NCBI GenBank assembly: GCA_020832235.1
Contig: JAFIEZ010000005.1
Span: forward strand, 151,374 to 215,373
DNA from: Bacteroidota bacterium
GTDB taxonomy: Bacteria; Bacteroidota; Rhodothermia; Balneolales; HLUCCA01
DNA length: 64,000 bases
Direction of reading: 5' to 3'
Made by a program: the position numbers and the translations under genes
The notes under the pieces: model-generated
The model's input: the letters and a program-made list of their open reading frames with translations, nothing else
Databases searched by the model: none
What the model was told of the DNA's origin: nothing
Shown: positions 1 through 64,000 of the stretch, piece by piece
Layout: every line of letters begins with the position of its first letter
Position numbering within the stretch: the stretch's first letter is position 1

Positions 1-739
1 TTCGAACATTTATTTGCTCGCGGGCGGCACCTGTGAGGGATCGACCAGATTTGGTCGTAATCATAATCACCCCATTGGCAGCACCAGATCCATACAACGA
101 CGTTGAAGCTGCATCCTTAAGTACGGTAATGGTTTCAATGTCATTTGGATTTATACTGGCCAACTCACCGGCAAATACAGAACCATCTACTACAAGCAGT
201 GGAGCATTAGACGTTGAAACCGATCCAATACCACGAACACGGATGCTTGGGGATGAACCCGGCTGGCCACTACCTGGCGAGATAAGAACTCCGGCAGAAG
301 CTCCTTCAACGGCCTGTGTTGCACTGGTGATTGAGCGTTGCTCAAACTGCCGTCCACTAATCTGAACAGCAGAACCTACAAACTCTTCACGATTAATTGT
401 TCCGAAAGCGGTAACAATTACATCTTCAAGCTGCGTGAAATCTTCACGCATACTTACATTGACTGTCGTCTGACCGTCAATGGGTATTTCTACACTTACA
501 AAACCGATATAGCGGAAAACAAGCGTTTCGCCGTCAGATACCTGAATTGAATATCGACCTTCCAGGTCGGTTATCTGACCACGGGTTGTATTTTTTACCA
601 GTACGGTAACTCCCGCCAGAGGCGCGTCATCTACGGCTGTTGTTACAACACCGCGTATGGTACGTTCCTGTTGAGTTTGTGCAAAAGTGGATGCAGCAAT
701 CCCAAAGAACATACATAATAGTATAAGTGTTCTTTTCAT
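1..739 (-). CDS. SusC/RagA-family TonB-linked outer membrane protein, N-terminal part
   Basis: The gene starts at the ATG at 739 and runs off the left edge, so only about 246 residues are present. Residues 1-21 form a signal peptide ending in FAQ. Next comes a carboxypeptidase-regulatory-like domain (about 26-105, with TTRGQITDLEGRYSI) and then the start of the TonB plug domain (about 110-240, with VRGIGSVS, PLLVVDG, IETITVLKDAAST and YGSGAANGVIMITTK). This is the standard SusC/RagA order for outer membrane import of oligomers with a SusD partner. The barrel and the partner, if any, lie outside the window, so the substrate is unknown. No good Shine-Dalgarno is present, as is usual in this phylum. 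The family call is secure. Confidence 0.95.
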   Translation of the reverse strand, partial: MKRTLILLCMFFGIAASTFAQTQQERTIRGVVTTAVDDAPLAGVTVLVKNTTRGQITDLEGRYSIQVSDGETLVFRYIGFVSVEIPIDGQTTVNVSMREDFTQLEDVIVTAFGTINREEFVGSAVQISGRQFEQRSITSATQAVEGASAGVLISPGSGQPGSSPSIRVRGIGSVSTSNAPLLVVDGSVFAGELASINPNDIETITVLKDAASTSLYGSGAANGVIMITTKSGRSLTGAAREQINVR

Positions 740-896
740 TAGCTCACGTTTAATTATTTGATAAGTACATCATTGATCGACTCGTAAGAAGCTTCGCTCC
801 TGTTTAAGAGAAGTCACCGATTTTACAGTATTTACAACTGTAAAACAATATTTAAAGGGAAGATTTTTGTTTAACGTGAATAATATCAACGCCCTG

Positions 897-931
897 CTAC
901 GTATTTTTACTTTGTTTCTACGTATTTATAC
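897..931. repeat. 14-bp direct repeat pair in a divergent promoter region
   Basis: Two copies of CTACGTATTTWTAC (897-910 and 918-931) differ at one position and start 21 bp apart, about two helical turns. They lie in the 303-bp divergent spacer between susC (start 739, minus) and the S9 peptidase (start 1043, plus). Helical phasing suggests a tandem operator, but no regulator is identifiable. The rest of 740-1042 is A/T-rich promoter-like DNA with no gene that I can support. Confidence 0.35.
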
Positions 932-1042
932 GGATGTGAGTACATATACTTTACATTCATTTACGCCTGTTGTGTAGTAATCCAACACATCAATGGCGAA
1001 TTTGTGTTTTTACATTGTGTCTGTTTACTAATCCCTGCTCTA

Positions 1043-3802
1043 ATGCTGAAACGTATATTCCTTTTCTTAATCGTCTTTTCTGTTGTCTCGACTTCCTTCG
1101 CTCAGGATGTGTTCACATTTGAAGATGTCATGCAATTCGAAAACCTCCAGCATCCGGTTATTTCGGATGATGCTTCGTGGATTGGCTACAGTGTGTGGCC
1201 GGAGCGGGGCGATGGTGAGGCTCGGTTTGAACCCTTGTCCGGTCGCAGCAACCCTATTCATATTGAGCGCGGCGAACGTCCGCAGTTTTCGCGAGATGCG
1301 CGGTTCGGAGCCGTCATCGTTCAGCCTCCGTTTATTGAGGCGGAGAATGCTCCTCGAAACGACCGACCTCGTCAGGGCGCCGCTCTTGTGCGCCTGCAGG
1401 ATGGATCGCTCACGGAGTTTGAACAGGTACAGCGGTTCCAGTTTTCGCCAAACAATCGATGGCTGATTCTGCATCATCATCGTCCGAAGTCGCTGGACCA
1501 GGCGGCGCGCACCAACAGCAACATCGGCTCTCCAATAACCCTGGTTGAGCTGGCATCCGGCGAGCAAAAACGCATCGATTTTGTGAGTGAGTCGGCCATC
1601 GACAGTACCGGTCGATTCCTGATCGTTGCGATTTCCGATACCGCAACGGTGAACAATGCCCTGATGATGGTCGATTTATCGACATCGGAGGCGACATCCA
1701 CCACCATCAGTGCAGCCATGCTGGCACATTTTGGCAACATCACGTGGGACGATACCCGGCTGCGCATCGCCTACACCGCGGCGTTGCTCGACACCGCGCG
1801 AAAGTACTCCCCCGGCGACGCCCATATTGTTCAGTGGTCGGCCCCGGCCCGAAACCGCGCAGCTACTGGTCCCGACACCTTGCTATCTCCCTCGCAGGTA
1901 CCCGCCGATTTCAGGCTTCGTTCGCGCAACTCCCTCACCTGGACGCGCGACGGACAGCGACTGTTTTACGGTCTCATGGCGGCTGAAATGGTCGCCCTCG
2001 ACGAAATCGAAGCACCCAAGGACTCCGTTACCGCCGAAAACCTGTACGATATCAACACCATTCTGCGAGGCGTGAGCAGCGACGTGTGGCATGTGGATGA
2101 CCCGCTGATAAAAACCAACGAAAAGCAAACGTGGAATCGACGTAAAAATCATCTCTATGATGGAGTATTACATCTTGGTGACCGTACAGTCACACAGTTG
2201 GCGACCCTAGACATTCCAAACGTTGCAAGAACCCACAATCCCCGCGTAGCTATCGGACAAAGCGACCTCCCGTACCAGAAACTCATCACCTGGGATGGAC
2301 GCTACAGCGACTATTATCTCATCGATATGCAGACCGGCGAAGCCACACAGATACGTGAAATGGCCCGATTTGGCGGACAATTATCCCCATCCGGCGCCTA
2401 CTATGCGTTCTTCAACAACGAACACTGGTACCTGATGAACACGGAAAGCCGGGATGTTCGTCCACTCACCTATGACTTACCGGTCACATTTGCCGATGAA
2501 GAAAACGATCGTCCGCAGCCATCAGGCAGTTATGGCATCGCAGGGTGGGTTGGAAACGACGAAGCCGTGCTCATTCACGACAAATTTGACATCTGGCAGT
2601 TCGACACCCGCACCGGGTCCGGCCGAAATTTAACCAACGGGCGGGCAGACCACCGCATTTTCCGCATCCGAGACCTCGCCGAAAATCGCATCACCTATGC
2701 CCGAAACGAGCAATTACTGCTGGAGATGTACAACGACCGCACCAAAAACTATGGGTTTTACAGCGGACAAGTTGGTCGACCCGGCGTTACCCAACTCTTA
2801 GAAGATGATGCCCGGTTCCGATTCATTGCCAAAGCCGCAAACAGCGACCAGATTCTGTACACCCGCGAGCGATACGATTCCTACCCAAATTTATGGATAG
2901 CCAACGACAGCCGGTTTCGACGCACGCTCAAAGTAACCACCCTCCACGACAACCTCCATCAGCGCTGGAAATGGGGTAGCGCCGAGCTCATCAGCTGGCT
3001 CGACCTCGACGGACGAGAAACGCAAGGCGTGGTATTTTATCCCGGAGATTACGAAGAAGGCAAGCGATATCCGGTGATGGTGTATTATTACGAGCGATTC
3101 TCCCAGCGCCTGCACGATTTCAACCACCCGGTAACCAATCATCGTCCGAACACAGCCCAGTACACCAGTGACGGCTACATCGTGTTTTATCCGGATGTGT
3201 GGTTCGATGTGCCGCTTCCCGGCTACTCCGCCACGAAAAGTCTGGTGCCCGGAGTTCAGAAACTCATCCAAATGGGTGTAGCTGATCCTGCCGCCATCGG
3301 ACTTCATGGTCATAGCTGGAGCGGATACCTCACGGCGCACGTCATCACCCAGACCAATATCTTTGCAGCGGCGGTTGCAGGAGCGCCCGTTTCAAACATG
3401 ACCAGCGCATACAGCGGCATTCGATGGGGCACAGGACTAGCCCGGCAGTTTCAGTACGAACAGGCGCAGAGCAGACTAGCCGTTAGCATGTACGAGAATT
3501 TCATGCCGTATATCGAAAATTCGCCTGTGTTCTATGCCGATCGCATCAACACCCCACTACTCATTCAGTTTGGTGACAAAGACGATGCAGTGCCGTGGGA
3601 GCAGGGAATCGAGCTGTATCTAGCCATGCGGAGACTGGGTAAAGAGTCGGTTTTCCTGCAGTATCACGGTGAGCCGCACCACCTTCGCCAGTTCGCAAAC
3701 CGGCTGGATTATGCCATCAAAATGAAGGAATACTTCGATCACTACCTGAAAGGAGCTCCCGCGCCGGCATGGATTACCGAGGGTGTTCCTTACCGAAATT
3801 GA
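1043..3802 (+). CDS. S9 family prolyl-oligopeptidase-like secreted peptidase
   Basis: A serine peptidase of about 919 residues, probably periplasmic, cleaving short peptides. I choose the ATG at 1043 because it gives a clean signal peptide (MLKRIFLFLIVFSVVSTSFAQ); an in-frame ATG at 1004 would add 13 residues that spoil it. The N-terminal 600 residues look like a beta-propeller, and the C-terminal 230 residues are an alpha/beta hydrolase. The nucleophile is in HGHSWSGY (Ser about 758), the acid in FGDKDDAVPW and the histidine in HGEPHH. These are the family's triad motifs. The stop codon overlaps the next start, TGATG at 3800-3804, so translation of the CapA-like gene is probably coupled. S9 and its exported location are clear; the exact specificity is unknown. 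Confidence 0.9.
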   Translation: MLKRIFLFLIVFSVVSTSFAQDVFTFEDVMQFENLQHPVISDDASWIGYSVWPERGDGEARFEPLSGRSNPIHIERGERPQFSRDARFGAVIVQPPFIEAENAPRNDRPRQGAALVRLQDGSLTEFEQVQRFQFSPNNRWLILHHHRPKSLDQAARTNSNIGSPITLVELASGEQKRIDFVSESAIDSTGRFLIVAISDTATVNNALMMVDLSTSEATSTTISAAMLAHFGNITWDDTRLRIAYTAALLDTARKYSPGDAHIVQWSAPARNRAATGPDTLLSPSQVPADFRLRSRNSLTWTRDGQRLFYGLMAAEMVALDEIEAPKDSVTAENLYDINTILRGVSSDVWHVDDPLIKTNEKQTWNRRKNHLYDGVLHLGDRTVTQLATLDIPNVARTHNPRVAIGQSDLPYQKLITWDGRYSDYYLIDMQTGEATQIREMARFGGQLSPSGAYYAFFNNEHWYLMNTESRDVRPLTYDLPVTFADEENDRPQPSGSYGIAGWVGNDEAVLIHDKFDIWQFDTRTGSGRNLTNGRADHRIFRIRDLAENRITYARNEQLLLEMYNDRTKNYGFYSGQVGRPGVTQLLEDDARFRFIAKAANSDQILYTRERYDSYPNLWIANDSRFRRTLKVTTLHDNLHQRWKWGSAELISWLDLDGRETQGVVFYPGDYEEGKRYPVMVYYYERFSQRLHDFNHPVTNHRPNTAQYTSDGYIVFYPDVWFDVPLPGYSATKSLVPGVQKLIQMGVADPAAIGLHGHSWSGYLTAHVITQTNIFAAAVAGAPVSNMTSAYSGIRWGTGLARQFQYEQAQSRLAVSMYENFMPYIENSPVFYADRINTPLLIQFGDKDDAVPWEQGIELYLAMRRLGKESVFLQYHGEPHHLRQFANRLDYAIKMKEYFDHYLKGAPAPAWITEGVPYRN

Positions 3803-5073
3803 TGTGTGATCTTGAACTAAAATGGTCCCGCCTCCCCCATTTTGCGGTACTTCTGCCCATAATCCTGTTTATTTTTGCGGGATGTGAGAAGAAATGGTGG
3901 GATGTGGCCCCATTTAGCAGTCGGGTGGTAACCGAATGGCCAGCCGACACGACCATCTATCTCGGCAATAAATCACAAATTGTGATCACGGCCGTGGGCG
4001 ATATTATGGTCCACGGTCCACAGCTCAGGGCGCAGTTCAACGCCGCGGCCGGAAGCTATGATTTTAGCAACAATTTTCGATGGGTGTCATCCTACCTGCT
4101 GCTGTCGGACATCGCCATTGGAAACCTCGAGACAACGTTCGCCGGCGGGGAGCGTCCGTATGCGGGATTCCCGCTGTTTAATAGTCCCGATGAGCTGGCC
4201 AGAGACCTTCGACTTGCCGGATTCGACATCCTCGTAACCGCCAATAATCACAGCATCGACACCGGAATCGGCGGACTGAGGCGAACCGCACAGGTTGTGC
4301 GCCGGAATCGACTGACGCCCCTCGGCACCCGATCCAGCTCGGAGCAACCGGCCTGGGTGCTGCGCGAAATCCGCGGAATCCGTGTTGCATTGACGGCATG
4401 GACCTACGAAACACCCCGCCTCCGGGGCGAGCGGTCCATCAACGGACTTCCCTTGCCGTCGCGGTACGAAAATCTCATCAACAGCTTCAATTTCAGGGAA
4501 TTGGAGACGGACTTCCCGCGAATGCAGCAGCAAATTGAGGAAATGCAGGCTACCGGAGCCGACATCCTCATATTTTATATGCACTGGGGGGATGAATACG
4601 TTGGAGAGCCCAATGCCGATCAGCGCCTGTTGGCTTCCATGCTCTCCGAAAAAGGGGTTGATATTATTTTCGGCACCCATCCACATGTGGTGCAGCCGGT
4701 GGAGTTTATCAACGAAACCCTCGTGGTGTGGTCCATGGGTAATTTCCTAAGCAATCAGCGTTATGAAAGTCTGCAGCGCCGGGAGGTAGAAGATGGGCTC
4801 ATGGTCAGCGTGCTCATCGAAAAAGACCATGATGGGATGCAAACATCGATTAAGGAAGTCCTTGGGATGTCGACCTGGACGCATCGATACTGGTCGGGCG
4901 GGCCGGATGGTCGACTGGTGTATCAAATCCTGCCATCGCGAAATGTGCTCGCATCGCCGGATTATTTCGGAATTGAAGATACGGATCTGCTGAGGCGGAT
5001 TCAGCGCTCGGCAGATCGAACCGACTCGCTGCTCACGGCGGGCGTGCGAAGTCGACAGGAGAGGGTGGACTAG
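3802..5073 (+). CDS. CapA-like metallophosphatase-fold lipoprotein
   Basis: The ATG at 3802 overlaps the upstream stop by one base and is preferred over an in-frame ATG at 3769. The protein has a hydrophobic leader ending in the lipobox FAGC, so it is probably a lipoprotein. The rest matches the PGA_cap/CapA calcineurin-like family: AVGDIMVHG near the start, SDIAIGNLETTFAG, TANNHSIDTG, FYMHWGDEYVGEPNADQR and FGTHPHVVQP. Family members act in poly-gamma-glutamate or other surface polymer systems, but no capB/capC genes are nearby, so the real substrate is open. Coupling to an S9 peptidase suggests a shared role at the cell surface or in peptide turnover; that is inference. The 3' end abuts a foreign Rhs fragment with only one base between. 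Confidence 0.85.
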   Translation: MCDLELKWSRLPHFAVLLPIILFIFAGCEKKWWDVAPFSSRVVTEWPADTTIYLGNKSQIVITAVGDIMVHGPQLRAQFNAAAGSYDFSNNFRWVSSYLLLSDIAIGNLETTFAGGERPYAGFPLFNSPDELARDLRLAGFDILVTANNHSIDTGIGGLRRTAQVVRRNRLTPLGTRSSSEQPAWVLREIRGIRVALTAWTYETPRLRGERSINGLPLPSRYENLINSFNFRELETDFPRMQQQIEEMQATGADILIFYMHWGDEYVGEPNADQRLLASMLSEKGVDIIFGTHPHVVQPVEFINETLVVWSMGNFLSNQRYESLQRREVEDGLMVSVLIEKDHDGMQTSIKEVLGMSTWTHRYWSGGPDGRLVYQILPSRNVLASPDYFGIEDTDLLRRIQRSADRTDSLLTAGVRSRQERVD

Positions 5074-6139
5074 CATTAAGGTTCTTTTTGACTATATTAA
5101 CTACGCACCTAACAATCAAGATTACTTCAGTTACGCCTACGATGCCAACGGTAACCTCACGTATTTCGAAAACGGCGATTACACCACTATAGTAAACATG
5201 TACCACGACGCCTACAATCAGCTCATCACGGTTGATGATTTCTGGAACAGCGCCACGCAGTACCGCTACAATGCTTCCGGCTCGCGTTACATGCGCAGAA
5301 CCGGCACGCAGGCGGCCGTGTACACCTTGCGCGACGGATCGGTATCGGTGGGAGAGTACTCCGGCAGCGTGAGTACAACCAACTGGAACATTCTGCTTCC
5401 ATCCGGAGAGATTGTGGGTCGCCAGCCATTCAGCTATAACACCGTGTATTACCTGAAAGATCACCTTGGCAGCACCCGGGCAACGATTTCATCAACGGGC
5501 GCGGTATTGGAGTCGGTGGACTACTATCCGTTCGGACTGGAGATGCCGGGACGGGTAACGCTCAGCGGTCAGCCAACACTGCAGCGCTTCACCGGCTACG
5601 AACGCGTAGATGGCGAGCGATTCGACTATGCCCAGGCCCGCTGGTACGATCCGGTCATCGGCCGGTTCTTGAGTGTGGATCCGTTGGCGGAGCACGATAT
5701 GCAAAGAGACAAGTCTCCATATGCTTATTCTTGGAACAACCCGATTCGATATAATGATCCAACCGGTCTATGCCCTGTTTGTGGTGGAAGCTTCGAACGT
5801 TATGTAGGTGGCTTATTTACCTATTCGATTAACAGGATTAGTGAAAAACCTAAGAAAATAGCGGATAACGTTTCACAAACTGCTGATATCATTTCAGATG
5901 TCATTGGTTCTGAAACATTTGATAATTCTTTAGTTCGCACACAAAATTCTATTGACATTGCAGCCGATGTTTCAGGTGTTGCAGAAACTTCAGCTGCAAT
6001 AGCTTCATTAAGTGTGAAAGCACTCCCTGCTTCTGGACCCATTTTTGCTGCCTCGTCGTTTAAATCAAGTGTATCTGACATTAGTGCTGACCTCCTCCCA
6101 ATTTTACCGTCACTCAAAAGTAGAGTTTTCGGGAGTTAG
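5074..6139 (+). pseudogene. Rhs/YD-repeat protein remnant: core end plus variable C-terminal tip
   Basis: An open frame continues upstream of the first ATG (5198) to about 5084 with YD-repeat sequence (YAYDANGNLTYF), and reads straight back into capA without any start. The whole 5' part of an Rhs gene is therefore missing. The surviving part has the Rhs-associated core (YYLKDHLGSTRATIS, YYPFGLEMPGRV, RFTGYE, YAQARWYDPVIGRFLSVDP, YAYSWNNPIRYNDPTGL) ending near 5770. A roughly 120-residue tip follows that is markedly more A/T-rich than the core. The tip should be the toxin or delivery module, but I recognise no catalytic motif. No immunity gene is evident unless the small conflict genes downstream replaced it. 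Probably not expressed as a functional effector. Confidence 0.85.
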
Positions 6140-6186
6140 TTGGTGGGAAGATGGCGCTTACTTTTGAGGAAATATGTTGGTTATTT

Positions 6187-6232
6187 GGATAGATATGCAT
6201 ACACTTATGTACAAGTGTATGCATATCTATCC
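6187..6232. promoter_or_regulatory. 46-bp palindrome, probable AbiEi operator
   Basis: A perfect 20-bp inverted repeat (left arm 6187-6206, right arm 6213-6232) surrounds the 6-bp spacer ATGTAC. It ends six bases before the abiEi ATG at 6239. AbiEi-type antitoxins are known to repress their own operon by binding inverted repeats in the promoter, and the position fits. In RNA the same sequence would form a long hairpin in the leader and crowd ribosome access, so a leaderless or structure-controlled start is possible. The symmetry is seen directly; AbiEi binding is inferred from the family. Confidence 0.75.
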
Positions 6233-6238
6233 ACATTT

Positions 6239-6844
6239 ATGAAAACATCAAAACAAGCTCTCGATTACTTTAGAACCCGTGGCGGTATGCTACGAACTTC
6301 TGAAATACTTTCTGCAGGTATACATCCCAGAACCCTGTATAAGTTGAGAGACGAAGGTGAATTAATTCAGATTGAGCGTGGAGTATTCAAGCTAAATGAT
6401 TTCCTACCTCTCTCATCTCCAGATTTCGCAATAATTGCTGCAAGAATTCCGAATGCCACTATTTGTCTCACTTCAGCTCTAGATTTTCATGAGATGACAA
6501 AAGAAATTCCTCATAAAATTCATATCGCAATAGCTCGTACACAACGTGACCCCAAAATTGACTATCCACCTATTCAGGTATTTCGTTTTGCTAATAAAAG
6601 CCTCATAGAAGGCATTGAGCGACATATAGTAGATGGACTTACAATACAAGTATATAACCCCGCTAAAACTATAGCCGACTGTTTTAAATTTCGCAATAAA
6701 ATCGGAATTGACATTGCGCTTGAGGCACTGCGCACTGGTTTTGAAAAGAAAAATATTGAGATTAAAAAACTCCTCTATTATGCGAAAATATGCAGGGTTG
6801 AGTCAATTATGAAACCCTACATCGAAACATATTTACATGGATAA
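6239..6844 (+). CDS. Type IV toxin-antitoxin AbiEi-family antitoxin
   Basis: A 201-residue protein starting at the ATG at 6239. The longer open frame back to 6140 begins at TTG and would have to translate the palindrome. The N-terminal 50 residues are a winged-helix AbiEi domain (ALDYFRTRGGMLRTSEIL, then RTLYKLRDEGELIQIERGVF). The C-terminal domain has YNPAKTIADCFKFRNKIGID and a long helical end, as in plant-pathogen AbiEi-like proteins. In the family the protein represses the operon and counters the AbiEii nucleotidyltransferase. The toxin start codon lies 8 bp inside this gene's 3' end (6837), the usual coupled order. Because that toxin is broken, this is an orphan antitoxin. Base composition is A/T-rich like the Rhs tip and unlike the flanking genes. 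Confidence 0.88.
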   Translation: MKTSKQALDYFRTRGGMLRTSEILSAGIHPRTLYKLRDEGELIQIERGVFKLNDFLPLSSPDFAIIAARIPNATICLTSALDFHEMTKEIPHKIHIAIARTQRDPKIDYPPIQVFRFANKSLIEGIERHIVDGLTIQVYNPAKTIADCFKFRNKIGIDIALEALRTGFEKKNIEIKKLLYYAKICRVESIMKPYIETYLHG

Positions 6845-7284
6845 GCATAAATACGGTAAAGCTACTTCCGTCCATCAAAAGCTATTAAACAAAGCTCGCG
6901 TAACGAATCGGCCTTTCAATGAACTTCTGCAATACTATGCAAATGAATAGTAGGATGAAAGATTTCTATGATATCTGGTTTTTGAGTAAAAACCATCAAT
7001 TTCATGGAGAGGTGTTACAAAAAGCCATTAAACAAACTTTTATGAGAAGAAGAACTGAAATTCCTGTCCAAAAACCAGTAGTATTTACGGAGTCATTCTA
7101 TGAAGATGTTTCTAAAATAATTCAATGGAGAGCATTTAAAAATAAAATAGGACAGGAGGAATTGCCCAGCGAGCTGCAAAGAATAACAGAAGAAGTTGAG
7201 AAGTTTCTTTGGATGCCGACGAATAGTATCCGACTAGAAGAAAAATTTACTATGACATGGTATCCCGATAAAGGTTGGCTCTAG
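6837..7284 (+). pseudogene. AbiEii-type nucleotidyltransferase toxin with internal deletion
   Basis: An ATG at 6837 overlaps the antitoxin stop and opens a 37-codon frame with the typical AbiEii N-terminus (SVHQKLLNKARVTNRPFNELL, slightly diverged, then QYYANE) before a TAG at about 6948. In another frame the family's C-terminal part resumes at once with NSRMKDFYDIWFLSK and continues to 7284 (QTFMRRRTEIP, PVVFTESF, FLWMP). The section between, which should carry the nucleotidyltransferase GS motif and metal-binding acids, is absent, and the junction is out of frame. I see an out-of-frame deletion with no insertion. The product would be a short peptide, so the toxin is dead. Confidence 0.85.
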
Positions 7285-7417
7285 TTGATCTTAACCTCAT
7301 CAAGATTCTATTTAGCCTATATCGCGTAAATTGACTTTAATACATCTACATACATATTGGCTAAGTTGATAACTTACGCGTCTACGAAACTCGTTCAGAA
7401 ACTCAAACATCCCTAAA

Positions 7418-7693
7418 ATGGAATTCACCTTCGTTACCGTGGTAGGACTTATGGCAGCAACCTGCACTACCATCGCTTTTTTGCCTCAAGTTATCAAAAC
7501 ATGGAAGGCAAAGTCGGCTAAGGACCTCTCGTTGGGAATGTTCTCCATTTTTTCCATCGGTATCACGCTGTGGCTCATTTATGGCCTGTTTATCGGTGAC
7601 TTGCCCATCATTCTGGCGAATGCCGTAACACTGGTGCTGGTTCTGGTCTTGTTATACTTCAAACTGACGATGGACCGTGTCGGCAAGTCCTGA
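7418..7693 (+). CDS. SemiSWEET-family sugar transporter
   Basis: A 91-residue membrane protein with three predicted helices, the normal size for a bacterial SemiSWEET protomer that dimerises to make one transport path. The PQ motif sits in helix 1 (TIAFLPQVIKTWKAKSAKDLS), followed by the conserved loop and helices ILWLIYG-like (LWLIYGLFIGDLPII) and LANAVTLVLVLVLLYFK. The family moves mono- or disaccharides down a gradient; the substrate cannot be read here. The gene is monocistronic between two toxin-antitoxin remnants, with 133 bp of A/T-rich DNA upstream in which I find no other gene. Confidence 0.9.
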   Translation: MEFTFVTVVGLMAATCTTIAFLPQVIKTWKAKSAKDLSLGMFSIFSIGITLWLIYGLFIGDLPIILANAVTLVLVLVLLYFKLTMDRVGKS

Positions 7694-7700
7694 TGCTCAC

Positions 7701-7837
7701 CTAGATTTCAGCAAGTGTTATCTCTTTAACGGACTTGAAATCTTTGGTGTTTAATGTAGCTACTTCGTGTATTCCATGTGCCAAACCGATACTGATGATT
7801 TCAAAATCGTGAACTTTCAGTCCTATTTCCGAGCCCT
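7701..7837 (-). pseudogene. VapC/PIN-domain toxin C-terminal remnant
   Basis: The minus strand reads LKVHDFEIISIGLAHG, then HEVATLNTKDFKSVKEI and a stop at 7701. This is the C-terminal third of a PIN nuclease, with the family's ATxNxxDF acid motif. Upstream the frame closes with a stop at 7845, inside the 3' end of the peroxidase gene, so the first two thirds of the toxin and any VapB partner are gone. Too short for function. It is a third broken conflict gene within 2.8 kb. Confidence 0.7.
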
Positions 7838-8938
7838 CTATGGCTCAAAAACCGGTACATCATCAGGCAGACGGGGGTGTGCTATTGCCGGGAATTCGCC
7901 TTCGAGGGTACGTAGAAAAGCAACGATTTCCCGAACTTCCAACACATTAAACGGTCTGCGTACCTGCTCGTTTACCATCATACCCACAGCACTTTCTATA
8001 GTAGCAACAGAGCCGTCGTGGAAGTAGGGATATGTAAGGGTAACATTCCGTAGCGGCGCTACTCGAAAAACGTTTGCTTCATCAGCATGTCCTTCTAAAT
8101 TACCTCTGCCCCGGTCGTCTGAAATTCCGTGGGAAAACTCCATGAAAGTATTACCACCAAGAAGAGGGCCGTAGTGACAAGTGGCGCATTGAGCCTCTTG
8201 AAATAACTTCAGTCCCCGAAGTTCTTTTTCACTCAAAATCTTGTGGTTACCCGCCAAATACTGATCAAAACGAGCGTTGGGCGTAATCAAGGTCCGCTGA
8301 AAAGCTGCCAATGCAAAGGTTACGTTTTGGTAAGAGACCGGCTCATCCTCATCAGGAAAAGCAGAAGCAAAATAGGGTAAGTAACCGGATGCCAGAAGAC
8401 GATTTACCAGCTCCTCTGGCGTCATATCCATTTCATGATGCGTAATCAGTGGCAAGGCCGCCTGTTGCTCGAGGGTTTCCACACGACCATCCCAAAACTG
8501 CATGGGCAGAAAGGCGGCATTAAAAACCGTAGGGGTATTGCGTGTGCCTGCTCGATGCTGTTCACCAACAGACACCGTACGATGGTCAACACCCGCCCCC
8601 TGAAGGATATGACAGGTGTTGCAACTAACGGTTTTGGATCGCGACAGGCGAACGTCGAAAAACAGTTTATGTCCGAGGTCAACTTTCTCCGGAGTTCGGA
8701 TGTTGTACTCAGGGTCAGGAGCAGATTCGGGCAAGGCCACAAGTAAGGGATACACCTCAACCGGAGGACTGCTAAATGGTTGGGTATGGATGTACCACCG
8801 CGCAAGAAAAAACGCAAGCACGATTCCCACAAAAATGCTCAAAAAGAGCACACTATGCGGTACAAATGCAACCCACATGCGTGGCTTGACCACCTCCAGC
8901 CAAAGCCGCTTGATTTTTTCTGTACTTGGTGTTTCCAT
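7838..8938 (-). CDS. Membrane-anchored diheme cytochrome c peroxidase (CCP/MauG family)
   Basis: A 366-residue protein with one N-terminal membrane segment (about 29-47) that would leave the rest in the periplasm. There are two heme c sites: CNTCH at 106-110 in the first domain and CATCH at 251-255 in the second. It keeps family signatures such as LGHKLFFDVRLS, RNTPTVFNA, FWDGRVETLEQQA and RNVTLTYPYFHDGS. The family reduces hydrogen peroxide with electrons from the periplasmic c-type pool, or oxidises other substrates (MauG). An anchored form is less common than the soluble one. The gene stands alone, and its 3' end overlaps the decayed VapC fragment by a few bases. Confidence 0.92.
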   Translation of the reverse strand: METPSTEKIKRLWLEVVKPRMWVAFVPHSVLFLSIFVGIVLAFFLARWYIHTQPFSSPPVEVYPLLVALPESAPDPEYNIRTPEKVDLGHKLFFDVRLSRSKTVSCNTCHILQGAGVDHRTVSVGEQHRAGTRNTPTVFNAAFLPMQFWDGRVETLEQQAALPLITHHEMDMTPEELVNRLLASGYLPYFASAFPDEDEPVSYQNVTFALAAFQRTLITPNARFDQYLAGNHKILSEKELRGLKLFQEAQCATCHYGPLLGGNTFMEFSHGISDDRGRGNLEGHADEANVFRVAPLRNVTLTYPYFHDGSVATIESAVGMMVNEQVRRPFNVLEVREIVAFLRTLEGEFPAIAHPRLPDDVPVFEP

Positions 8939-9005
8939 AAAATCGTTATCGGACGGATTATGGAAGACATAAATTTATGGGCATGATATGCCCTGCCAAA
9001 TGCAA

Positions 9006-10814
9006 TTAAACCAAGGTCGCTTCTTCTTGTGATTGTGATTCAAAGAGTTCACGCATCGCAACACGTGCTTTATCAACCGATAGCTGTATGGATTCCAGGT
9101 TCTCATCAATATACCGCTTGCTCTGCGCAAGAATTTCGCACAGTGCGAGCCCTTCTTCCATATTCTTGACCACATTGCCCAGATACTTCTTGGTTTTGGG
9201 CTCGTTCAGATCACTCTGCGCGACGATGCGCTGCAGATAATCCACATTCATGTCGATTTCCTTGGCAAACATGTGCGGCCGTTGGGCAGGGGTGAGCGAC
9301 TCGCCCCGACCATAAATATGGTTAACCATTTCTTTCAACGAGTAGGGACCTTTAAACCAGGCCAGATTCGGCCCCGGACAGATTGCTTGCCGGCCATGCG
9401 TTTCATTTATGATACCCAGCTTAATGAGGCTTCCGTTACCCAGATGATCGCAAAGGCAGGCTTTATCCAACGTTCGTTCCCGCTGTTTTTGCTTCTCATC
9501 CTCGGATGCCTCAGAAGAAGCAATTTGTACCAGCTTTAGCAATTGATACTCGGTGGATGCCGTACAAATCGGGTTTTCTGTGAATTCGGTGTTCGTTTTC
9601 AGGAAGCCTTTCGGACATGGAGACCCAGGTTTGTCTTTTTCTACCCGATCGCAATGCCACTGATGTGAGCCCGTATTGCGTATATTGTTAAACGGAACGC
9701 CAAGAGGAGAAACATTACTCAGATAGAAGTCTTCCTCACCGCCCTCAATCAGCTGCTGCATAGTAGGGTCGTCAACAGGAGTAGCCTCCGGAACAACCAA
9801 GAACGGAGAACCCCAACCGGTGGCGTCAACCTGGTATTCATCCAACAGACGGAGGGTTTCACCATGAATGCCTATGCCGCCTTGTACCGTGATACGTGGT
9901 TCTTTGGGTGCGTGCTCATTAGCATATTCCCATCCCATTTTCTCGTAAAATGCCTCAATCATCGGACGAAACTGGGCATTGAGCTCCGATTTCTTCTCGC
10001 GAAACTCATCCAGAATAGCTGGCAGGAGGCGACCATCGCTGTAGAATGCATGTCCGCCGCAATTGAGCCCCGACTCAATCCTGAACTCGGCCACTTCCAG
10101 TCCACTTTTGGCCAGGAATTTACCTTGAATGAGGGCGGAGCGAAAGTCACTTACTTTGAGGATGATTTTTTTGCGGAGGTGCCCGCTGGCATCGCGATAA
10201 AACTGAGGAAAGTTCGAAATGTATCCATACAGACGGGGGTTAAATCCGGCAGATAACACAACGGCCGAATCCACCACGCTTTCGGCATACCCGCGCAGGG
10301 CAGCGCAGGCGTCGCTGAACTCGGAACTCATGGGTTGTCCGGTTTCGTCATTGGCCAGAAAGTCCACTTTAGACATAATATTTACGTCAATTGAACCCGG
10401 TTTCATCATGTTGGTAAGCATTTCCTGCAGGCGGGATATTTCACCCGGGTTCTTCTCGTGCAGCATTTGCTTCCAGAGTACCTTGGCCGGACTCACATCC
10501 GGCAGTAGCTCAAAAAAGCGGGTTTTGGCACTATCTTTAGCGAACGAACTGTTTTTGATGTCTTCGAAACGCGTTTGAACAATCTGGTGAACGGTATCGA
10601 GGTAGGCGGTGATACGCTGAGCGCGACCGTCAGTGGCGTTTCTCGCAATTTGAGTAAAGGGGAGTTCGAACTCTTTGCTGTAGTGTTTGCGAATTCGTTC
10701 TACCAGGAGGTCGTCAACAATGGAAATTACGGAGTCTATTCCGAAGGGTGCTACCCTGATCGGGGTGTCTATAGAGTGGCCGGTTCCCATCACCGGTATA
10801 TGAAATTGATGCAT
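9006..10814 (-). CDS. Conserved 602-residue protein of unknown function, Cys-rich C-terminal half
   Basis: A long, clean frame with good coding character; I do not recognise a named family. The middle looks like a TIM-barrel enzyme: KKIILKVSDFRSALIQGKFL, then EFRIESGLNCGGHAFYSDG, and later ITVQGGIGIHGETLRLL followed by VDATGWGSPFLVVPEAT. The GGIG turn resembles the phosphate-binding loop of FMN barrels, and the Cys in LNCGGHAF sits where such enzymes can carry an active residue. Further cysteines follow in WHCDRV, GSPCPKGF, NPICTAS, KACLCDHLG and AICPGPN, enough for a metal or Fe-S site. No signal peptide, so cytoplasmic. The neighbours (peroxidase, Hpt protein) give no clear context. A redox enzyme is a guess. 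Confidence 0.7.
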   Translation of the reverse strand: MHQFHIPVMGTGHSIDTPIRVAPFGIDSVISIVDDLLVERIRKHYSKEFELPFTQIARNATDGRAQRITAYLDTVHQIVQTRFEDIKNSSFAKDSAKTRFFELLPDVSPAKVLWKQMLHEKNPGEISRLQEMLTNMMKPGSIDVNIMSKVDFLANDETGQPMSSEFSDACAALRGYAESVVDSAVVLSAGFNPRLYGYISNFPQFYRDASGHLRKKIILKVSDFRSALIQGKFLAKSGLEVAEFRIESGLNCGGHAFYSDGRLLPAILDEFREKKSELNAQFRPMIEAFYEKMGWEYANEHAPKEPRITVQGGIGIHGETLRLLDEYQVDATGWGSPFLVVPEATPVDDPTMQQLIEGGEEDFYLSNVSPLGVPFNNIRNTGSHQWHCDRVEKDKPGSPCPKGFLKTNTEFTENPICTASTEYQLLKLVQIASSEASEDEKQKQRERTLDKACLCDHLGNGSLIKLGIINETHGRQAICPGPNLAWFKGPYSLKEMVNHIYGRGESLTPAQRPHMFAKEIDMNVDYLQRIVAQSDLNEPKTKKYLGNVVKNMEEGLALCEILAQSKRYIDENLESIQLSVDKARVAMRELFESQSQEEATLV

Positions 10815-10937
10815 GAAATATAAGATTTGTCAAGTATTCGGCATTATGGGCGGGATTAACTACCTCGCCAATATGCAACTTAGCCCGAAACAAGGGGCAA
10901 TACTATGACAAATGTCATGTTTTGGGAAAGCAGCAGA

Positions 10938-11315
10938 TCATCCGTTTTCGGGATTTAAGTCCGATGCTTTAATTGCATCAAAGAGCGCATCAAATTCACG
11001 TTGGAAGGCCTCGAAATTGGCCTGTGCCTCGGCAAGGTTTTCTTCTTTACCAGCGGTCTCCATATTTAACGCAATTTTTCGGAGTCGTTCACCTCCAACG
11101 GTTGCCGCCACACCTTTGAGACTATGCGCAGTATGCAAAATTCCTGAAAGGTTGCCCTCATCCAGAAAGTCTTTAAGAACGTGAACCTGTTCGGGTATAG
11201 TCATCAGAAAGCCTTCTACAACGGCCATTGCGATGTCATTATCGCCACCAATTCGGTCTAGCATTCCCTGTCGGTCCCATACCGGGAGATCTTCCAGATT
11301 TTCACTATTTGTCAT
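10938..11315 (-). CDS. Hpt-domain phosphotransfer protein
   Basis: A 125-residue helical protein with the Hpt motif AHSLKGVAATVGGERL, in which His64 would be phosphorylated. It has no kinase or receiver domain of its own, so it would relay phosphate between a hybrid kinase and a response regulator encoded elsewhere. The histidine kinase at 28978-30561 is of the HisKA_2 type and has no receiver domain, so a direct link is not supported. Monocistronic, with about 120 bp of spacer on each side. Confidence 0.9.
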   Translation of the reverse strand: MTNSENLEDLPVWDRQGMLDRIGGDNDIAMAVVEGFLMTIPEQVHVLKDFLDEGNLSGILHTAHSLKGVAATVGGERLRKIALNMETAGKEENLAEAQANFEAFQREFDALFDAIKASDLNPENG

Positions 11316-11443
11316 ACATCCAAATGTGTTGATATTACGTAATTACTGCACCGACCTGTGTACTTAATCATGACCGGAGACGATGCCCTGTTTTTGACAA
11401 GTATACTCAGGTATCGTCTACTTTACAAAGAGCTAAAGTGACA

Positions 11444-12802
11444 CTAAACGATACCTTGAGCGAGCATAGCTCCAGCAACTTTTTTAAACGCAGCTATATT
11501 GGCCCCTTTGATATAGTCAGTGTGATTGCCATCTTTGCCCTGGCGGTAACATTGCTCGTGAATATTTTTCATAATTTTCTTGAGCTGTTCGTCCACCTTT
11601 TCTTTGCCCCACGACTGGTTATATGCGTTTTGTGACATTTCGAGTCCGGAAACGGCGACACCACCCGCATTAGCCGCTTTGCCGGGACCAAATAAGATTT
11701 TATCCTTACGAAATATATGGATGGCTTCTTGTGTACACGGCATGTTGGCCCCTTCGGCTAGAAGCTTTAATCCATTTTTCACCAGTGATTTGGCCTGGTC
11801 TTCGTCAAGCTCGTTTTGGGTTGCACAGGGCAGTGCGATGTCTGCCTCTATTGTGGCAGACCAGACAGAGGCGTTATCGGTGTAGGTAATATCATCGAAT
11901 TCGTCTGCTAGCTCCGATATACGACCTCGTTTTTCGTTCTTGAGCTTCATCAAGGCTGCCAAGTGTTTGCTGCTAAGCCCGTCTTCACAAATAATATATC
12001 CACTGCTATCGGATGCCGACAACACCCGGGCGCCAAGTTCAAGTGCTTTTTCGATGGCATACTGGGCTACATTTCCTGAGCCGGAAATGAGAACACGTTT
12101 ATCGTCGAGGGACTCTTCCTTTTTTTGAAGCATTTCAGCTACGAAGTATATAAGTCCGTACCCGGTTGCTTCGGGACGCAGCTCAGACCCACCCCAGTCA
12201 AGTCCTTTTCCGGTGATCACCCCGTTGAATTCGTTTTGTAATCGTTTGTACTGACCAAACAGATAGCCTATCTCTCTTGAACCAACGCCAATGTCTCCTG
12301 CAGGGATGTCTTTTTCATGGCCAATGTGGCGGTATAACTCGCTCATGAAACTTTGGCAAAATCGCATAACTTCGGCATCGGATTTACCCGATGGATTAAA
12401 ATCAGAGCCACCTTTTGCACCTCCCAAAGGCAAACCGGTAAGCGCATTCTTGAAAATCTGCTCGAAGCTAAGAAATTTCAAAATACTGAGGTTCACGCTG
12501 CTGTGGAAACGAAGTCCCCCTTTATAGGGCCCCAGTGCCGAATTGAATTGAACGCGATAGCCTTTGTTAACATGAACCGTCCCATCGTCATCTACCCAGG
12601 GAACAGCAAAAATGATTACTCGATCGGGTACGGTAAGGCGCTTTAAAACAGAAGATTTCTCGTACTCAGGCTTATCTTGAATAAATGGGAAAACAACCTC
12701 TGTTACCTCTTTAACTGCCTGTAAAAACTCAGGTTCGTTTGGGTTGGTCTGTTTAACATGTGCTGTGAATTCGTGTATTGTTTCTGACGTTGTTTTAGGC
12801 AT
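11444..12802 (-). CDS. gdhA: NADP-type glutamate dehydrogenase
   Basis: A 452-residue enzyme for reductive amination of 2-oxoglutarate to glutamate, the standard length for the hexameric GdhA type. Signatures seen are KGYRVQFNSALGPYKGGLRFH, then LTGLPLGGAKGGSDFNPSG with the catalytic lysine, IPAGDIGVGSREIGYLFGQYK, and the Rossmann motif VLISGSGNVAQYAIEKA followed by SDSSGYI. The C-terminal ANAGGVAVSGLEMSQNA is also typical. Coenzyme preference for NADPH is inferred from close resemblance to the bacterial NADP class. No linked nitrogen genes are nearby. Confidence 0.96.
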   Translation of the reverse strand: MPKTTSETIHEFTAHVKQTNPNEPEFLQAVKEVTEVVFPFIQDKPEYEKSSVLKRLTVPDRVIIFAVPWVDDDGTVHVNKGYRVQFNSALGPYKGGLRFHSSVNLSILKFLSFEQIFKNALTGLPLGGAKGGSDFNPSGKSDAEVMRFCQSFMSELYRHIGHEKDIPAGDIGVGSREIGYLFGQYKRLQNEFNGVITGKGLDWGGSELRPEATGYGLIYFVAEMLQKKEESLDDKRVLISGSGNVAQYAIEKALELGARVLSASDSSGYIICEDGLSSKHLAALMKLKNEKRGRISELADEFDDITYTDNASVWSATIEADIALPCATQNELDEDQAKSLVKNGLKLLAEGANMPCTQEAIHIFRKDKILFGPGKAANAGGVAVSGLEMSQNAYNQSWGKEKVDEQLKKIMKNIHEQCYRQGKDGNHTDYIKGANIAAFKKVAGAMLAQGIV

Positions 12803-13019
12803 GATATATATGTTATAAAAGTAGGGCTGACTCTTCTGGCTTTACTATTCTCTGTTTGTAGAAAGCCGTTTGGCTGTCGAATCGTTCAGTTGCAGGTGGG
12901 GGTAGATTATGGAGATACGGCCACATGAATTTCATTTGACATCGAACTTGAATTATTAAGTCACTTTTTACGTTGTAGAGATAAAGTGGATGAATTCCAA
13001 CAATTTAACGAACACCTGT

Positions 13020-13541
13020 ATGCAAAAAAAAACGATACAATATTTGATAATTTTGCTATCGATTACGACGATAATCAGCGCCTGCAATGAAGAAAATCCG
13101 GTAAATGTATTACCCGACGAAGTAGCAGGAAATTATGTATTTACGGAGTTCAGATTTGTACCCGATGCCGCAGCAATACAGCCCGCTGATATCTTAGATA
13201 CTCTGGTTACAGCCAATACCTATCTGCGTTTGATCGCTGGAGGTCAATTCATTTTGAATTACCAATTCATTGGAAGTAACGAGGCGATTATTTCAGGTGA
13301 CTTTAGTATAAGTCTTGATAATATACGACTTCGGGCTGCACCCGGGTCCGAAGCGCGACTGGTTTCACTCTTACTCAATTCTCCGCTCGACCTTAAAAGA
13401 GTATTTGATAATGGCGAAGAGGACTCTTTTGAGGCCTCTGTTCAAAAAACCGTTGATCTCGAATCATACTCATCACGGTACGCAGGAGTTCCGCCTGTTC
13501 GGGGTACGTTACGTTTACGACTCGTTCGCGCGACCAACTAA
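13020..13541 (+). CDS. Small lipoprotein of unknown function
   Basis: A protein of 173 residues from the ATG at 13020, which gives a proper lipoprotein leader (MQKKTIQYLIILLSITTIIS followed by the lipobox Cys). An ATG at 12990 would add ten residues. The mature part (NYVFTEFRFVP, then a beta-rich stretch ending RGTLRLRLVR) resembles lipocalin-like small domains that measure a baseline and deviation, but I recognise no family. It lies 26 bp before the outer membrane barrel protein on the same strand, so the two are probably co-transcribed and may act together in the outer membrane. Confidence 0.75.
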   Translation: MQKKTIQYLIILLSITTIISACNEENPVNVLPDEVAGNYVFTEFRFVPDAAAIQPADILDTLVTANTYLRLIAGGQFILNYQFIGSNEAIISGDFSISLDNIRLRAAPGSEARLVSLLLNSPLDLKRVFDNGEEDSFEASVQKTVDLESYSSRYAGVPPVRGTLRLRLVRATN

Positions 13542-13567
13542 CGGCAGCTATTCTCCTTTTGAACACC

Positions 13568-15871
13568 ATGCGAAATAAAGCTTCTTACTCACTATCGTTG
13601 TGCCGCATAATTGTGGTTTTCCTCATCATTATTTTGTCAGGAGCAGGAGTTGTTAACGCCCAGGTTTCGGGCGTAAGCTACACATTCTCACCAGTAGGAG
13701 AGTTCATTCAGTGGCACAATAACGCAGGTATTACCAACGGCTACGGCTATGGCGGCAGTATGGGTATTGGTTTTGGTCAATATCTGGAAGTTCATGGAAC
13801 CTATCTGCGCAGTCGCGACATGCGTAACGATTTTACCCGATTTACCATCCCCGATCCCTTGCTTGAAGACCGCTTTGATCTACTTCCCTCTAACGACATC
13901 CAAATTGAACGTTTTGGCTTAACTACCAAGCTGAATCTGTATCCCGGCGCTATTGTGCCCTATGTAACGGCAGGTTCGGGCATTATTCGTATGCAACGAA
14001 GCGGTCTGAGAAACAGCGAAAGTATCTACATCTCTGGTGGGGTAGGACTCATGGCATCCGTTGCTTCGCGATATACCCTCTTTGCTCAGGCCAATCGTTT
14101 CGGCTATCAGTACAATCCAGCCTCAACATTTCTCAGTGGTACCGATTTGAACAATGCCACCCTGCAACCGGCCAACTTTCGCCAGGTTGAAACAACCAAT
14201 TGGTCGTTCACGGTCGGGGTGAAGACCTATCTGGGAGGTCGATCCTACGATGATACGTCCCGCGATGAAATCCTGTTTCTCGACAGCTTCACCGGTGGTT
14301 TAGCCAATTCACGGTTCATGATTAGTCCGATTTACGGCCAGATCAATTTTGACGAGTCACTTGGTCTCAGATCTACCCAACATATCGTTGGTATCGGCGC
14401 TGGACTTGAACTAGGCCCGTTTGTGGGAGTTCATGGATTTTATTGGAGGGGCGTTGGCGAGGAACCGGGCGGAAATGCCCTTCAGATTGATAAAATGCAC
14501 ATGTTCGGAGCTGAATTTAAAGGCACATTTTTTCAGACCATGCTCACGCCCTACATCAGCTTTGGGGGAGGGTACCTGGCTGTTTTGGATGGATACACCA
14601 ACGAAGCCAATTCCTCACCATCTAATCAGATATTCGGACTTGCCGGAGTTGGAGTCGATTTTGATTTATCCGATCGATTCGAAATTACTACGGGCTTGCG
14701 TACGGTTATGACAACTACGGAGGGATTCGACAACTCCATCGCACCAAATAGTATTGAGCTTAGTCCCATGTTTTCGTTTGGCGTGAATATCCGCCTGGGC
14801 TCCGTGGGGAAAATCGTGCCTAGCCGGAGGTCTACGGAGAGCGAACGTACCTCACGATGGACTGTTGAAGAGCCCACAAACCGGGCAATATTGAATGAAG
14901 AACAGCAGTTGGCTATAGCCCGCGAAGCTGCTTTGAGTGCCGAGATAGCGCGCGCAAATTCAGCCGGTGATTCGCTAGTGGCGCGAGAACTCATGCGTGA
15001 GCGTGATGAAATCCGAAATACGATACGGCGACCCGAGGGCAACCGTCAGGTTGAAGATACGCGTCAGGTTGAAATCGATAACCGCACATTTACATTGCCT
15101 GTATTGCAGGATGGTGAAATCTATATACGTTTTGGTAGTCCGGCTCCCGCTGCCGCGCCTGTGCAACCTTCCAGGGCTGCAACCGAGGAAGAATCTTCAC
15201 GCACTCGTCAAATTGAACGTTTAGAAGATCGTGTTGCAAGGCTTTCAGATGATCGAGCACGTGTTCAGGCTCCAGAATCTGTTATGTCGGAAGAAGCGCT
15301 GGAACGAAGGCTAAATCAGTTTGAGGAGCGTATTCTGCGACTGCTTGAAGATAAAATCTCTCAGCTTCCAGACAGGTCAGAAGCGTCGGAAGACAGTGAT
15401 CTTGATGTTGCTCCCGTCTTGCGACCTATTGTTGAACCCGGTGATTCGGGTGAGGCACCGGCAGGAGAACTGGTGGGAATAACGGGTTATTTCGGCGTAG
15501 GGAACCCACTTCAATTTTTACTTGGTGTTCGGGCTGACTATGGTACGGTTTTACGGGGAGCTATTTCCTTGCAACCGGAATTTGTACTGGGTTTTGGTAG
15601 TGGATCAAACATGTATAATGTAAACATCAATGCCTTCTACGATTTGCCGTCTATACGATACATCAAACCTTTTGAAGCATATACCGGACTTGGGCTTGGC
15701 ATTCTCGCTTACAGTAATCCCCCGGCGGATGTTGCAGGGATTCAGTTCGTGTGGTCGCATACGCTTGGCATAACCTATGACATCGGTCCGGGTAAGGCAT
15801 TTGTTGAGTACGCGAATTTGAACTTCTTTGGATTTAATCGATTTAATGCCGGGTACAGGTATTCCTGGTAA
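13568..15871 (+). CDS. Large outer membrane protein with three barrel-like regions and a coiled-coil linker
   Basis: I use the ATG at 13568; a TTG at 13559 is also open. After a signal peptide ending VVNAQ come two OmpA/OMP_b-brl-like regions of about 190 residues each. The first ends FTVGVKTYLGGRSY and the second ends FSFGVNIRLGSVGK, both having the aromatic-alternating closing strand of a beta-barrel. Residues about 440-640 are charged, with a coiled coil (RQIERLEDRVARLSDDRARV) and an Ala/Pro-rich stretch. A third barrel-like part (about 655-767) ends in FNAGYRYSW, with a terminal aromatic suited to the BAM machinery. Tandem barrels in one chain are unusual. The function is unknown; it shares a likely operon with the small lipoprotein. 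Confidence 0.8.
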   Translation: MRNKASYSLSLCRIIVVFLIIILSGAGVVNAQVSGVSYTFSPVGEFIQWHNNAGITNGYGYGGSMGIGFGQYLEVHGTYLRSRDMRNDFTRFTIPDPLLEDRFDLLPSNDIQIERFGLTTKLNLYPGAIVPYVTAGSGIIRMQRSGLRNSESIYISGGVGLMASVASRYTLFAQANRFGYQYNPASTFLSGTDLNNATLQPANFRQVETTNWSFTVGVKTYLGGRSYDDTSRDEILFLDSFTGGLANSRFMISPIYGQINFDESLGLRSTQHIVGIGAGLELGPFVGVHGFYWRGVGEEPGGNALQIDKMHMFGAEFKGTFFQTMLTPYISFGGGYLAVLDGYTNEANSSPSNQIFGLAGVGVDFDLSDRFEITTGLRTVMTTTEGFDNSIAPNSIELSPMFSFGVNIRLGSVGKIVPSRRSTESERTSRWTVEEPTNRAILNEEQQLAIAREAALSAEIARANSAGDSLVARELMRERDEIRNTIRRPEGNRQVEDTRQVEIDNRTFTLPVLQDGEIYIRFGSPAPAAAPVQPSRAATEEESSRTRQIERLEDRVARLSDDRARVQAPESVMSEEALERRLNQFEERILRLLEDKISQLPDRSEASEDSDLDVAPVLRPIVEPGDSGEAPAGELVGITGYFGVGNPLQFLLGVRADYGTVLRGAISLQPEFVLGFGSGSNMYNVNINAFYDLPSIRYIKPFEAYTGLGLGILAYSNPPADVAGIQFVWSHTLGITYDIGPGKAFVEYANLNFFGFNRFNAGYRYSW

Positions 15872-15932
15872 TTTTTTATGAAAATCCCTGGCCTGTCGGT
15901 CTTTGTTGTCTCAGAACTGTCTGCCGGCAATC

Positions 15933-17600
15933 TTAATCGTTAAGAGCATGTTTGTCGAAAACTTTCTCTCCGCCTACCCAGGTTTCAAGTACTTGAATTT
16001 GCCAGATTTCCTGATCGGAAACTTGAAAGTAATCCCGATCTATCACGATGAAGTCGGCCCATTTCCCGGGTTCCAGCGTGCCCACAATGGTTTCCATGTG
16101 TCCGGCATAGGCGGCGCCAATGGTAAATCCGTGCAAGGCCTCCTCCCGGGTTAGTGTTTGCATCGGGTACCAGCCGCCCTCAGGCCTGCCTTCATGGTCC
16201 ATGCGGGTTACAGCAGAGTAGAGTCCGTGAAACGGATTGCTTAGCTCAACAGGAAAGTCTGAACCGGCCGCGATAATGCTGCCCTGATCTTTGAATGTAC
16301 GCCAGGCATACGCGCCCAGGATTCTACTTAACCCAAGGCGATCTTCTGCCATGTTCATATCGCTTGTGGCGTGAGTGGGTTGCATTGAAGGGATAATGTT
16401 GAGTTCCTTGAATCGTGGGATGTCGGGTAAAGCCACTACCTGACTGTGCTCAATCCGGTGGCGCAACCCCTGTTCGCCATGTTTGGCACGTACGCGCTCA
16501 AAAGCATTCAAAATCACACGGTTCCCCCTGTCGCCAATAGCATGCACACCAGCCTGAAAACCTTGTGTACTCACTTTTTCTATCATGGCTGTGAACTCGT
16601 CTTCGGTATAGAAGAGGAGTCCGCGATTGCCCGGATCATCGCTATAGTCTTGCAATAACGCTGCACCTCTGCTGCCCAGGGCCCCATCGGAGTATATTTT
16701 CACACTGCGCAAGAAGAGTTTATCATTCGCATAGCCAATAATCGGCCCATCGGCTGAAAGTTCATCGAAAACATGGCCAGCGCCGCTTATCATACCGTAG
16801 ATACGCGTCGTTAACCGACCTTCATCCGCAAACTGCCTGAATAAGTTGAAATCCATAATACTGGTACCGGCATCGTGGACACCGGTGAGCCCGACGGATC
16901 GCATTTCCTCTAAAGCAAGGCTCAGGGCAATCTCCAGCTCCTCATAGGTCCGTTGAGGGATGTGTTCCCGCACAGGGTACATGGCCCGGTCGATGAGTAT
17001 CCCGGTTGCCCGACCATCAGGGTCACGCAGTATTGCTCCTCCGGTTGGGTCGGTAGTTTCGTCGGTGATTCCTCCTATTTCCAGGGCCATTGTATTAACC
17101 CAGGCGGCATGACCGTCAACACGGGTGAGATAAACAGGGCGGTCGTTTACTATAGCATCTATATCTGAAGCTTCTGGAAAATCCTGATCCCACAAAACCT
17201 GATTCCAGCCCCTGCCAACAATCCAGGGTAAATCAGGATACCGCGTTGCATAATCCTGTATTCGCTCAAGTGCTTCGGCAAGGCTGCGGGTACCCATCAG
17301 GTCAACCATCATAAGCGACTCCCCGAGCCGTACCACGTGAGCATGGGCATCAATGAGCCCGGGTAATACCGTTCGGCCTTCTCCATCTATTCTTCGGGCT
17401 AGGGGATAAGCCAGAAAGAGTCCATCGGCGCTGCCTAACTCTAAAATTTTCCCATCTCTGAAAGCCATCGCTTCAAAGTTTCGTAAGCTACCATTTTCTA
17501 AAAGGGTATAACCGTTCAGACTATGATATACGATGGTTTCTGACCTACCGGAACAGGCTGCCATTATAAACATGGCGCAAATAACTACAAGAACACGCAT
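15933..17600 (-). CDS. YtcJ-type amidohydrolase lipoprotein (Amidohydro_3)
   Basis: The ATG at 17600 gives a lipoprotein signal (MRVLVVICAMFIMAAC); the frame is open to 17672 but the extra residues are not signal-like. The metal site is built from DAHAHV, KIYSDGALGSRGAALL, GVHAIGDRGNRV, RIEHSQV and GSDFPVE, in the order of the YtcJ branch of the amidohydrolase superfamily. These enzymes hydrolyse N-acyl or amide compounds, but the substrate cannot be inferred. Attachment by a lipid anchor fits a periplasmic scavenging role. It is divergent from the tryptophan dioxygenase gene, with 188 bp between. Confidence 0.88.
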   Translation of the reverse strand: MRVLVVICAMFIMAACSGRSETIVYHSLNGYTLLENGSLRNFEAMAFRDGKILELGSADGLFLAYPLARRIDGEGRTVLPGLIDAHAHVVRLGESLMMVDLMGTRSLAEALERIQDYATRYPDLPWIVGRGWNQVLWDQDFPEASDIDAIVNDRPVYLTRVDGHAAWVNTMALEIGGITDETTDPTGGAILRDPDGRATGILIDRAMYPVREHIPQRTYEELEIALSLALEEMRSVGLTGVHDAGTSIMDFNLFRQFADEGRLTTRIYGMISGAGHVFDELSADGPIIGYANDKLFLRSVKIYSDGALGSRGAALLQDYSDDPGNRGLLFYTEDEFTAMIEKVSTQGFQAGVHAIGDRGNRVILNAFERVRAKHGEQGLRHRIEHSQVVALPDIPRFKELNIIPSMQPTHATSDMNMAEDRLGLSRILGAYAWRTFKDQGSIIAAGSDFPVELSNPFHGLYSAVTRMDHEGRPEGGWYPMQTLTREEALHGFTIGAAYAGHMETIVGTLEPGKWADFIVIDRDYFQVSDQEIWQIQVLETWVGGEKVFDKHALND

Positions 17601-17788
17601 AAAAGCTAGTTTGATGGAGGCATAACCCGAATAAGACCTGTTTAAAACCGGGTTAATACGTTTAATCTGCAATAATGCACAATCCTATGCAGATAAACAA
17701 TCTTTCCCAACATATTTTACACACTGTTTGAACGGGTTGGTTCTGTTATATTGCACATGTAAACCATACTTAATTTCAAGTACGCACG

Positions 17789-18580
17789 ATGGAGTCAAAA
17801 TCTCTTACTTATACCAGCTATCTGAAAATCAATGAGCTACTCAGTCTGCAGCAGTGTAAATCGAATCCGGAGGAGCACGACGAAACCCTGTTTATTATCA
17901 TTCATCAGACTTATGAGCTTTGGTTTAAACAGATGTTGCACGAAATGGGCTTGCTTCGAACTGAACTGCAGTTAGGACACACGTGGACGAGTGTGAAAAC
18001 CATGCGTCGCATCCTTACGATTATGAAAACATTGGTGGGTCAGGTGGATATATTAGAAACAATGACACCCTTGTCATTTAATCAATTCAGGAAGTTTTTG
18101 GATAGCAGCAGTGGATTTCAATCGGTTCAGTTTCGGGAGCTGGAGATTCTGTGCGGATTGCGATTTTCAATGATGGAAAAGGCGCACACAGAAAACGTAC
18201 CGGCCCTTCAAAAGCTTCGAAGTCGTATGGAGGAAGTGACGCTTTGGGAGGCTTTTTGCACGTATCTGATGGTGCGAGGTTACAACGTACCCGCACCACA
18301 GCGCGTTAATACGAATGGGTTGATATTTAATCCGGATGAGCGCACTCAGGATGTGCTTGTACAGGTATTGCATACCGACCCCGAGGCATCGGTTCTAAGT
18401 GAGCTAATGGTCGACTTTGATGAAGGATTACAAGAGTGGCGTTACCGACATGTAAAAATGGTAGAAAGGACAATAGGAACCAAGAAAGGCACGGGTGGTT
18501 CTGATGGCGTTACCTATTTAAAAAACACCACCCACATGGCGATATTTCCCGACTTATGGGCTATCCGCTCAAAACTATGA
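17789..18580 (+). CDS. kynA: Tryptophan 2,3-dioxygenase
   Basis: A 263-residue heme enzyme opening the indole ring of L-tryptophan to N-formylkynurenine, the first step of the kynurenine pathway. Clear signatures are LFIIIHQTYELWFKQMLHE, then PLSFNQFRKFLDSSSGFQS, FRELE, and a C-terminal RYRHVKMVERTIGTKKGTGG that carries the proximal heme histidine and the substrate-loop Thr/Gly residues. Length matches the bacterial tetrameric type. No kynB, kynU or other pathway gene is adjacent, so the pathway is either scattered or only partly present. Confidence 0.96.
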   Translation: MESKSLTYTSYLKINELLSLQQCKSNPEEHDETLFIIIHQTYELWFKQMLHEMGLLRTELQLGHTWTSVKTMRRILTIMKTLVGQVDILETMTPLSFNQFRKFLDSSSGFQSVQFRELEILCGLRFSMMEKAHTENVPALQKLRSRMEEVTLWEAFCTYLMVRGYNVPAPQRVNTNGLIFNPDERTQDVLVQVLHTDPEASVLSELMVDFDEGLQEWRYRHVKMVERTIGTKKGTGGSDGVTYLKNTTHMAIFPDLWAIRSKL

Positions 18581-18721
18581 CGGACGCCTCTTGAATATTA
18601 AATGCCAGCTAATCCGGTGTTACTATATTTTAAGCAGACTGTAATCTCTTTAAAAGATAATAAATATAGATTAGCTGAATTGGTGATATGGGAAATAACC
18701 CATCGTGCAGCGCGGGTCAAA

Positions 18722-18937
18722 TCACGAGTTCTTTTGTTCAATACTGCAGGTATTGACACCAATAAGTGTGTATAGCCCACAGAAACTAAATAAACTAGTT
18801 CCAACCAGCACCCCGGCAGCTACAAGTGCAACAACCCCAATGGTTCCGGCTAAAACGCCAGTTAAATTCAGAACTACCAATACCAGTGCTAAGGCAATTC
18901 GAATTATTTTATCTGTTGTACCTACATTTTTTATCAT
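18722..18937 (-). CDS. DUF2892 (YgaP-like) small membrane protein
   Basis: A 71-residue protein with two membrane helices. It begins MIKNVGTTDKIIRIALALVL, the usual DUF2892 start, and ends with GLYTLIGVNTC, the usual short Cys-containing tail. In other bacteria this domain is often fused or linked to rhodanese proteins and has been tied to sulfur handling, but its activity is not known. Here it is alone and far from the sulfide island at 56766-62474. Confidence 0.85.
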   Translation of the reverse strand: MIKNVGTTDKIIRIALALVLVVLNLTGVLAGTIGVVALVAAGVLVGTSLFSFCGLYTLIGVNTCSIEQKNS

Positions 18938-19009
18938 AGCAGTATTAATTGAATGTATAAGAGTTAGTAATATACCTATTACGAACAGAAACCGGTGAGT
19001 CTTAATTCC

Positions 19010-20368
19010 TTAGTTACGTAGCACTTCAGCATTTAATACTTCTATTAGTACTCGTCCGTCGGAATAAGGTAAAGTTAAACCCAGTATGTGTGCGATTGTC
19101 GGTGCAATATCTACCATACTAATGATTTCATCAATAAACTCATCCGTCTCAATAAAGTTACCGGCTGCAATAAATATGCCAAGCATATCCTTATGTGTAT
19201 TCAGATATCCGTGTTGCCCAAGAGCAGTTTCCCCGCCTACGGCTTCAGAAACCACAGCCCCTTCTCCAGCCTGTATATTGAATGCATACCCTGGAGCGGC
19301 AAAAAGAGCCAGCTGCCCATCTTGGGTAAGCGGCAATCCAAATTCTTTAAATTCATGTGAATCGAGTACACGCTCAATTCCATCTATTTGCATCATCAGT
19401 TCTTTGACCTGATGAATAGTGTTTTGGTCGTGCGGATCTTCAAAGTAAACCATCGCAAACCCGCCTCCAGAAACAACCTGTGCTAAACCTGACTGGGGGA
19501 GATTGTTTTCATTTACGATTAGTAAACCCTGCTCCCTCAGCAAGATATTTGGACGAATAATATACTGTACACCACCCATGCCATGGTCCGATACTACCAA
19601 TATGGTGGTATTGGCTCTCTTACCCTCCCGAATCAATACTTCAAGAAGGCTTGCTATACGTTCATCGGTATATTCTAGTGCAGCCACTGCCTCAGGCGAA
19701 TGTGGCCCAAACTGATGCATGGTTTTATCAACGTTCAGTAAGTGAATTGCCATGAATTCTGGCATTCTGTTTTGGATAAGATAGTTGGAGGCCTCAATGT
19801 ATAGAGAATCCCGGCCAGCATGATTAAACCTCCATAGCGCGAAGTTATTCATGTGGTTGAGAATACCGGCATCGAACAAGTCCCACATGAAATCTTCACT
19901 CATGCTGTCAATAGGGTCTGGAGCATCGGGGAGGTTGTCGTCAATTATGGTACTGTTACGGGTTCCCGGCCAATTGATTCCAGCCGTGGAAAGGCCAGCC
20001 TCTGAGGCTAAATCAAATAATGTGGGTACTTGTAGTAGATCGTCACTATGAACACGACTTGTTACCTGTACCGGTATACCTTGGGTAGGCACTCCATTAA
20101 ATAGCACTCCGTGATTGGAAGATGCCAATCCGGTAACCAGGCTAACATGATTAGGCCAGGTGTTACTAGGATTAATGGGGCGTAAGCCCCGCGACCAGAC
20201 GCCCTCCTCCGCAAGCATGCGCAGGGTAGGAAGTTTTATGGTATTATCCCATAGCATTTCAGCTGGAAAGCCATCGATACTTATGAGTATGACGTGTCTG
20301 TCTTGGCTGGTCTCCTGGTAATCAATTCCCGTTAGCGTTAAAAAAAAGGCGAAGATGATTGCAAGCAT
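19010..20368 (-). CDS. Nucleotide pyrophosphatase/phosphodiesterase-family exported hydrolase
   Basis: A 452-residue alkaline-phosphatase-superfamily enzyme of the NPP branch. A short hydrophobic leader comes first, then HVILISIDGFPAEMLW with the first metal Asp, and NPSNTWPNHVSLVTG with the nucleophile Thr. LNVDKTMHQFGPHS, VVSDHGMGG and GQHGYLN complete the two-zinc site. The family cleaves phosphodiester or pyrophosphate bonds in nucleotides and lipids. Probably periplasmic. The gene is followed by DUF2892 on the same strand with a 72-bp gap, and no obvious partner is present. Confidence 0.9.
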   Translation of the reverse strand: MLAIIFAFFLTLTGIDYQETSQDRHVILISIDGFPAEMLWDNTIKLPTLRMLAEEGVWSRGLRPINPSNTWPNHVSLVTGLASSNHGVLFNGVPTQGIPVQVTSRVHSDDLLQVPTLFDLASEAGLSTAGINWPGTRNSTIIDDNLPDAPDPIDSMSEDFMWDLFDAGILNHMNNFALWRFNHAGRDSLYIEASNYLIQNRMPEFMAIHLLNVDKTMHQFGPHSPEAVAALEYTDERIASLLEVLIREGKRANTTILVVSDHGMGGVQYIIRPNILLREQGLLIVNENNLPQSGLAQVVSGGGFAMVYFEDPHDQNTIHQVKELMMQIDGIERVLDSHEFKEFGLPLTQDGQLALFAAPGYAFNIQAGEGAVVSEAVGGETALGQHGYLNTHKDMLGIFIAAGNFIETDEFIDEIISMVDIAPTIAHILGLTLPYSDGRVLIEVLNAEVLRN

Positions 20369-20513
20369 GATGAAACTCCACTGTAGCCGTGCAGCAGGTA
20401 TCGCATAGATACAGCTTACCCGCTGTTACTCTGAACGTTATGAGAAATGGTCGCTCAGAAATATACTTCAAATTACAGCACATCTGAAAGAAGGACATGA
20501 TATAGCTACACGA

Positions 20514-23378
20514 TCATCCGGTAGTACCCAGCCCGCTGGCAATGGCATTTAAGACAAGGAGCATGCCGGGCATCATTTCAGCTGCAGCTTTATCATTACC
20601 CTCAGATTTCAGCGTTCTCCAGGTCTGGAGCTGTTGGATCTGTAAATGATGTAGTGGTCGCAACTTTTCATCGCGGTAGCCAATCATGGAATGCATTCTT
20701 GCACGTCGTTCGTTGAGCTTTTGACCGTACAGAAGTTCGAGCATTTCTTTGGTGCGCTCAAATTCAGAGGTAATTTGACTCAGAATTGTTGTACGAAGTG
20801 ATTCGTCTTCTACCATACCTGCGTACGATTTCATAAGCTCGGTGTCGGTGAGTGCAATAGCACTAGATGCATTGGTAATGATATATCGAAATGGATAGAA
20901 TCCAACTGCGTGATCTGTGAGCACTTCGAATTCCTTTGGTGACTCAGTCCTGAGCCGGTTTAGAGCAGTTCCTACCCCATACCATCCGGTTAGAAAAAAA
21001 CGGGATTGGCTCCAACTGAATACCCAAGGTATGGCCCGAAGGTCTTCAAAGCTTCGTTTACCTGTGCGACGCGCAGGCCGAGATCCAATGCTGCTGTTTT
21101 CAATGATATCGAGTGGAGTTGCCTGAGCGAAAAAGCTTACGAAGCCGTCGGTTTGAATCAGCTCTTGATAATGTTCAAGGCTGAACTGGTACACCTTCTC
21201 AATAATAGGTTCGAGTTCGTGGTAAAGTTTTTTTCGGTCACCTTCAAAATCGTGAGGCTCGTAGGCGCCCATAGTCAGACCCATAGTACCGGCCTGAAGT
21301 AATTCCAGATTGTATAGAGCTGTTATTTTGTTCGCATACTTTTGCGAAATGACTTCTCCTTGTTCCGTTACCCGCATATCATTACCAATGGTTCCGCCCG
21401 GCAAACCGGCAATGAAACGGTGTGTAGGGCCTGCACCCCGGCTGATGGTGCCACCACGACCATGAAAATAACGTATTCGAACACCAAGGTCTGAACCTGT
21501 TTTGGTAAGATTGCGTTGCGCTTTATTCAAGCTCCACAAGCTCGCCATAATGCCACCGTCTTTGTTGCTGTCGCTGTAACCCACCATGACCATTTGTACA
21601 GGATCATCGTGACTGATTTCCTTCAGAGAAAGGGGCCCATCCGAAAGAGTGATCATCTTTTCACGCAATGCCGATTGTAACTTAAGACTACGTTTGGTGA
21701 CAGGATGGGACAAAAACTCATGAAGAATAGCCGGTCCCTTTTCCAGGTCACCAATTGTCTCCAGTAGTGGTACCACAGGTAGAAATGAAGCCAAACCCTC
21801 GTCGGTAACCTCAAGTAACCCAGCTTCACGTCCTAGCACATACACAACTAGAAGATCACTCAGGCTGCGGGTCATACTAATGATTAGAGAGCCAATTCCA
21901 GCAGTTCCATATCGAATACAATGACGGTAAACCACACGATAACAGTCTAAAACGGCATCGGCTTCACCACCGAGCTTGAATCTGCGCCGTACAAATGGTC
22001 GTGTACTCTTTAGTTCTTCATTCAAAAAAGCCAGACGCCGCTCTTCGGACCATTCAGGAAAACTTGCTGCATCTTCAATGCCTGCAGCCATCATTAATTG
22101 TGAGATTGCAGCATCATGAAACCGGCTGTTCTGCCGAATGTCAAGCGCCATCATGTGAAACCCGAACGTTTGAATTTTACGAACCAAAGGTTCTACGTCG
22201 GTACGTAAGATGAGTTTTGCATTAATAGCGCGTAAAGACTCCGTTAGTACACGCAGATCGTTGAGCAGTTCCGTTTCACTAGCGTAAAAGCGTTTACTTG
22301 CCGAGTGTTTTGTTGTCTGCTCATGTGCGTCTGGTGAAATATGGCTTTTAAGCGGATTGTCCAACTCATCCAGTGGAAGCTTCTCTAATATAAGATTGAG
22401 GAACTGTCTCCAAGGTTCATTAGCATTGCGGGATGCGGCCTTAATACCAGTTTCACCCAAATCAATAAGAAGGCGGGCTATGGCATTGGTAAGGCATTCA
22501 GGAGCATCAACTTCTAGTTCAGAAATACTGATTTTACGAGCCAGTTCGCGCAGGTCGTTCTTTATCATTGTGAGCGCTGTCTTACGTAATTCAGTAAGAG
22601 TATTCCTGGTCACTTCTGCAGTAACAAACGGATGCCCGTCACGGTCGCCTCCAACCCAGTTACCAAAAGAAATCTTTGGAAGCTGATCGGAGCTGGATAT
22701 CACCGACATATCTAAGCCATTCTGTTGCCATGCATCTCGTAGACGTTGATCCAGCATTGGAAGTACTTCTGGAAATACATTTTTCATGTAATGGAGTACG
22801 TTGCGTAACTCATCTTGTATCGTAGGTTTTTGAAGGAAAACTTGTCCTGTATTCCAGAGTCGCTGCATGGCAGCCTGAATCTCATCGGCAATATGTTGTT
22901 GTTCTTGCTCTGTGTAAACCGGATTTTCTCGCCGAACCATCAGAACATAAATTGCCCGGAGCTGATCAATGACAGTAGACCTTTTCGACTCGGTCGGGTG
23001 AGCCGTAAACACAGGTTCTATCTTGTTCTTGGGTAGCTGGGCTGCAATTTGCTCTGCAGTTAGTCCACGTGCTTTTAAATCGCGAAGCGTTTTACCCCAT
23101 AAACCGGATATTCGGGACAACCCGTGTTCGTTCTCAAGCTTGCGGCGAAGTTGAACAGCCGCATTTTCCTCTGCAATCGTAAGAAACTGAAAATATAATG
23201 AGTAGGCCTTACTGACTTTATGAGGGTCGATATCACCGCTTAAATCGCCATCAAGCCGACGGGCAACATCATGCTCCCCAATTTCCTCAAGCATATTAGT
23301 GTAACAAGATCGCAGAAAATCTATATCGTTCTGAATTTTTTGAAGATCGAGGCTGTCGTCGGTAGTGCTGAAATACAT
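20514..23378 (-). CDS. ppc: Phosphoenolpyruvate carboxylase
   Basis: A 954-residue enzyme that adds bicarbonate to PEP to give oxaloacetate, longer than the about 880 residues of E. coli. Catalytic motifs are intact: VFTAHPTES (His127), GGDRDGHPFVT, GYSDSNKDGG, FHGRGGTISRGAGPTHRF and the RAIPWVFSWSQSRF region. The C-terminus reads ASGLGTTG instead of the common GMRNTG, so the Asn that helps bind the inhibitor aspartate is replaced by Thr. The region matching the family's FAKAD lysine (E. coli Lys773) also looks different (ITNASSAIAL), judged by eye. Feedback by aspartate may be weak or absent. Anaplerosis is the expected role, and bicarbonate may be supplied by SbtA. Confidence 0.95.
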   Translation of the reverse strand: MYFSTTDDSLDLQKIQNDIDFLRSCYTNMLEEIGEHDVARRLDGDLSGDIDPHKVSKAYSLYFQFLTIAEENAAVQLRRKLENEHGLSRISGLWGKTLRDLKARGLTAEQIAAQLPKNKIEPVFTAHPTESKRSTVIDQLRAIYVLMVRRENPVYTEQEQQHIADEIQAAMQRLWNTGQVFLQKPTIQDELRNVLHYMKNVFPEVLPMLDQRLRDAWQQNGLDMSVISSSDQLPKISFGNWVGGDRDGHPFVTAEVTRNTLTELRKTALTMIKNDLRELARKISISELEVDAPECLTNAIARLLIDLGETGIKAASRNANEPWRQFLNLILEKLPLDELDNPLKSHISPDAHEQTTKHSASKRFYASETELLNDLRVLTESLRAINAKLILRTDVEPLVRKIQTFGFHMMALDIRQNSRFHDAAISQLMMAAGIEDAASFPEWSEERRLAFLNEELKSTRPFVRRRFKLGGEADAVLDCYRVVYRHCIRYGTAGIGSLIISMTRSLSDLLVVYVLGREAGLLEVTDEGLASFLPVVPLLETIGDLEKGPAILHEFLSHPVTKRSLKLQSALREKMITLSDGPLSLKEISHDDPVQMVMVGYSDSNKDGGIMASLWSLNKAQRNLTKTGSDLGVRIRYFHGRGGTISRGAGPTHRFIAGLPGGTIGNDMRVTEQGEVISQKYANKITALYNLELLQAGTMGLTMGAYEPHDFEGDRKKLYHELEPIIEKVYQFSLEHYQELIQTDGFVSFFAQATPLDIIENSSIGSRPARRTGKRSFEDLRAIPWVFSWSQSRFFLTGWYGVGTALNRLRTESPKEFEVLTDHAVGFYPFRYIITNASSAIALTDTELMKSYAGMVEDESLRTTILSQITSEFERTKEMLELLYGQKLNERRARMHSMIGYRDEKLRPLHHLQIQQLQTWRTLKSEGNDKAAAEMMPGMLLVLNAIASGLGTTG

Positions 23379-23445
23379 GATGAAAGTGGCGTTAGTGAAT
23401 CATACAGTGCGATTATTAGATAAATCAATATACTGAATAAACAAG

Positions 23446-23481
23446 AAAAGCCCGAAAGAATCGCATCTGTCGGGCTTTTTT
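23446..23481 (-). terminator. Rho-independent terminator of the DUF302 gene
   Basis: The arms AAAAGCCCGA (23446-23455) and TCGGGCTTTTTT (23470-23481) pair perfectly across a 14-base loop. It lies between the DUF302 stop (23587) and the ppc start (23378). Reading on the minus strand, the hairpin is followed by TTTTC, and on the plus strand by a longer T-run; it would end DUF302 transcription and leave ppc with its own promoter in the remaining 67 bp. Confidence 0.8.
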
Positions 23482-23586
23482 AAGTCAATAATATTGAGGA
23501 CGGAGTGGCAATGCATGATTATTTAACTTCAGAACCAACCTGCCCTACAAAAAACGGGTGTTGGGAGGTAACACGCTGCCAAATTT

Positions 23587-24066
23587 CTACCGAATAACCT
23601 GCGCAACTACTGCTTCCATTTCAGCAGCAGCTTTTTGCATAACGTCATTGATGACGCCGCCGAAAGGTTTTGCCATTAGCTGGGAATCCATTCTTGCTAC
23701 GTATGTTTTTCCGTCACTCTTTTCGTAAATAGCGATTCTACAAGGCATCATTGGTGTTACAATGCGCTCATCGTCAAGTTTCAGGATTTCTGCGGAATAT
23801 CTGGAAGAACAAAGCTCAAAAATCTTTACCCCTATAACGTCATGTCCATGACCTTGTAAGATTTCCTGCATATCGTGTGTTACCACAACACTCCACCCCG
23901 CCTCTAATGTCTTTTCTTCAAAAATTTGAACGGTTGTTTCAAAGTCATATCTGGATTCATCTTCCATCATCATCATTCCGGGTAAACTGTAAAACCCGAT
24001 AATACCCGTTAATATGGCGCCTACGACCAATCCACCCACTGCTGTAAGAATTACTTTTGTATTCAT
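23587..24066 (-). CDS. DUF302-domain membrane-anchored protein
   Basis: A 159-residue protein with one N-terminal helix (about 5-28) and a DUF302 domain. The family motif appears as FEEKTLEAGWSVVVTHDMQEIL, then FELCSSRYSAEIL and MPCRIAIYEKSDGKTYVARMD, and the domain ends with VMQKAAAEMEAVV. DUF302 proteins are common near thiol and oxidative-stress genes; the biochemical role is not established. Two cysteines (in ELCSS and MPCRI) are usual in this group. A terminator at 23446-23481 isolates the gene from ppc. Confidence 0.88.
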   Translation of the reverse strand: MNTKVILTAVGGLVVGAILTGIIGFYSLPGMMMMEDESRYDFETTVQIFEEKTLEAGWSVVVTHDMQEILQGHGHDVIGVKIFELCSSRYSAEILKLDDERIVTPMMPCRIAIYEKSDGKTYVARMDSQLMAKPFGGVINDVMQKAAAEMEAVVAQVIR

Positions 24067-24309
24067 GTTTATATTATATTTGTTATTACTACTTGTATTT
24101 ACATGTTAATATATAAATGATTTTAGTTAGTGTCAATATGCTGACTTTTGGAGGCACTGAATTCGGTAACAGCGTTTAAAACAGGCTAAATACGCATATG
24201 CCTTTACGAAGTTCCTCTCCGATAGCAGCGTAGTGTTTCGTGCAACGCTTCCGTTTGCCGCATACCTAAGCAAGATGCAATTCAGATTACAGCGCCCATG
24301 CGATCCACA

Positions 24310-24783
24310 CTAATTGGATTCCCCGGGAACCTCACCGATGAATTGAACGTGACGGGTTCTGCGTGGTAAGTGAATATACTCCTGAGGATAAGTAATCATT
24401 CGGCAACTGCCCAGGTCGTTGAGCGGACCAACCGTAATACGGATCACATTTGATCGTCGTTCAACGCGTTCTACCGCATTTGCGTAATGCGTACATCCCG
24501 AGGGTTGCTGGCCCCAAAAAATCCCGACCAACGTATGGGTGTCAAAGTCGAAGGCCGGTGCCGGGGGAGGTTCCGTATGATGAATACCGGAGTAGTGCCT
24601 TCTGAAGAACATCGACCACGACTCGTAATCGTTAAATACCACGACCATCGGTTCTTCAACCCGGGTAGAGGTCTGCAGGCTTTCAAAGTCCATTTCCTGA
24701 AACTCTGTACTAACCAGCTCGCATCCTGAAAACGTCAGAAACAGTAATAAGCATACAATAATTATACTATTTATGGATTTCAT
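24310..24783 (-). CDS. Lipoprotein with PrcB C-terminal-like domain
   Basis: A 157-residue protein with lipoprotein leader MKSINSIIIVCLLLFLTFSG and the lipobox Cys. The mature part (FNDYESWSMFFRRHY, FDFDTHTLVGIFWGQQPSGC, YPQEYIHLPRR) fits the PrcB_C-type domain, which in Treponema belongs to the dentilisin complex, a family with many uncharacterised members. No protease partner is adjacent. The 243 bp upstream (24067-24309) hold no gene that I can support. Family assignment is by motif shape and is moderate. Confidence 0.7.
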   Translation of the reverse strand: MKSINSIIIVCLLLFLTFSGCELVSTEFQEMDFESLQTSTRVEEPMVVVFNDYESWSMFFRRHYSGIHHTEPPPAPAFDFDTHTLVGIFWGQQPSGCTHYANAVERVERRSNVIRITVGPLNDLGSCRMITYPQEYIHLPRRTRHVQFIGEVPGESN

Positions 24784-24870
24784 TCTTGAAATATGATATT
24801 AGTGCCTGTAATTTGGATGCTTCTCGGCCAGCGCAGCTTGCCGCAGTGCAGGTTGGATGTGCACAAATAA

Positions 24871-25866
24871 TCAGCTGTCCCAACTTAGAATCTGATCAAT
24901 ATGAGCATATTCTTCATTCGAGAACGATAGATGCTGCAGTGCACCCAGATTGTCTTGAATCTGTTCTACGCTGCTGGCACCAATCAGCACACTGGTGATT
25001 TCTGGAATGCGAAGCACCCAGGCCAGCGCCATTTGCGCTAACGATTGCCCCCGTCGTTGCGCAAGCTCATGCAAAGCTGAAATTTGCTTCATGCGACCCT
25101 CGGTAATCGCATCTTTTCGCAGAAACCCGTGCGGTTTATCTGCGCGGGACCCTTTGGGGATTCCCTTCAGATACCTATCGGTGAGCATTCCCTGAGCCAG
25201 CGGCGAAAACGGAATACATCCCATACCGGTATCACGAACCGCATCAATCAATTCTTTTTCAATCCATCGGTTAAACATATTATACACCGGCTGATGGATG
25301 AGACAGGGGGTGCCCATTTCGCGGAGTATAGCCGCTGCTTTACGGGTTGAGGTGGCATCGTATGAAGAAATGCCCACATATAGAGCCTTGCCCGACTTTA
25401 CGGCATGGTCCAACGCGCCGAGCGATTCCTCTAATGGTGTGTTTGGATCCGGTCGATGGTGATAGAAGATATCTACATATTCAATGCCCATGCGTTTCAG
25501 GCTTTGGTCGAGACTGCTGAGCAGATGCTTTCGTGAACCCCACTCCCCGTATGGCCCTGGCCACATCCCGTATCCGGCTTTGGTTGAAATAATGAGTTCA
25601 TCCCGGTGAAATTTGAAGTCCTTTTTCAGGATGTTGCCAAAGACTGACTCTGCTGATCCCGGTGGGGGACCATAATTGTTTGCCAGGTCAAAATGGGTTA
25701 TGCCATTATCAAAAGCATAATGAATCATCTTGCGGGCGTTATGGTAGTCGTCCACTTCACCGAAGTTATGCCACAATCCCAACGAAATCGCCGGCAGCAA
25801 AAGTCCGCTCCGGCCGCTGTGTCCGTAAGGCATGGTCTCATATCGATGTTCGCTGGGTGTGTACAT
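24871..25866 (-). CDS. YghZ-type aldo/keto reductase (L-glyceraldehyde 3-phosphate reductase)
   Basis: A 331-residue cytoplasmic NADPH-dependent reductase. It matches the YghZ branch: it starts YETMPYGHSGRSGLLLPAISLGLWHNFG, shown here only in part, and has FDLANNYGPPPGSAE with the catalytic Tyr, ELIISTKAGYGMWPGPYG with the Lys, and FYHHRPDPNTPLEE with the His. YghZ reduces L-glyceraldehyde 3-phosphate and related toxic aldehydes. Close resemblance supports that activity here, but no test is possible from sequence. It is followed by a tandem repeat tract before the adenine deaminase gene. Confidence 0.9.
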   Translation of the reverse strand: MYTPSEHRYETMPYGHSGRSGLLLPAISLGLWHNFGEVDDYHNARKMIHYAFDNGITHFDLANNYGPPPGSAESVFGNILKKDFKFHRDELIISTKAGYGMWPGPYGEWGSRKHLLSSLDQSLKRMGIEYVDIFYHHRPDPNTPLEESLGALDHAVKSGKALYVGISSYDATSTRKAAAILREMGTPCLIHQPVYNMFNRWIEKELIDAVRDTGMGCIPFSPLAQGMLTDRYLKGIPKGSRADKPHGFLRKDAITEGRMKQISALHELAQRRGQSLAQMALAWVLRIPEITSVLIGASSVEQIQDNLGALQHLSFSNEEYAHIDQILSWDS

Positions 25867-25983
25867 GGTTTTTTAATCTTGTAGGTTAAATGGATGTCTT
25901 CAACTTCTGTTCGTTTTATATCAGTCATACCTCTTGTAAGCAGATGCCTGCTGACCGCTGTACGAGACTTGTCTTTAGGCGAA

Positions 25984-26096
25984 ACTACTTCCGGAGGTTA
26001 ATGCCGAACAGGCTCCCGTTAGCAGATACGTACTGCCGGAGGTGAATACCGAACAGGCTCCCGTTAGCAGATACGAACTATCAAAAGTGAATGCTG
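25984..26096. repeat. 45-bp tandem repeat, about 2.4 copies
   Basis: Copies at 25984-26030 and 26031-26075 share CCGAACAGGCTCCCGTTAGC and CCGGAGG with few differences, and a third decayed copy runs to about 26096 (GTGAATGCTG). The period is 45 bp, measured between the CCGGAGG boxes at 25991 and 26036. It lies in the 269-bp spacer between the aldo/keto reductase start and the adenine deaminase stop, and contains no open gene of its own. Being a multiple of three it could be decayed coding DNA, but no protein family is visible. Confidence 0.8.
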
Positions 26097-26135
26097 CGCG
26101 GGGTTATTTGTTAGGTAAAACAAAACAACAACAAG

Positions 26136-27947
26136 TTACACAAAGCTGAACGATTCTCCGTCAAAAAGACCCTTATCGCTGAGTTTGAGTTTGGGAATGA
26201 CCAGCAAGGCCATGAAAGAAATGAGCATAAATGGGGCCTGGATGGTGCTGCCCATCTCCCGTGCCATCTCCGTCAGACGCTCATATCCCTTGGCCACCGC
26301 CTCTCCGTCTGCCACGCTCATAATTCCGGCTACAGGTAGCCCTACCACGTTTTGCTGATCGCCGGTCACTGCCGCGATACCCCCTTTTTCAGCCATAATC
26401 AGATTCACCACCCGACTCAGGTCTTCGTCGGAGCTGCCTACCGCAATGATATTGTGCGAGTCGTGCGCTACCGATGAGGCAATGGCGCCGCGTTTAATGC
26501 CGAAATTTTTGATGAATGCCACCGAAACCGGGGCTTTTTGATACCGGTTCACTACAGCCACTTTGAGGATGTCTTTGTCGATGTCGGGCTGGACATGCCC
26601 TTGTACCACAGACAAAGCATGTTGCTCTCCGCCGGTTACAATTTCTCCGTCGTGGGCTATTATAATATGGCGGACTTCGGCTGTAGGACTACTAATAGGC
26701 GTTTGGAAATCCGATGCTACAGCATCTTTACCTGACGTACGTGCTACCGCATTACGTTCTTCCCGCAAACCAGCGTCCGATTTTGTCGGTTCTCCCCGAA
26801 AACACGCAGATTCGGCATCGGCATCGGGATGGGCATCGGCATAGGCATCGGCATCCGAATCGATCGGCAGCGCAGCACCCCAGGCCGGTACAGCAAAATC
26901 ACCGGGATGTACCTTATACGAGGTAAAATGATTAACCGGAACCACAACTGGCCGCTCGAAACGCACCTCTCCATTTTTGAATACTGTATTGCCATCAATC
27001 CAGGTCTCCATCACGTTGAAATCCTGCAGGTTATCCACCACTACGAAATCAGCCGGATCGCCGCGGCGAAGCAACCCAACGGACAGAGAATAGTGTTCAA
27101 CCGGTTTTACACAGATAGCTCGCAGGGTATCGAACACATCATGGCCATAAGCCACCGACCGTGCCGCAATGCTGTTCATGTGCCCGCGAATAAGGTCGTC
27201 GGGATGCTTGTCATCGCTGCAGAACATGACATGATCGGGATGGTCGTCGAGCAGGGTGTGCAGGGCTTCGTAGTTTCGCGCGGCACTGCCCTCGCGTATC
27301 GCAATGAGCATGCCGGCACGGATTTTATCAAGAGCTTCCTCCCGACTCATGCATTCATGGTCGGTACTGATGCCGGCCGCGGCGTAATGCCGGGCCAAGT
27401 CGCCGGTGAGTCCCGGGGCGTGACCATCAACCGGCTTGCCGCGATCAATCGAGGCTTTGATTTTGGCCAGAATATCCGCATCGCGGTTTAATACCCCCGG
27501 CCAGTTCATCATTTCAGCAAGGTAGAGGATCTCATCACGATCGAGCAGCCGTTCAACCGCAGCCACATCCAGCGCAGCACCCGCCGTCTCGAAAGGCGTA
27601 GCCGGTACGCAGGAGGGAGCCCCGAAGAAGAACTTAAGTGGAACCGTATTCCCGTTCTCGATCATAAAATCTACTCCCTCCATACCGCATACATTCGCAA
27701 TTTCATGCGGATCGCTAACGGTCGCTACGGTTCCGTGCTGCACCGCAAGCCGGGCAAACTCCGATGGCACCAGCATGGAACTCTCGATGTGAATATGGGC
27801 ATCCACAAATCCGGGCATGATGTAGTGTTGGGGAACAGGCTCGTTTGTTTCCTCAATGGCTAAAATTTTGCCCTGCTCAATAGAAATTTCCCCTGGGAAG
27901 ATGCGACGATTGTGAAGATCGGTAACGAGACCTTTGAGTTTAGGCAT
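26136..27947 (-). CDS. ade: Adenine deaminase with an Asp/Ala-rich insertion
   Basis: The ATG at 27947 gives the family N-terminus (MPKLKGLVTDL); the longer frame would overlap the upstream cytochrome gene. The enzyme, of about 603 residues, converts adenine to hypoxanthine. Metal and catalytic motifs are GFVDAHIHIESSM, DGHAPGLTG, STDHECMSREE, CSDDKHPDDLIRGH and, late, SVAHDSHNIIAVG and TGDQQNVVGLP. About 60 residues (358-420) are inserted between the two halves: a (Asp-Ala) run encoded by hexamer repeats, then unrelated polar sequence. The insertion sits at the known junction of the two domains and probably loops out. Last gene of a three-gene operon. Confidence 0.95.
   Translation of the reverse strand: MPKLKGLVTDLHNRRIFPGEISIEQGKILAIEETNEPVPQHYIMPGFVDAHIHIESSMLVPSEFARLAVQHGTVATVSDPHEIANVCGMEGVDFMIENGNTVPLKFFFGAPSCVPATPFETAGAALDVAAVERLLDRDEILYLAEMMNWPGVLNRDADILAKIKASIDRGKPVDGHAPGLTGDLARHYAAAGISTDHECMSREEALDKIRAGMLIAIREGSAARNYEALHTLLDDHPDHVMFCSDDKHPDDLIRGHMNSIAARSVAYGHDVFDTLRAICVKPVEHYSLSVGLLRRGDPADFVVVDNLQDFNVMETWIDGNTVFKNGEVRFERPVVVPVNHFTSYKVHPGDFAVPAWGAALPIDSDADAYADAHPDADAESACFRGEPTKSDAGLREERNAVARTSGKDAVASDFQTPISSPTAEVRHIIIAHDGEIVTGGEQHALSVVQGHVQPDIDKDILKVAVVNRYQKAPVSVAFIKNFGIKRGAIASSVAHDSHNIIAVGSSDEDLSRVVNLIMAEKGGIAAVTGDQQNVVGLPVAGIMSVADGEAVAKGYERLTEMAREMGSTIQAPFMLISFMALLVIPKLKLSDKGLFDGESFSFV
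26813..26868 (-). repeat. Coding hexanucleotide repeat (GATGCC) inside ade
   Basis: On the coding strand the codons alternate GAT GCC with single-codon changes (GAT GCC, TAT GCC, CAT CCC), giving DADAYADAHPDADAE. About 8 to 9 units are visible. The tract is slippage-prone, but each six-base change keeps the frame, so length variants would change only the loop length between the two domains. Confidence 0.85.
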
Positions 27948-27961
27948 ACACTTAATATTAA

Positions 27962-28369
27962 TTAGAATGAGGCGGGCAGCAAAAGGCGATTCATGGACCG
28001 CAGCGGACCCGGGCATACGTTTTGATGACAGGCGATGCACGACGACATCACGATATTAAACTGCTGCCGGGGATTCTCGCTCGTGAATATATCGGCGTAC
28101 ATCGACTCAAATACCATAAAGAAGTCCTGATATTCCGATACGTCATCCACATGCTCTGAATGTGGTAGTCCTGCAAAGGAGGTTAATGGCTTGGCAACGG
28201 GTGTTTTCCCTGCTTCCAGATCGGCATGAATGCGTAACATATCACTCATGCGCTCTTGCATGGCTTCACGTAAATCCTCGGCAAGTTCGTAAGCCTTCTG
28301 AGTGGTTAAAAAGGAAGTAATATAGAACCCGCTCAATACAGCCAGTGCTATGAGGAGGATACGTTTCAT
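27962..28369 (-). CDS. Small exported monoheme cytochrome c-like protein
   Basis: A 135-residue protein with a signal anchor (MKRILLIALAVLSGFYITS) and a single heme c site, CIACH at 111-115, followed by NVCPGPL. The CxxCHxxxCPGP pattern is typical of a small periplasmic cytochrome family with a helical bundle before the heme. The ATG overlaps the DUF4920 stop by four bases, so the two are translationally coupled. Adenine deaminase follows 14 bp downstream. A periplasmic electron carrier is likely; the partner may be the diheme peroxidase or the DUF4920 lipoprotein, but that is guesswork. Confidence 0.85.
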   Translation of the reverse strand: MKRILLIALAVLSGFYITSFLTTQKAYELAEDLREAMQERMSDMLRIHADLEAGKTPVAKPLTSFAGLPHSEHVDDVSEYQDFFMVFESMYADIFTSENPRQQFNIVMSSCIACHQNVCPGPLRSMNRLLLPASF

Positions 28370-28836
28370 CGAAGCAATACACCTTTGGCTTCGAATGTGT
28401 ACTCAATTTTTGGTTCAGTAATAGCGGCTATCTCTTCAGCAGAAGCATGCTCGTCTTCGGCATAATGGCGAAGTTCTTCTACACTGCTAACTTTTTTGAA
28501 TGCTAATCCTTCGGCTACAATTTCACGTCCTGCTGCGTCAATAGGCAAAAAGAAGCTGTAGTTGGCAAAGGTCATACGCAGGGATCGACCGTCAGCCGTT
28601 TGCAGGGTTGTCCAGCAGCCTTTGTTCTGACAAACCCGCTCGAGTGTGCCGCTGATTTTCATGGATTTTTCTTCGTCATCTGTGAATTGATCAATGACTT
28701 CATCCAGAAGGATGTGGTCGGTTGTCGTGATGTAATCGCCAAAAAGCTCCCACCCTTCATTCGGATCTGGTTGACCGCAGGCAGTGAAAGCGATAATGGG
28801 CAAGATGAGGGCAAGGCTGAATCGATAGGTTTTCAT
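28366..28836 (-). CDS. DUF4920-domain lipoprotein
   Basis: A 156-residue lipoprotein (leader ending FTAC). The domain shows FGDYITTTDHILLDEVI, then ISGTLERVCQNKGCWTTL and LRMTFANYSFFLP, the DUF4920 signature with its conserved CxxxxC-W motif. This family is widespread in marine Bacteroidota and often sits beside copper or cytochrome genes; its function is unknown. First gene of a probable operon with the monoheme cytochrome (4-bp overlap) and ade. Confidence 0.9.
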   Translation of the reverse strand: MKTYRFSLALILPIIAFTACGQPDPNEGWELFGDYITTTDHILLDEVIDQFTDDEEKSMKISGTLERVCQNKGCWTTLQTADGRSLRMTFANYSFFLPIDAAGREIVAEGLAFKKVSSVEELRHYAEDEHASAEEIAAITEPKIEYTFEAKGVLLR

Positions 28837-28977
28837 ACGTATGTTGTTAGTGAGCCGGTAGGAGCAGGAATCCTAAGATTAAAAAAAATCGCTTGGGTTG
28901 TGGCACTCGATTATAAACATGTCATGTTGCGAATCTTCCGCATGATGACAGTATGTTCAAAATAAAATAAATACCCG

Positions 28978-30561
28978 TCAAAGAGAAGAGTGGGCTCCTT
29001 TTACATCCTGGAGTTCAAATTCGAGTTTGAATGTAGTTCCCTTTGCATCATTACCGATTGAATACGATCCCATCAACTGTTCGGTGAGTGTGTGCAAAAG
29101 CTGCATCCCCAGACTGTTTATCGCATCAAAATCGAAATCATCGGGGAATCCAACGCCATTATCGGTGATAGCTAAGCAGAACAGCTTGTTATCTAATGTG
29201 GTGTTAATACACACACAGGGTGCATCAATACCCGCTTTAAAGGCATGTTTATAGGCATTGGTTACCACTTCATTGACGATGAGCGACAACGGTACGGCCT
29301 GATTGATATTCACCCGTATGGGTTGCAGTGTGTAGCGTACATCTACCCGATTGCTTCCCTGCATAATGCTGGAGGCGTAATCAACCAGTCCCCGTATGGT
29401 TTGTTCGATATCCAGATAGTTGAAATTATCGTTTCGGTAGAGCTCCTCATGAATCAGCGCCATCGATCGAATACGGGTGGTGCTGTCGAGCAGCTGCTCG
29501 CGAACCTCATCATTACTGGTTTCCATGGCCTGTAGCTGCATCAGGCTCGACACGACCGCCAGATTATTCTTTACCCGATGGTGAATTTCCTGCAGCAAGG
29601 TTTCCTTTTCGAGGAGAGATTGTTCCAATTCCAGCTCTTTCTGCAGGATTTCAGCGTTGGTGAGAATCTGTGAGATTTGATCGGCGATAGTGGCTGTAAA
29701 TTGTATTTCATCATCAGACCAGTGCCGAGGATTCTCTACGCTTTCGAACCCAAGTATAGCTCGCGGAGAACCCTTTATTCGGATAAGTTGGAGCATGGCA
29801 GACCTGATATTAGCTGGTTTGAAATAGGTATCAGCGGCAAACAAATTGACGTCTGTACTTTGTGTGTCATGAATAATACTGCTCGATTCTCCATCAAGTA
29901 GATCCATGAAAATACCAGAAATAGGCTGAGGTCGCTCATTTGGTGGGATGGTTTTGTCTTGATAAACACAAGCTTCGCACGTCAGCCCGTTTTCTTGCAA
30001 AATCCAAATGCCACCCCAATCTGCCCTCAAGGCTAGAGTCGCTTCCAACAGGGTCTTGTTCAAAGACTTGTTCTTGTGTCTGCCCGACATTATTTCTTCA
30101 TCGGTTGCAATTTTCAACGCGGTATCGCGAAGCCGGTTCCGGGCCCGTTCAATGTCAATGATTGGTGTCATATCTTGCATGACACCAATCATTCGACTAG
30201 GTGTGCCATCAGAGTCACGCAAGATCGTAGCACGATCATATACGGGTTTATAAGATCCGTCAGCACAGCGGTAACGATATCTCATTTCTACGCGGTTTAG
30301 TCCGTTGTCGAGCGCGTTAGCCAGGCTGTCTTTTACAGGTTTGACATCTTCGGGATGCAGGTTGTTGTACCACCATGAAACCGCGCCATTAACTTCTTCT
30401 ACCGTATATCCAAATACAGACGTGATACGATCGTTGTAACGAATCGTATTGTTGATAATATCATGGTCCCAGATGGTCTCATCTATAGCCATACTTATGG
30501 ACTGCAACCGCTGGGATAGCTCGTCTAGAAGCTCTGATAATATCTGTTCGTCTTTTTTCAT
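28978..30561 (-). CDS. PAS-GAF sensor histidine kinase (HisKA_2 type)
   Basis: Starting at the ATG at 30561 the protein has 527 residues and no membrane segment, so it senses a cytoplasmic signal. Order: PAS with PAC (about 25-140, IRYNDRITSVFGYTVEEV and GVMQDMTPI), GAF (about 165-305, WGGIWILQENGLTCEACVY), HisKA_2 dimerisation helix with EIHHRVKNNLAVVSSLMQLQ (His328 the likely phosphoacceptor), and HATPase_c (VNEVVTNAYKHAF, TDNGVGFPDDF). The Cys pair in the GAF domain could bind a ligand. No response regulator is adjacent, so it is an orphan. Confidence 0.9.
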   Translation of the reverse strand: MKKDEQILSELLDELSQRLQSISMAIDETIWDHDIINNTIRYNDRITSVFGYTVEEVNGAVSWWYNNLHPEDVKPVKDSLANALDNGLNRVEMRYRYRCADGSYKPVYDRATILRDSDGTPSRMIGVMQDMTPIIDIERARNRLRDTALKIATDEEIMSGRHKNKSLNKTLLEATLALRADWGGIWILQENGLTCEACVYQDKTIPPNERPQPISGIFMDLLDGESSSIIHDTQSTDVNLFAADTYFKPANIRSAMLQLIRIKGSPRAILGFESVENPRHWSDDEIQFTATIADQISQILTNAEILQKELELEQSLLEKETLLQEIHHRVKNNLAVVSSLMQLQAMETSNDEVREQLLDSTTRIRSMALIHEELYRNDNFNYLDIEQTIRGLVDYASSIMQGSNRVDVRYTLQPIRVNINQAVPLSLIVNEVVTNAYKHAFKAGIDAPCVCINTTLDNKLFCLAITDNGVGFPDDFDFDAINSLGMQLLHTLTEQLMGSYSIGNDAKGTTFKLEFELQDVKGAHSSL

Positions 30562-30981
30562 GTATCCGAATCTGCCTCTTACATACGCCTTGTTGTGGAT
30601 TCTTGCCAACACGATTGAAATCGTCCCAATCAGCTAAGGATTTGAATTCACATCAAACGACGTCACGCCTTAGACCATCTCAAACTACTTAACACCTAGA
30701 GTGTATACTATGCATGTTCTTCTGTATCTCACAAACACAGTTTAATGAAAGATGGTTCATCATTAGTTTTATGTTCATGTTTATAGAAGTGATCGACACC
30801 GACACTGGTTCGTTATCGGCACTTTCCCGAAGGCCTAAATCTTTCATTTGTGTTAGATACCAGCAGCCTACCAGGCCATTGTAACGTAAAAACATCGCAA
30901 TTAAACGGTTAACCGAGCTCTAAGTCGCTTTATTTTAGTAATTTTCCGAGCAGTTTAAACCAAAACTCACATTTAGCTTTT
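30562..30981. other. 420-bp divergent spacer without a gene
   Basis: This spacer separates the histidine kinase (minus, start 30561) from the tricorn-type protease (plus, start 30982). It should contain both promoters. Open frames here are short, have no family resemblance and no plausible start context, so I call none. No strong hairpin or repeat is visible. Confidence 0.5.
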
Positions 30982-33900
30982 ATGAGAACTTACCTGACTA
31001 CCCTTTTGATGGTCTTGGTCACCAGCGTTGCTATGGCTCAGATTAATCCGCAATGGATTCGTTACCAATCGATCTCTCCTGATGGGAGAAACATCGCTTT
31101 TACGTATATGGGCGATATTTACCGGGTTCCGGTAACCGGAGGTGAAGCCCGTCAGCTCACCTTCCATCAGGCCCATGATTTCATGCCGGTGTGGAGTAAC
31201 GACGGATCGCGCATTGCCTTTGCCTCCGACCGATATGGCAATTTCAATGTGTACACGATGGATGCGCTAGGTGGCGCGGCCGAGCGGCTTACCTGGCATT
31301 CTAATGATGAGCTGCCTTATGCCTTCACCCACGATAACAGCTCTATCTTGTTTGGTGCGGTCCGACAAGACGATGTGAATCACCGTCAGTTTCCGGCCGG
31401 GTATCTGCCCGAGTTATACAGCGTTCCCGCAACCGGCGGCAGGGTACAGCAGGTATTCACCATTCCGGCAGAATATGTGCAGGTAAGTCGCGATGGCAGC
31501 AAGATCATTTACCACGATAAGGTAGGGGGCGAGAACGAATGGCGAAAGCATCATCGTTCGTCTGTTGCACGTAACATCTGGTTGTACGATGCCACAGAGG
31601 GCACACATACCCAGTTAACCACGTTCGAGGGGGAGGACCGTCAGCCGATATTCAACAGCGATGAGTCCGGAATCTACTTCCTCAGCGAGTATGCGGGCAG
31701 TTTCAACGTCTGGTTCATGCCGCTGGATAATCCGGCCAATCGCCGCCAGGTAACGTTTTTTGAGGACCATCCTGTTCGATTTTTAAGTTACGCCAACGGC
31801 ACCCTGTCGTTCGGATTCGATGGCGAGCTGTACACCATGCGAGAGGGCAGTGAGCCGCAAAAAGTAAACGTAATTGTGCGCACACAGCAGGTTTCCAACA
31901 CCGACCGCTTCATTAATATCAACGGAGGGGTGCAGGAAATGGCGATTTCGCCCAATGGAAAGGAAATCGCTTTTGTTGCCCGAGGCGAGGTTTTTGTTAC
32001 CTCAACCGATGGCAACTTCACCAAACGCATAACCAACACGCCGCAGCGCGAGCAGTTTGTAACCTGGACAACGGATGGTAGCGCAATAGTGTACGCCGGC
32101 GAGCGTGACGGAAAATGGACCTTGTTCAAAACCGAACGTGTACGCGCCAGCGAAGAGCCTTTCTTCCATGCCTCAACATTACTGCGGGAGTCGGTTTTTC
32201 TGGAGGAAGATGGGGATGTGTATTCACCATCTTTCTCGCCTGATGGCAAGCAACTGGCCTACATCTACAATCGCCGCACGTTAAGAGTACGCGATATGGA
32301 CTCCGGCAATACCCGTGATTTGTTAGGTCCTCAGGATTTGTTTCACATGCGTGAGGGCGAGCACTATTTTCAGTGGAGTCCCGACGGGAAATGGATTGCT
32401 GTGAGCTGGCGCCCCGTGCTGCATCGCAGTGAAATCCTGCTGCTGGCTGCCGACGGGTCACAGCGTGTGAACCTCACCGAGAGTGGCTTCAGCGAAACTA
32501 CACCAAAATGGGTCGGCAATGGCGACCGCATCATGTTCTTCACCAATCGAGATGGTATGCGAAGCTATGCCACGAGTGGCTCTGTAGAGCGCGACGTGTA
32601 TATGCTCTTTTTGAATCGCGATGCCCGCGACCGGCACAACATGAGTGAGGCCGACTACAAACTGATGCAGGAGGTGAACAAAGCCCTGGAAGTAACCAAA
32701 GACGAAGATGCCCCCGTAGTGTATGAGTTGGAAAATGTGCGCGACCGCATAGCCCGAGTCACCATTCACTCCAGCAGTCTGGGCGATGCGGTGTTGTCTA
32801 AAGATGGCGAGAAATTGTACTATCTCACCAGTTTTGAGGGGAGCGCCAACCTTTGGGAAACCACCATCCGTACCCGTGAAACCAAGCAGCTTATTCAGCT
32901 GAATGCCCGTGGAGGAAGCCTGCATTGGGATAACGACATGGAAAACTTGTACCTGCTTTCGGGCGGGAATATCTCCAAGCTGAACTTAAGCGGTGGAAGC
33001 TCCTCACGCATCAGCATCTCCGGTGAAATGGAGTATGATGCCGTAGCCGAGCGCCATAACATGCTGGATATGATTTACATCCGCACGAAAAATGTGTTTT
33101 ATGAGCCTACCTTTCACGGGGTAGACTGGTCGGCCCTGGTTGATCATTACCGCAAGTTTATTCCACACCTTGGCAATTCCTATGAATTTGCCGAGATGGC
33201 GGCTGAGTTGCTGGGTGAGTTGAACGTTTCCCACTCCGGTGCGCGGTTTAACACCTCCATCGACAATGCCGATGCTACGGCTTCGTTGGGCATTTTTAAG
33301 GATTACAGTCACGAGGGCAATGGAATTCGTGTGGCGGAGGTGATCACCGGCGGTCCGCTTGATCGTGCCGCATTTGACGTACAGCCGGGCATGATCATCG
33401 AGAAAATCGACGGGGAACTGATTACGCCTGAGCATGATGTGGCCCGTTTCCTGAACCGCAAAGCAGGGCAGTTTGTGCTGTTGGAGATTACCGGTCCGGG
33501 TCGTAACGATCGCAAGCAAATTACCGTGAAACCCATTACGTTGGGCGAAGAGCGCCGGCTGTTATATCAGCGTTTTGTACGCATTAACGAGCAAGAAGTA
33601 CATGAGCGCAGCGGCGGCCGATTGGGCTATGTACACATTCCGGGCATGGGTGACGGTCCATATCGAAATGTATTCATGGAAATGATGGGTCGATGGATTG
33701 ATCGTGAAGCGGTGGTGGTGGATGCACGTAATAATGGTGGAGGTGACCTGGTAGCCGACCTGGCCATGTTCTTCACCGGAGTGCCCTTTAACACGTACGC
33801 AACGGCCGACAGAGATGTGGGAGGAGAGCCGACAGCTCGCTGGACCAAACCTGTAATTACCCTGTTCAACGAAGCGATGTACTCCGACGGTCATTGCTAT

Positions 33901-34173
33901 TCCGAAATGTATCGCGAGCTGGGACTTGGAATTTCGGTAGGTATGCCGGTTCCGGGTACTTGTAGTTTCGGTGGCTGGGCGATGCTGCCCGATGGAACGC
34001 GTTGGGGCGTTGTACCAGTAAGTGCGCGAAACAAAGCCGGTGAGTGGATGGAAAACCTGCAAACGGAGCCGGATATTCGCGTGAAAAACATGCCGGGCGT
34101 GATTGATGCCGGTAGAGACGAACAGCTGGAGCGGGCCATCGACGAGATGCTCGGTCAGTTAGACGCTGAGTAA
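30982..34173 (+). CDS. Tricorn-type S41 serine protease, exported
   Basis: A 1063-residue protein with a signal peptide ending SVAMAQ. Residues about 25-340 and 340-650 are WD/TolB-like propeller blades (ISPDGRNIAFTYMGDIYRVP, WSNDGSRIAFASDRYGN). A tricorn C1/PDZ part follows (LGELNVSHSGARF, then a PDZ domain about 760-850), and then the S41 core with VVDARNNGGGD and FNEAMYSDGH, in which Ser968 is the nucleophile. Archaeal tricorn degrades peptides made by the proteasome; the bacterial exported versions probably trim peptides in the periplasm. Strong terminator directly downstream. Confidence 0.93.
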   Translation: MRTYLTTLLMVLVTSVAMAQINPQWIRYQSISPDGRNIAFTYMGDIYRVPVTGGEARQLTFHQAHDFMPVWSNDGSRIAFASDRYGNFNVYTMDALGGAAERLTWHSNDELPYAFTHDNSSILFGAVRQDDVNHRQFPAGYLPELYSVPATGGRVQQVFTIPAEYVQVSRDGSKIIYHDKVGGENEWRKHHRSSVARNIWLYDATEGTHTQLTTFEGEDRQPIFNSDESGIYFLSEYAGSFNVWFMPLDNPANRRQVTFFEDHPVRFLSYANGTLSFGFDGELYTMREGSEPQKVNVIVRTQQVSNTDRFININGGVQEMAISPNGKEIAFVARGEVFVTSTDGNFTKRITNTPQREQFVTWTTDGSAIVYAGERDGKWTLFKTERVRASEEPFFHASTLLRESVFLEEDGDVYSPSFSPDGKQLAYIYNRRTLRVRDMDSGNTRDLLGPQDLFHMREGEHYFQWSPDGKWIAVSWRPVLHRSEILLLAADGSQRVNLTESGFSETTPKWVGNGDRIMFFTNRDGMRSYATSGSVERDVYMLFLNRDARDRHNMSEADYKLMQEVNKALEVTKDEDAPVVYELENVRDRIARVTIHSSSLGDAVLSKDGEKLYYLTSFEGSANLWETTIRTRETKQLIQLNARGGSLHWDNDMENLYLLSGGNISKLNLSGGSSSRISISGEMEYDAVAERHNMLDMIYIRTKNVFYEPTFHGVDWSALVDHYRKFIPHLGNSYEFAEMAAELLGELNVSHSGARFNTSIDNADATASLGIFKDYSHEGNGIRVAEVITGGPLDRAAFDVQPGMIIEKIDGELITPEHDVARFLNRKAGQFVLLEITGPGRNDRKQITVKPITLGEERRLLYQRFVRINEQEVHERSGGRLGYVHIPGMGDGPYRNVFMEMMGRWIDREAVVVDARNNGGGDLVADLAMFFTGVPFNTYATADRDVGGEPTARWTKPVITLFNEAMYSDGHCYSEMYRELGLGISVGMPVPGTCSFGGWAMLPDGTRWGVVPVSARNKAGEWMENLQTEPDIRVKNMPGVIDAGRDEQLERAIDEMLGQLDAE

Positions 34174-34209
34174 AGGTCAGACTACGAATTACATTTTGAG
34201 TTAAGCGAC

Positions 34210-34256
34210 AGGTATTCGCACCGAATCAGTTTGAGGAGGAGCGAATACCTTTTTTT
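34210..34256 (+). terminator. Rho-independent terminator after the tricorn-type protease
   Basis: A perfect 10-bp stem, AGGTATTCGC (34210-34219) with GCGAATACCT (34241-34250), is followed by six more T. It lies 37 bp after the protease stop. Transcription of the rhodanese gene should therefore begin from its own promoter in the following 75 bp. Confidence 0.88.
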
Positions 34257-34331
34257 CGAACTAAAAGGGGTGAAAGGCTTGTTATGTACTCAGTAGTAAC
34301 AAACATCTCACAGACATATCAAATTCGCAAA

Positions 34332-35165
34332 ATGAAAAACGCACTCGTAACAACCGATTGGTTGCAAGCCAATCTGAAAAACCCCGAAATTCGAATAGTA
34401 GAATCAAACGAAGACCCGTTGTTGTACTTCGACAAACACATTGAAGGGGCCGTACATATTGATTGGACCAGCGACTTGAATGATCCTCTACGTCGAGACT
34501 ATCTTAATAGAGAGGAATTTGCAAAGCTTTGCTCTCAAAAAGGAATCACCAACGAAACGCACGTCATCTTTTATGGGGATAAAAATAATTGGTGGGCAGC
34601 CTACGCTTTTTGGGTATTCGAGCTTTTCGGACATAAAAAAATGTCGTTGCTTGACGGAGGGCGACTCAAATGGACGACGGAAAACCGTCCAATGAATGAT
34701 GTTATTCCCGAATATGAATATACCACGTATACTGCCCAAGAGAGAGATGATGTACGTAATCGTGCTTTTCGAGATGATGTACTTAAGCATCTTAACCAAA
34801 AAGGGGCGATGGTTGATGTGAGAAGTCCGGAAGAATTCAGCGGGGAACGACTTCATATACCAGGATACCCTAACGAAGGGGCGCTTCGGGGCGGCCATAT
34901 ACCAGGAGCACAGAACATCCCCTGGGCCACCGCCGCAAATCCGGAAAATGGCACGTTTAAAAGTCCCGAAGAGCTGGAGCTGATATACGCCAAAGATAAA
35001 CAGCTCGACAGAAATAGTGAGATAATCACTTATTGCCGTATTGGTGAGCGCAGTGCACACACCTGGTTTGTCTTGAAGTATATACTTGATTACAAAAATG
35101 TACGCAACTATGACGGCAGCTGGACCGAATGGGGGAATTTAGTCGGGGTACCCGTTGAGAAGTAG
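34332..35165 (+). CDS. Thiosulfate/3-mercaptopyruvate sulfurtransferase (two-domain rhodanese)
   Basis: The ATG at 34332 gives the usual start of the family ([15 protein letters not shown]), 278 residues; an ATG at 34284 would add 16. The first rhodanese domain is inactive and structural ([29 protein letters not shown]), and the second carries the catalytic Cys235 in [19 protein letters not shown] is the thiosulfate-type loop rather than the CGSGVT loop of mercaptopyruvate enzymes. Its role is to move sulfane sulfur to acceptors. A SufE-type protein follows on the same strand 85 bp downstream, so the two probably work in one sulfur-transfer chain. Confidence 0.92.
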
Positions 35166-35250
35166 TATCCTAATAACATAAGCAGTGAATATGGCCTCTG
35201 CGTGAAGAGGCGTTCGCTGCATAATAAAAAAATACTTTAGTTCACTTTAC

Positions 35251-35688
35251 ATGGCCTATCCTGAAAATTTGCAACGAGTTGTAGACTATTTCGCCAGAAT
35301 TACGGATAATCAAACGCGTATTCAAACGCTCATCAGCTATAGCAAACGCTTCGTTGAAGTGACGGAGGATGTTGCTGTACGACCATTCGATCAGAGGCAT
35401 CGTGTGCCCGAGTGCGAGTCGGATGTTTACGTGTGGGCTATTGTAGATGATAACCAAAACGTTACCATACATACAGCCGTTGAAAACCCCGAGGGACTTT
35501 CGGCAAAAGCATTTGCTGCGGTACTTCAAAAGGGATTGAAAGACGCTACGGTAGATGATATTGAAAAGCTCGACACCGAATTGGTCTATAGCATTTTTGG
35601 CAAGCAGCTATCGATGGGTAAAAACATGGGGCTCACGGGGATGATACAGATGATAAAAGCACAAACCCGACAGCATCTTGCCGGTTAA
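35251..35688 (+). CDS. SufE-family sulfur acceptor
   Basis: A 145-residue protein with Cys55 in HRVPECESDVYVW, the family's sulfur-receiving loop. SufE normally takes persulfide from SufS for Fe-S assembly, and SufS is not in this window. The neighbouring rhodanese could be an alternative donor, but that is inference. The last 60 residues (GLSAKAFAAVL, GLTGMIQMIK) match the family helices. Good length for a stand-alone SufE. Confidence 0.93.
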   Translation: MAYPENLQRVVDYFARITDNQTRIQTLISYSKRFVEVTEDVAVRPFDQRHRVPECESDVYVWAIVDDNQNVTIHTAVENPEGLSAKAFAAVLQKGLKDATVDDIEKLDTELVYSIFGKQLSMGKNMGLTGMIQMIKAQTRQHLAG

Positions 35689-35805
35689 TTTAACCAACAC
35701 GCTTAACTAATTTTTCAAGATAAAAGGTTTATAAAACCCAAGTATGCATAGAGAGCGATTCTAAGTACACATTGCTAGTTTGCCACGCTAAGTGTAAAGC
35801 CATAA

Positions 35806-35822
35806 TCTCAAAACTTTTGAGA
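35806..35822. other. 17-bp palindrome between convergent genes
   Basis: TCTCAAAACTTTTGAGA has perfect 8-bp arms about one central base. It lies in the 167-bp gap between SufE (plus) and the PII-like gene (minus), where both transcripts end. It is A/T-rich with no long T-run, so it is at best a weak bidirectional terminator or a binding site. Confidence 0.35.
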
Positions 35823-35855
35823 CGGCAATGCCACAGGATTAATTACAGCAATAGC

Positions 35856-36188
35856 TCAGGACTTTGGTGAAAATTTCGTCGTGCGAATGATTTCCACATC
35901 CATTAGATAGACTATTCCGGAATATTTGTCAAAATATTTCTCAACCACCTTCTTGCTGATTCGCTCAGCCACCTCCCGGTCGGCTACTACAACCTCAATC
36001 CTCACGGTAGAAAAGTCATCAACCACAGCGGCCCTTTCAGAAGTGTAATGACTCCCGTGTTCCCCTTTGCCCCCGGCCTGCACCACGGTATAGCCTTTGC
36101 CGCCTTGCTCTTCAATAACAGCTGCAATTTTAGATGCGATGATTTTTTCAGCAACAATCACCACTTTTTTGGCTTTATGAAATGTCAT
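35856..36188 (-). CDS. SbtB-like PII regulatory protein
   Basis: I use the ATG at 36188 (MTFHKAKKVVIVAEK), 110 residues; an in-frame ATG at 36215 would leave only a 9-bp gap to sbtA. The fold motifs are VVIVAEKIIASKIAAVIEEQ, then GYTVVQAGGKGEHGS with a short T-loop, and STVRIEVVVADREVAERI. The order downstream of an SbtA permease identifies it as SbtB rather than GlnB. In cyanobacteria SbtB binds adenyl nucleotides and blocks SbtA when energy is low. The C-terminal Cys redox switch of some SbtB proteins is absent. Co-transcribed with sbtA. Confidence 0.9.
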   Translation of the reverse strand: MTFHKAKKVVIVAEKIIASKIAAVIEEQGGKGYTVVQAGGKGEHGSHYTSERAAVVDDFSTVRIEVVVADREVAERISKKVVEKYFDKYSGIVYLMDVEIIRTTKFSPKS

Positions 36189-36224
36189 TGTTGTGTCCTC
36201 CGGATGGTGTTCCATGGCGATGAT

Positions 36225-37232
36225 TTAAAGGTCGAAAACAAGTTGAGCAAGTGCGATAAACAGGGGTATTCCCACCGCGATAGAAACCGGTGTTCCCACA
36301 CTGGTGGATGCTCCAATATAGGCAGAAGGATTGGCTGAGGGAATGCCGGCTCGGAGTGTGGGTGGACCGGAAATATCGGAATTGGAGGAGGCAATGACTG
36401 CCAGAATGATTACACCACCCGGACTGAATCCAACCAAAACATGGGCGATGTATCCGAGTCCGAAAGCGATAAAACCGTGAATTAATGGTGCGATACCGGC
36501 ATAAATGGCATACCAATGTGCCACACTGCGGAGTTCTTTGATCCTGTCGTAAGCCTCCATACCCATAATCAGCATCAGAATAGATAGAAATCCTCGAAAA
36601 AGCGGCTCATAAAATGAGGTGAGAATCGGTTCTGATTTGGTAAATAACCCGAGTGCGAGTCCCAAAAGTAAGGCAGATAGTGCCGAACCCCGAAGGCTTT
36701 CTTTGACAATCTGCCAGACCTCTACTTTTACTTCGCTGCCGCCGGCTTTCTTTTTTTCATGAATACTTGCCAACACAATAGCCAAAATAAGAGCAGGTAT
36801 ATCCATAAAGGGATATAATGCAGGTGCCCAGGCCTCAAATCCAATGCCTTCCTCCTCCAGCATCACAATGGCTACGGCTAGAGTGGAAGCACTCACTGCT
36901 CCAAATAAACCGGCAGTAGCAAATCCATCGGCTTTGTTTACACCCGGCAGCAGTCCGAAAATGAAAATTCCCAGCCAAACTATGACCACTCCAATCAAAA
37001 CAGAGAAAAACGCCGGTAATGCCATAGCCAGTAAATTGGCCTCGCGAATTTCAATACCCCCGTTTAGTCCGATTTTCATCAGGAGCATGAACACAATAAA
37101 CTGATAAATTGCACTGGGTATTTTCAGGTTACTGCCCAGCGCAGCAATGAGCATGCCGCCAATAAGAAAGCCAAGCGTGGGCGACTGAAACTGTACCAGA
37201 AACCGAAGGAAAAAATCGGCTAAAAACTCCAT
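36225..37232 (-). CDS. sbtA: Sodium-dependent bicarbonate permease SbtA
   Basis: A 335-residue membrane protein with about ten helices in two inverted repeats around a charged loop (about 165-180, HEKKKAGGSEVKVEV). The family's substrate motifs are clear: LFGAVSASTLAVAIVML in the first half and SSNSDISGPPTLRAGIPSAN followed by GASTSVGTPVSIAVGIPLF in the second. It imports bicarbonate with sodium. With no Rubisco or carboxysome gene in the window, bicarbonate is more likely for PEP carboxylase or biotin enzymes. SbtB follows on the same strand with a 9 to 36-bp gap. Confidence 0.95.
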   Translation of the reverse strand: MEFLADFFLRFLVQFQSPTLGFLIGGMLIAALGSNLKIPSAIYQFIVFMLLMKIGLNGGIEIREANLLAMALPAFFSVLIGVVIVWLGIFIFGLLPGVNKADGFATAGLFGAVSASTLAVAIVMLEEEGIGFEAWAPALYPFMDIPALILAIVLASIHEKKKAGGSEVKVEVWQIVKESLRGSALSALLLGLALGLFTKSEPILTSFYEPLFRGFLSILMLIMGMEAYDRIKELRSVAHWYAIYAGIAPLIHGFIAFGLGYIAHVLVGFSPGGVIILAVIASSNSDISGPPTLRAGIPSANPSAYIGASTSVGTPVSIAVGIPLFIALAQLVFDL

Positions 37233-37416
37233 CTAATCCTTTTCCTCTAACTCAGTAGTGGACGAATATAGGGTTAATAACTTTAGATGTTTTTTCTTAA
37301 CGCTACTTGGCTCAATAGCCTTTAGAATCTCGAAAAATTACTGAGATTCTCTCAATTACCAATGATTTTTGAAGGGTATGCACACGATTATCCATAAGTC
37401 TAGTACTTGCTTGCTC

Positions 37417-38121
37417 TTAAACTCGTCCTTTCAGGAAATCCTGCCGCAGAGGCTCATCAAACCGCTCAATGGCATAGCGAAGCATGGTTCGTGGCATACG
37501 GCTATACCGCGGCACGAGGAACTCCAGCGCGGCTTTCAGGTCTTTTTTGGCGGCTTCCCGTATCAGCCAGCCCGTGGCCTTGTGAATAAGGTCGTGCGTA
37601 TGATTCAGTAACATATCGGCTATGTCGAACGTGTGTTCGGTTACCCCCTGCCGGATGTAGTACATGGTGGCCACGATGCCGATACGCTGTTCCCAAAGGT
37701 GATTGCGACGGGCAAGTTCGTACAGGTGGGAGGGATGTTCCGGATAATAATGCATCCCAGGGAGATGATACGCCGAGGAGTCTACCAGGTCCCAATTATT
37801 GATGTAATCCGTATTGCGGAAGTATAGGTCGATGAGCTCCTCACGGTGCCAGTCGTTATTGTAGCGATGAATTATCATAAACAACGCTGTGAGCCGGCAT
37901 TCGTGTATCGGATCCTGCAGCAGCGTTTCGAGTTCGAGCAAGTCAAGCTTCTTGTACCAGTTCTTGGCGATAGCACGCTGCCGGGGTACGGTTACAGCCA
38001 GGAAGATGTCCCCCTCCCCGTAACCTCCCGGATGACACTGAAAATATCGTGTAAGATTCTTAACCCGGTCGGGTCTTCCGGCTCTCTCCAATTCTGATTT
38101 TACACCATGTACTGCGTTCAT
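37417..38121 (-). CDS. AlkD-family DNA alkylation repair glycosylase
   Basis: A 234-residue, all-helical HEAT-like protein of the AlkD type, which excises positively charged alkylated bases without flipping them. Key motifs are TVPRQRAIAKNWYK near the N-terminus, then YINNWDLVDSSAYHL with the Trp110/Asp114 pair expected in the active cleft, and HKATGWLIREAAKKD with the other Trp. Length is standard. It stands alone between the SbtA operon and DUF4168. Confidence 0.93.
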   Translation of the reverse strand: MNAVHGVKSELERAGRPDRVKNLTRYFQCHPGGYGEGDIFLAVTVPRQRAIAKNWYKKLDLLELETLLQDPIHECRLTALFMIIHRYNNDWHREELIDLYFRNTDYINNWDLVDSSAYHLPGMHYYPEHPSHLYELARRNHLWEQRIGIVATMYYIRQGVTEHTFDIADMLLNHTHDLIHKATGWLIREAAKKDLKAALEFLVPRYSRMPRTMLRYAIERFDEPLRQDFLKGRV

Positions 38122-38144
38122 ATCTAATTATGGTGATGGTTAAA

Positions 38145-38186
38145 CAAAAAAAAGGATGTCATCGATTTTCTACATCAACAACATCC
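38145..38186 (-). terminator. Rho-independent terminator of the DUF4168 gene
   Basis: Read on the minus strand, GGATGTTGTTGAT and ATCGATGACATCC form a hairpin (six strong pairs at the base, then G-U and mismatched positions) followed by eight T, which are the A-run at 38146-38153 on the plus strand. It is about 40 bp past the DUF4168 stop and just before the alkD start, so alkD needs its own promoter. Confidence 0.75.
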
Positions 38187-38227
38187 CTTTCAAAATAGCT
38201 TTACGCTCCGCTTTTTTTGGTGTTCAA

Positions 38228-38725
38228 TCAGCTCTCGCGCTTCTCAAACTCATCTTCTATACGTTGCGCCAATTCGGCATCCATCTGAGTCCCCATGGCA
38301 ATCATTTGAAAGCGCTCAACACTCATTTCTTCTTCCTCAATCTTGGCCAACACTTTTTGCTGTGCTTCCATGGTTATTTGTTGCATTACCGGACCAACCT
38401 TACCTAAGATTTCCATTTCCTCTTCGGTGAGGTCTAGCTGGGCGGCAGCCTGTGGGTCTTGCTGGGCCATCGCAATCTGCTCGAAACGCTCGGTACTCAT
38501 GCCCTCTGCGTTTATGGCCGACAGAACCTGACGGTCGACATCGGCCTGGACCTCATCCAAAGCTTCTGCAATATTGGCAAATTTCACAATTTCTTCGTCC
38601 GATACATCATCAGACTGTGCGTATGCCGGCATCTGGGGTTGTTGTCCACCCATCTGAGCCATGGCGATTCCTGTTACAAAAAGTACACTGAGTGCTCCCA
38701 TCAATACTCGGGAAAGCTGTTTCAT
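38228..38725 (-). CDS. DUF4168-domain exported protein
   Basis: A 165-residue protein with signal peptide ending GIAMAQ, then a helical domain built of two similar halves: ISDEE-like SDEEIVKFANIAEALDEV, then LTEEEMEILGKVGPVMQQI, each followed by a segment with (M)S(T/V)ERFxxIAM (STERFEQIAMAQQ and SVERFQMIAMGTQ). The internal duplication is visible in the sequence. DUF4168 has no known function and is found in cyanobacteria, proteobacteria and this phylum. Terminator downstream at 38145-38186. Confidence 0.88.
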   Translation of the reverse strand: MKQLSRVLMGALSVLFVTGIAMAQMGGQQPQMPAYAQSDDVSDEEIVKFANIAEALDEVQADVDRQVLSAINAEGMSTERFEQIAMAQQDPQAAAQLDLTEEEMEILGKVGPVMQQITMEAQQKVLAKIEEEEMSVERFQMIAMGTQMDAELAQRIEDEFEKRES

Positions 38726-39203
38726 CTGAATTATCCTTTCAATTTTAAAATAGTATTCTAGTATGCTCTAGAAATAAGCATCTTATTTCGTTATTTCAAC
38801 CCCTTTTTTAGGGGACACAATCCTGCTAAACCCATCTTTCAACCCACAAAAAGGCCAAACCAGTTTATAAATGTTTGCTCCCCCGACACTTAAACCAGGT
38901 ATAGATGTGGCCAATGGTGGTTGGTATTAAACTATTTATGTGTATTAGATTATGTTAATACTATGCCATAAAGCGGCTTGTGGCGCTGTTGCGAGAGTGA
39001 TAAAACTTTCAAATGAGCATTAAATTATGTACATTGAGTTGAAGTTTGGGATAAATACTATCAAACTATTATTTAAACCAGAGGCTTCGTGAAATCGCCC
39101 CGATGCGGCGATGCACAATGCAGGCCCGTATCGAAACCAATCGTATTATTTACGCGATTTCCCGACGTTCTCGTTCAAGAATCACGTTTAAACTATTACG
39201 ATT
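38726..39203. other. 478-bp divergent spacer upstream of pflB
   Basis: This spacer divides DUF4168 (minus) from pflB (plus) and should hold the pflB promoter and its oxygen-responsive control. I find no match to a complete FNR/CRP box (TTGAT-N4-ATCAA). A small hairpin, ATCGCC/GGCGAT at 39094-39112, lies about 90 bp before the pflB start and could be in its leader. No gene is supported here. Confidence 0.5.
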
Positions 39204-41489
39204 ATGTCTGCACAAAGTGGTAAAAAAGCTGTCCTGGATCTGCCTTTCCTGACACAAGAATCCCCATCATGTTATCGCAATTTCACAAATGGGGAGTGGA
39301 TGCACGAAATTAACGTTCGCGATTTCATTCAAAAGAACTACAAGCCTTACGAGAACGATGCGTCATTCTTGGCCGAGCCTACCGACGATACCCGTCTGCT
39401 GTGGCAACAAGTGCTCAATTTAATGATTGAAGAACAGAAACGCGGCGTTTTGGATGCCGAAACCACAATGGTTTCTTCTATCGTTGCTCACGGACCCGGC
39501 TACATCGACAAGTCCCTCGAAAAAGTGGTTGGTCTTCAGACCGAAAAGCCACTCAAGCGCGCGCTCATGCCTTTTGGTGGGGTTCGTATGGCTAAAAACG
39601 CCCTCGAAAGCAACGGATTTGAATTCTCCGATGAAACACAGGCCGCTTTTGATGCTATCCGTAAAACCCATAACGATGGTGTTTTCGATGCGTATACCTC
39701 CGAAATCCGCAAAGCTCGCTCTTCCGGTATCGTAACCGGACTCCCTGATGCCTATGCCCGTGGACGTATCATCGGCGATTACCGTCGTCCTGCCTTGTAC
39801 GGCGTTGACCGTCTTATTGAAGAGAAGCACGAGCAGCTCGATTCTCTTGAAATCGCAACCCTCGACGAGCACACCATCCGCCTGCGTGAAGAAATAAACG
39901 AGCAGATCCGCTCGCTGAAAGAGCTCAAAGCCATGGCGAAATCCTACGGATTCGATATCAGCCGTCCAGCCGAGAACGCAACCGAAGCGGTTCAGTGGCT
40001 GTATTTTGCCTACCTCGCAGCAGTGAAGGAGCAAAATGGTGCAGCGATGTCCCTCGGACGTGTTTCTACCTTCCTCGATATTTATTTCGAGCGTGATTTT
40101 GCCGAAGGCACCCTGGATGAGGCCGGTGCTCAGGAGCTGATCGACCAATTTGTGATGAAACTCCGCATGGTACGCTTTATGCGAACACCCGATTATAACG
40201 AACTCTTCTCCGGCGATCCGACATGGGTAACCGAAGTTGTGGGCGGAATGGGTGTTGACGGACGAACCATGGTAACGAAGTCCTCCTACCGCTTCCTGCA
40301 CACCCTCGTGAATTTAGGTCCGGCACCTGAGCCAAACCTCACCGTTCTGTGGAGCGAGCGTCTGCCCGAAGCCTTCAAGAATTACTGTGCCGAAATCTCC
40401 ATCAAAACCTCTTCGCTTCAGTACGAAAACGATGATATGATGCGCGGTTATTGGGGCGATGACTACGGAATCGCGTGCTGCGTGTCGGCCATGCGTATCG
40501 GTAAGCAAATGCAGTTTTTCGGAGCGCGCGCGAACCTGGCGAAAACCCTCCTTTATGCCATCAACGGCGGTAAGGATGAAATCACCGGTGAGCAGATTGG
40601 TCCTGAAATGGCGCCTATCACCGGCGAGAAACTGACCTACGAAGAAGTGATGCCGAAATTCGATGCCATGATGGACTGGCTGGCGAATGTGTATATGAAC
40701 TCGCTCAACGCCATTCACTACATGCACGACAAGTACTACTACGAGCGTCTGGAAATGGCTCTGCACGACAGAGATGTGTTCCGAACCATGGCCTGCGGTA
40801 TTGCAGGACTCTCAGTAGTTGCCGACTCCTTCAGCGCCATGAAATTTGCCGATGTTCGCATCGTTCGCGACGACCGTGGACTAGCTGTAGATTATGAAGT
40901 AACCGGCGAATTCCCGACCTTCGGTAACGATGATGATCGTGTAGATCTCATTGCCCGCGATATGGTTAAGATTTTCATGAACAAACTGCGCAAGCAGCCA
41001 ACATACCGTGATTCAGTAGCAACTCAATCTATTCTCACCATTACATCCAATGTGGTGTACGGTAAGAAAACCGGCAGCACACCGGATGGACGTAAGCTCG
41101 GCGAGCCATTTGCTCCCGGCGCGAACCCCATGCATGGTCGTGATATGAACGGTGCTGTTTCCAGCATGATGTCGGTTGCCAAAATGCCATACGAATATGC
41201 ACAAGATGGTATTTCATATACCTTCTCCATCGTGCCTAAGGCGCTCGGCAGAACCGAAGCCGATCAAGTTTCTAACCTGGTAGGACTCATGGATGGATAC
41301 TTCGGTAAAGGCGGACATCATATCAATGTGAACGTCTTCGATCGCGAGACCCTGGTTCATGCCATGGAACATCCCGAGTTATATCCACAGCTGACGGTCC
41401 GGGTTTCGGGCTACGCGGTGAACTTTAACAAGCTCACCAAAGAGCAGCAGATGGATGTGATTAATCGTACATTCCATCAAAATAACTGA
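39204..41489 (+). CDS. pflB: Formate C-acetyltransferase (pyruvate formate-lyase)
   Basis: A 761-residue glycyl radical enzyme that splits pyruvate with CoA to acetyl-CoA and formate. The catalytic cysteine pair is Cys425-Cys426 in [10 protein letters not shown], and the radical glycine is Gly736 in [13 protein letters not shown]. Other conserved parts are [17 protein letters not shown] and [13 protein letters not shown]. Length and spacing match the E. coli type. It works anaerobically and needs the activase encoded at 41901-42635, which is on the same strand but after a terminator. Codon use is strikingly regular here (C/T-ending), suggesting high expression. Confidence 0.97.
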
Positions 41490-41692
41490 TTAACTTGCCG
41501 AAGCAGGGTGTTTCACAACATCCTGCCCTCGGTAAATCTAGCCTTAAGGTAAGGTCAGACCTCGGGAAGTGTTGTATTCAGTTAATTCTGCTTTTGGCAG
41601 GTCAGAAACGCGAATACGCTTTGAATGCCGGATGTTGTTCCTGCACCACCCTTCGTGGTAAGCCATCGCGGAAACCTAACAAGAAAATCTGA

Positions 41693-41785
41693 GGCCAACC
41701 AGTGTGGTAAATGCCGTGGAAAATACGCACGGTAAACTCCTTTGGCTAACCAGTGTGGTAAACGCCGTGGCCAACCACTACGGCC
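41693..41785. repeat. 51-bp-spaced direct repeats between pflB and pflA
   Basis: The 27-bp unit GGCYAACCAGTGTGGTAAA plus YGCCGTGG occurs at 41693-41719 and 41744-41770, with a third, partial copy (CCAACCACTACGGCC) reaching 41785. Unit starts are 51 bp apart. The tract sits in the 411-bp pflB-pflA spacer, which is otherwise free of genes. Like the repeats at 25984-26096 it has a period divisible by three and no protein homology that I can see. Confidence 0.75.
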
Positions 41786-41848
41786 CAATGTTATTCCTGT
41801 GCGGGTGGGCGATTACGCAGACAATCGCCAATCTGTGAACAGATGCGG

Positions 41849-41881
41849 GTCCCGGCCGGAAAAGCCGGGACTCTTTTTTTT
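41849..41881 (+). terminator. Rho-independent terminator between pflB and pflA
   Basis: The 8-bp stem GTCCCGGC (41849-41856)/GCCGGGAC (41864-41871) is followed by TC and a run of eight T. It ends only 19 bp before the pflA ATG (41901), too close for a separate promoter unless that promoter overlaps the hairpin. It is probably a partial terminator that lets a fraction of pflB transcripts read into pflA, setting the activase at a lower level. Confidence 0.88.
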
Positions 41882-41900
41882 GTAATAAACAGATCGTTTT

Positions 41901-42635
41901 ATGAACAATCCTACCGGATATATCCATTCAATTGAGTCGGGCGGCACCGTTGACGGGCCCGGCGTTCGGCGTATTCTGTTCCTGCAGGGATGTCCTTTGG
42001 CATGTTTATATTGTCACAACCCCGACGCCCGTCCGTTCAAACAAGGCCGCAAAACCGATGCCTATTCTGAACTACGGGAAATCGCCCGTCAGAAGGATTT
42101 CTTCGCCTCAACCGGTGGGGGAGTCACCATTTCGGGAGGTGAGCCACTATGTCAGCCCGATTTTGTGAAGGCCATTTTCGACGGATGTCAGCGAATGGGG
42201 ATTCACACGGCCCTCGATACTTCCGGGTTTACCGGTCATAAGGCCGACGATGAGTTACTCAGCTACACCGATCTGGTGCTACTCGACATCAAGCACAGCG
42301 ATCCGGATAGCTACAAAGCGCTTACCGGCGTGAAGCTGCAGCCAACGCTGGATTTTGCCAATCGACTGGCGGCCATGAACAAGCCCGTGTGGCTGCGATA
42401 TGTGCTGGTGCCAGGCTATACCGATCAGCCCGAAGCCATTGCCACCCTGGCCGAAATGGTGCGTGATATGCCCAATATTGAACGCGTTGAAATCCTGCCC
42501 TACCACAAAATGGGCGAATACAAGTGGAATCAGCTTGGCGTTGAGAATCAGTTGCGGGACACCCCCGAGCCAACCCCCGAAGAAACCGAAAAAGCACGGT
42601 CTATATTTCGGGATGCGGGATTGACGGTGTATTAA
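41901..42635 (+). CDS. pflA: Pyruvate formate-lyase activating enzyme
   Basis: A 244-residue radical SAM enzyme that puts the glycyl radical on PflB. The cluster motif is CPLACLYCHNPD (CxxxCxxC, 30-37), followed by GGGVTISGGEPLCQPDF and DTSGFT, VLLDIKHSDPDSY and YVLVPGYTD, all standard for PflA. The length is standard. The nearby hairpin at 41849-41881 suggests expression as a minor read-through product of pflB. No good Shine-Dalgarno precedes the ATG. Confidence 0.96.
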   Translation: MNNPTGYIHSIESGGTVDGPGVRRILFLQGCPLACLYCHNPDARPFKQGRKTDAYSELREIARQKDFFASTGGGVTISGGEPLCQPDFVKAIFDGCQRMGIHTALDTSGFTGHKADDELLSYTDLVLLDIKHSDPDSYKALTGVKLQPTLDFANRLAAMNKPVWLRYVLVPGYTDQPEAIATLAEMVRDMPNIERVEILPYHKMGEYKWNQLGVENQLRDTPEPTPEETEKARSIFRDAGLTVY

Positions 42636-42835
42636 CTATAGCATACGTTCCGATTCGCCGTAGTGTTTGTACCGTCTTGCCTATAGCATACCTATCGACT
42701 TGCAAACCGTGCCGTTTCCATCTACGGAAGTTTCGGGTATGTATTTAACTGGAAAAGAATCTATTCGAAAGGTTTCCTACTGCAATAGGTGTTTTGCTGC
42801 CGCGTTAGAACCGTATGATTTAAGTATGTTAAGCG

Positions 42836-43480
42836 ATGCTCAAGAATCTCCCCCTGTTATTACTCGCCGTATTGATGCTGACCGGTTGCGCTGTATCCAA
42901 TCCGGATTTGTTTCCGTCGGATGTTGAGGAACGTCCGGTGGAAGTGGTCATTGTACGACATGGATGGCACGTGGGACTTGCACTTCCCGTCGACAGCACC
43001 TTTGCTGCCGTGCTACATCCCGATTTACACGCTCAGGAATATCGTTTTGCCGAGTTTGGTTGGGGAGACCGCGATTTTTACACAGGCAACAGCCGCAGTT
43101 TGTGGACAAAATTGAAAGGCGCGCTCTGGTCCACCCCCTCGGTGGTGCATATTGCAGCTTTCGACCTCCATCCGGATGTGCAGTTTCAGGGGTTATCGCG
43201 GCAGTCGGTTCGCTTGTCAACCGATGGTTACAGGGAGTTGCTTTATTTTATAAAGCAAACGTTGGATGCCGATGAATCTGGCGCACCAGTTGAACTGCAA
43301 CCCGGACTCTATGCCAACGGAATATTCTACACCTCGTCAAGGGGGTATTTCTGGCCCCGAACCAGCAACACCTGGGTAGCGCGATTATTAAACGAGGCTG
43401 GGGCACCCATATCGCCATTCTGGTCGCCCAACGCCGGCAGTGTGATGCGTCAGTCCCGTGGATTAGACGCCCGTTTGTAA
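42836..43480 (+). CDS. TIGR02117/DUF2459-family lipoprotein
   Basis: A 214-residue lipoprotein with leader ending MLTGC. Family motifs are IVRHGWHVGLALP, FAEFGWGDRDFYTG, and late NTWVARLLNEAG with PFWSP. DUF2459 members are found in proteobacteria and this phylum, often beside polymer or storage genes; no activity is known. Upstream 200 bp (42636-42835) contain the short repeat CTATAGCATAC twice (about 42637 and 42681) and no gene. Confidence 0.9.
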   Translation: MLKNLPLLLLAVLMLTGCAVSNPDLFPSDVEERPVEVVIVRHGWHVGLALPVDSTFAAVLHPDLHAQEYRFAEFGWGDRDFYTGNSRSLWTKLKGALWSTPSVVHIAAFDLHPDVQFQGLSRQSVRLSTDGYRELLYFIKQTLDADESGAPVELQPGLYANGIFYTSSRGYFWPRTSNTWVARLLNEAGAPISPFWSPNAGSVMRQSRGLDARL

Positions 43481-43590
43481 TCAAGGCTCACATTGCCAAT
43501 AGCAGTAGTGCATGACGGACGTGATATCGGAAAGTTAAAAAGCCCCACACCTGCGCCGGCAGTGTAAAATGCTAGTTCTATGTATAGAAG

Positions 43591-44895
43591 TTATCTCAAA
43601 GAATAGGCATCTGCTCCGACATCATCGAAGTAAGCCAGCAGTAAGTCGACCACAGCTCCGTAACTGCGTACACCATCCACCTGCATGTTTGAGCGGAGAT
43701 AGGCATCGTTAATGCGGACCGAGGCTTCCGCTATTGGTCCCTCAAACTGCTGCCAGAATGCCATTCGGGCCGTCAAATCGCGTGCCACACCCGGTCCGGC
43801 CAGCTGTGCGGCCTCGAACCAGGCCTCCCGGTTAACCCTCGCCAAAGCATTCGAAGCGTAAACGAAGGCATTGAGCCAGGCCGAATACACGAAATCGGGA
43901 TTGCTATGCGTCGTCCCGGCCAGAAACGCCACGAATTCGGCCTCATCCTCACGAGCGAATCCAATGGTGTGGGCCAGTTCATGCATGGTTGTTGAGGGAA
44001 TAGAGGAATGCGGCATGGCAATATTCACGTTGGCTTCTACAAAAAACGGGAAATACATACCACTGATGCGGGTGTAGGACCACCACCGAGAGGCCATAAC
44101 ACCTTTGGCACGGCGTGTGGGAATGCACAGCTCCGGCCATTGCTGCGCTGCCTCCTGAAATCCCAGGTATCCGGTAGCCAGCGTCATGGAGATGCTATTT
44201 TGCAGCCGCATCACACCGTTGGCGTCCTCAAGAATGTGTTCGCGGGCTTCGGCCGTTTGTCGTGCCAGAAAAAAGGTGAGCGCAGCCAGTTCCTCAACCG
44301 AACGGTCATGAACATCGATTTCAAACACATCGGCTGCTGGCATGCGTGCATAGTTGAATCCGAATAACAGCATAAAAACCAGATACGCCCATGAAGCCGT
44401 CCAACCCGTGGCCACAAGGGCCCGCACCCACACTTGCGAGGGTTTTGTGAATGTGTGATGATGTGATGAATGACTAGAGTTGTTGTCAAAGGCCCCACCT
44501 TGCTGATGGTTTCCTTTTCGGGATGTCTGTTCTGATGGGGAACTAAACGTTTCCAGCCCTGCCGGGTTCATTAGGAGCTGCTCACGCTCCATTTGTATCC
44601 ATGCGTTTGCCGCTTTCTCCCGAACATTGCGGGTTTTCAACCATATACGAAGCAGGATGATAACCAGCAGCGGGAGGGCGGACCATACCAGCGCTTCTGT
44701 CAGCGAAAAAGGCACCAGCGACGATACCCACGAAACCGGATTCGATATCCATCGAAACAGCTTTCCGGTAAACCAAACCTCGGTAAACTGTGGGAATCCG
44801 GCCAGTATTCGCTGCACAGCGAATGCAACCAAAGCAGGCAAGAATAGGAGCAGGTCTTTGAGGCGAAAATAAGGATGGAATCCAGATACCGTCAT
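43591..44895 (-). CDS. DUF3810 membrane-bound putative zinc metallopeptidase
   Basis: The ATG at 44895 is chosen over a TTG at 44931. The protein is about 434 residues. Three helices lie in the first half (about 12-32, 52-85, 160-180), separated by a His/Ser-rich loop (SSHSSHHHTF) that is unusual for the family. The C-terminal domain has STTMHELAHTIGFAREDEAEFVAFL, which supplies HExxH and a downstream Glu as in gluzincins. DUF3810 is widespread in Bacteroidota and Firmicutes, with peptidase activity inferred only from this motif. Monocistronic. Confidence 0.9.
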   Translation of the reverse strand: MTVSGFHPYFRLKDLLLFLPALVAFAVQRILAGFPQFTEVWFTGKLFRWISNPVSWVSSLVPFSLTEALVWSALPLLVIILLRIWLKTRNVREKAANAWIQMEREQLLMNPAGLETFSSPSEQTSRKGNHQQGGAFDNNSSHSSHHHTFTKPSQVWVRALVATGWTASWAYLVFMLLFGFNYARMPAADVFEIDVHDRSVEELAALTFFLARQTAEAREHILEDANGVMRLQNSISMTLATGYLGFQEAAQQWPELCIPTRRAKGVMASRWWSYTRISGMYFPFFVEANVNIAMPHSSIPSTTMHELAHTIGFAREDEAEFVAFLAGTTHSNPDFVYSAWLNAFVYASNALARVNREAWFEAAQLAGPGVARDLTARMAFWQQFEGPIAEASVRINDAYLRSNMQVDGVRSYGAVVDLLLAYFDDVGADAYSLR

Positions 44896-45033
44896 GCTTT
44901 TGAATAGGTCGTTAGGGTTGAACAATGGCAAAGGTGTTGATTCAGAGGCGATGTCTCGGAGTCAACATGGTTAGGCTCCGTAATGCGAATGGGGGATATA
45001 TGCACACCTTAAATGGAATACATTCTATTAATA

Positions 45034-46224
45034 TTATAATTCTTCTGGATATAGCTCTGAAATGTAGAGAGTGCCGTTAATCAAATCTTGTTCAGCGTAA
45101 CTGCCTACCCACATTAAATAGCTACCTTCGGCGGGATTTTCAAATGAAATTAAAGGATTCAATGCATTGATAGATCCACCGGCGTCGTCATTGCAATGCC
45201 ACGCACCATCCGGTGATCGCACAATAAGCGTTGTATCGTCGCTATTATTGTCGGCGGAAAAATAGATGTACAACAAATCGCTGCTTCCCGACCACTCGAG
45301 CCGATAATCAGGTGCTGTGGCGGCATAACCGGTACAAGAAGGACCAATGGTACGGATACGATTCTCTCCACCGGCAAGAATGGAGACCGAGCTCAGATCA
45401 GGCACAAATCCTGCCGCAAGCGGGATGGTTCCGTAGAGGGGATCCATTTCGGGGTCAAGTCCATCGTTTTCGGGGAAGAAATCTTCCCAATTGTCCATCA
45501 CATTGTCTGACTCCAATGCAGCCCAGACAGCCTGCATCGACAGCAGAATACCCAGACTGGTGGCGGTTTCGGTCTCGAAACGTACCAGGGCCGGCATCCC
45601 GATAACTTGTCCGGCTTCATTGAAGGCCATGCCTCCGCTATTGCCGGACGAAACTGTGGCGTTGGTGCGAAACAAAACCGGCATTTCGGTGCCGTTAAGG
45701 TCCTCGTAGAGTACTGAAGCGATGTGACCTGTGCTGAAAATCAGCTCATTATCACCGATTCCGGGATAACCCAGAATAGAGACGACATCCCCCCGCCGAA
45801 CGTTGGTGAGATTCCGTTGAAAGGTGAGATCGGGCAGACAAAATGTGGTGGTATTGCGTCGACAGCGCAGATCACTGGCAATAACCGGCCTCCCATCCAT
45901 ATACAAGGGTACTCGAAGCAGGGCGGCATCCACATCGGGAGAAAAACGGTGAAGCAGGGCAGTGAAGGTCGTGACGGCCGGTCGATTGGGGTTTTCCAGA
46001 ATACCCACACCAAATTTGGTGAAACCCTCCGCTACATGCCGGCTTGTGAGAATCATCACCTCGTTGTTTTGAATGAACATGATGCCTGACCCGGTACCGT
46101 CGGGAGCATGGATCTGAACAACGGCTTTGGAAAGGTTATCGAGGTTCTGTGCTATACTATAATGTGGCAGGAGTAACGTCAGTACTGCGGTAAGAAATAC
46201 TGAAACCCGAATAGATTTGCGCAT
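45034..46224 (-). CDS. Trypsin-like exported serine protease with C-terminal beta-sandwich
   Basis: The ATG at 46224 gives a signal peptide ending HYSIAQ. Residues about 30-230 form a two-barrel S1-type protease with the triad in LTSRHVAEG, DVDAALLRV and SSGNSGGMAF. Residues about 270-395 form a PPC-like domain (GPSCTGYAAT, YIYFSADNNSDDTTL, SPDGAWHCNDDAGG) that may bind a surface or aid secretion. It has no PDZ domain, so it is not DegP. Divergent from the S58 peptidase by about 120 bp. Confidence 0.88.
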   Translation of the reverse strand: MRKSIRVSVFLTAVLTLLLPHYSIAQNLDNLSKAVVQIHAPDGTGSGIMFIQNNEVMILTSRHVAEGFTKFGVGILENPNRPAVTTFTALLHRFSPDVDAALLRVPLYMDGRPVIASDLRCRRNTTTFCLPDLTFQRNLTNVRRGDVVSILGYPGIGDNELIFSTGHIASVLYEDLNGTEMPVLFRTNATVSSGNSGGMAFNEAGQVIGMPALVRFETETATSLGILLSMQAVWAALESDNVMDNWEDFFPENDGLDPEMDPLYGTIPLAAGFVPDLSSVSILAGGENRIRTIGPSCTGYAATAPDYRLEWSGSSDLLYIYFSADNNSDDTTLIVRSPDGAWHCNDDAGGSINALNPLISFENPAEGSYLMWVGSYAEQDLINGTLYISELYPEEL

Positions 46225-46343
46225 GAGGGTGTACATTTGGTTATAAACTAAAGACCGGTGATGATTTCGAGCGTGTTCACAAAGGTAAGATTCTGCTATA
46301 TTCAAGGCATCGAATAATATACAGTAAAGAGCGGGTTACCCAA

Positions 46344-47609
46344 ATGAAACGTCATCTCGGAATAGCAATCTTGTTAATCATTTTCGCAAACAGTGCATTT
46401 GCCCAGCAGCGGGTTCGCGACCTGGGTGTGCAGCCCGGAATCCTCACGCCGGGACAATACAACGCTATAACCGATGTAGCTGGTGTTAAAGTCGGGCATC
46501 AAACGCTGATTGAGGGTGATTCTGTGCGGACCGGAGTTACGGTAATTTTGCCGCATGATGGGAATGTGTTTCAGAGTCGGGTTCCGGCTGCGGTGTATGT
46601 CGGCAATGGATTCGGCAAAGCGGTGGGATTTACCCAGATTCAGGAGCTGGGCGAGCTGGAGACACCTATCGGCCTTACGAACACCTTAAGCGTGTATGAG
46701 GTAGCTGCGGCGCTGGCCGACTACACGTTGCGGCTTCCGGGTAACGAACAGGTTGGGTCGGTGAATGCGGTGGCCGGAGAGACGAACGATGGATGGCTGA
46801 ACGAAATCCGCGCTCGGGTGGTACGACAGGAGGATGTGTTCGCTGCGATTGCCAACGCTTCGGGAGGTGTGGTAGCCGAGGGGAATGTGGGGGCCGGAAC
46901 CGGCACCCGCGCGTTGGGATTTAAGGCCGGGATTGGCACGTCCTCGCGGGTGCTGCCGGAGTCGCGCGGCGGGTACACCGTAGGGGTGTTGGTGCAGAGT
47001 AATTTTGGCGGCATTCTGGAAGTTGTCGGCGTGCCGGTGGGCGTTGAGCTGGGTAATCACTACTTGTCGGGCGAGGTGCCGTATGCGTTGCCTGAGAACA
47101 CATCCCGGGGCGCTGCCATTCGTGAGGATGAGCCGGTTGATTGGATAAGTGCCCTGAACAAGGCTGTAATCCACGCTAACGCTGAGCGTGCGGAAGGTTT
47201 ACCAGCGTACGATTTCGACGTTGACGGATCGGTTATGATTATTGTCGCTACCGATGCCCCGCTGACATCACGCAATCTGGAACGACTCGCCCGCCGGGCT
47301 TTTATGTCCATCGCGAAAGTGGGTGGATTTGCCTCCAATGGAAGCGGTGATTACGTCATTGCTTTCAGCACCCATCCCGATGTGCGCATCCATCCATCCG
47401 AAGATGAAGGGATGCTGCACAATCGAGAACTGGCCAATGCGGAGGTAACTCCTTTGTTTCTGGCGGCTGTGGAAGCTACCGAAGAAGCCCTGCTGAACTC
47501 ACTATTCATGGCCGAAAGCATGTCCGGCACCCGCGACCGAACCATGCCGGCGATTCCCATCGATCAGGTGAAGGAGATGCTGCGTAAATATGGGCGCATC
47601 GCGGATTAA
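46344..47609 (+). CDS. P1 (S58) family aminopeptidase, DmpA/BapA-like
   Basis: A 421-residue exported enzyme (signal peptide ending NSAFAQ). The proenzyme of this N-terminal nucleophile family cleaves itself before a Ser; the GS junction is clear in DGSVMIIVATDAPL (Gly295-Ser296), close to the usual site. Supporting motifs are ITDVAGVKVGH, TNTLSVYEVA and SNFGGILEVVGVPVG. The family hydrolyses D-amino acid or beta-amino acid peptides, so this enzyme may scavenge bacterial wall or siderophore peptides. The substrate is unknown. Confidence 0.93.
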   Translation: MKRHLGIAILLIIFANSAFAQQRVRDLGVQPGILTPGQYNAITDVAGVKVGHQTLIEGDSVRTGVTVILPHDGNVFQSRVPAAVYVGNGFGKAVGFTQIQELGELETPIGLTNTLSVYEVAAALADYTLRLPGNEQVGSVNAVAGETNDGWLNEIRARVVRQEDVFAAIANASGGVVAEGNVGAGTGTRALGFKAGIGTSSRVLPESRGGYTVGVLVQSNFGGILEVVGVPVGVELGNHYLSGEVPYALPENTSRGAAIREDEPVDWISALNKAVIHANAERAEGLPAYDFDVDGSVMIIVATDAPLTSRNLERLARRAFMSIAKVGGFASNGSGDYVIAFSTHPDVRIHPSEDEGMLHNRELANAEVTPLFLAAVEATEEALLNSLFMAESMSGTRDRTMPAIPIDQVKEMLRKYGRIAD

Positions 47610-47737
47610 AATCTTACGATGCGTAGCAACTTGCCTAATGAGCGTCTGTTATGCCTCGAATTTGTTTTTTTTCCTAAAGCAACCAGGAGAGGTAAAGTAT
47701 CTATCCGAAAAAAGTATTCGTTTAAGGCTGATTATAC

Positions 47738-48443
47738 CTATTTCCCAATATTCTCCGCTTTCAGATACTCTTCAACGCTAGTCCAGTTTACATCCGCATA
47801 TCGGTCATTATCATACTCCTGGAAAATGATTCGACCTTCCATCATATCGCGCATGTATTGCATTCCCTGCCAGGCTGGATATAACTCATCGTTACCCGGC
47901 GAGAAAAATCGCGTGAGCCGAATGATGATGTTGAAAAGCTTGATGTTGCCGGGTTTAAACAGCTTGAATGGCTGATTGGTCAATCGGGATAGTAACTGTA
48001 CGAAATCGTTGCACGATAATCGGTCGCCAGCTATACGCAGATAACGGGGTGTTTCGTCGTCAATTGCGGCGCAGATCGAGATTGCGGTTCTGTCCTTCAA
48101 CGAGGTTCGTAAAATCAATGGAGAAGTCGCTAGGTATGAATCGCTTAACGCCCGCTTCAACGGCTGCATCCAGCAGACATTTTTGTGTGTCTATGATGGT
48201 GTCCCGAAGTCCGGCGAGGGCCGAAACAACGCAATGAGCACCCTTTAAAATGGGAACCAGTTCGCTGGTATTGTTCAGATCTGCCTGGTGAAAAACAACT
48301 CCCTTGTCTTTGAGCAGGCTGATTTTGTCAGTATTGGTTTGCTTCCGCACGATGGCGGTAACCTGAACGCCCTTAACTAATAATGCATCAATAATTTTGC
48401 CACCCAGATTGCCAGTTGCCCCGGCTACAACGATATGTTTCAT
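47738..48443 (-). pseudogene. NmrA-like/isoflavone reductase gene with internal deletion
   Basis: Two frames make one gene. The N-terminal frame (48443 down to a TGA at 48060) gives VAGATGNLGGKIIDALL, ADLNNTSELVPIL and RFIPSDFSIDFTN, ending in LDLRRN and a stop. The C-terminal frame (to 47738) picks up with DDETPRYLRIAG and FKPGNIKLFNIII. Intact proteins have about 60-70 residues between these parts, so a piece with a frame change is gone at about 48064-48072. The Rossmann part alone cannot be a working reductase. This mirrors the way abiEii was broken. Confidence 0.85.
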
Positions 48444-48687
48444 GAAATGCTTTGTGATTAAGGTTTATATAGCTTTAAGGTGTACGATAACGACGGTTCA
48501 AACTGAGCTTCAGGTCCTCTTTCGGACAGTACTTCAGGCTTTACTTCAGAAAGTTCTTCCGTCTTTACTTCAGGCTATTCAATTTCGCAATGTAACACTA
48601 TTGTCATGGAATTAATTCAAATTGCGAACGCTAACACAATGAATTACAATGAACTAGATATAATTCAAACATAATTCAACGTTTTGC

Positions 48688-50013
48688 ATGCGTTATACTG
48701 TTCGGGAAGGTTTACTGTGGATCGGGTTATTGCTGTTGCTTCATGCGGCGCTTTTGGTGCTCTTTGTGGTTGATCCTCCTGACGAGAGCCGTGGATTTTT
48801 GTTCGAATTCGGGGCCGGACTCGGCTTTCTGGGTATGGGTTTTTTCGTAGCTCAGTTCATAACCACCGGACGTTTTCCTCGGGTGGCGCCAAGCTACGGC
48901 TCCGACATTGTGCTGCAATTTCATCGCTTTGCCGGCATCGCAGGTGTGGTGCTGATTGTGCTGCATCCGGTTTTTATCATCATCGCCGATCCTTCATATG
49001 TGCGATTTTTTGATCCTACCGACAATTTCTTTCGCGCCGCCGGGATGTTTGCTGTATCGTTTTCCATCATGGCCATTCTGCTCACCAGCGTTTCAGGGGT
49101 GCCGAAATGGATGAATTACGAGCACTGGCGACTGACACATGCTGCGTTGGCGGTAGCCATTGTATTTATCGGGATGGTACACGGACTTCAGGTCGGACAT
49201 TACCTCGATACCCTGTGGAAACAACTGATCTGGGTGGCGAGCGTCGTGTTTTCCATCGGTTTGCTGGTGGAAGTGCGCCTGCTCCGACCGCTTCGTATGC
49301 GGCGGCATCCCTATCGCGTGGTCTCGGTGAAACCGGAGCGCGGTAATGCCTGGACGCTGGAACTGGCGCCGGTAGGGCATGAAGGACTGGATTTCGAGGC
49401 CGGACAGTTTGCCTGGATCAGCGTGGGGGACAGTCCTTTTCAGCTGCAGCAGAATCCCTTTTCAATAGGCTCGGCCACGGGCGATACCCATCTGCTCTTT
49501 ACGGCCGCCGTTGCCGGAGACTTTACTGCATCGTTGCCTACACTTAAACCGGGCGACCGTGCCTGGATTGACGGGGCTTACGGCTCGTTCACCATCCCCG
49601 AAAATGCCCGTGGACTCTACTTCATAGCCGGGGGAAGCGGTGTTGTTCCGGTGCTGAGCATCCTCCGCACGATGGACAAGCGCAAAGATTTGCGTCCTGT
49701 TACACTTCTTTACGGAAATCCCAGCCTCGAAGAGGTACTTTTTTACGATGAACTCAACGATTTGCAATCGCGTCTGAATCTGAAGGTTGTTCATTTTCTG
49801 GAGGATGACGTTCCGGATGAAGACGGATTCGAAAAAGGGTTCATCACCAAAGACCACATCGACCGGTATTTACCCAATGACGAAAATCGTTATGCGTATT
49901 ACACTTGCGGTCCGGCTCCGTTGATGAACATCGCCGAGAAGTCCCTGCGCGAAATGGGGTCGACTGGCGGCGCATTGTTCCCGAGCGTTTTGACATTATC
50001 TAAACCTGCATAA
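48688..50013 (+). CDS. Ferric-reductase-like membrane oxidoreductase with FAD/NAD(P) domains
   Basis: A 441-residue protein with six predicted helices (to about 200) and two heme-binding His pairs (FHRFAGIAGVVLIVLH; HWRLTHAALAVAIVF and MVHGLQVGH). An FNR-type flavin domain follows (AGQFAWISVG, QQNPFSIGSA), then an NAD(P) domain (GLYFIAGGSGVVPVLSILR, YTCGPAPLM). This is the ferric reductase/NADPH oxidase architecture, moving electrons out across the membrane. No iron transporter or regulator is adjacent, and the 244-bp upstream spacer holds only short A/T-rich repeats (TTTACTTCAG). Confidence 0.92.
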   Translation: MRYTVREGLLWIGLLLLLHAALLVLFVVDPPDESRGFLFEFGAGLGFLGMGFFVAQFITTGRFPRVAPSYGSDIVLQFHRFAGIAGVVLIVLHPVFIIIADPSYVRFFDPTDNFFRAAGMFAVSFSIMAILLTSVSGVPKWMNYEHWRLTHAALAVAIVFIGMVHGLQVGHYLDTLWKQLIWVASVVFSIGLLVEVRLLRPLRMRRHPYRVVSVKPERGNAWTLELAPVGHEGLDFEAGQFAWISVGDSPFQLQQNPFSIGSATGDTHLLFTAAVAGDFTASLPTLKPGDRAWIDGAYGSFTIPENARGLYFIAGGSGVVPVLSILRTMDKRKDLRPVTLLYGNPSLEEVLFYDELNDLQSRLNLKVVHFLEDDVPDEDGFEKGFITKDHIDRYLPNDENRYAYYTCGPAPLMNIAEKSLREMGSTGGALFPSVLTLSKPA

Positions 50014-50120
50014 CACGTAAATCAGTACTAAATCGTACGTCCCGGTCAGGTATGCTACCTGATACGCCATCACATCAATGACATCCTGAAGCGGATTTTA
50101 CTCCATCAAATTCAACTGCT

Positions 50121-51452
50121 ATGCTGCACAAATACATCCGAAATATCGTCATTGTTTTAACCCTGTTGCTCGTTGCGCTTGTCGGTGTGCTGGCTTCGGG
50201 ATGTTCCCGCGAAGAGCCTCTGCCTGTTCACGACCGCATCTTCAGCAACGCAACCGTATGGGATGGGGTAGGTGAGGCCTTTCAGGAAAATCGGGCCATT
50301 CTGGTGCAAGATGGACTCATAACCGGAATTGTATCCATGCGCAATTTACCGGAGCAGCCTGTAGCACCGGTCACCGACCTCGGAGGGATGTATGTACTGC
50401 CCGGGCTCATTAACGCGCACGGACATGTGGGCATGGCCGACGGACTGCAAACCGGATCGGAAATCCACTCCCGCGAGCTGGTATATCGTCAGCTGAAACT
50501 GTATGCCCGTTACGGCATCACAACGGTGGTGAGCCTGGGCGATGAGCCCGAAATCGTATTCGATGTGCGCGATACTGATTATGGCTCGGAGCGGGGTATG
50601 GCGCGAATCTGGACTTCCGGACAGGTTTTGAATCCCACGACACCGGAGGAGGCCCGTCGCATGACGGAAGAGCACATGCGCCTGAATCCAGACTGGGTGA
50701 AAATTCGGGTTGATGACAACCTGGGCACCCGCGAGAAGATGTCGCCCGAAACCTACGCCGAAGTCATCGCAACGGCGGGGAATCATACCGTGCCTCTTGC
50801 GGCCCACATTGTAGATCTCGAAGATGCCAAAGGCGTGCTGCGTGCCGGAGCCGAACTCATTGGTCACAGCGTGCGGGACTTGCCGGTTGATCAGGAGTTT
50901 ATCGATCTTATGCTGGCTGGGAATCATTGCATTACCCCCACACTGACCCGCGAGATATCGGTATTCGCCTATGCGCAGCGGCCGGATTTCTTCGATGATC
51001 CGTTCTTTTTGGACGCAGCTGATGCCGATGTGGTAGCGGAGCTTCAACGTGCTGAGGTGCAGCGCCGGTTCACAGGTCGGGCAGCGGATTACTTCCGCGA
51101 GGCCCTGCCCCTGGCAACATCCAACATGATGGTGCTACATGATGCCGGAATTCGGGTTGCGTTAGGCACCGATAGTGGTCCGCCAGCGCGGTTTCAGGGG
51201 TATTTCGAGCATATGGAAATGCAGATGAAACAGGATGCGGGTATGACACCGCTGGAAATTCTGCAATCGGCCACGGTGCACGCGGCCAACTGCATGAATC
51301 TGGGCCATCTCATTGGCACGCTTGAACCGGGTAAACAGGCGGACTTCATCGTAACCCGTGAAAATCCGATGAACGACATCCTGAACCTGCGCTCGCTGCA
51401 GTCGGTGTACATCGGAGGCGGACCGGTTGCGGATGTCGTTGTAATTGAGTGA
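50121..51452 (+). CDS. Amidohydrolase-family lipoprotein
   Basis: A 443-residue protein with lipoprotein leader (LVGVLASGC). The metal site of the superfamily is complete: NAHGHVG, WVKIRVDDN with the carbamylated lysine, PLAAHIVD, IGHSVRD and LGTDSGPP, and the end LEPGKQADFIV is typical. Closest to the imidazolonepropionase/prolidase-like group of exported amidohydrolases. The substrate cannot be inferred. It is not a close relative of the YtcJ-type enzyme at 15933-17600, so the segment has two independent exported amidohydrolases. Confidence 0.9.
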   Translation: MLHKYIRNIVIVLTLLLVALVGVLASGCSREEPLPVHDRIFSNATVWDGVGEAFQENRAILVQDGLITGIVSMRNLPEQPVAPVTDLGGMYVLPGLINAHGHVGMADGLQTGSEIHSRELVYRQLKLYARYGITTVVSLGDEPEIVFDVRDTDYGSERGMARIWTSGQVLNPTTPEEARRMTEEHMRLNPDWVKIRVDDNLGTREKMSPETYAEVIATAGNHTVPLAAHIVDLEDAKGVLRAGAELIGHSVRDLPVDQEFIDLMLAGNHCITPTLTREISVFAYAQRPDFFDDPFFLDAADADVVAELQRAEVQRRFTGRAADYFREALPLATSNMMVLHDAGIRVALGTDSGPPARFQGYFEHMEMQMKQDAGMTPLEILQSATVHAANCMNLGHLIGTLEPGKQADFIVTRENPMNDILNLRSLQSVYIGGGPVADVVVIE

Positions 51453-51453
51453 G

Positions 51454-51483
51454 AACCGGACAGCGCCTTGGCGTTATCCGGTT
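51454..51483. terminator. Hairpin between convergent amidohydrolase and T9SS cargo genes
   Basis: The 14-base arms AACCGGACAGCGCC (51454-51467) and GGCGTTATCCGGTT (51470-51483) pair with two mismatches around a TT loop, a very stable hairpin just one base after the amidohydrolase stop and 14 bp from the end of the opposing gene. It has no T-run on either side, so factor-independent termination is doubtful; it may be a bidirectional RNA 3' end stabiliser. Confidence 0.65.
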
Positions 51484-51497
51484 AAAACGAAAAGCCG

Positions 51498-53354
51498 TTA
51501 TTTAAGTAAGGTCATCTTTTTGGTAATGGTTTCCCCTCCGGCCTGTAAGCGGTACACATACACGCCGCTGGCAAGCGATCCGGCGGCTTTAAACGGCACG
51601 GTATGCGATCCTGCCGGCATCGAGCCGTTGACCATAACCATGATTTCTCGTCCGGTAATGTCGTAAACCGACAGGCGAACATCCGAGTGGCTTGGTAAGG
51701 TGAACGCAATGGAGGTGGTTGGATTAAACGGATTCGGATAGTTCTGCATCAGACTGACCGCAGTTGGGAGGGATGTCGTTTCACCATCATCAATTGAAGT
51801 AACAATCACCTCCTGCAGAAATACACCGGTAAAGGCATCGATGGCATAGAATCCGGTTACCGATGCTATATCTTCGTCATCATCATCAAATGCGAAGTAT
51901 TGAAACTCGATCAGCCAGAAGGGATTTGCTGTGTCTATGGCAACATCGAAGTCGAGCGCGTATGCGGTGTCACGACTCAGGCGATAGCTAATCTCCCATT
52001 CAGATAACATACCACGGGTGTTGTCAGCGATGAGGTCTGTTGCTCCGTTTTGAAGGGCAATCATAACAGCCTGATCGGAGTCGATCATGGTGGTGTCGGC
52101 AAGGTTTGGCAAAGGTGCGAAATCAAACGTTGTCATGGATCCTGTGGGTATAACAAATATTTCGTCCAGAATCCGGAGTGCCACGACTTCGGTTTCTTCG
52201 GTTTTGTCGAGGAAGCGGTATAGCCAGCTGGTTGCTTTGCCATCGGGTGTGAAAGGTCCCGAGAACGCACTTCCCTCCCAATACGCTGTGCCTTGAATTA
52301 CGTAGAGTTGGGCGTCGGGATAGAGATGCGATACCTCCTGTGTTACATCCGAGTAAATTTCAAAGGCTGTTGTTTCGGAGAAATCAAAGAAGTTCAGGTT
52401 GAAAACGAAAACGGTGAAGTCAATATCGGTGATGGATGCTCCGCTTACGTTAACGGCGAGGGGTTCATCATCATCGTCTGTGTAGAACCCGAATCCGACT
52501 AGTCCTCGTGGATCATCATCGTCGTCGCTAGTCAGGAATTCATCGCCCAGAAAGATCGCGGTTACATAGTATTCTCCGTCGTTGAGTCGACCTGCGGAGT
52601 AGCTTCCGGTCATGGCATTTACTGTGGTGATGGCGTAGACAACGGGTTCGTTCTCGTCATCGGCAATGGTACTATCATCCCAGTAGTCATCGTCGTCATC
52701 ATCAAAAAATGGAACGGGTCGGTCGGTGATCAGAACGATGGTGCGGCGGCGGAGGTCTTCATCATCGGGTAAGTCGCTGATGGACGATCGGTTTGGGATG
52801 GTTTTACCGAGGGAGGCGATTCGTTGCAGGGTAGAGAGATCGTAACTGCTTTTGTTGCGTTGTTTTCGGGCGGTAGATTCATCCCAATCGGAGTCATCCC
52901 AGTCGTCATCGAAATCGAACTCAGCCATTGCATAGTCGATTGTTCCGCTGATGGAGTGACTTCCTGAAAAGGTGCCTGTGGTGAACGTGGCCGTGAATGC
53001 CTGCGTAAGGGGGATGGCAACACCATCGCCGGGTAGTCCGAGAAATGCGAAGTGATAGTCGGTATCGGCAGTGAGGTTCACCGTTAGTGTAACGGTAAGC
53101 CGGTCTGTGCTTATGGCAACATCGGCTACATCAAATGCTTCTTCCGGGAATATGATCGTAACCGGCTCCATGATGAAACCAACGTCTTCGGGTTCAACGC
53201 TGGCCGGAATCGGGGTGTCAAAGGTAATCGAAACGGTGGTATTCAGCGGAACATTCTCTGTGCCGTCGGCGGGAGAGAATGAGGTGATGGATTGTGCCAG
53301 GGCGACGGGCACTAAAGCCACGAAAAATAAAGCATACAGTAGAAGAGTTTTCAT
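51498..53354 (-). CDS. T9SS-secreted protein with Ig-like domain and Asp-rich linkers
   Basis: A 618-residue protein: signal peptide ending VALAQ, a Big_5-type Ig domain (about 22-130, SFSPADGTENVPLNTTVSITF), and middle segments with several runs of five to six Asp (FFDDDDDDYWDD, TSDDDDDPRG, TDDDDEPL). It ends in a type A sorting domain of about 80 residues (MQNYPNPFNPTTSIAFTLP, VYDITGREIMV, GVYVYRLQAGG). It should be carried through the type IX system and kept at the cell surface. Asp-rich runs may bind calcium or help in high salt, which is inference. No catalytic domain is recognised. Confidence 0.9.
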   Translation of the reverse strand: MKTLLLYALFFVALVPVALAQSITSFSPADGTENVPLNTTVSITFDTPIPASVEPEDVGFIMEPVTIIFPEEAFDVADVAISTDRLTVTLTVNLTADTDYHFAFLGLPGDGVAIPLTQAFTATFTTGTFSGSHSISGTIDYAMAEFDFDDDWDDSDWDESTARKQRNKSSYDLSTLQRIASLGKTIPNRSSISDLPDDEDLRRRTIVLITDRPVPFFDDDDDDYWDDSTIADDENEPVVYAITTVNAMTGSYSAGRLNDGEYYVTAIFLGDEFLTSDDDDDPRGLVGFGFYTDDDDEPLAVNVSGASITDIDFTVFVFNLNFFDFSETTAFEIYSDVTQEVSHLYPDAQLYVIQGTAYWEGSAFSGPFTPDGKATSWLYRFLDKTEETEVVALRILDEIFVIPTGSMTTFDFAPLPNLADTTMIDSDQAVMIALQNGATDLIADNTRGMLSEWEISYRLSRDTAYALDFDVAIDTANPFWLIEFQYFAFDDDDEDIASVTGFYAIDAFTGVFLQEVIVTSIDDGETTSLPTAVSLMQNYPNPFNPTTSIAFTLPSHSDVRLSVYDITGREIMVMVNGSMPAGSHTVPFKAAGSLASGVYVYRLQAGGETITKKMTLLK

Positions 53355-53509
53355 AGCAGTGATGATTGGGTTGTATTGATCCGAGGTGTTGATTTAAAAA
53401 ACGGCATTGTATACAAGGCTAAACGGTGAATGAGCGTAAGGATTCGTGTGGATTTGACGTAATCTGTTCAGTTTGAACCGTTTACGCATTCCTTTGTTCC
53501 CGTCTCGTT

Positions 53510-53590
53510 GTGCTGACCGTGCTGCATTGTGCTGACCGTGCTGCATTGTGCATTGTGCTTTGTGCTGCATTGTGCTTTGCTCTTTGTGCG
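53510..53590. repeat. GTGCTG-rich tandem repeat tract
   Basis: The unit GTGCTGACCGTGCTGCATT occurs perfectly at 53510-53528 and 53529-53547, followed by degenerate GTGCTTTGTGCTGCATT units to about 53590. It sits in the 373-bp spacer (53355-53727) upstream of the T9SS cargo gene and before the next lipoprotein. Otherwise the spacer is A/T-rich with no gene that I can support. Confidence 0.8.
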
Positions 53591-53727
53591 GAACAGGCAT
53601 TCAGGTAAACCTATATTCCAAAATAAAGGCGACATTCGTTATTGGTTATTTACGCCTAATGTACTATTTATTAATATGATAAGTATGGGCCCTACTCCAC
53701 AATGTGCCAAAAAAAGCACGAATTCTT

Positions 53728-54240
53728 TTAACGGACTACGAACTTCGCTTCAATCGGATCGAGCCGTTGCTCTATACCATTTATGAATATCACGTTGGGA
53801 TGTATCAAAACGATGTAATTGCCGGGTTCCAACGGTAACGTTTGTATTTGACTTGTCTCGAAATTATATCTGCGCTGAACCATCGTGAGCGATGCGTTTA
53901 GCGTAATTGCGTCGTTTTTGGGGAGTGAAATATGCCCACTAATTCCAGGCCCGCCCGAGTGTGATCCGGGTACATTCAATACGCTTCCTCTCGGCGATTC
54001 ATCCTTGAATACAACGATATCTGCAATCGATGGGGAAGCGGTAACCAAATGAACATCTTCAATACGGTAATTGCGCAGTTGCACGGTAACGTGCATGGTT
54101 TCAAAGGGACGTACCGACCGCTCGCTCAAATCAACCCGAAGTTGCAATCCGTACTGCATACTTTTGTCATCGTTAGCGCCGGTGACATTGCAGGATGTGA
54201 GCAACATCGACACTAACATCAGTGCAACCATACTTTTCAT
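53728..54240 (-). CDS. Lipoprotein of unknown function
   Basis: The ATG at 54240 gives a proper lipoprotein leader (MKSMVALMLVSMLLTSC); the frame is open upstream to 54303. The mature part of about 150 residues is rich in beta-strand pattern (SVRPFETMHVTVQLRN, LNASLTMVQRRYNFE, LEPGNYIVLIHPN) and loosely recalls the BsuPI/immunoglobulin-like inhibitors. I do not assign a function. Divergent from the EEP hydrolase gene by about 210 bp. Confidence 0.65.
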   Translation of the reverse strand: MKSMVALMLVSMLLTSCNVTGANDDKSMQYGLQLRVDLSERSVRPFETMHVTVQLRNYRIEDVHLVTASPSIADIVVFKDESPRGSVLNVPGSHSGGPGISGHISLPKNDAITLNASLTMVQRRYNFETSQIQTLPLEPGNYIVLIHPNVIFINGIEQRLDPIEAKFVVR

Positions 54241-54450
54241 GCAAGCCAGGGTGGTGTTTACTGCTGTTGTGTACATACGTGAGGTGCATTTAGCATTGAG
54301 CAACAGGTTATTGTCCGAACGATTTGTGCCAGACTCGACTCCGGTATGTAATCTGAACGGCCTCTGCTCGCAATTAACGATTTTTTAAACGAGGATGTTG
54401 ATGGAAGTCGATAGTTTTATGGTAATCATTTAAAAAGAATTTTTCCATTT

Positions 54451-55455
54451 ATGTTACATACGAGACTTTTCGCCCTCACGCTGCTTCTTACTGTAGGCTT
54501 TTTCACGGCCTGTTCCACTCCTGCACCGGTACAGCAAACGCAGGATACATCCCATCGCAACATTACGCCTTCTGCAGAATGGACATCCATTCAGACTCCC
54601 GAGTGGTACGACTACACCCGATTCGATACGATTTCGGTGCTTACCTGGAATATTGAGCATTTTGTGGATGATTTTGATAGTCCGTACATCGACCATCCCC
54701 GCGAGAATAATCCGGCCGAGAACCTGCCCGAACGCCGTCAGTTGCTGGCCGATGCCCTCAAACAAATTGATGCTGATATCGTGGTGTTTCAGGAGGTGGA
54801 AAGTTCGGCGTTTATTGCCGCTTTTGCGCAGGAGTATTTCGAGGAGCTGGGTTACCAGCTGTTTACCAGTCGCGAGAGCGATACCTGGTACATGAATGTG
54901 GTGATTATGAGTCGAATACCACTAGGAATGCTCTATAGCTATGCGAACATCTATACCTATCGCAGCGATACCTCTCTGCAAAATCATACCAATAACCGCA
55001 TGGTGTCGGTAGATGTGCTGGTGCGTCCCGGATATAACTTCCTGCTAACCGGTGTGCATTTGAAAGCGGGTAGAAGCGAGACTGACCGTAACTGGCGGGT
55101 GGGACAGCTTAACGTACTGCGCGATCATTACGCCCAGGTGCTTGCGATTAATCCCGATGCCCGCATCCTGCTCACCGGCGATTTGAACATCATGACCGGA
55201 CATTCCGAGTATTACCACATGCTGGGACAAGGCACTGCTGTTGAGTTTGTTGATCCCCTGGGGGATGTAGACTCGTTCACACATCCAGCCGATAATCCGA
55301 CCCGTCAGCTTGATTACGTGCTTCCAAATACTAACATGAAACGGGATATGGTGCCGGGATCGAAGCAAATTCTGACCCCGTTTGATGCAACGACCATGCG
55401 CCTGATCAGCGATCACCTTCCGGTTGTTGCGCGATTTATAACGACCGGCCGGTAA
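54451..55455 (+). CDS. Endonuclease/exonuclease/phosphatase (EEP) family lipoprotein
   Basis: A 334-residue lipoprotein (leader ending FFTAC). The EEP catalytic set is complete: LTWNIEHF (Asn), VFQEVES (Glu), TGVHLKAGRS (His), LLTGDLNIMTG (Asp/Asn), PTRQLDYVL (Asp) and LISDHLPVVA (Asp-His). Relatives act on DNA, phosphoinositides or sphingolipids. Lipid anchoring suggests an outer membrane or periplasmic hydrolase, perhaps a scavenging nuclease. No partner is adjacent. Confidence 0.92.
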   Translation: MLHTRLFALTLLLTVGFFTACSTPAPVQQTQDTSHRNITPSAEWTSIQTPEWYDYTRFDTISVLTWNIEHFVDDFDSPYIDHPRENNPAENLPERRQLLADALKQIDADIVVFQEVESSAFIAAFAQEYFEELGYQLFTSRESDTWYMNVVIMSRIPLGMLYSYANIYTYRSDTSLQNHTNNRMVSVDVLVRPGYNFLLTGVHLKAGRSETDRNWRVGQLNVLRDHYAQVLAINPDARILLTGDLNIMTGHSEYYHMLGQGTAVEFVDPLGDVDSFTHPADNPTRQLDYVLPNTNMKRDMVPGSKQILTPFDATTMRLISDHLPVVARFITTGR

Positions 55456-55592
55456 CGAAATGTCGTTGTTTTGAGCTATGTGTTTGGTGCTGTAGCTCGT
55501 GAATTCATCATTTGGCGCGATTTGGCCTTGTTGTGCAACTATTTTTCGGTATAGTTGCACAGTGCAAGCGACACGATTTTAACGTTGGCGAA

Positions 55593-55724
55593 TTACTGGT
55601 CGAGCAAAATCCCTGCGAGTACCGAACCCAGACTTTGTTTCATAATTGCGTGGTGGGATTATTGATCCAGCAAAATCCCTGCGAGCACCGAGCCCAGATG
55701 CTCTTCCATAATTGCGCGGTATCG
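55593..55724 (-). repeat. In-frame 66-bp duplication of the 3' end of the binding-protein gene
   Basis: The last 22 codons of the binding-protein gene (AIMEEHLGSVLAGILLDQ and stop) are repeated immediately downstream in the same frame as AIMKQSLGSVLAGILLDQ and stop (55593-55658). The two units differ in DNA at about a quarter of positions, mostly silent, so the amino acid ending is kept although the DNA has diverged. The second copy lies after the real stop at 55659-55661. Confidence 0.85.
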
Positions 55725-56561
55725 GGGAGTGGAGGTGAGCCCGCCATCGGCATTGAACCATGCATCCAAAACCGGTTGCCAGGTCGTGCCCAGCGGCATG
55801 ATGTAACCGAACTCCTCGGCCGATTCGTCGCCGGCGGGATGTCGCTTAAGCGGTGCGCCGCGTTCCGCCGCTCGCCAATAATTGTACAGATCGATGTAGG
55901 CGAAATAGCGGTCCCCCTCGCTAAGCCGGTCAATGATTTCGTCGTTGGAACGGACCAGTTCAATGGCTGCATCCGCATAATAGGCATCGGTTAGCGCGCG
56001 GAGTCGCTCTTCATGGAGGGTTGCTTCGAACGCGAGTGCTGTTCTGCCAGACCATACTGCCCCCATCTGACTAAGGTCTTCGAGCAGGGGAGCATTTTCA
56101 TGCGTGATGAGGGAGGCGATGTTGGTCATGTAAGGCAGACTGAAAGCCAGTTCACTGCGCCGGGCTTCGGTTATGGTCACATTGCCCATACCGATGACCC
56201 CATCCTTCGAGGCCGCTACATCCGCATAAAACGTTCGCCAGTTGGTTTCCTCTACGAAATTCAGGGTTAAGTCGACGCCGTATTCCTGACGTACAAAGAC
56301 GGCAAAGTCGCGTAGAAGCTCGACGGTTACACCCGTGAGAAGATTCTCTTGCATCTCGGTCTGGGGGATGGTGGTATCGTCGTAAGTCAAGGAATTTGGG
56401 AAATAGGCGAATCCCTCAGCGGGGACATACACTGCCGTCAAAGTTCCGTGACCGCGCTGTTGAACGTCCGTCCACGAGTCGCCGGTGTAAGGGGGCTGCT
56501 CGGCGGGACCGGAACAGGCCATGAAAAGTATTGTTAGAACGAGTAGCGGGATAAAACGCAT
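55659..56561 (-). CDS. Periplasmic solute-binding (SBP family 3-like) lipoprotein
   Basis: The ATG at 56561 gives a lipoprotein leader ending FMAC; about 300 residues. The fold is that of an amino acid or lytic-transglycosylase-type binding domain: HGTLTAVYVPAEGF near the start, LLTGVTVELLRDFAVFV, DVAASKDGVIGMGNVTIT, FSLPYMTNIASLI and GYIMPLGTTWQPVLDAWFN. No ABC transporter lies nearby, so it may be an orphan sensor or a transglycosylase-linked protein. Its 3' end is duplicated (55593-55658). Confidence 0.85.
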   Translation of the reverse strand: MRFIPLLVLTILFMACSGPAEQPPYTGDSWTDVQQRGHGTLTAVYVPAEGFAYFPNSLTYDDTTIPQTEMQENLLTGVTVELLRDFAVFVRQEYGVDLTLNFVEETNWRTFYADVAASKDGVIGMGNVTITEARRSELAFSLPYMTNIASLITHENAPLLEDLSQMGAVWSGRTALAFEATLHEERLRALTDAYYADAAIELVRSNDEIIDRLSEGDRYFAYIDLYNYWRAAERGAPLKRHPAGDESAEEFGYIMPLGTTWQPVLDAWFNADGGLTSTPRYRAIMEEHLGSVLAGILLDQ

Positions 56562-56765
56562 GATGTAAAGATAGGTGTGATGCAGCAGCATCACAGTGTA
56601 ACGGTTTAAATGTATTGGGGGGAATATCCGCAATTTCGGACTCCCCCTCAATAAAGTATTGTTACACGTGAATCATAACTCACGTAAATTTAGGTGTATT
56701 GATATTGAGCTTCCTGAACCTTTGTTAAGGATTACAACTCGAATCTGACCACAATCCATCGAGTA

Positions 56766-58133
56766 TTACACATACCCGTTCATCATTACGTGACGGTACA
56801 AGCGTTTGAGTCCGTGCACTTTGAAATCCCACCATAGGCGGGTTTCTTTCGTCGGCTGGAAAATCCACTCGTTAACGAGCTCTCCGTTGTAACCAAATTC
56901 GAACATCATGCATCTGCCGTATCGCGTGAGCAGAGGACAGCCCGAAACTCCGTCATAGGCATTGCTGGGCTCATAGCCCAAAATAGCATCAACGATGTTT
57001 CCTGCCACCACCGGCGCTTGTTTACGGATAGTTGCCGCAGTTTTGGGTGCGCCCGTTGCCGCGTTATCGCCAACACCGAATACATTCGGATATACATTAT
57101 GCTGGAGTGTAATACGATCTACATCCAGCTGACCACCGATACCCTCTCGTGTTAGTGGTCCTTCGCGCAATGGTTTAGGTGTACGGAATGTTGGCATCGG
57201 ATGGAGCAAATCGTAATGCTGGCGAATCTCACGCACGCTTTCATCAGGCATTCGCTCTTCAAAAATGGCCGTACGCGTTGAGATGTCTATTGCTTTGAGC
57301 ACTTGGTGGTAATGATTCTGAATTCCACGGGCTTCAATTAGCGGTCGAACTGCGTTGTCAACTTTGGGTACAATCGGGAACAGGGAGTTTTGTGGGGTAT
57401 GGAAGTGAACTTCCACCTGGTCACGCATGCCTGCACCCCTCCACAAGTCCTCGGTAAGCCAGGTTATTTTCTGGGGAGCGCCGCCGCATTTCACATAGCC
57501 GGTAGGGTAGGTAAACACGGCTTTTCCACCGCCGAAATTCTGAGCAAGATTCTTGAACTTTATGCCCGACTCTAGTTTGTAGACATTCGCTACGTAGGGA
57601 GTTTCCAGTGCTTCGGCTAGGTTTTCAACGCTGTTCATATTGGTTTCTACCCCAAGACCTACAACGAGATAGTCGTAATCGATTATATCGCCCTTGCGCG
57701 TGATAACCCTGTTTTGGTCGGGTTCGAACGCTTCCACATAATCTTTAACCCACTTCATGCCAGGCATGAACAGAGATTTCTGGTCAAAAATCACTTCCTC
57801 AGGTTTATATACACCTGCTGCGACAAGAGTGTAGCCGGGCTGGTAGTGATGCTCATCTTTGGGTTCTATAATGGTAATGTTGGCATCTGGCACGGCACGC
57901 ATTAGCCTTGCAGCCACAGTAAGTCCACCAATACTGCCACCGGCAACAACAATTTTGGCATTGCGGACTTTTGCCGCATCGGTTCTGGATAACTGCAGGC
58001 TTTTCCTGTAACCGTAAAAGCCACCTGTTCCTGCAAGCAACAGGCCTCCGCCACCCAGACCGATGTATTTTAAAGCATCACGCCGCGAAATTCCACCGGA
58101 GCCGGATTCAGTTTTTAAGTTATGATCTTCCAT
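56766..58133 (-). CDS. Tat-exported type II sulfide:quinone oxidoreductase
   Basis: A 455-residue flavoprotein with a Tat signal (SRRDALKYIGLGGGGLLLAG). FAD fold: KIVVAGGSIGGLTVAARLM, then VVGLGVETN and VFGVGDNAATGAPKTAATI. The two redox cysteines lie in GYVKCGGAPQKITWL and GVSGCPLLTRYGRC, matching the human mitochondrial SQOR type (VKCAGAPQKI, SCPLVT) rather than bacterial type I. It would oxidise sulfide to persulfide or zero-valent sulfur and reduce the quinone pool. A Tat signal is unusual for this class, which normally stays in the cytoplasm or binds the membrane without one. First gene of the sulfide island on the minus strand, going left. Confidence 0.92.
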   Translation of the reverse strand: MEDHNLKTESGSGGISRRDALKYIGLGGGGLLLAGTGGFYGYRKSLQLSRTDAAKVRNAKIVVAGGSIGGLTVAARLMRAVPDANITIIEPKDEHHYQPGYTLVAAGVYKPEEVIFDQKSLFMPGMKWVKDYVEAFEPDQNRVITRKGDIIDYDYLVVGLGVETNMNSVENLAEALETPYVANVYKLESGIKFKNLAQNFGGGKAVFTYPTGYVKCGGAPQKITWLTEDLWRGAGMRDQVEVHFHTPQNSLFPIVPKVDNAVRPLIEARGIQNHYHQVLKAIDISTRTAIFEERMPDESVREIRQHYDLLHPMPTFRTPKPLREGPLTREGIGGQLDVDRITLQHNVYPNVFGVGDNAATGAPKTAATIRKQAPVVAGNIVDAILGYEPSNAYDGVSGCPLLTRYGRCMMFEFGYNGELVNEWIFQPTKETRLWWDFKVHGLKRLYRHVMMNGYV

Positions 58134-58260
58134 CTGTCTTCTCCACTTTTGTAATTAGGTGCTTTATTTAGGTTGACGAGCTAAGACATGGCAATGCTTT
58201 TTAGAGTCGGAGTGTAAACAATACCATCTCAGAGATATTAATTAATAACGTAAATCAAAA

Positions 58261-58710
58261 TCAGAATGTAAACAACCGCACACGGGGATTACGCATAAAG
58301 GCGGCTACTTCAGGTGGTGCAGCTGCACGGATTCCTTCGAGTAAATCATCCTGTGTTGCATCTCTGTTTGGTAAGAAAATACCACAGACTTCAACAGTAG
58401 CGCCTCTTTCTATCAGACCCGTAAGTAGTTGCGAGGGACTCCTGTCGGCCGGTGCAAAGGCTGGTGACTGGTGATCTTTTAATGCAAGATTTCCCCCCTC
58501 GCTGCACAGCAGTACACGTACAGTTGCTCCCTGATTTGCCGATTGTGTGGCTAGAACCAAAGCCATCATCTGTGTTTCCGCATCACCGGTTGTGATGACA
58601 ACGAAGAGGGTGTCTTCTGTTTCCATATCTGTCGAAGCAGCTATCCCAGCGGTTCCGCCGAAAAGGACTAGCAAGGCTGTAAGCATTAAAAAGTTGGTGG
58701 TGTTTTTCAT
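58261..58710 (-). CDS. Exported DsrE-family sulfur-carrier-like protein
   Basis: A 149-residue protein with a signal peptide (MKNTTNFLMLTALLVLFGG, cleaved about residue 25). The DsrE fold shows as FVVITTGDAETQMMALVLA and VRVLLCSEGGNLALKD (Cys69), then ATVEVCGIFLPNRD (Cys109). The late Cys in EVCG is the persulfide-carrying position of many DsrE/F proteins. A periplasmic DsrE beside an exported SQR suggests that it takes the sulfane sulfur produced outside the cytoplasm. The partner is inferred from position only. Confidence 0.85.
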   Translation of the reverse strand: MKNTTNFLMLTALLVLFGGTAGIAASTDMETEDTLFVVITTGDAETQMMALVLATQSANQGATVRVLLCSEGGNLALKDHQSPAFAPADRSPSQLLTGLIERGATVEVCGIFLPNRDATQDDLLEGIRAAAPPEVAAFMRNPRVRLFTF

Positions 58711-58819
58711 TTAGGTATCTCTCAAATTGGGTTAAGGTGGGCTGATACAAACATCCTTTTTCGATGAGGTACTCAAAAAGATGGCTGTATCAGCGGATTA
58801 CATGTGTACGTGAATGTTA

Positions 58820-59359
58820 TCAGGCCTTGCCGGGCAAGGGCAGCACGGTTAAGGTCCACATCGCAAAGATGGTCAGAATAAGGGTTGCCATCATCACCGA
58901 AGGCCAGACTTTTTGTGCTGCTAGTGCAGGAGTAGTGAACGCGCCTCCCTTATACTTCACGTATAGTTCAATGCCTAGCAATGCCGTTGTTGCAGCAGCC
59001 GAAACCATACAGAACGGACAAATGGCGCCAATCACAAAGAGCTGCAGATATACAAATCCCAATGAGGCTACAAATCCGACTACAGTAATGGGGAGCAGCA
59101 GTTTTTCAACGGTTTCGCTTTTGGATGTCAGCCACATCGCACCCATGGTAATCATCAGCATGTAATACACAGCACCGATGGTCGCCAGGGGAATTGGTCC
59201 CATATAGGCCCATTTACTGGTAATTACCAGCATCGGACCACGAAGCGCAGCTCCTTCCGGAATAATGGGGATGGTCCAGAAGTGGATGGCTGTTAAAATA
59301 ATACTGGCTACCCAACCCAGCATGGCGATTACAATAAAGGTAATAATTGGTTTATTCAT
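58820..59359 (-). CDS. VKOR-like membrane protein lacking the loop cysteines
   Basis: A 179-residue protein with four to five helices and only two cysteines, CPFC at 114-117 in FVIGAICPFCMVSA, the quinone-side active site of vitamin K epoxide reductase proteins. The conserved Ser/Gly region is present (VITSKWAYMGPIPLATIG, Ser48), but the loop cysteine pair that normally precedes it and exchanges disulfides with a partner is absent, replaced by RGPMLV. It could pass electrons from its CxxC to quinone but not relay disulfides in the usual way. Found between DsrE and a flavoprotein, so a link to sulfide or persulfide chemistry is plausible. Confidence 0.85.
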   Translation of the reverse strand: MNKPIITFIVIAMLGWVASIILTAIHFWTIPIIPEGAALRGPMLVITSKWAYMGPIPLATIGAVYYMLMITMGAMWLTSKSETVEKLLLPITVVGFVASLGFVYLQLFVIGAICPFCMVSAAATTALLGIELYVKYKGGAFTTPALAAQKVWPSVMMATLILTIFAMWTLTVLPLPGKA

Positions 59360-59394
59360 GGCTTTCTGACTTTAATAATTATGATACTTTCGAT

Positions 59395-60552
59395 TTAAAA
59401 ATTCTTAATGAACCAAGATCTTTCCTGAAGCTGTTTCATCCACTGATTCATCACTCCAGCTTCCTTAATGTCAACTTCGTTGTTATAGAAATCTCCTCCA
59501 ACTTTACTAGCCTTACCATCGCCAAGATCCATAATGTAATTTCCTTCGGCTTTAAATAGCTTGTCGGCGCTTTTGCCGTAGATTTCTCGAACGATATTAT
59601 GAGCTACCACTTGTGCCTGATGTTGTGCAAATACACCGGCTTTCGGAAGCTGCGTACTCTCACCTAAGGTAATCGTTGTGATATCACCTATAGCATAAAC
59701 ATGATCAAAATCTGTTTTTAGGGTATCGCGGTTCACTTCAACCCAACCCGACTTTCCGGTTAATCCAGCTTGCTGAATTACGGTTGGACTCTCATGCTTT
59801 GGAGTAAAAGTCAGAAGGTCAGCAGTCAGAGATTTATCACCCTCAGCCGTGGTAAATACAAGCTCTTTCTCCCGAGTGGCCTTAAACTGATAACCGGGAA
59901 GATAATTGATCTCGCGGGCCTCCATGAGCTTGAGGATGTTCTCAGAAACCTCTTTTCCTGCAAATGGCATAGGCTCATTTTCGGGCACAACTACCGATAT
60001 TTGTGCTTTTTCCCGAATTCCTTTTTCACGAAGATAGTTGTCGATCAGCATGGCCGCTTCATAGGGAGCAACGGGCGACTTGTACGGAAGCGATGAAACC
60101 ATCACAACAACATGTCCGCCACGGAATGATTTGAGTGACTCATAAAACGTACCGGCACCATCTACGGTATAAAAGTTATGTCCATGTGCATCCAGCTGCT
60201 GCTCAATAACTTGCTGAGCTCCCAGCGAAATAACGATATGATTTCCTTTGTAGGTTTTACCACCGGAGGTTACCGTCAAATTTTTTGGATCTACGTTTTC
60301 AATGCTGCCGAAAATAAATTCAATGCCATCGCCAGATGTGGTGTTCAGTTCCCGTTCTACCTGCCATTCTTTACGTTTGCCTACCATCAGCCAGGTAAGA
60401 GAGGGGGAGAACGTACTTTTTTGCTCTTTTTCAAAGACCAGGATTTTCGCAACGATTGCGTCACCTTCATTACCAAGTTTAGCACTGAGCTCTCGTGCAG
60501 TTCTGAGTCCGCCGATTCCACCACCGAGTACGAGTATTGTTTGTTGTTCCAT
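59395..60552 (-). CDS. SQR-like FAD oxidoreductase without any cysteine
   Basis: The ATG at 60552 is used (a GTG at 60555 is adjacent). The 385-residue protein has FAD/NAD motifs ILVLGGGIGGLRTARELS, VISLGAQQV, VYAIGDITTITL and a typical SQR C-terminal FNNEVDIK-like end (FYNNEVDIKEAG). At the place where relatives carry a reactive Cys (PYKCPxAPYE), this protein reads LPYKSPVAPYEAAML, so Cys is Ser, and I see no cysteine anywhere in it. It therefore cannot form the persulfide intermediate. It may be an NADH:quinone-type enzyme or a regulatory paralogue. Confidence 0.88.
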   Translation of the reverse strand: MEQQTILVLGGGIGGLRTARELSAKLGNEGDAIVAKILVFEKEQKSTFSPSLTWLMVGKRKEWQVERELNTTSGDGIEFIFGSIENVDPKNLTVTSGGKTYKGNHIVISLGAQQVIEQQLDAHGHNFYTVDGAGTFYESLKSFRGGHVVVMVSSLPYKSPVAPYEAAMLIDNYLREKGIREKAQISVVVPENEPMPFAGKEVSENILKLMEAREINYLPGYQFKATREKELVFTTAEGDKSLTADLLTFTPKHESPTVIQQAGLTGKSGWVEVNRDTLKTDFDHVYAIGDITTITLGESTQLPKAGVFAQHQAQVVAHNIVREIYGKSADKLFKAEGNYIMDLGDGKASKVGGDFYNNEVDIKEAGVMNQWMKQLQERSWFIKNF

Positions 60553-60773
60553 CACGTTGTTTCCTTTTATTTTGTTGTTTGTCTGAAAAACCGGCGAGCG
60601 TTAAAGCGCCCTTTTTTCAGCTAAACAGTGTTAATGAGTGCGGATTTCATCCTGCATCCGCTTCGATATATCTGCTGTAATTTGAATCATATATTACTGT
60701 TTGATCTATTCGAGCTGCAGATTAGTGGTCTCGTGTACTACTGATTTTACACCTACTACTTTATGTTGCAAAC

Positions 60774-61442
60774 CTATGTTGCTACTGCTTCTAAAGCGAT
60801 CCCGAACGATTCACATTCAGGCACGCCGACATCCAGACGATATGCCTTGAATCCGCTTCGATTCAGCAGTTGTACCACATTGTCGGCCATCATACAAAGC
60901 GGTCCACGGCAATAGGCCACAATCTCTTTGTCCACCGGAAGCTCTTTGAGGTACTCACGAATTTCTGTGTATGGTATTGACACCGCGCCCTGAATGTGAC
61001 CTAAGCGGTATTCTTCGTCCGGACGCACATCCACCAATATGATATCATTGGTTTCAAGTTTCTGGATGAGTTCTTCGGCACAAATCACCTGTAAATCCTC
61101 GCGCTGCTGACGATACTCATCCACCAGTTTTTGAACTTCTTGATTTTGATTAAAACCCAATTTGCGCAGCGATTTCCACACGTCATACACGTGATCGTTA
61201 CTCAAGGCGTAAAAAATGTACTTCCCTTTGCGCTCAACATTTACAAGATTGGCTTTCTTGAGTACCTGCAAATGTTGCGAAGCATTGGCTAACGGCAAAT
61301 TGATATGCTCAGAAATATATTCTACAGGAACCGGTCCCTGAGCCAAAAGATCTAGAATCTCCAGTCGATGTGGATTTCCTAAGGCCTTCGTTACAGTTGC
61401 GATTTCTTTGTAAAGTGCGGTTTTAACTTCTCGTGAATTCAT
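60774..61442 (-). CDS. ArsR-family regulator fused to a rhodanese domain
   Basis: A 222-residue fusion: an ArsR winged helix (about 8-95, LANASQHLQVLKKANLVNVE as recognition region) and a rhodanese domain (about 120-215) with the loop YCRGPLC (Cys178 and Cys183). Persulfide sensors such as BigR/SqrR use cysteines in an ArsR fold; here the sensing Cys would lie in the rhodanese domain, with Cys121 also available. It probably reports sulfane sulfur and controls the sulfide island. Two matching inverted repeats upstream (61447-61510) suggest autoregulation. Confidence 0.9.
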   Translation of the reverse strand: MNSREVKTALYKEIATVTKALGNPHRLEILDLLAQGPVPVEYISEHINLPLANASQHLQVLKKANLVNVERKGKYIFYALSNDHVYDVWKSLRKLGFNQNQEVQKLVDEYRQQREDLQVICAEELIQKLETNDIILVDVRPDEEYRLGHIQGAVSIPYTEIREYLKELPVDKEIVAYCRGPLCMMADNVVQLLNRSGFKAYRLDVGVPECESFGIALEAVAT

Positions 61443-61446
61443 ATAT

Positions 61447-61510
61447 CATTCAATTAATTTATTGAATGAATAATACGAAGCCGGAGAATAACAATCAATA
61501 AAAATATTGA
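61447..61510. promoter_or_regulatory. Two equally spaced inverted repeats, probable ArsR operators
   Basis: CATTCAAT-TAATTT-ATTGAATG (61447-61468) and TCAAT-AAAAAT-ATTGA (61495-61510) share the core TCAAT-N6-ATTGA with the same 6-bp spacer. They lie 4 and 52 bp upstream of the ArsR-rhodanese start. ArsR/SmtB proteins typically bind such A/T-rich imperfect palindromes near the promoter. No further copy was found upstream of the other island genes. They could also serve the divergent doxX gene at 61754. Confidence 0.7.
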
Positions 61511-61753
61511 ATGTTTTTAGTAAGCTTTTTTTTTAACACTTCAGTTATAAGAGTTGACGAATGTATGACGAATCCCATTGCAGCGTTAGAAAGAAGCTAA
61601 GAGGGTACGAATAACCTGTGAAGTAAGTGTTTTAGAGTTACTTGAGGTGGCATTTTTTATTAACGCTGATTTTACCACCAAATTTAATTATACTAGCTAA
61701 ACTGACTGATCATCAACATTCTAGCTCACAACAACCAATCATAGGAAATCGAC

Positions 61754-62116
61754 ATGGAATATCTTGAAATTGCACTTAAACTGATTGTAGGCCTAAGTAT
61801 TTTGAACGTATGGTTGTTACGTGCCGGCAAATCTACCGAATGGCGTGGAGGGAATGCAACTAACATAGCAGAAGAATTTGAGGCCTATGGACTTCCAAAG
61901 TGGTTCATGTATGTTATCGGCACGCTGAAATCCATTCTGGCAGTTATGTTGATTGTTTCAATCTTGTACCCTCAGGTTGAAGCCGTCGCCGCTTACGGGA
62001 TCGCATTTCTTATGGTAGGAGCCGTGGCCATGCACGTTAAAATTGGTGATGAGCTAAAAAAGTCGTTTCCTGCATTTACCTTCCTGGTACTATCGCTTAT
62101 TATCGCACTTACCTGA
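61754..62116 (+). CDS. DoxX-family membrane protein
   Basis: A 120-residue protein with four helices (ALKLIVGLSILNVWLL, WFMYVIGTLKSILAVMLIV, AAYGIAFLMVGAVAMHVKIGDELKKSF). The DoxX family is broad; some members belong to thiosulfate:quinone or SOD-linked membrane complexes. Divergent from the ArsR-rhodanese gene and sharing its operator region, so it may be in the same regulon. Convergent with the next DoxX-like gene by 7 bp. Confidence 0.85.
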   Translation: MEYLEIALKLIVGLSILNVWLLRAGKSTEWRGGNATNIAEEFEAYGLPKWFMYVIGTLKSILAVMLIVSILYPQVEAVAAYGIAFLMVGAVAMHVKIGDELKKSFPAFTFLVLSLIIALT

Positions 62117-62123
62117 AAACCGG

Positions 62124-62474
62124 TTACAGAGCGCTGTAGAAAACGGTTGCAATCCAGCCGTTAAGAAAGAGGAAAATCAGCGATGGGGCGGACTGAAAAA
62201 ATCCGTCCTTGATTTTTATTCTTACGGCGAACGCAGATAGCATCATCAACGCCAGTCCAGAAGCCGCTAAAAAGCCCAATAAAGGGATGAAAAACCCAAC
62301 GACTACTCCTGCCGCCCCAAGCAGTTGAAGAACACCAGTAGCTATACGTTGAGGTTCCGTGAGCCCAAATCGTTTGAACTCCAGTTTCATCACCGGCGAA
62401 ATGAAGCATTGCAGTCCGTACAGCAGAAAAAACAATGCATTAATTGAAATGATGATCTGCGAAAGAGTTGACAA
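62124..62474 (-). CDS. DoxX-like membrane protein with a TTG start
   Basis: A 116-residue, four-helix protein (INALFFLLYGLQCF, TGVLQLLGAAGVVVGFFI, SGLALMMLSAFAVRIKIKDGF). The TTG at 62474 has AGGAA eight bases upstream, one of the better Shine-Dalgarno matches in the window, and no suitable ATG exists before the first helix. Paralogue of the neighbouring doxX by fold only; sequences are quite different. Confidence 0.8.
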   Translation of the reverse strand: MSTLSQIIISINALFFLLYGLQCFISPVMKLEFKRFGLTEPQRIATGVLQLLGAAGVVVGFFIPLLGFLAASGLALMMLSAFAVRIKIKDGFFQSAPSLIFLFLNGWIATVFYSAL

Positions 62475-62869
62475 ATTGTGTTCCTGTGGATGGATGGAGT
62501 CGAAATATAGTGCTTTAAATTACTGATTTATGATCCCGAAAACTCAATTATGCACAAATTACCTTTTGCGCGTTTCGAAACTGCGATGCACTCGCCAGTG
62601 TGAAGGGAATTACCCGCATTAACGTCGCCCGCCATGGGTGTATAAATGCCGATTACAGTCCATAATCCCGTCATTTCGATATTGGTCTTTTTCTCTCAAC
62701 GTATATGGTGAACGCCATGAGGTCATCATCCTTATCGATGTTTGATGCTTCAGACCACTCAGAAACACAATATCGACGTATCCGGCGAGGGTCCTCATTG
62801 TATCTGCTTCCTTGCTAGGTCCCTCACACCACTCATTCAAACTAACCCGCAGCTACGAAAGTTCTGGAC
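62475..62869. other. 395-bp spacer without a supported gene
   Basis: Between the DoxX-like start and the end of the alkaline phosphatase. One minus-strand open frame of 73 codons (62619-62840) shows no family resemblance or start context and is not called. No strong hairpin, repeat or RNA gene is visible. Confidence 0.5.
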
Positions 62870-64000
62870 CTATCCCGCATAGGCCCTAACATCAGCCATA
62901 TCAACCATGAGTTCAAAAATGTCGGTATTTCGCACGAATGCAGGAATGCGTTCCGAGCCCGGTCCCCAGGCCGCAATTTCAACGAAATCGGCCGTGTGGT
63001 TGGTCCCTATGAAATAGATGCCGTTATAATTGGCCAGCACGCCGGCAATAACGGATGCGGGCGCTTGACGGTCTCCAAACGGCGCGCGGAACTCGCCCTT
63101 GAACGCGTGGGTAATCATATCGGCTTGAGCGGGAGTAATAACGGTATTTGTAGCATATTCCACCACATCACGCACCTTATTTGAGGTTACGGTATCGATA
63201 GACGGCATAGTCCAGTGATAGCCAAGTTCCGCATACACCCATTCCAGGCTCTGGCGGTAGTTGTAGAGGGATTTCATGAGGGAGGGGGAGTTGCGATATC
63301 CGCTTCCAAGTCCAACAAGGCCCGGATTGGCGTTGCCATGATCGGTAGTGAGGATGACCAGAGTGTCGTTTCTTCCCTCGGTAAATTCGAGCACGGTTTG
63401 AATAACCTCATCAAAGGCGATTTGCTCGTAAACAAGGCTGGCGGCGTCGTTTGCGTGGGCGGCGTGGTCAACGCGACCTCCTTCCACCTGCAGGATGAAG
63501 CCGTTTTCATGGTTTGCGAGCCGTTGCAATGCGGCTGTGGTCTTCTCCGCCAGGGTAGGGACAGATTCCTGATAGGCGCTGTCGCTGTTGTAATCGACCA
63601 TGTAGGGCAGATGGGTGTCGTGAAAGAGTCCCAGCAGTTTGGTGTTAACCGGTGCGTTCTGCAGCTCGCTTCTGGAGTTGACAATGGTGTAGTTGTTCGA
63701 CCGGAATTTGGCGAGAAGATCAACGTTGTCGCTGCGTCTTTCGCTGGTGAAATGTCGCCGACCTCCGCCGAGCAGCACATCATACTGGCGGTTGGCATAT
63801 TGCGCGGCAATCTCGTCTTCCATGTCGCGCGAGGGGACGTTGGCGGCAAATCCTGCGGGAGTGGCATGGGTAATACGCGTTGTGGTCACCAATCCCGTTG
63901 CTTTGCCCGCATCCCTAAATATCTCGCAGATCGGTTTGTGGGTTTCGCCTGTTGGCCCCCAGTTCACGGCGTTGTTGTTGATGCGTTTACCGCTTCCCCA
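62870..64000 (-). CDS. Alkaline phosphatase, C-terminal part
   Basis: The frame enters the window already open (the codons at 63968-64000 read GSGKRINNNAV), so the N-terminus and probably the active-site Ser lie beyond the right edge; the apparent GTG start at 63967 is not the real start. The visible 376 residues have TTTRITHATPAGFAANVPSRDME, LQVEGGRVDHAAHANDAAS and ILTTDHGNAN, the PhoA-type metal sites of the alkaline phosphatase family, and GTNHTADFVEIAAWGPGSE near the end. It releases phosphate from organic esters in the periplasm. The family is certain. Confidence 0.95.
   Translation of the reverse strand, partial: WGSGKRINNNAVNWGPTGETHKPICEIFRDAGKATGLVTTTRITHATPAGFAANVPSRDMEDEIAAQYANRQYDVLLGGGRRHFTSERRSDNVDLLAKFRSNNYTIVNSRSELQNAPVNTKLLGLFHDTHLPYMVDYNSDSAYQESVPTLAEKTTAALQRLANHENGFILQVEGGRVDHAAHANDAASLVYEQIAFDEVIQTVLEFTEGRNDTLVILTTDHGNANPGLVGLGSGYRNSPSLMKSLYNYRQSLEWVYAELGYHWTMPSIDTVTSNKVRDVVEYATNTVITPAQADMITHAFKGEFRAPFGDRQAPASVIAGVLANYNGIYFIGTNHTADFVEIAAWGPGSERIPAFVRNTDIFELMVDMADVRAYAG

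Follow-up and report, generated by a model that had tools for sequence, protein, structure and literature searches.

The window, the 64,000-nucleotide stretch of DNA analyzed here, contains an operon of five minus-strand genes encoding an ArsR-rhodanese regulator, an SQR-like flavoprotein (FP2), a VKOR variant, a DsrE-family protein and an SQOR (Table 1). Every gene lies where a preliminary description of this DNA had placed it and the Pfam domains agree; the five operon genes share one strand, as stated there, and one of the two DoxX_2 genes is on the plus strand. The host belongs to the order Balneolales and has relatives in soda lakes.

Table 1. Genes and candidate operator sites of the operon and its neighbors
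Feature	Position	Strand	Properties
SQOR, type-II-like, Tat-type (SRRDALKYIG)	56766-58133	-	455 aa; Pfam Pyr_redox_2; C216/C399/C408
DsrE-family protein	58261-58710	-	149 aa; Pfam DsrE (PF02635) 3.2e-6; signal-like N-terminus; C69/C109
VKOR variant without loop Cys	58820-59359	-	179 aa; Pfam VKOR (PF07884) 1.1e-19; single CPFC (codons 59009-59020); predicted to have five TM helices
FP2, SQR-like FAD protein	59395-60555	-	386 aa, 0 Cys, no signal peptide; Pfam Pyr_redox_2, FCSD_central
ArsR-rhodanese regulator	60774-61442	-	222 aa; Pfam HTH_5/HTH_20 and Rhodanese 5.1e-17; rhodanese Cx4C pair C178/C183
Candidate operator O1, proximal palindrome CATTCAATA-AATT-AATTGAATG	61447-61468	-	4 bp upstream of ArsR-rhodanese start; 1 mismatch to consensus
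Candidate operator O2, distal palindrome CATTCAATA-TTTT-TATTGATTG	61492-61513	-	1 mismatch to consensus
DoxX_2 protein, divergent neighbor	61754-62116	+	Pfam DoxX_2; membership unsupported
DoxX_2 protein, neighbor	62124-62474	-	Pfam DoxX_2; membership unsupported

Conservation of the gene set and its sulfur enzymes

The gene set is not specific to this contig: VKOR, SQOR and ArsR-rhodanese genes occur together in 11 Balneolales loci (the window included), and no homologue with loop cysteines occupies the VKOR position in the related loci. The DoxX pair, originally noted as flanking the set, has no homologue in any related locus, and we therefore rejected its membership and regard the two genes as neighbors. 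The periplasmic SQOR-DsrE pair put forward at the same time retains its export signals on both proteins, but DsrE is present in only three loci and a fixed pairing is therefore not general; the gene set, the export signals and the cysteine losses treated below are the parts of the earlier interpretation that stand. Seven Balneolales loci have adjacent ArsR-rhodanese and FP2 genes without VKOR or SQOR, and four have ArsR-rhodanese, VKOR and SQOR without FP2, so that no single pathway requires all of the components. The VKOR gene is not tied to the gene set: one Balneolales family (f5) and other phyla carry it separately from the operon. Full-text literature searches of partial coverage, whether directed at this gene set, at VKOR in haloalkaliphiles or at ArsR-rhodanese combined with SQR and persulfide, returned no described system.

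The SQOR aligns over its full length with human SQOR (6mp5; 2.9e-69), a type II trisulfide enzyme that uses Cys201 and Cys379 (PMC12510033), and retains both of these catalytic cysteines, in VKC and SGCPL. It differs from the human enzyme in its twin-arginine signal and in its operon-mates, a VKOR and a cysteine-free SQR. The Tat-type N-terminus (RR, or RK in a few) and C216 are conserved in 14/14 sequences and C399/C408 in 13/14, the remaining one being truncated. All three DsrE homologues have both cysteines and the signal-like N-terminus.

The regulator and its candidate operator

The regulator combines an ArsR winged helix with a rhodanese domain whose Cx4C cysteines, C178 and C183, are invariant in 26/26 homologues and form the sole invariant pair; the ArsR half of the homologues aligned has no conserved cysteine. 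The protein resembles the ArsR sulfide/persulfide sensors of the SqrR/BigR/YgaV type in its ArsR fold, adjacent sulfide-oxidation genes and palindromic operator, whereas its sensing cysteines are predicted to lie in the fused rhodanese domain. This domain matches the rhodanese portion of CoA-disulfide/persulfide reductase fusions, which we count as a precedent for the coupling of a flavoprotein to a rhodanese. The CoADR-Rhd, Npsr and CoA-persulfide reductases (3icr, 3nta, 8a56) likewise partner a flavoprotein with a rhodanese domain, but they use NAD(P)H and cysteines of their own, whereas here the rhodanese is carried by the repressor and the flavoprotein is cysteine-free.

Directly upstream of the operon lie two palindromes of the type ATTCAA-N8-TTGAAT, spaced 45 bp apart, that are likely the operon's switch. 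Matches to their consensus, CATTCAATA-N4-TATTGAATG, are expected by chance 0.03 times per window, and apart from O1 and O2 no site in the 3.38-Mb genome matches it with fewer than three mismatches. The motif is present in 19/19 Balneolales loci with an ArsR-rhodanese gene and in 0/17 loci that do not have one; it precedes the first gene, be that ArsR-rhodanese or FP2, and the 45-bp tandem spacing recurs in four loci besides the window. The exact core, which O1 carries, is confined to ArsR-rhodanese loci in the 1.5 Mb of DNA compared (~0.4 expected). The motif also occurs at ArsR-rhodanese genes of other Bacteroidota and of Salipaludibacillus; in Salipaludibacillus aurantiacus the ArsR-rhodanese and VKOR genes are divergent, with the same kind of palindrome between them. 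These comparisons establish, at the level of sequence, that the ArsR-rhodanese regulator has its own predicted operator motif, which at this operon start takes the form of two tandem palindromes.

Cysteine losses in the VKOR variant and FP2

VKOR/DsbB enzymes are described as requiring two cysteine pairs. The VKOR variant, as first described, has lost the loop pair and keeps only the CPFC (C114/C117). The loop pair (human Cys43/Cys51) is absent from all complete orthologues, 25 from Balneolales and 32 others, and is retained by a paralogue in the same genome (G000:C19:49074-49436) that served as outgroup. The CXXC, at the predicted quinone site, is invariant in all aligned sequences, and S48, the conserved loop serine (human Ser57), is invariant in 43 sequences including the outgroup. 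Although phmmer against the PDB returned nothing at E<=1, the AF2 model (pLDDT 94.2) matches Synechococcus VKOR in Foldseek (prob 1.00) and indicates that the fold is retained. The variant shares with Synechococcus VKOR (3kp9, 4nv5) the PF07884 match, the helix bundle, the CXXC and the conserved serine, but differs in the absence of the loop pair and of a fused thioredoxin domain and in a fifth TM helix that ends in a conserved LPxP-type tail. An earlier VKOR phylogeny left out sequences without the conserved residues (PMC4555120), and loop-cysteine-free forms would therefore have dropped out of it.

The loop-cysteine-free VKORs form one clade (support 100/97) spanning Balneolota, Actinomycetota, haloarchaea and Bacillaceae, and almost all of the named hosts come from soda or alkaline habitats. 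In Natronorubrum daqingense the gene lies among YeeE, DsrE, TauE, TrxA, TrxR and MsrA genes, and several VKOR genes of further haloarchaea adjoin YeeE, TauE, DsrE and thioredoxin genes. It is a solo gene in family f5, Bacillaceae and Actinomycetota, and its role may therefore extend beyond sulfur; no conserved neighbor of the solo gene was found in Bacillaceae or Nitriliruptoraceae. The most serious alternative, which we nevertheless consider rather unlikely, is that the variant is an alkaliphile's disulfide-bond-forming enzyme, disulfides being the usual product of VKOR/DsbB families, and that its adjacency to SQOR is incidental or reflects co-regulation against sulfide damage to disulfides. 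Substrate thiols would be ionized at high external pH, so that the CPFC could oxidize exported proteins or a thioredoxin-like partner directly, without a loop relay. The alkaline habitats of the hosts, many of which have no SQOR nearby, the solo gene in most lineages and the thioredoxin genes adjoining it in several haloarchaea all fit this view, but those adjacent thioredoxins have no signal sequence, the same genome already has a loop-bearing paralogue, and in two phyla the gene is repeatedly linked with sulfur genes and the ArsR-rhodanese operator motif.

FP2 is free of cysteine, as had been noted before, with Ser160 (codon 60076-60078) and Asn occupying the first and second SQR catalytic positions, respectively. 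In an alignment with cysteine-bearing homologues, all 16 Balneolales orthologues have Ser at the first of these positions. The sister protein, 52% identical, retains both catalytic cysteines (tree support 100/100), and the phylogeny thus indicates that FP2 descends from a two-cysteine SQR. The cysteine losses in FP2 and the VKOR variant exceed chance because they are conserved among orthologues, which also led us to reject an origin in sequencing errors or in decay of the contig; on this comparative evidence both losses are old. FP2 has the flavoprotein fold and segment order of the SQR/flavocytochrome c sulfide dehydrogenase (FCSD) group, but not its redox-active catalytic cysteine pair, nor a signal peptide. 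An NDH-2-type dehydrogenase that reduces quinone and has abandoned sulfur handling seems an improbable identity for FP2: NDH-2 enzymes have an SQR-like fold and use no redox cysteines, but FP2 has no GxGxxG NAD(P)H motif in the second Rossmann fold, where its segment (VVVMVSSLPYKSPVAPYE) is of the SQR/FCSD type SSLPYKSPVAPYE, its best matches are SQRs, with NDH-2 listed after SQR in the Foldseek search with an orthologue's fold, and it accompanies the sulfur regulator in nearly all genomes. Least likely is a functionless, decaying pseudoenzyme, since despite the loss of both catalytic cysteines and the absence of FP2 from four operons there are 16 open orthologues (roughly 50-70% identity) in which the KSPVAPYE segment is nearly unchanged and the first-position Ser is kept by TCN codons with all four third bases in use, hence with synonymous drift and the amino acid held.

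Gene neighborhoods mark the ArsR-rhodanese regulator, rather than SQOR or VKOR, as the apparent closest partner of FP2. An eighth locus (G104) has the two in one 675-codon open frame, although the genes could still be distinct and have lost the stop between them; the linker of 50 residues is predicted to be disordered, and in the AF2 model the rhodanese half is not confidently docked on the FAD half (pTM 0.59). A second candidate FP2 fusion (L150) was rejected as a spurious N-terminal extension.

A proposed sulfide-responsive, quinone-linked system

We consider it probable that the locus is an ArsR-rhodanese-controlled, quinone-linked operon inducible by sulfide or sulfane sulfur, whose VKOR represents a new subfamily and whose second flavoprotein is an SQR recruited as a partner of the regulator. 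In the chemistry and induction that we infer, sulfane sulfur would load the invariant rhodanese Cx4C and the repressor would leave the DNA. SQOR, outside the cytoplasm, would convert HS- to persulfide or polysulfide and pass the electrons to quinone, and DsrE would accept sulfane sulfur. The VKOR variant may take small thiols, persulfides or polysulfides as direct substrates of its CPFC and reduce quinone; direct reaction is proposed because a thioredoxin-like partner would have no loop pair on which to dock, and the variant's link to sulfur because of the palindrome arrangement in Salipaludibacillus and the sulfur-gene neighbors in haloarchaea. The ancestor of FP2 would have been a cysteine-bearing SQR already adjoining such a regulator. 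FP2 itself would no longer perform the SQR half-reaction alone and most likely works with the regulator, either with the rhodanese cysteine replacing the lost ones or with the flavin reporting the redox state, a link suggested by their adjacency in most loci and by the single open frame in G104.

A more far-reaching joint reading, which we offer as speculative, is that the loop-free VKOR clade is an alkaline-lake, quinone-linked persulfide/polysulfide oxidase passed between Bacteria and haloarchaea, the abundance of polysulfide and thiolates at high pH making a protein relay unnecessary, and that FP2 and the ArsR-rhodanese form a split SQR that has become a sensor, with the repressor's rhodanese cysteines in place of the flavoenzyme's catalytic cysteines.

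With one motif, one regulator and one operon in this genome, the candidate operator makes the regulon directly testable. FP2 is a natural cysteine-free SQR whose loss is mapped against a 52%-identical, cysteine-bearing sister, and is thus a tool for questions about a cysteine-less SQR scaffold. The VKOR clade, without one cysteine pair in four phyla and two domains, offers a natural test of the loop pair's purpose, and loop-cysteine-free VKOR is a candidate marker for alkaline sulfur chemistry.

Operon content and its distribution in Balneolales

The gene list, coordinates and domain assignments of the preliminary description are correct (see table). The five operon genes are all on the minus strand; one DoxX gene is on the plus strand. 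Within this 3.38-Mb Balneolales assembly the operon reads ArsR-rhodanese, FP2 (a cysteine-free SQR-like flavoprotein), VKOR (with a single CPFC motif and no loop cysteine pair), DsrE and SQOR, with intergenic gaps of 218, 35, 109 and 127 bases.

Locations of the features discussed (locus handles denote compared loci)
Feature	Location	Strand
SQOR	window 56766-58133	-
DsrE	window 58261-58710	-
VKOR	window 58820-59359	-
FP2	window 59395-60555	-
ArsR-rhodanese	window 60774-61442	-
DoxX_2	window 61754-62116	+
DoxX_2	window 62124-62474	-
Palindrome copy	window 61447-61468	
Palindrome copy	window 61492-61513	
Promoter-like pair	window 61498-61470	
Ordinary VKOR paralogue	G000:C19:49074-49436 (L057:5048-5479)	
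Porin_O_P	L051:4451-5464	
ArsR-rhodanese/FP2 frame (G104)	L065:6260-8287	
Pair and transport genes	L071:1073-6875	
Pair and transport genes	L073:6226-12000	
CsoR-family regulator	L099:7638-7904	
Heliorhodopsin	L103:8023-8802	
Distant FP2 relative	L148:1486-2676	
Plasmid VKOR set	L163:1-12528	
ArsR-rhodanese and divergent metallo-beta-lactamase/rhodanese gene	L171:5122-7353	

A VKOR orthologue is present in 27 of 129 Balneolales genomes and occurs together with SQOR and ArsR-rhodanese in the window's own genome and in families f2 and f3 (window, L039, L041, L043, L044, L045, L049, L050, L051, L052 and L053; L047 is interrupted by a contig end). FP2 is added in seven of these loci (window, L041, L045, L050, L051, L052 and L053) and DsrE in the window and L051 only; a Porin_O_P gene adjoins the operon in six loci (e.g., L051). 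Family f5 has a solo VKOR with SQOR, if any, located elsewhere (L074, L075), seven more loci (L067-L073) carry ArsR-rhodanese and FP2 without VKOR or SQOR, and L066 carries FP2 alone. The genome G104, which belongs to the same genus as the window, has ArsR-rhodanese and FP2 in a single 675-codon open frame—possibly a genuine fusion, possibly the product of a lost stop codon—with DsrE after it, and a search of that genome found neither a loop-free VKOR nor a close SQOR. This distribution suggests that the ArsR-rhodanese and FP2 pair is the more ancient, and that VKOR and SQOR were added to it in some lineages. In L071 and L073 the genes after the pair are of the outer-membrane efflux and HlyD-like fusion types, along with a ~1074-aa transporter-like gene.

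An operator palindrome tied to the regulator

A scan of upstream regions revealed a shared palindrome, CATTCAATA-N4-TATTGAATG, which at ≤3 mismatches is present in all 19 Balneolales loci that have ArsR-rhodanese and in none of the 17 that do not. It sits 5' of whichever gene is first in the operon: ArsR-rhodanese in the window and FP2 in L045, L050, L051, L052 and L053, where the internal ArsR-rhodanese genes have no copy; L052 has an additional copy ahead of its porin gene (5503). The two copies in the window are 45 bp apart (chance expectation 0.03), a tandem spacing also found in L070, L071, L072 and L073. A promoter-like pair lies between and overlaps both copies, such pairs being no more frequent than chance. 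The own-genome scan, which is the unbiased test of specificity, gave one further match, whose 3 mismatches put it close to what the reversed control yields. Across the 1.5 Mb of DNA fetched for comparison, the exact core ATTCAA-N8-TTGAAT occurs at ArsR-rhodanese loci only (~0.4 expected), an exclusivity limited to this comparison set because the set was assembled from ArsR-rhodanese and related loci. The exact-core loci include other Bacteroidota (L140, L141, L142, L145 and L147) and the Bacillota species Salipaludibacillus aurantiacus, whose ArsR-rhodanese and VKOR genes diverge from either side of a perfect palindrome.

The rhodanese-domain cysteines C178 and C183 of the regulator are invariant in 26 homologues, Salipaludibacillus included. 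A Nitriliruptoraceae genome has two ArsR-rhodanese genes, one divergent from a metallo-beta-lactamase/rhodanese protein of the persulfide-dioxygenase kind. Judging from what is known of the family, the operon is probably induced by sulfide or sulfane sulfur.

Two family members without their defining cysteines

Outside Balneolales, the closest FP2 homologues still have the two SQR cysteines (in LPYKCPGAPYE and in GFCMLEAG); the majority of them adjoin their own ArsR-rhodanese or ArsR gene. All 16 Balneolales FP2 sequences form one clade (100/100) whose sister is the cysteine-bearing L139; on this phylogeny, therefore, both cysteines are judged to have been lost once. The first catalytic position is Ser in 16/16, with codons TCA, TCC, TCG and TCT all represented, and the second is variously N, K, E, S or D. 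A distant relative, L148 (genome G274), lost both cysteines independently (EVKYPFAPFD, GFFFLETG). FP2 lacks the GxGxxG motif for NAD(P)H. The model of the G104 protein has an SQR fold (pLDDT 83.5; matches 3hyv, 8dhk and 6oi6), with no confident placement of its ArsR-rhodanese half. SQOR has a Tat-type N-terminus in 14/14 orthologues and its catalytic Cys in every complete copy.

In all complete VKOR orthologues, 25 in Balneolales (window included) and 32 elsewhere, CPFC is retained and the loop pair is missing. These proteins form a single clade (100/97) spanning Bacillaceae, haloarchaea, Nitriliruptorales, Nesterenkonia and Balneolales, a single origin relative to a loop-bearing outgroup drawn from Balneolales only, which includes an ordinary paralogue from the same genome. 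Natrialbaceae VKORs cluster with actinobacterial and Balneolales ones, and the tree therefore suggests gene transfer. Three plasmids (Natronorubrum, Natrialba magadii and Natronosalvus) carry the gene. Among haloarchaea, 28/242 genomes have a match, and fetched sequences spanning the region all lack loop cysteines. Hosts found with motifs derived from Balneolales sequences include Natronorubrum thiooxidans, Natrarchaeobius chitinivorans, Natrialba hulunbeirensis, Anaerobacillus alkalilacustris, Alkalicoccus chagannorensis and many MAGs with soda-lake sample codes. Going by names, sample codes and general knowledge of the taxa, nearly all hosts are presumably alkaline or soda-lake organisms, Nesterenkonia muleiensis and a few MAGs being ambiguous.

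The window VKOR has a fifth TM helix, VKOR structures are the sole significant folds matched by its AF2 model (pLDDT 94.2), and its charged segments would place CPFC on the outer face. On a Natronorubrum daqingense plasmid VKOR lies in a sulfur island with YeeE/YedE, DsrE, TauE, an HTH regulator, TrxA, TrxR and MsrA, with partial versions of this set in L105, L108, L110, L117, L121 and L122; in Natrialba magadii it is divergent from TrxA-TrxR. In L099 a CsoR-family (Trns_repr_metal) regulator lies immediately 3' of the loop-free VKOR, and in a Nitriliruptoraceae MAG (L103) a heliorhodopsin gene (PF18761, 6.6e-87) lies ~2 kb from it.

Proposed roles of the variant proteins

Confidence is high for the gene set, the cysteine losses, the phylogeny and the operator, as well as for the operator's match with the regulator. 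Human SQOR reportedly needs its trisulfide for catalysis (PMC12510033), so a cysteine-free SQR should not run the normal reaction alone. We tentatively propose that the CPFC-VKOR could oxidise small sulfur species in a quinone-linked reaction; that FP2 works via the rhodanese regulator is a more speculative proposal, with CoADR-Rhd and Npsr as precedents of flavoprotein-rhodanese partnership. Our literature search did not find the loop-free VKOR clade or this gene set described, an absence that is weak evidence, and sequences without conserved residues were excluded from a VKOR phylogeny (PMC4555120). Every gene of the operon is from a known superfamily, two of them being variants that fail a defining test of their own family.
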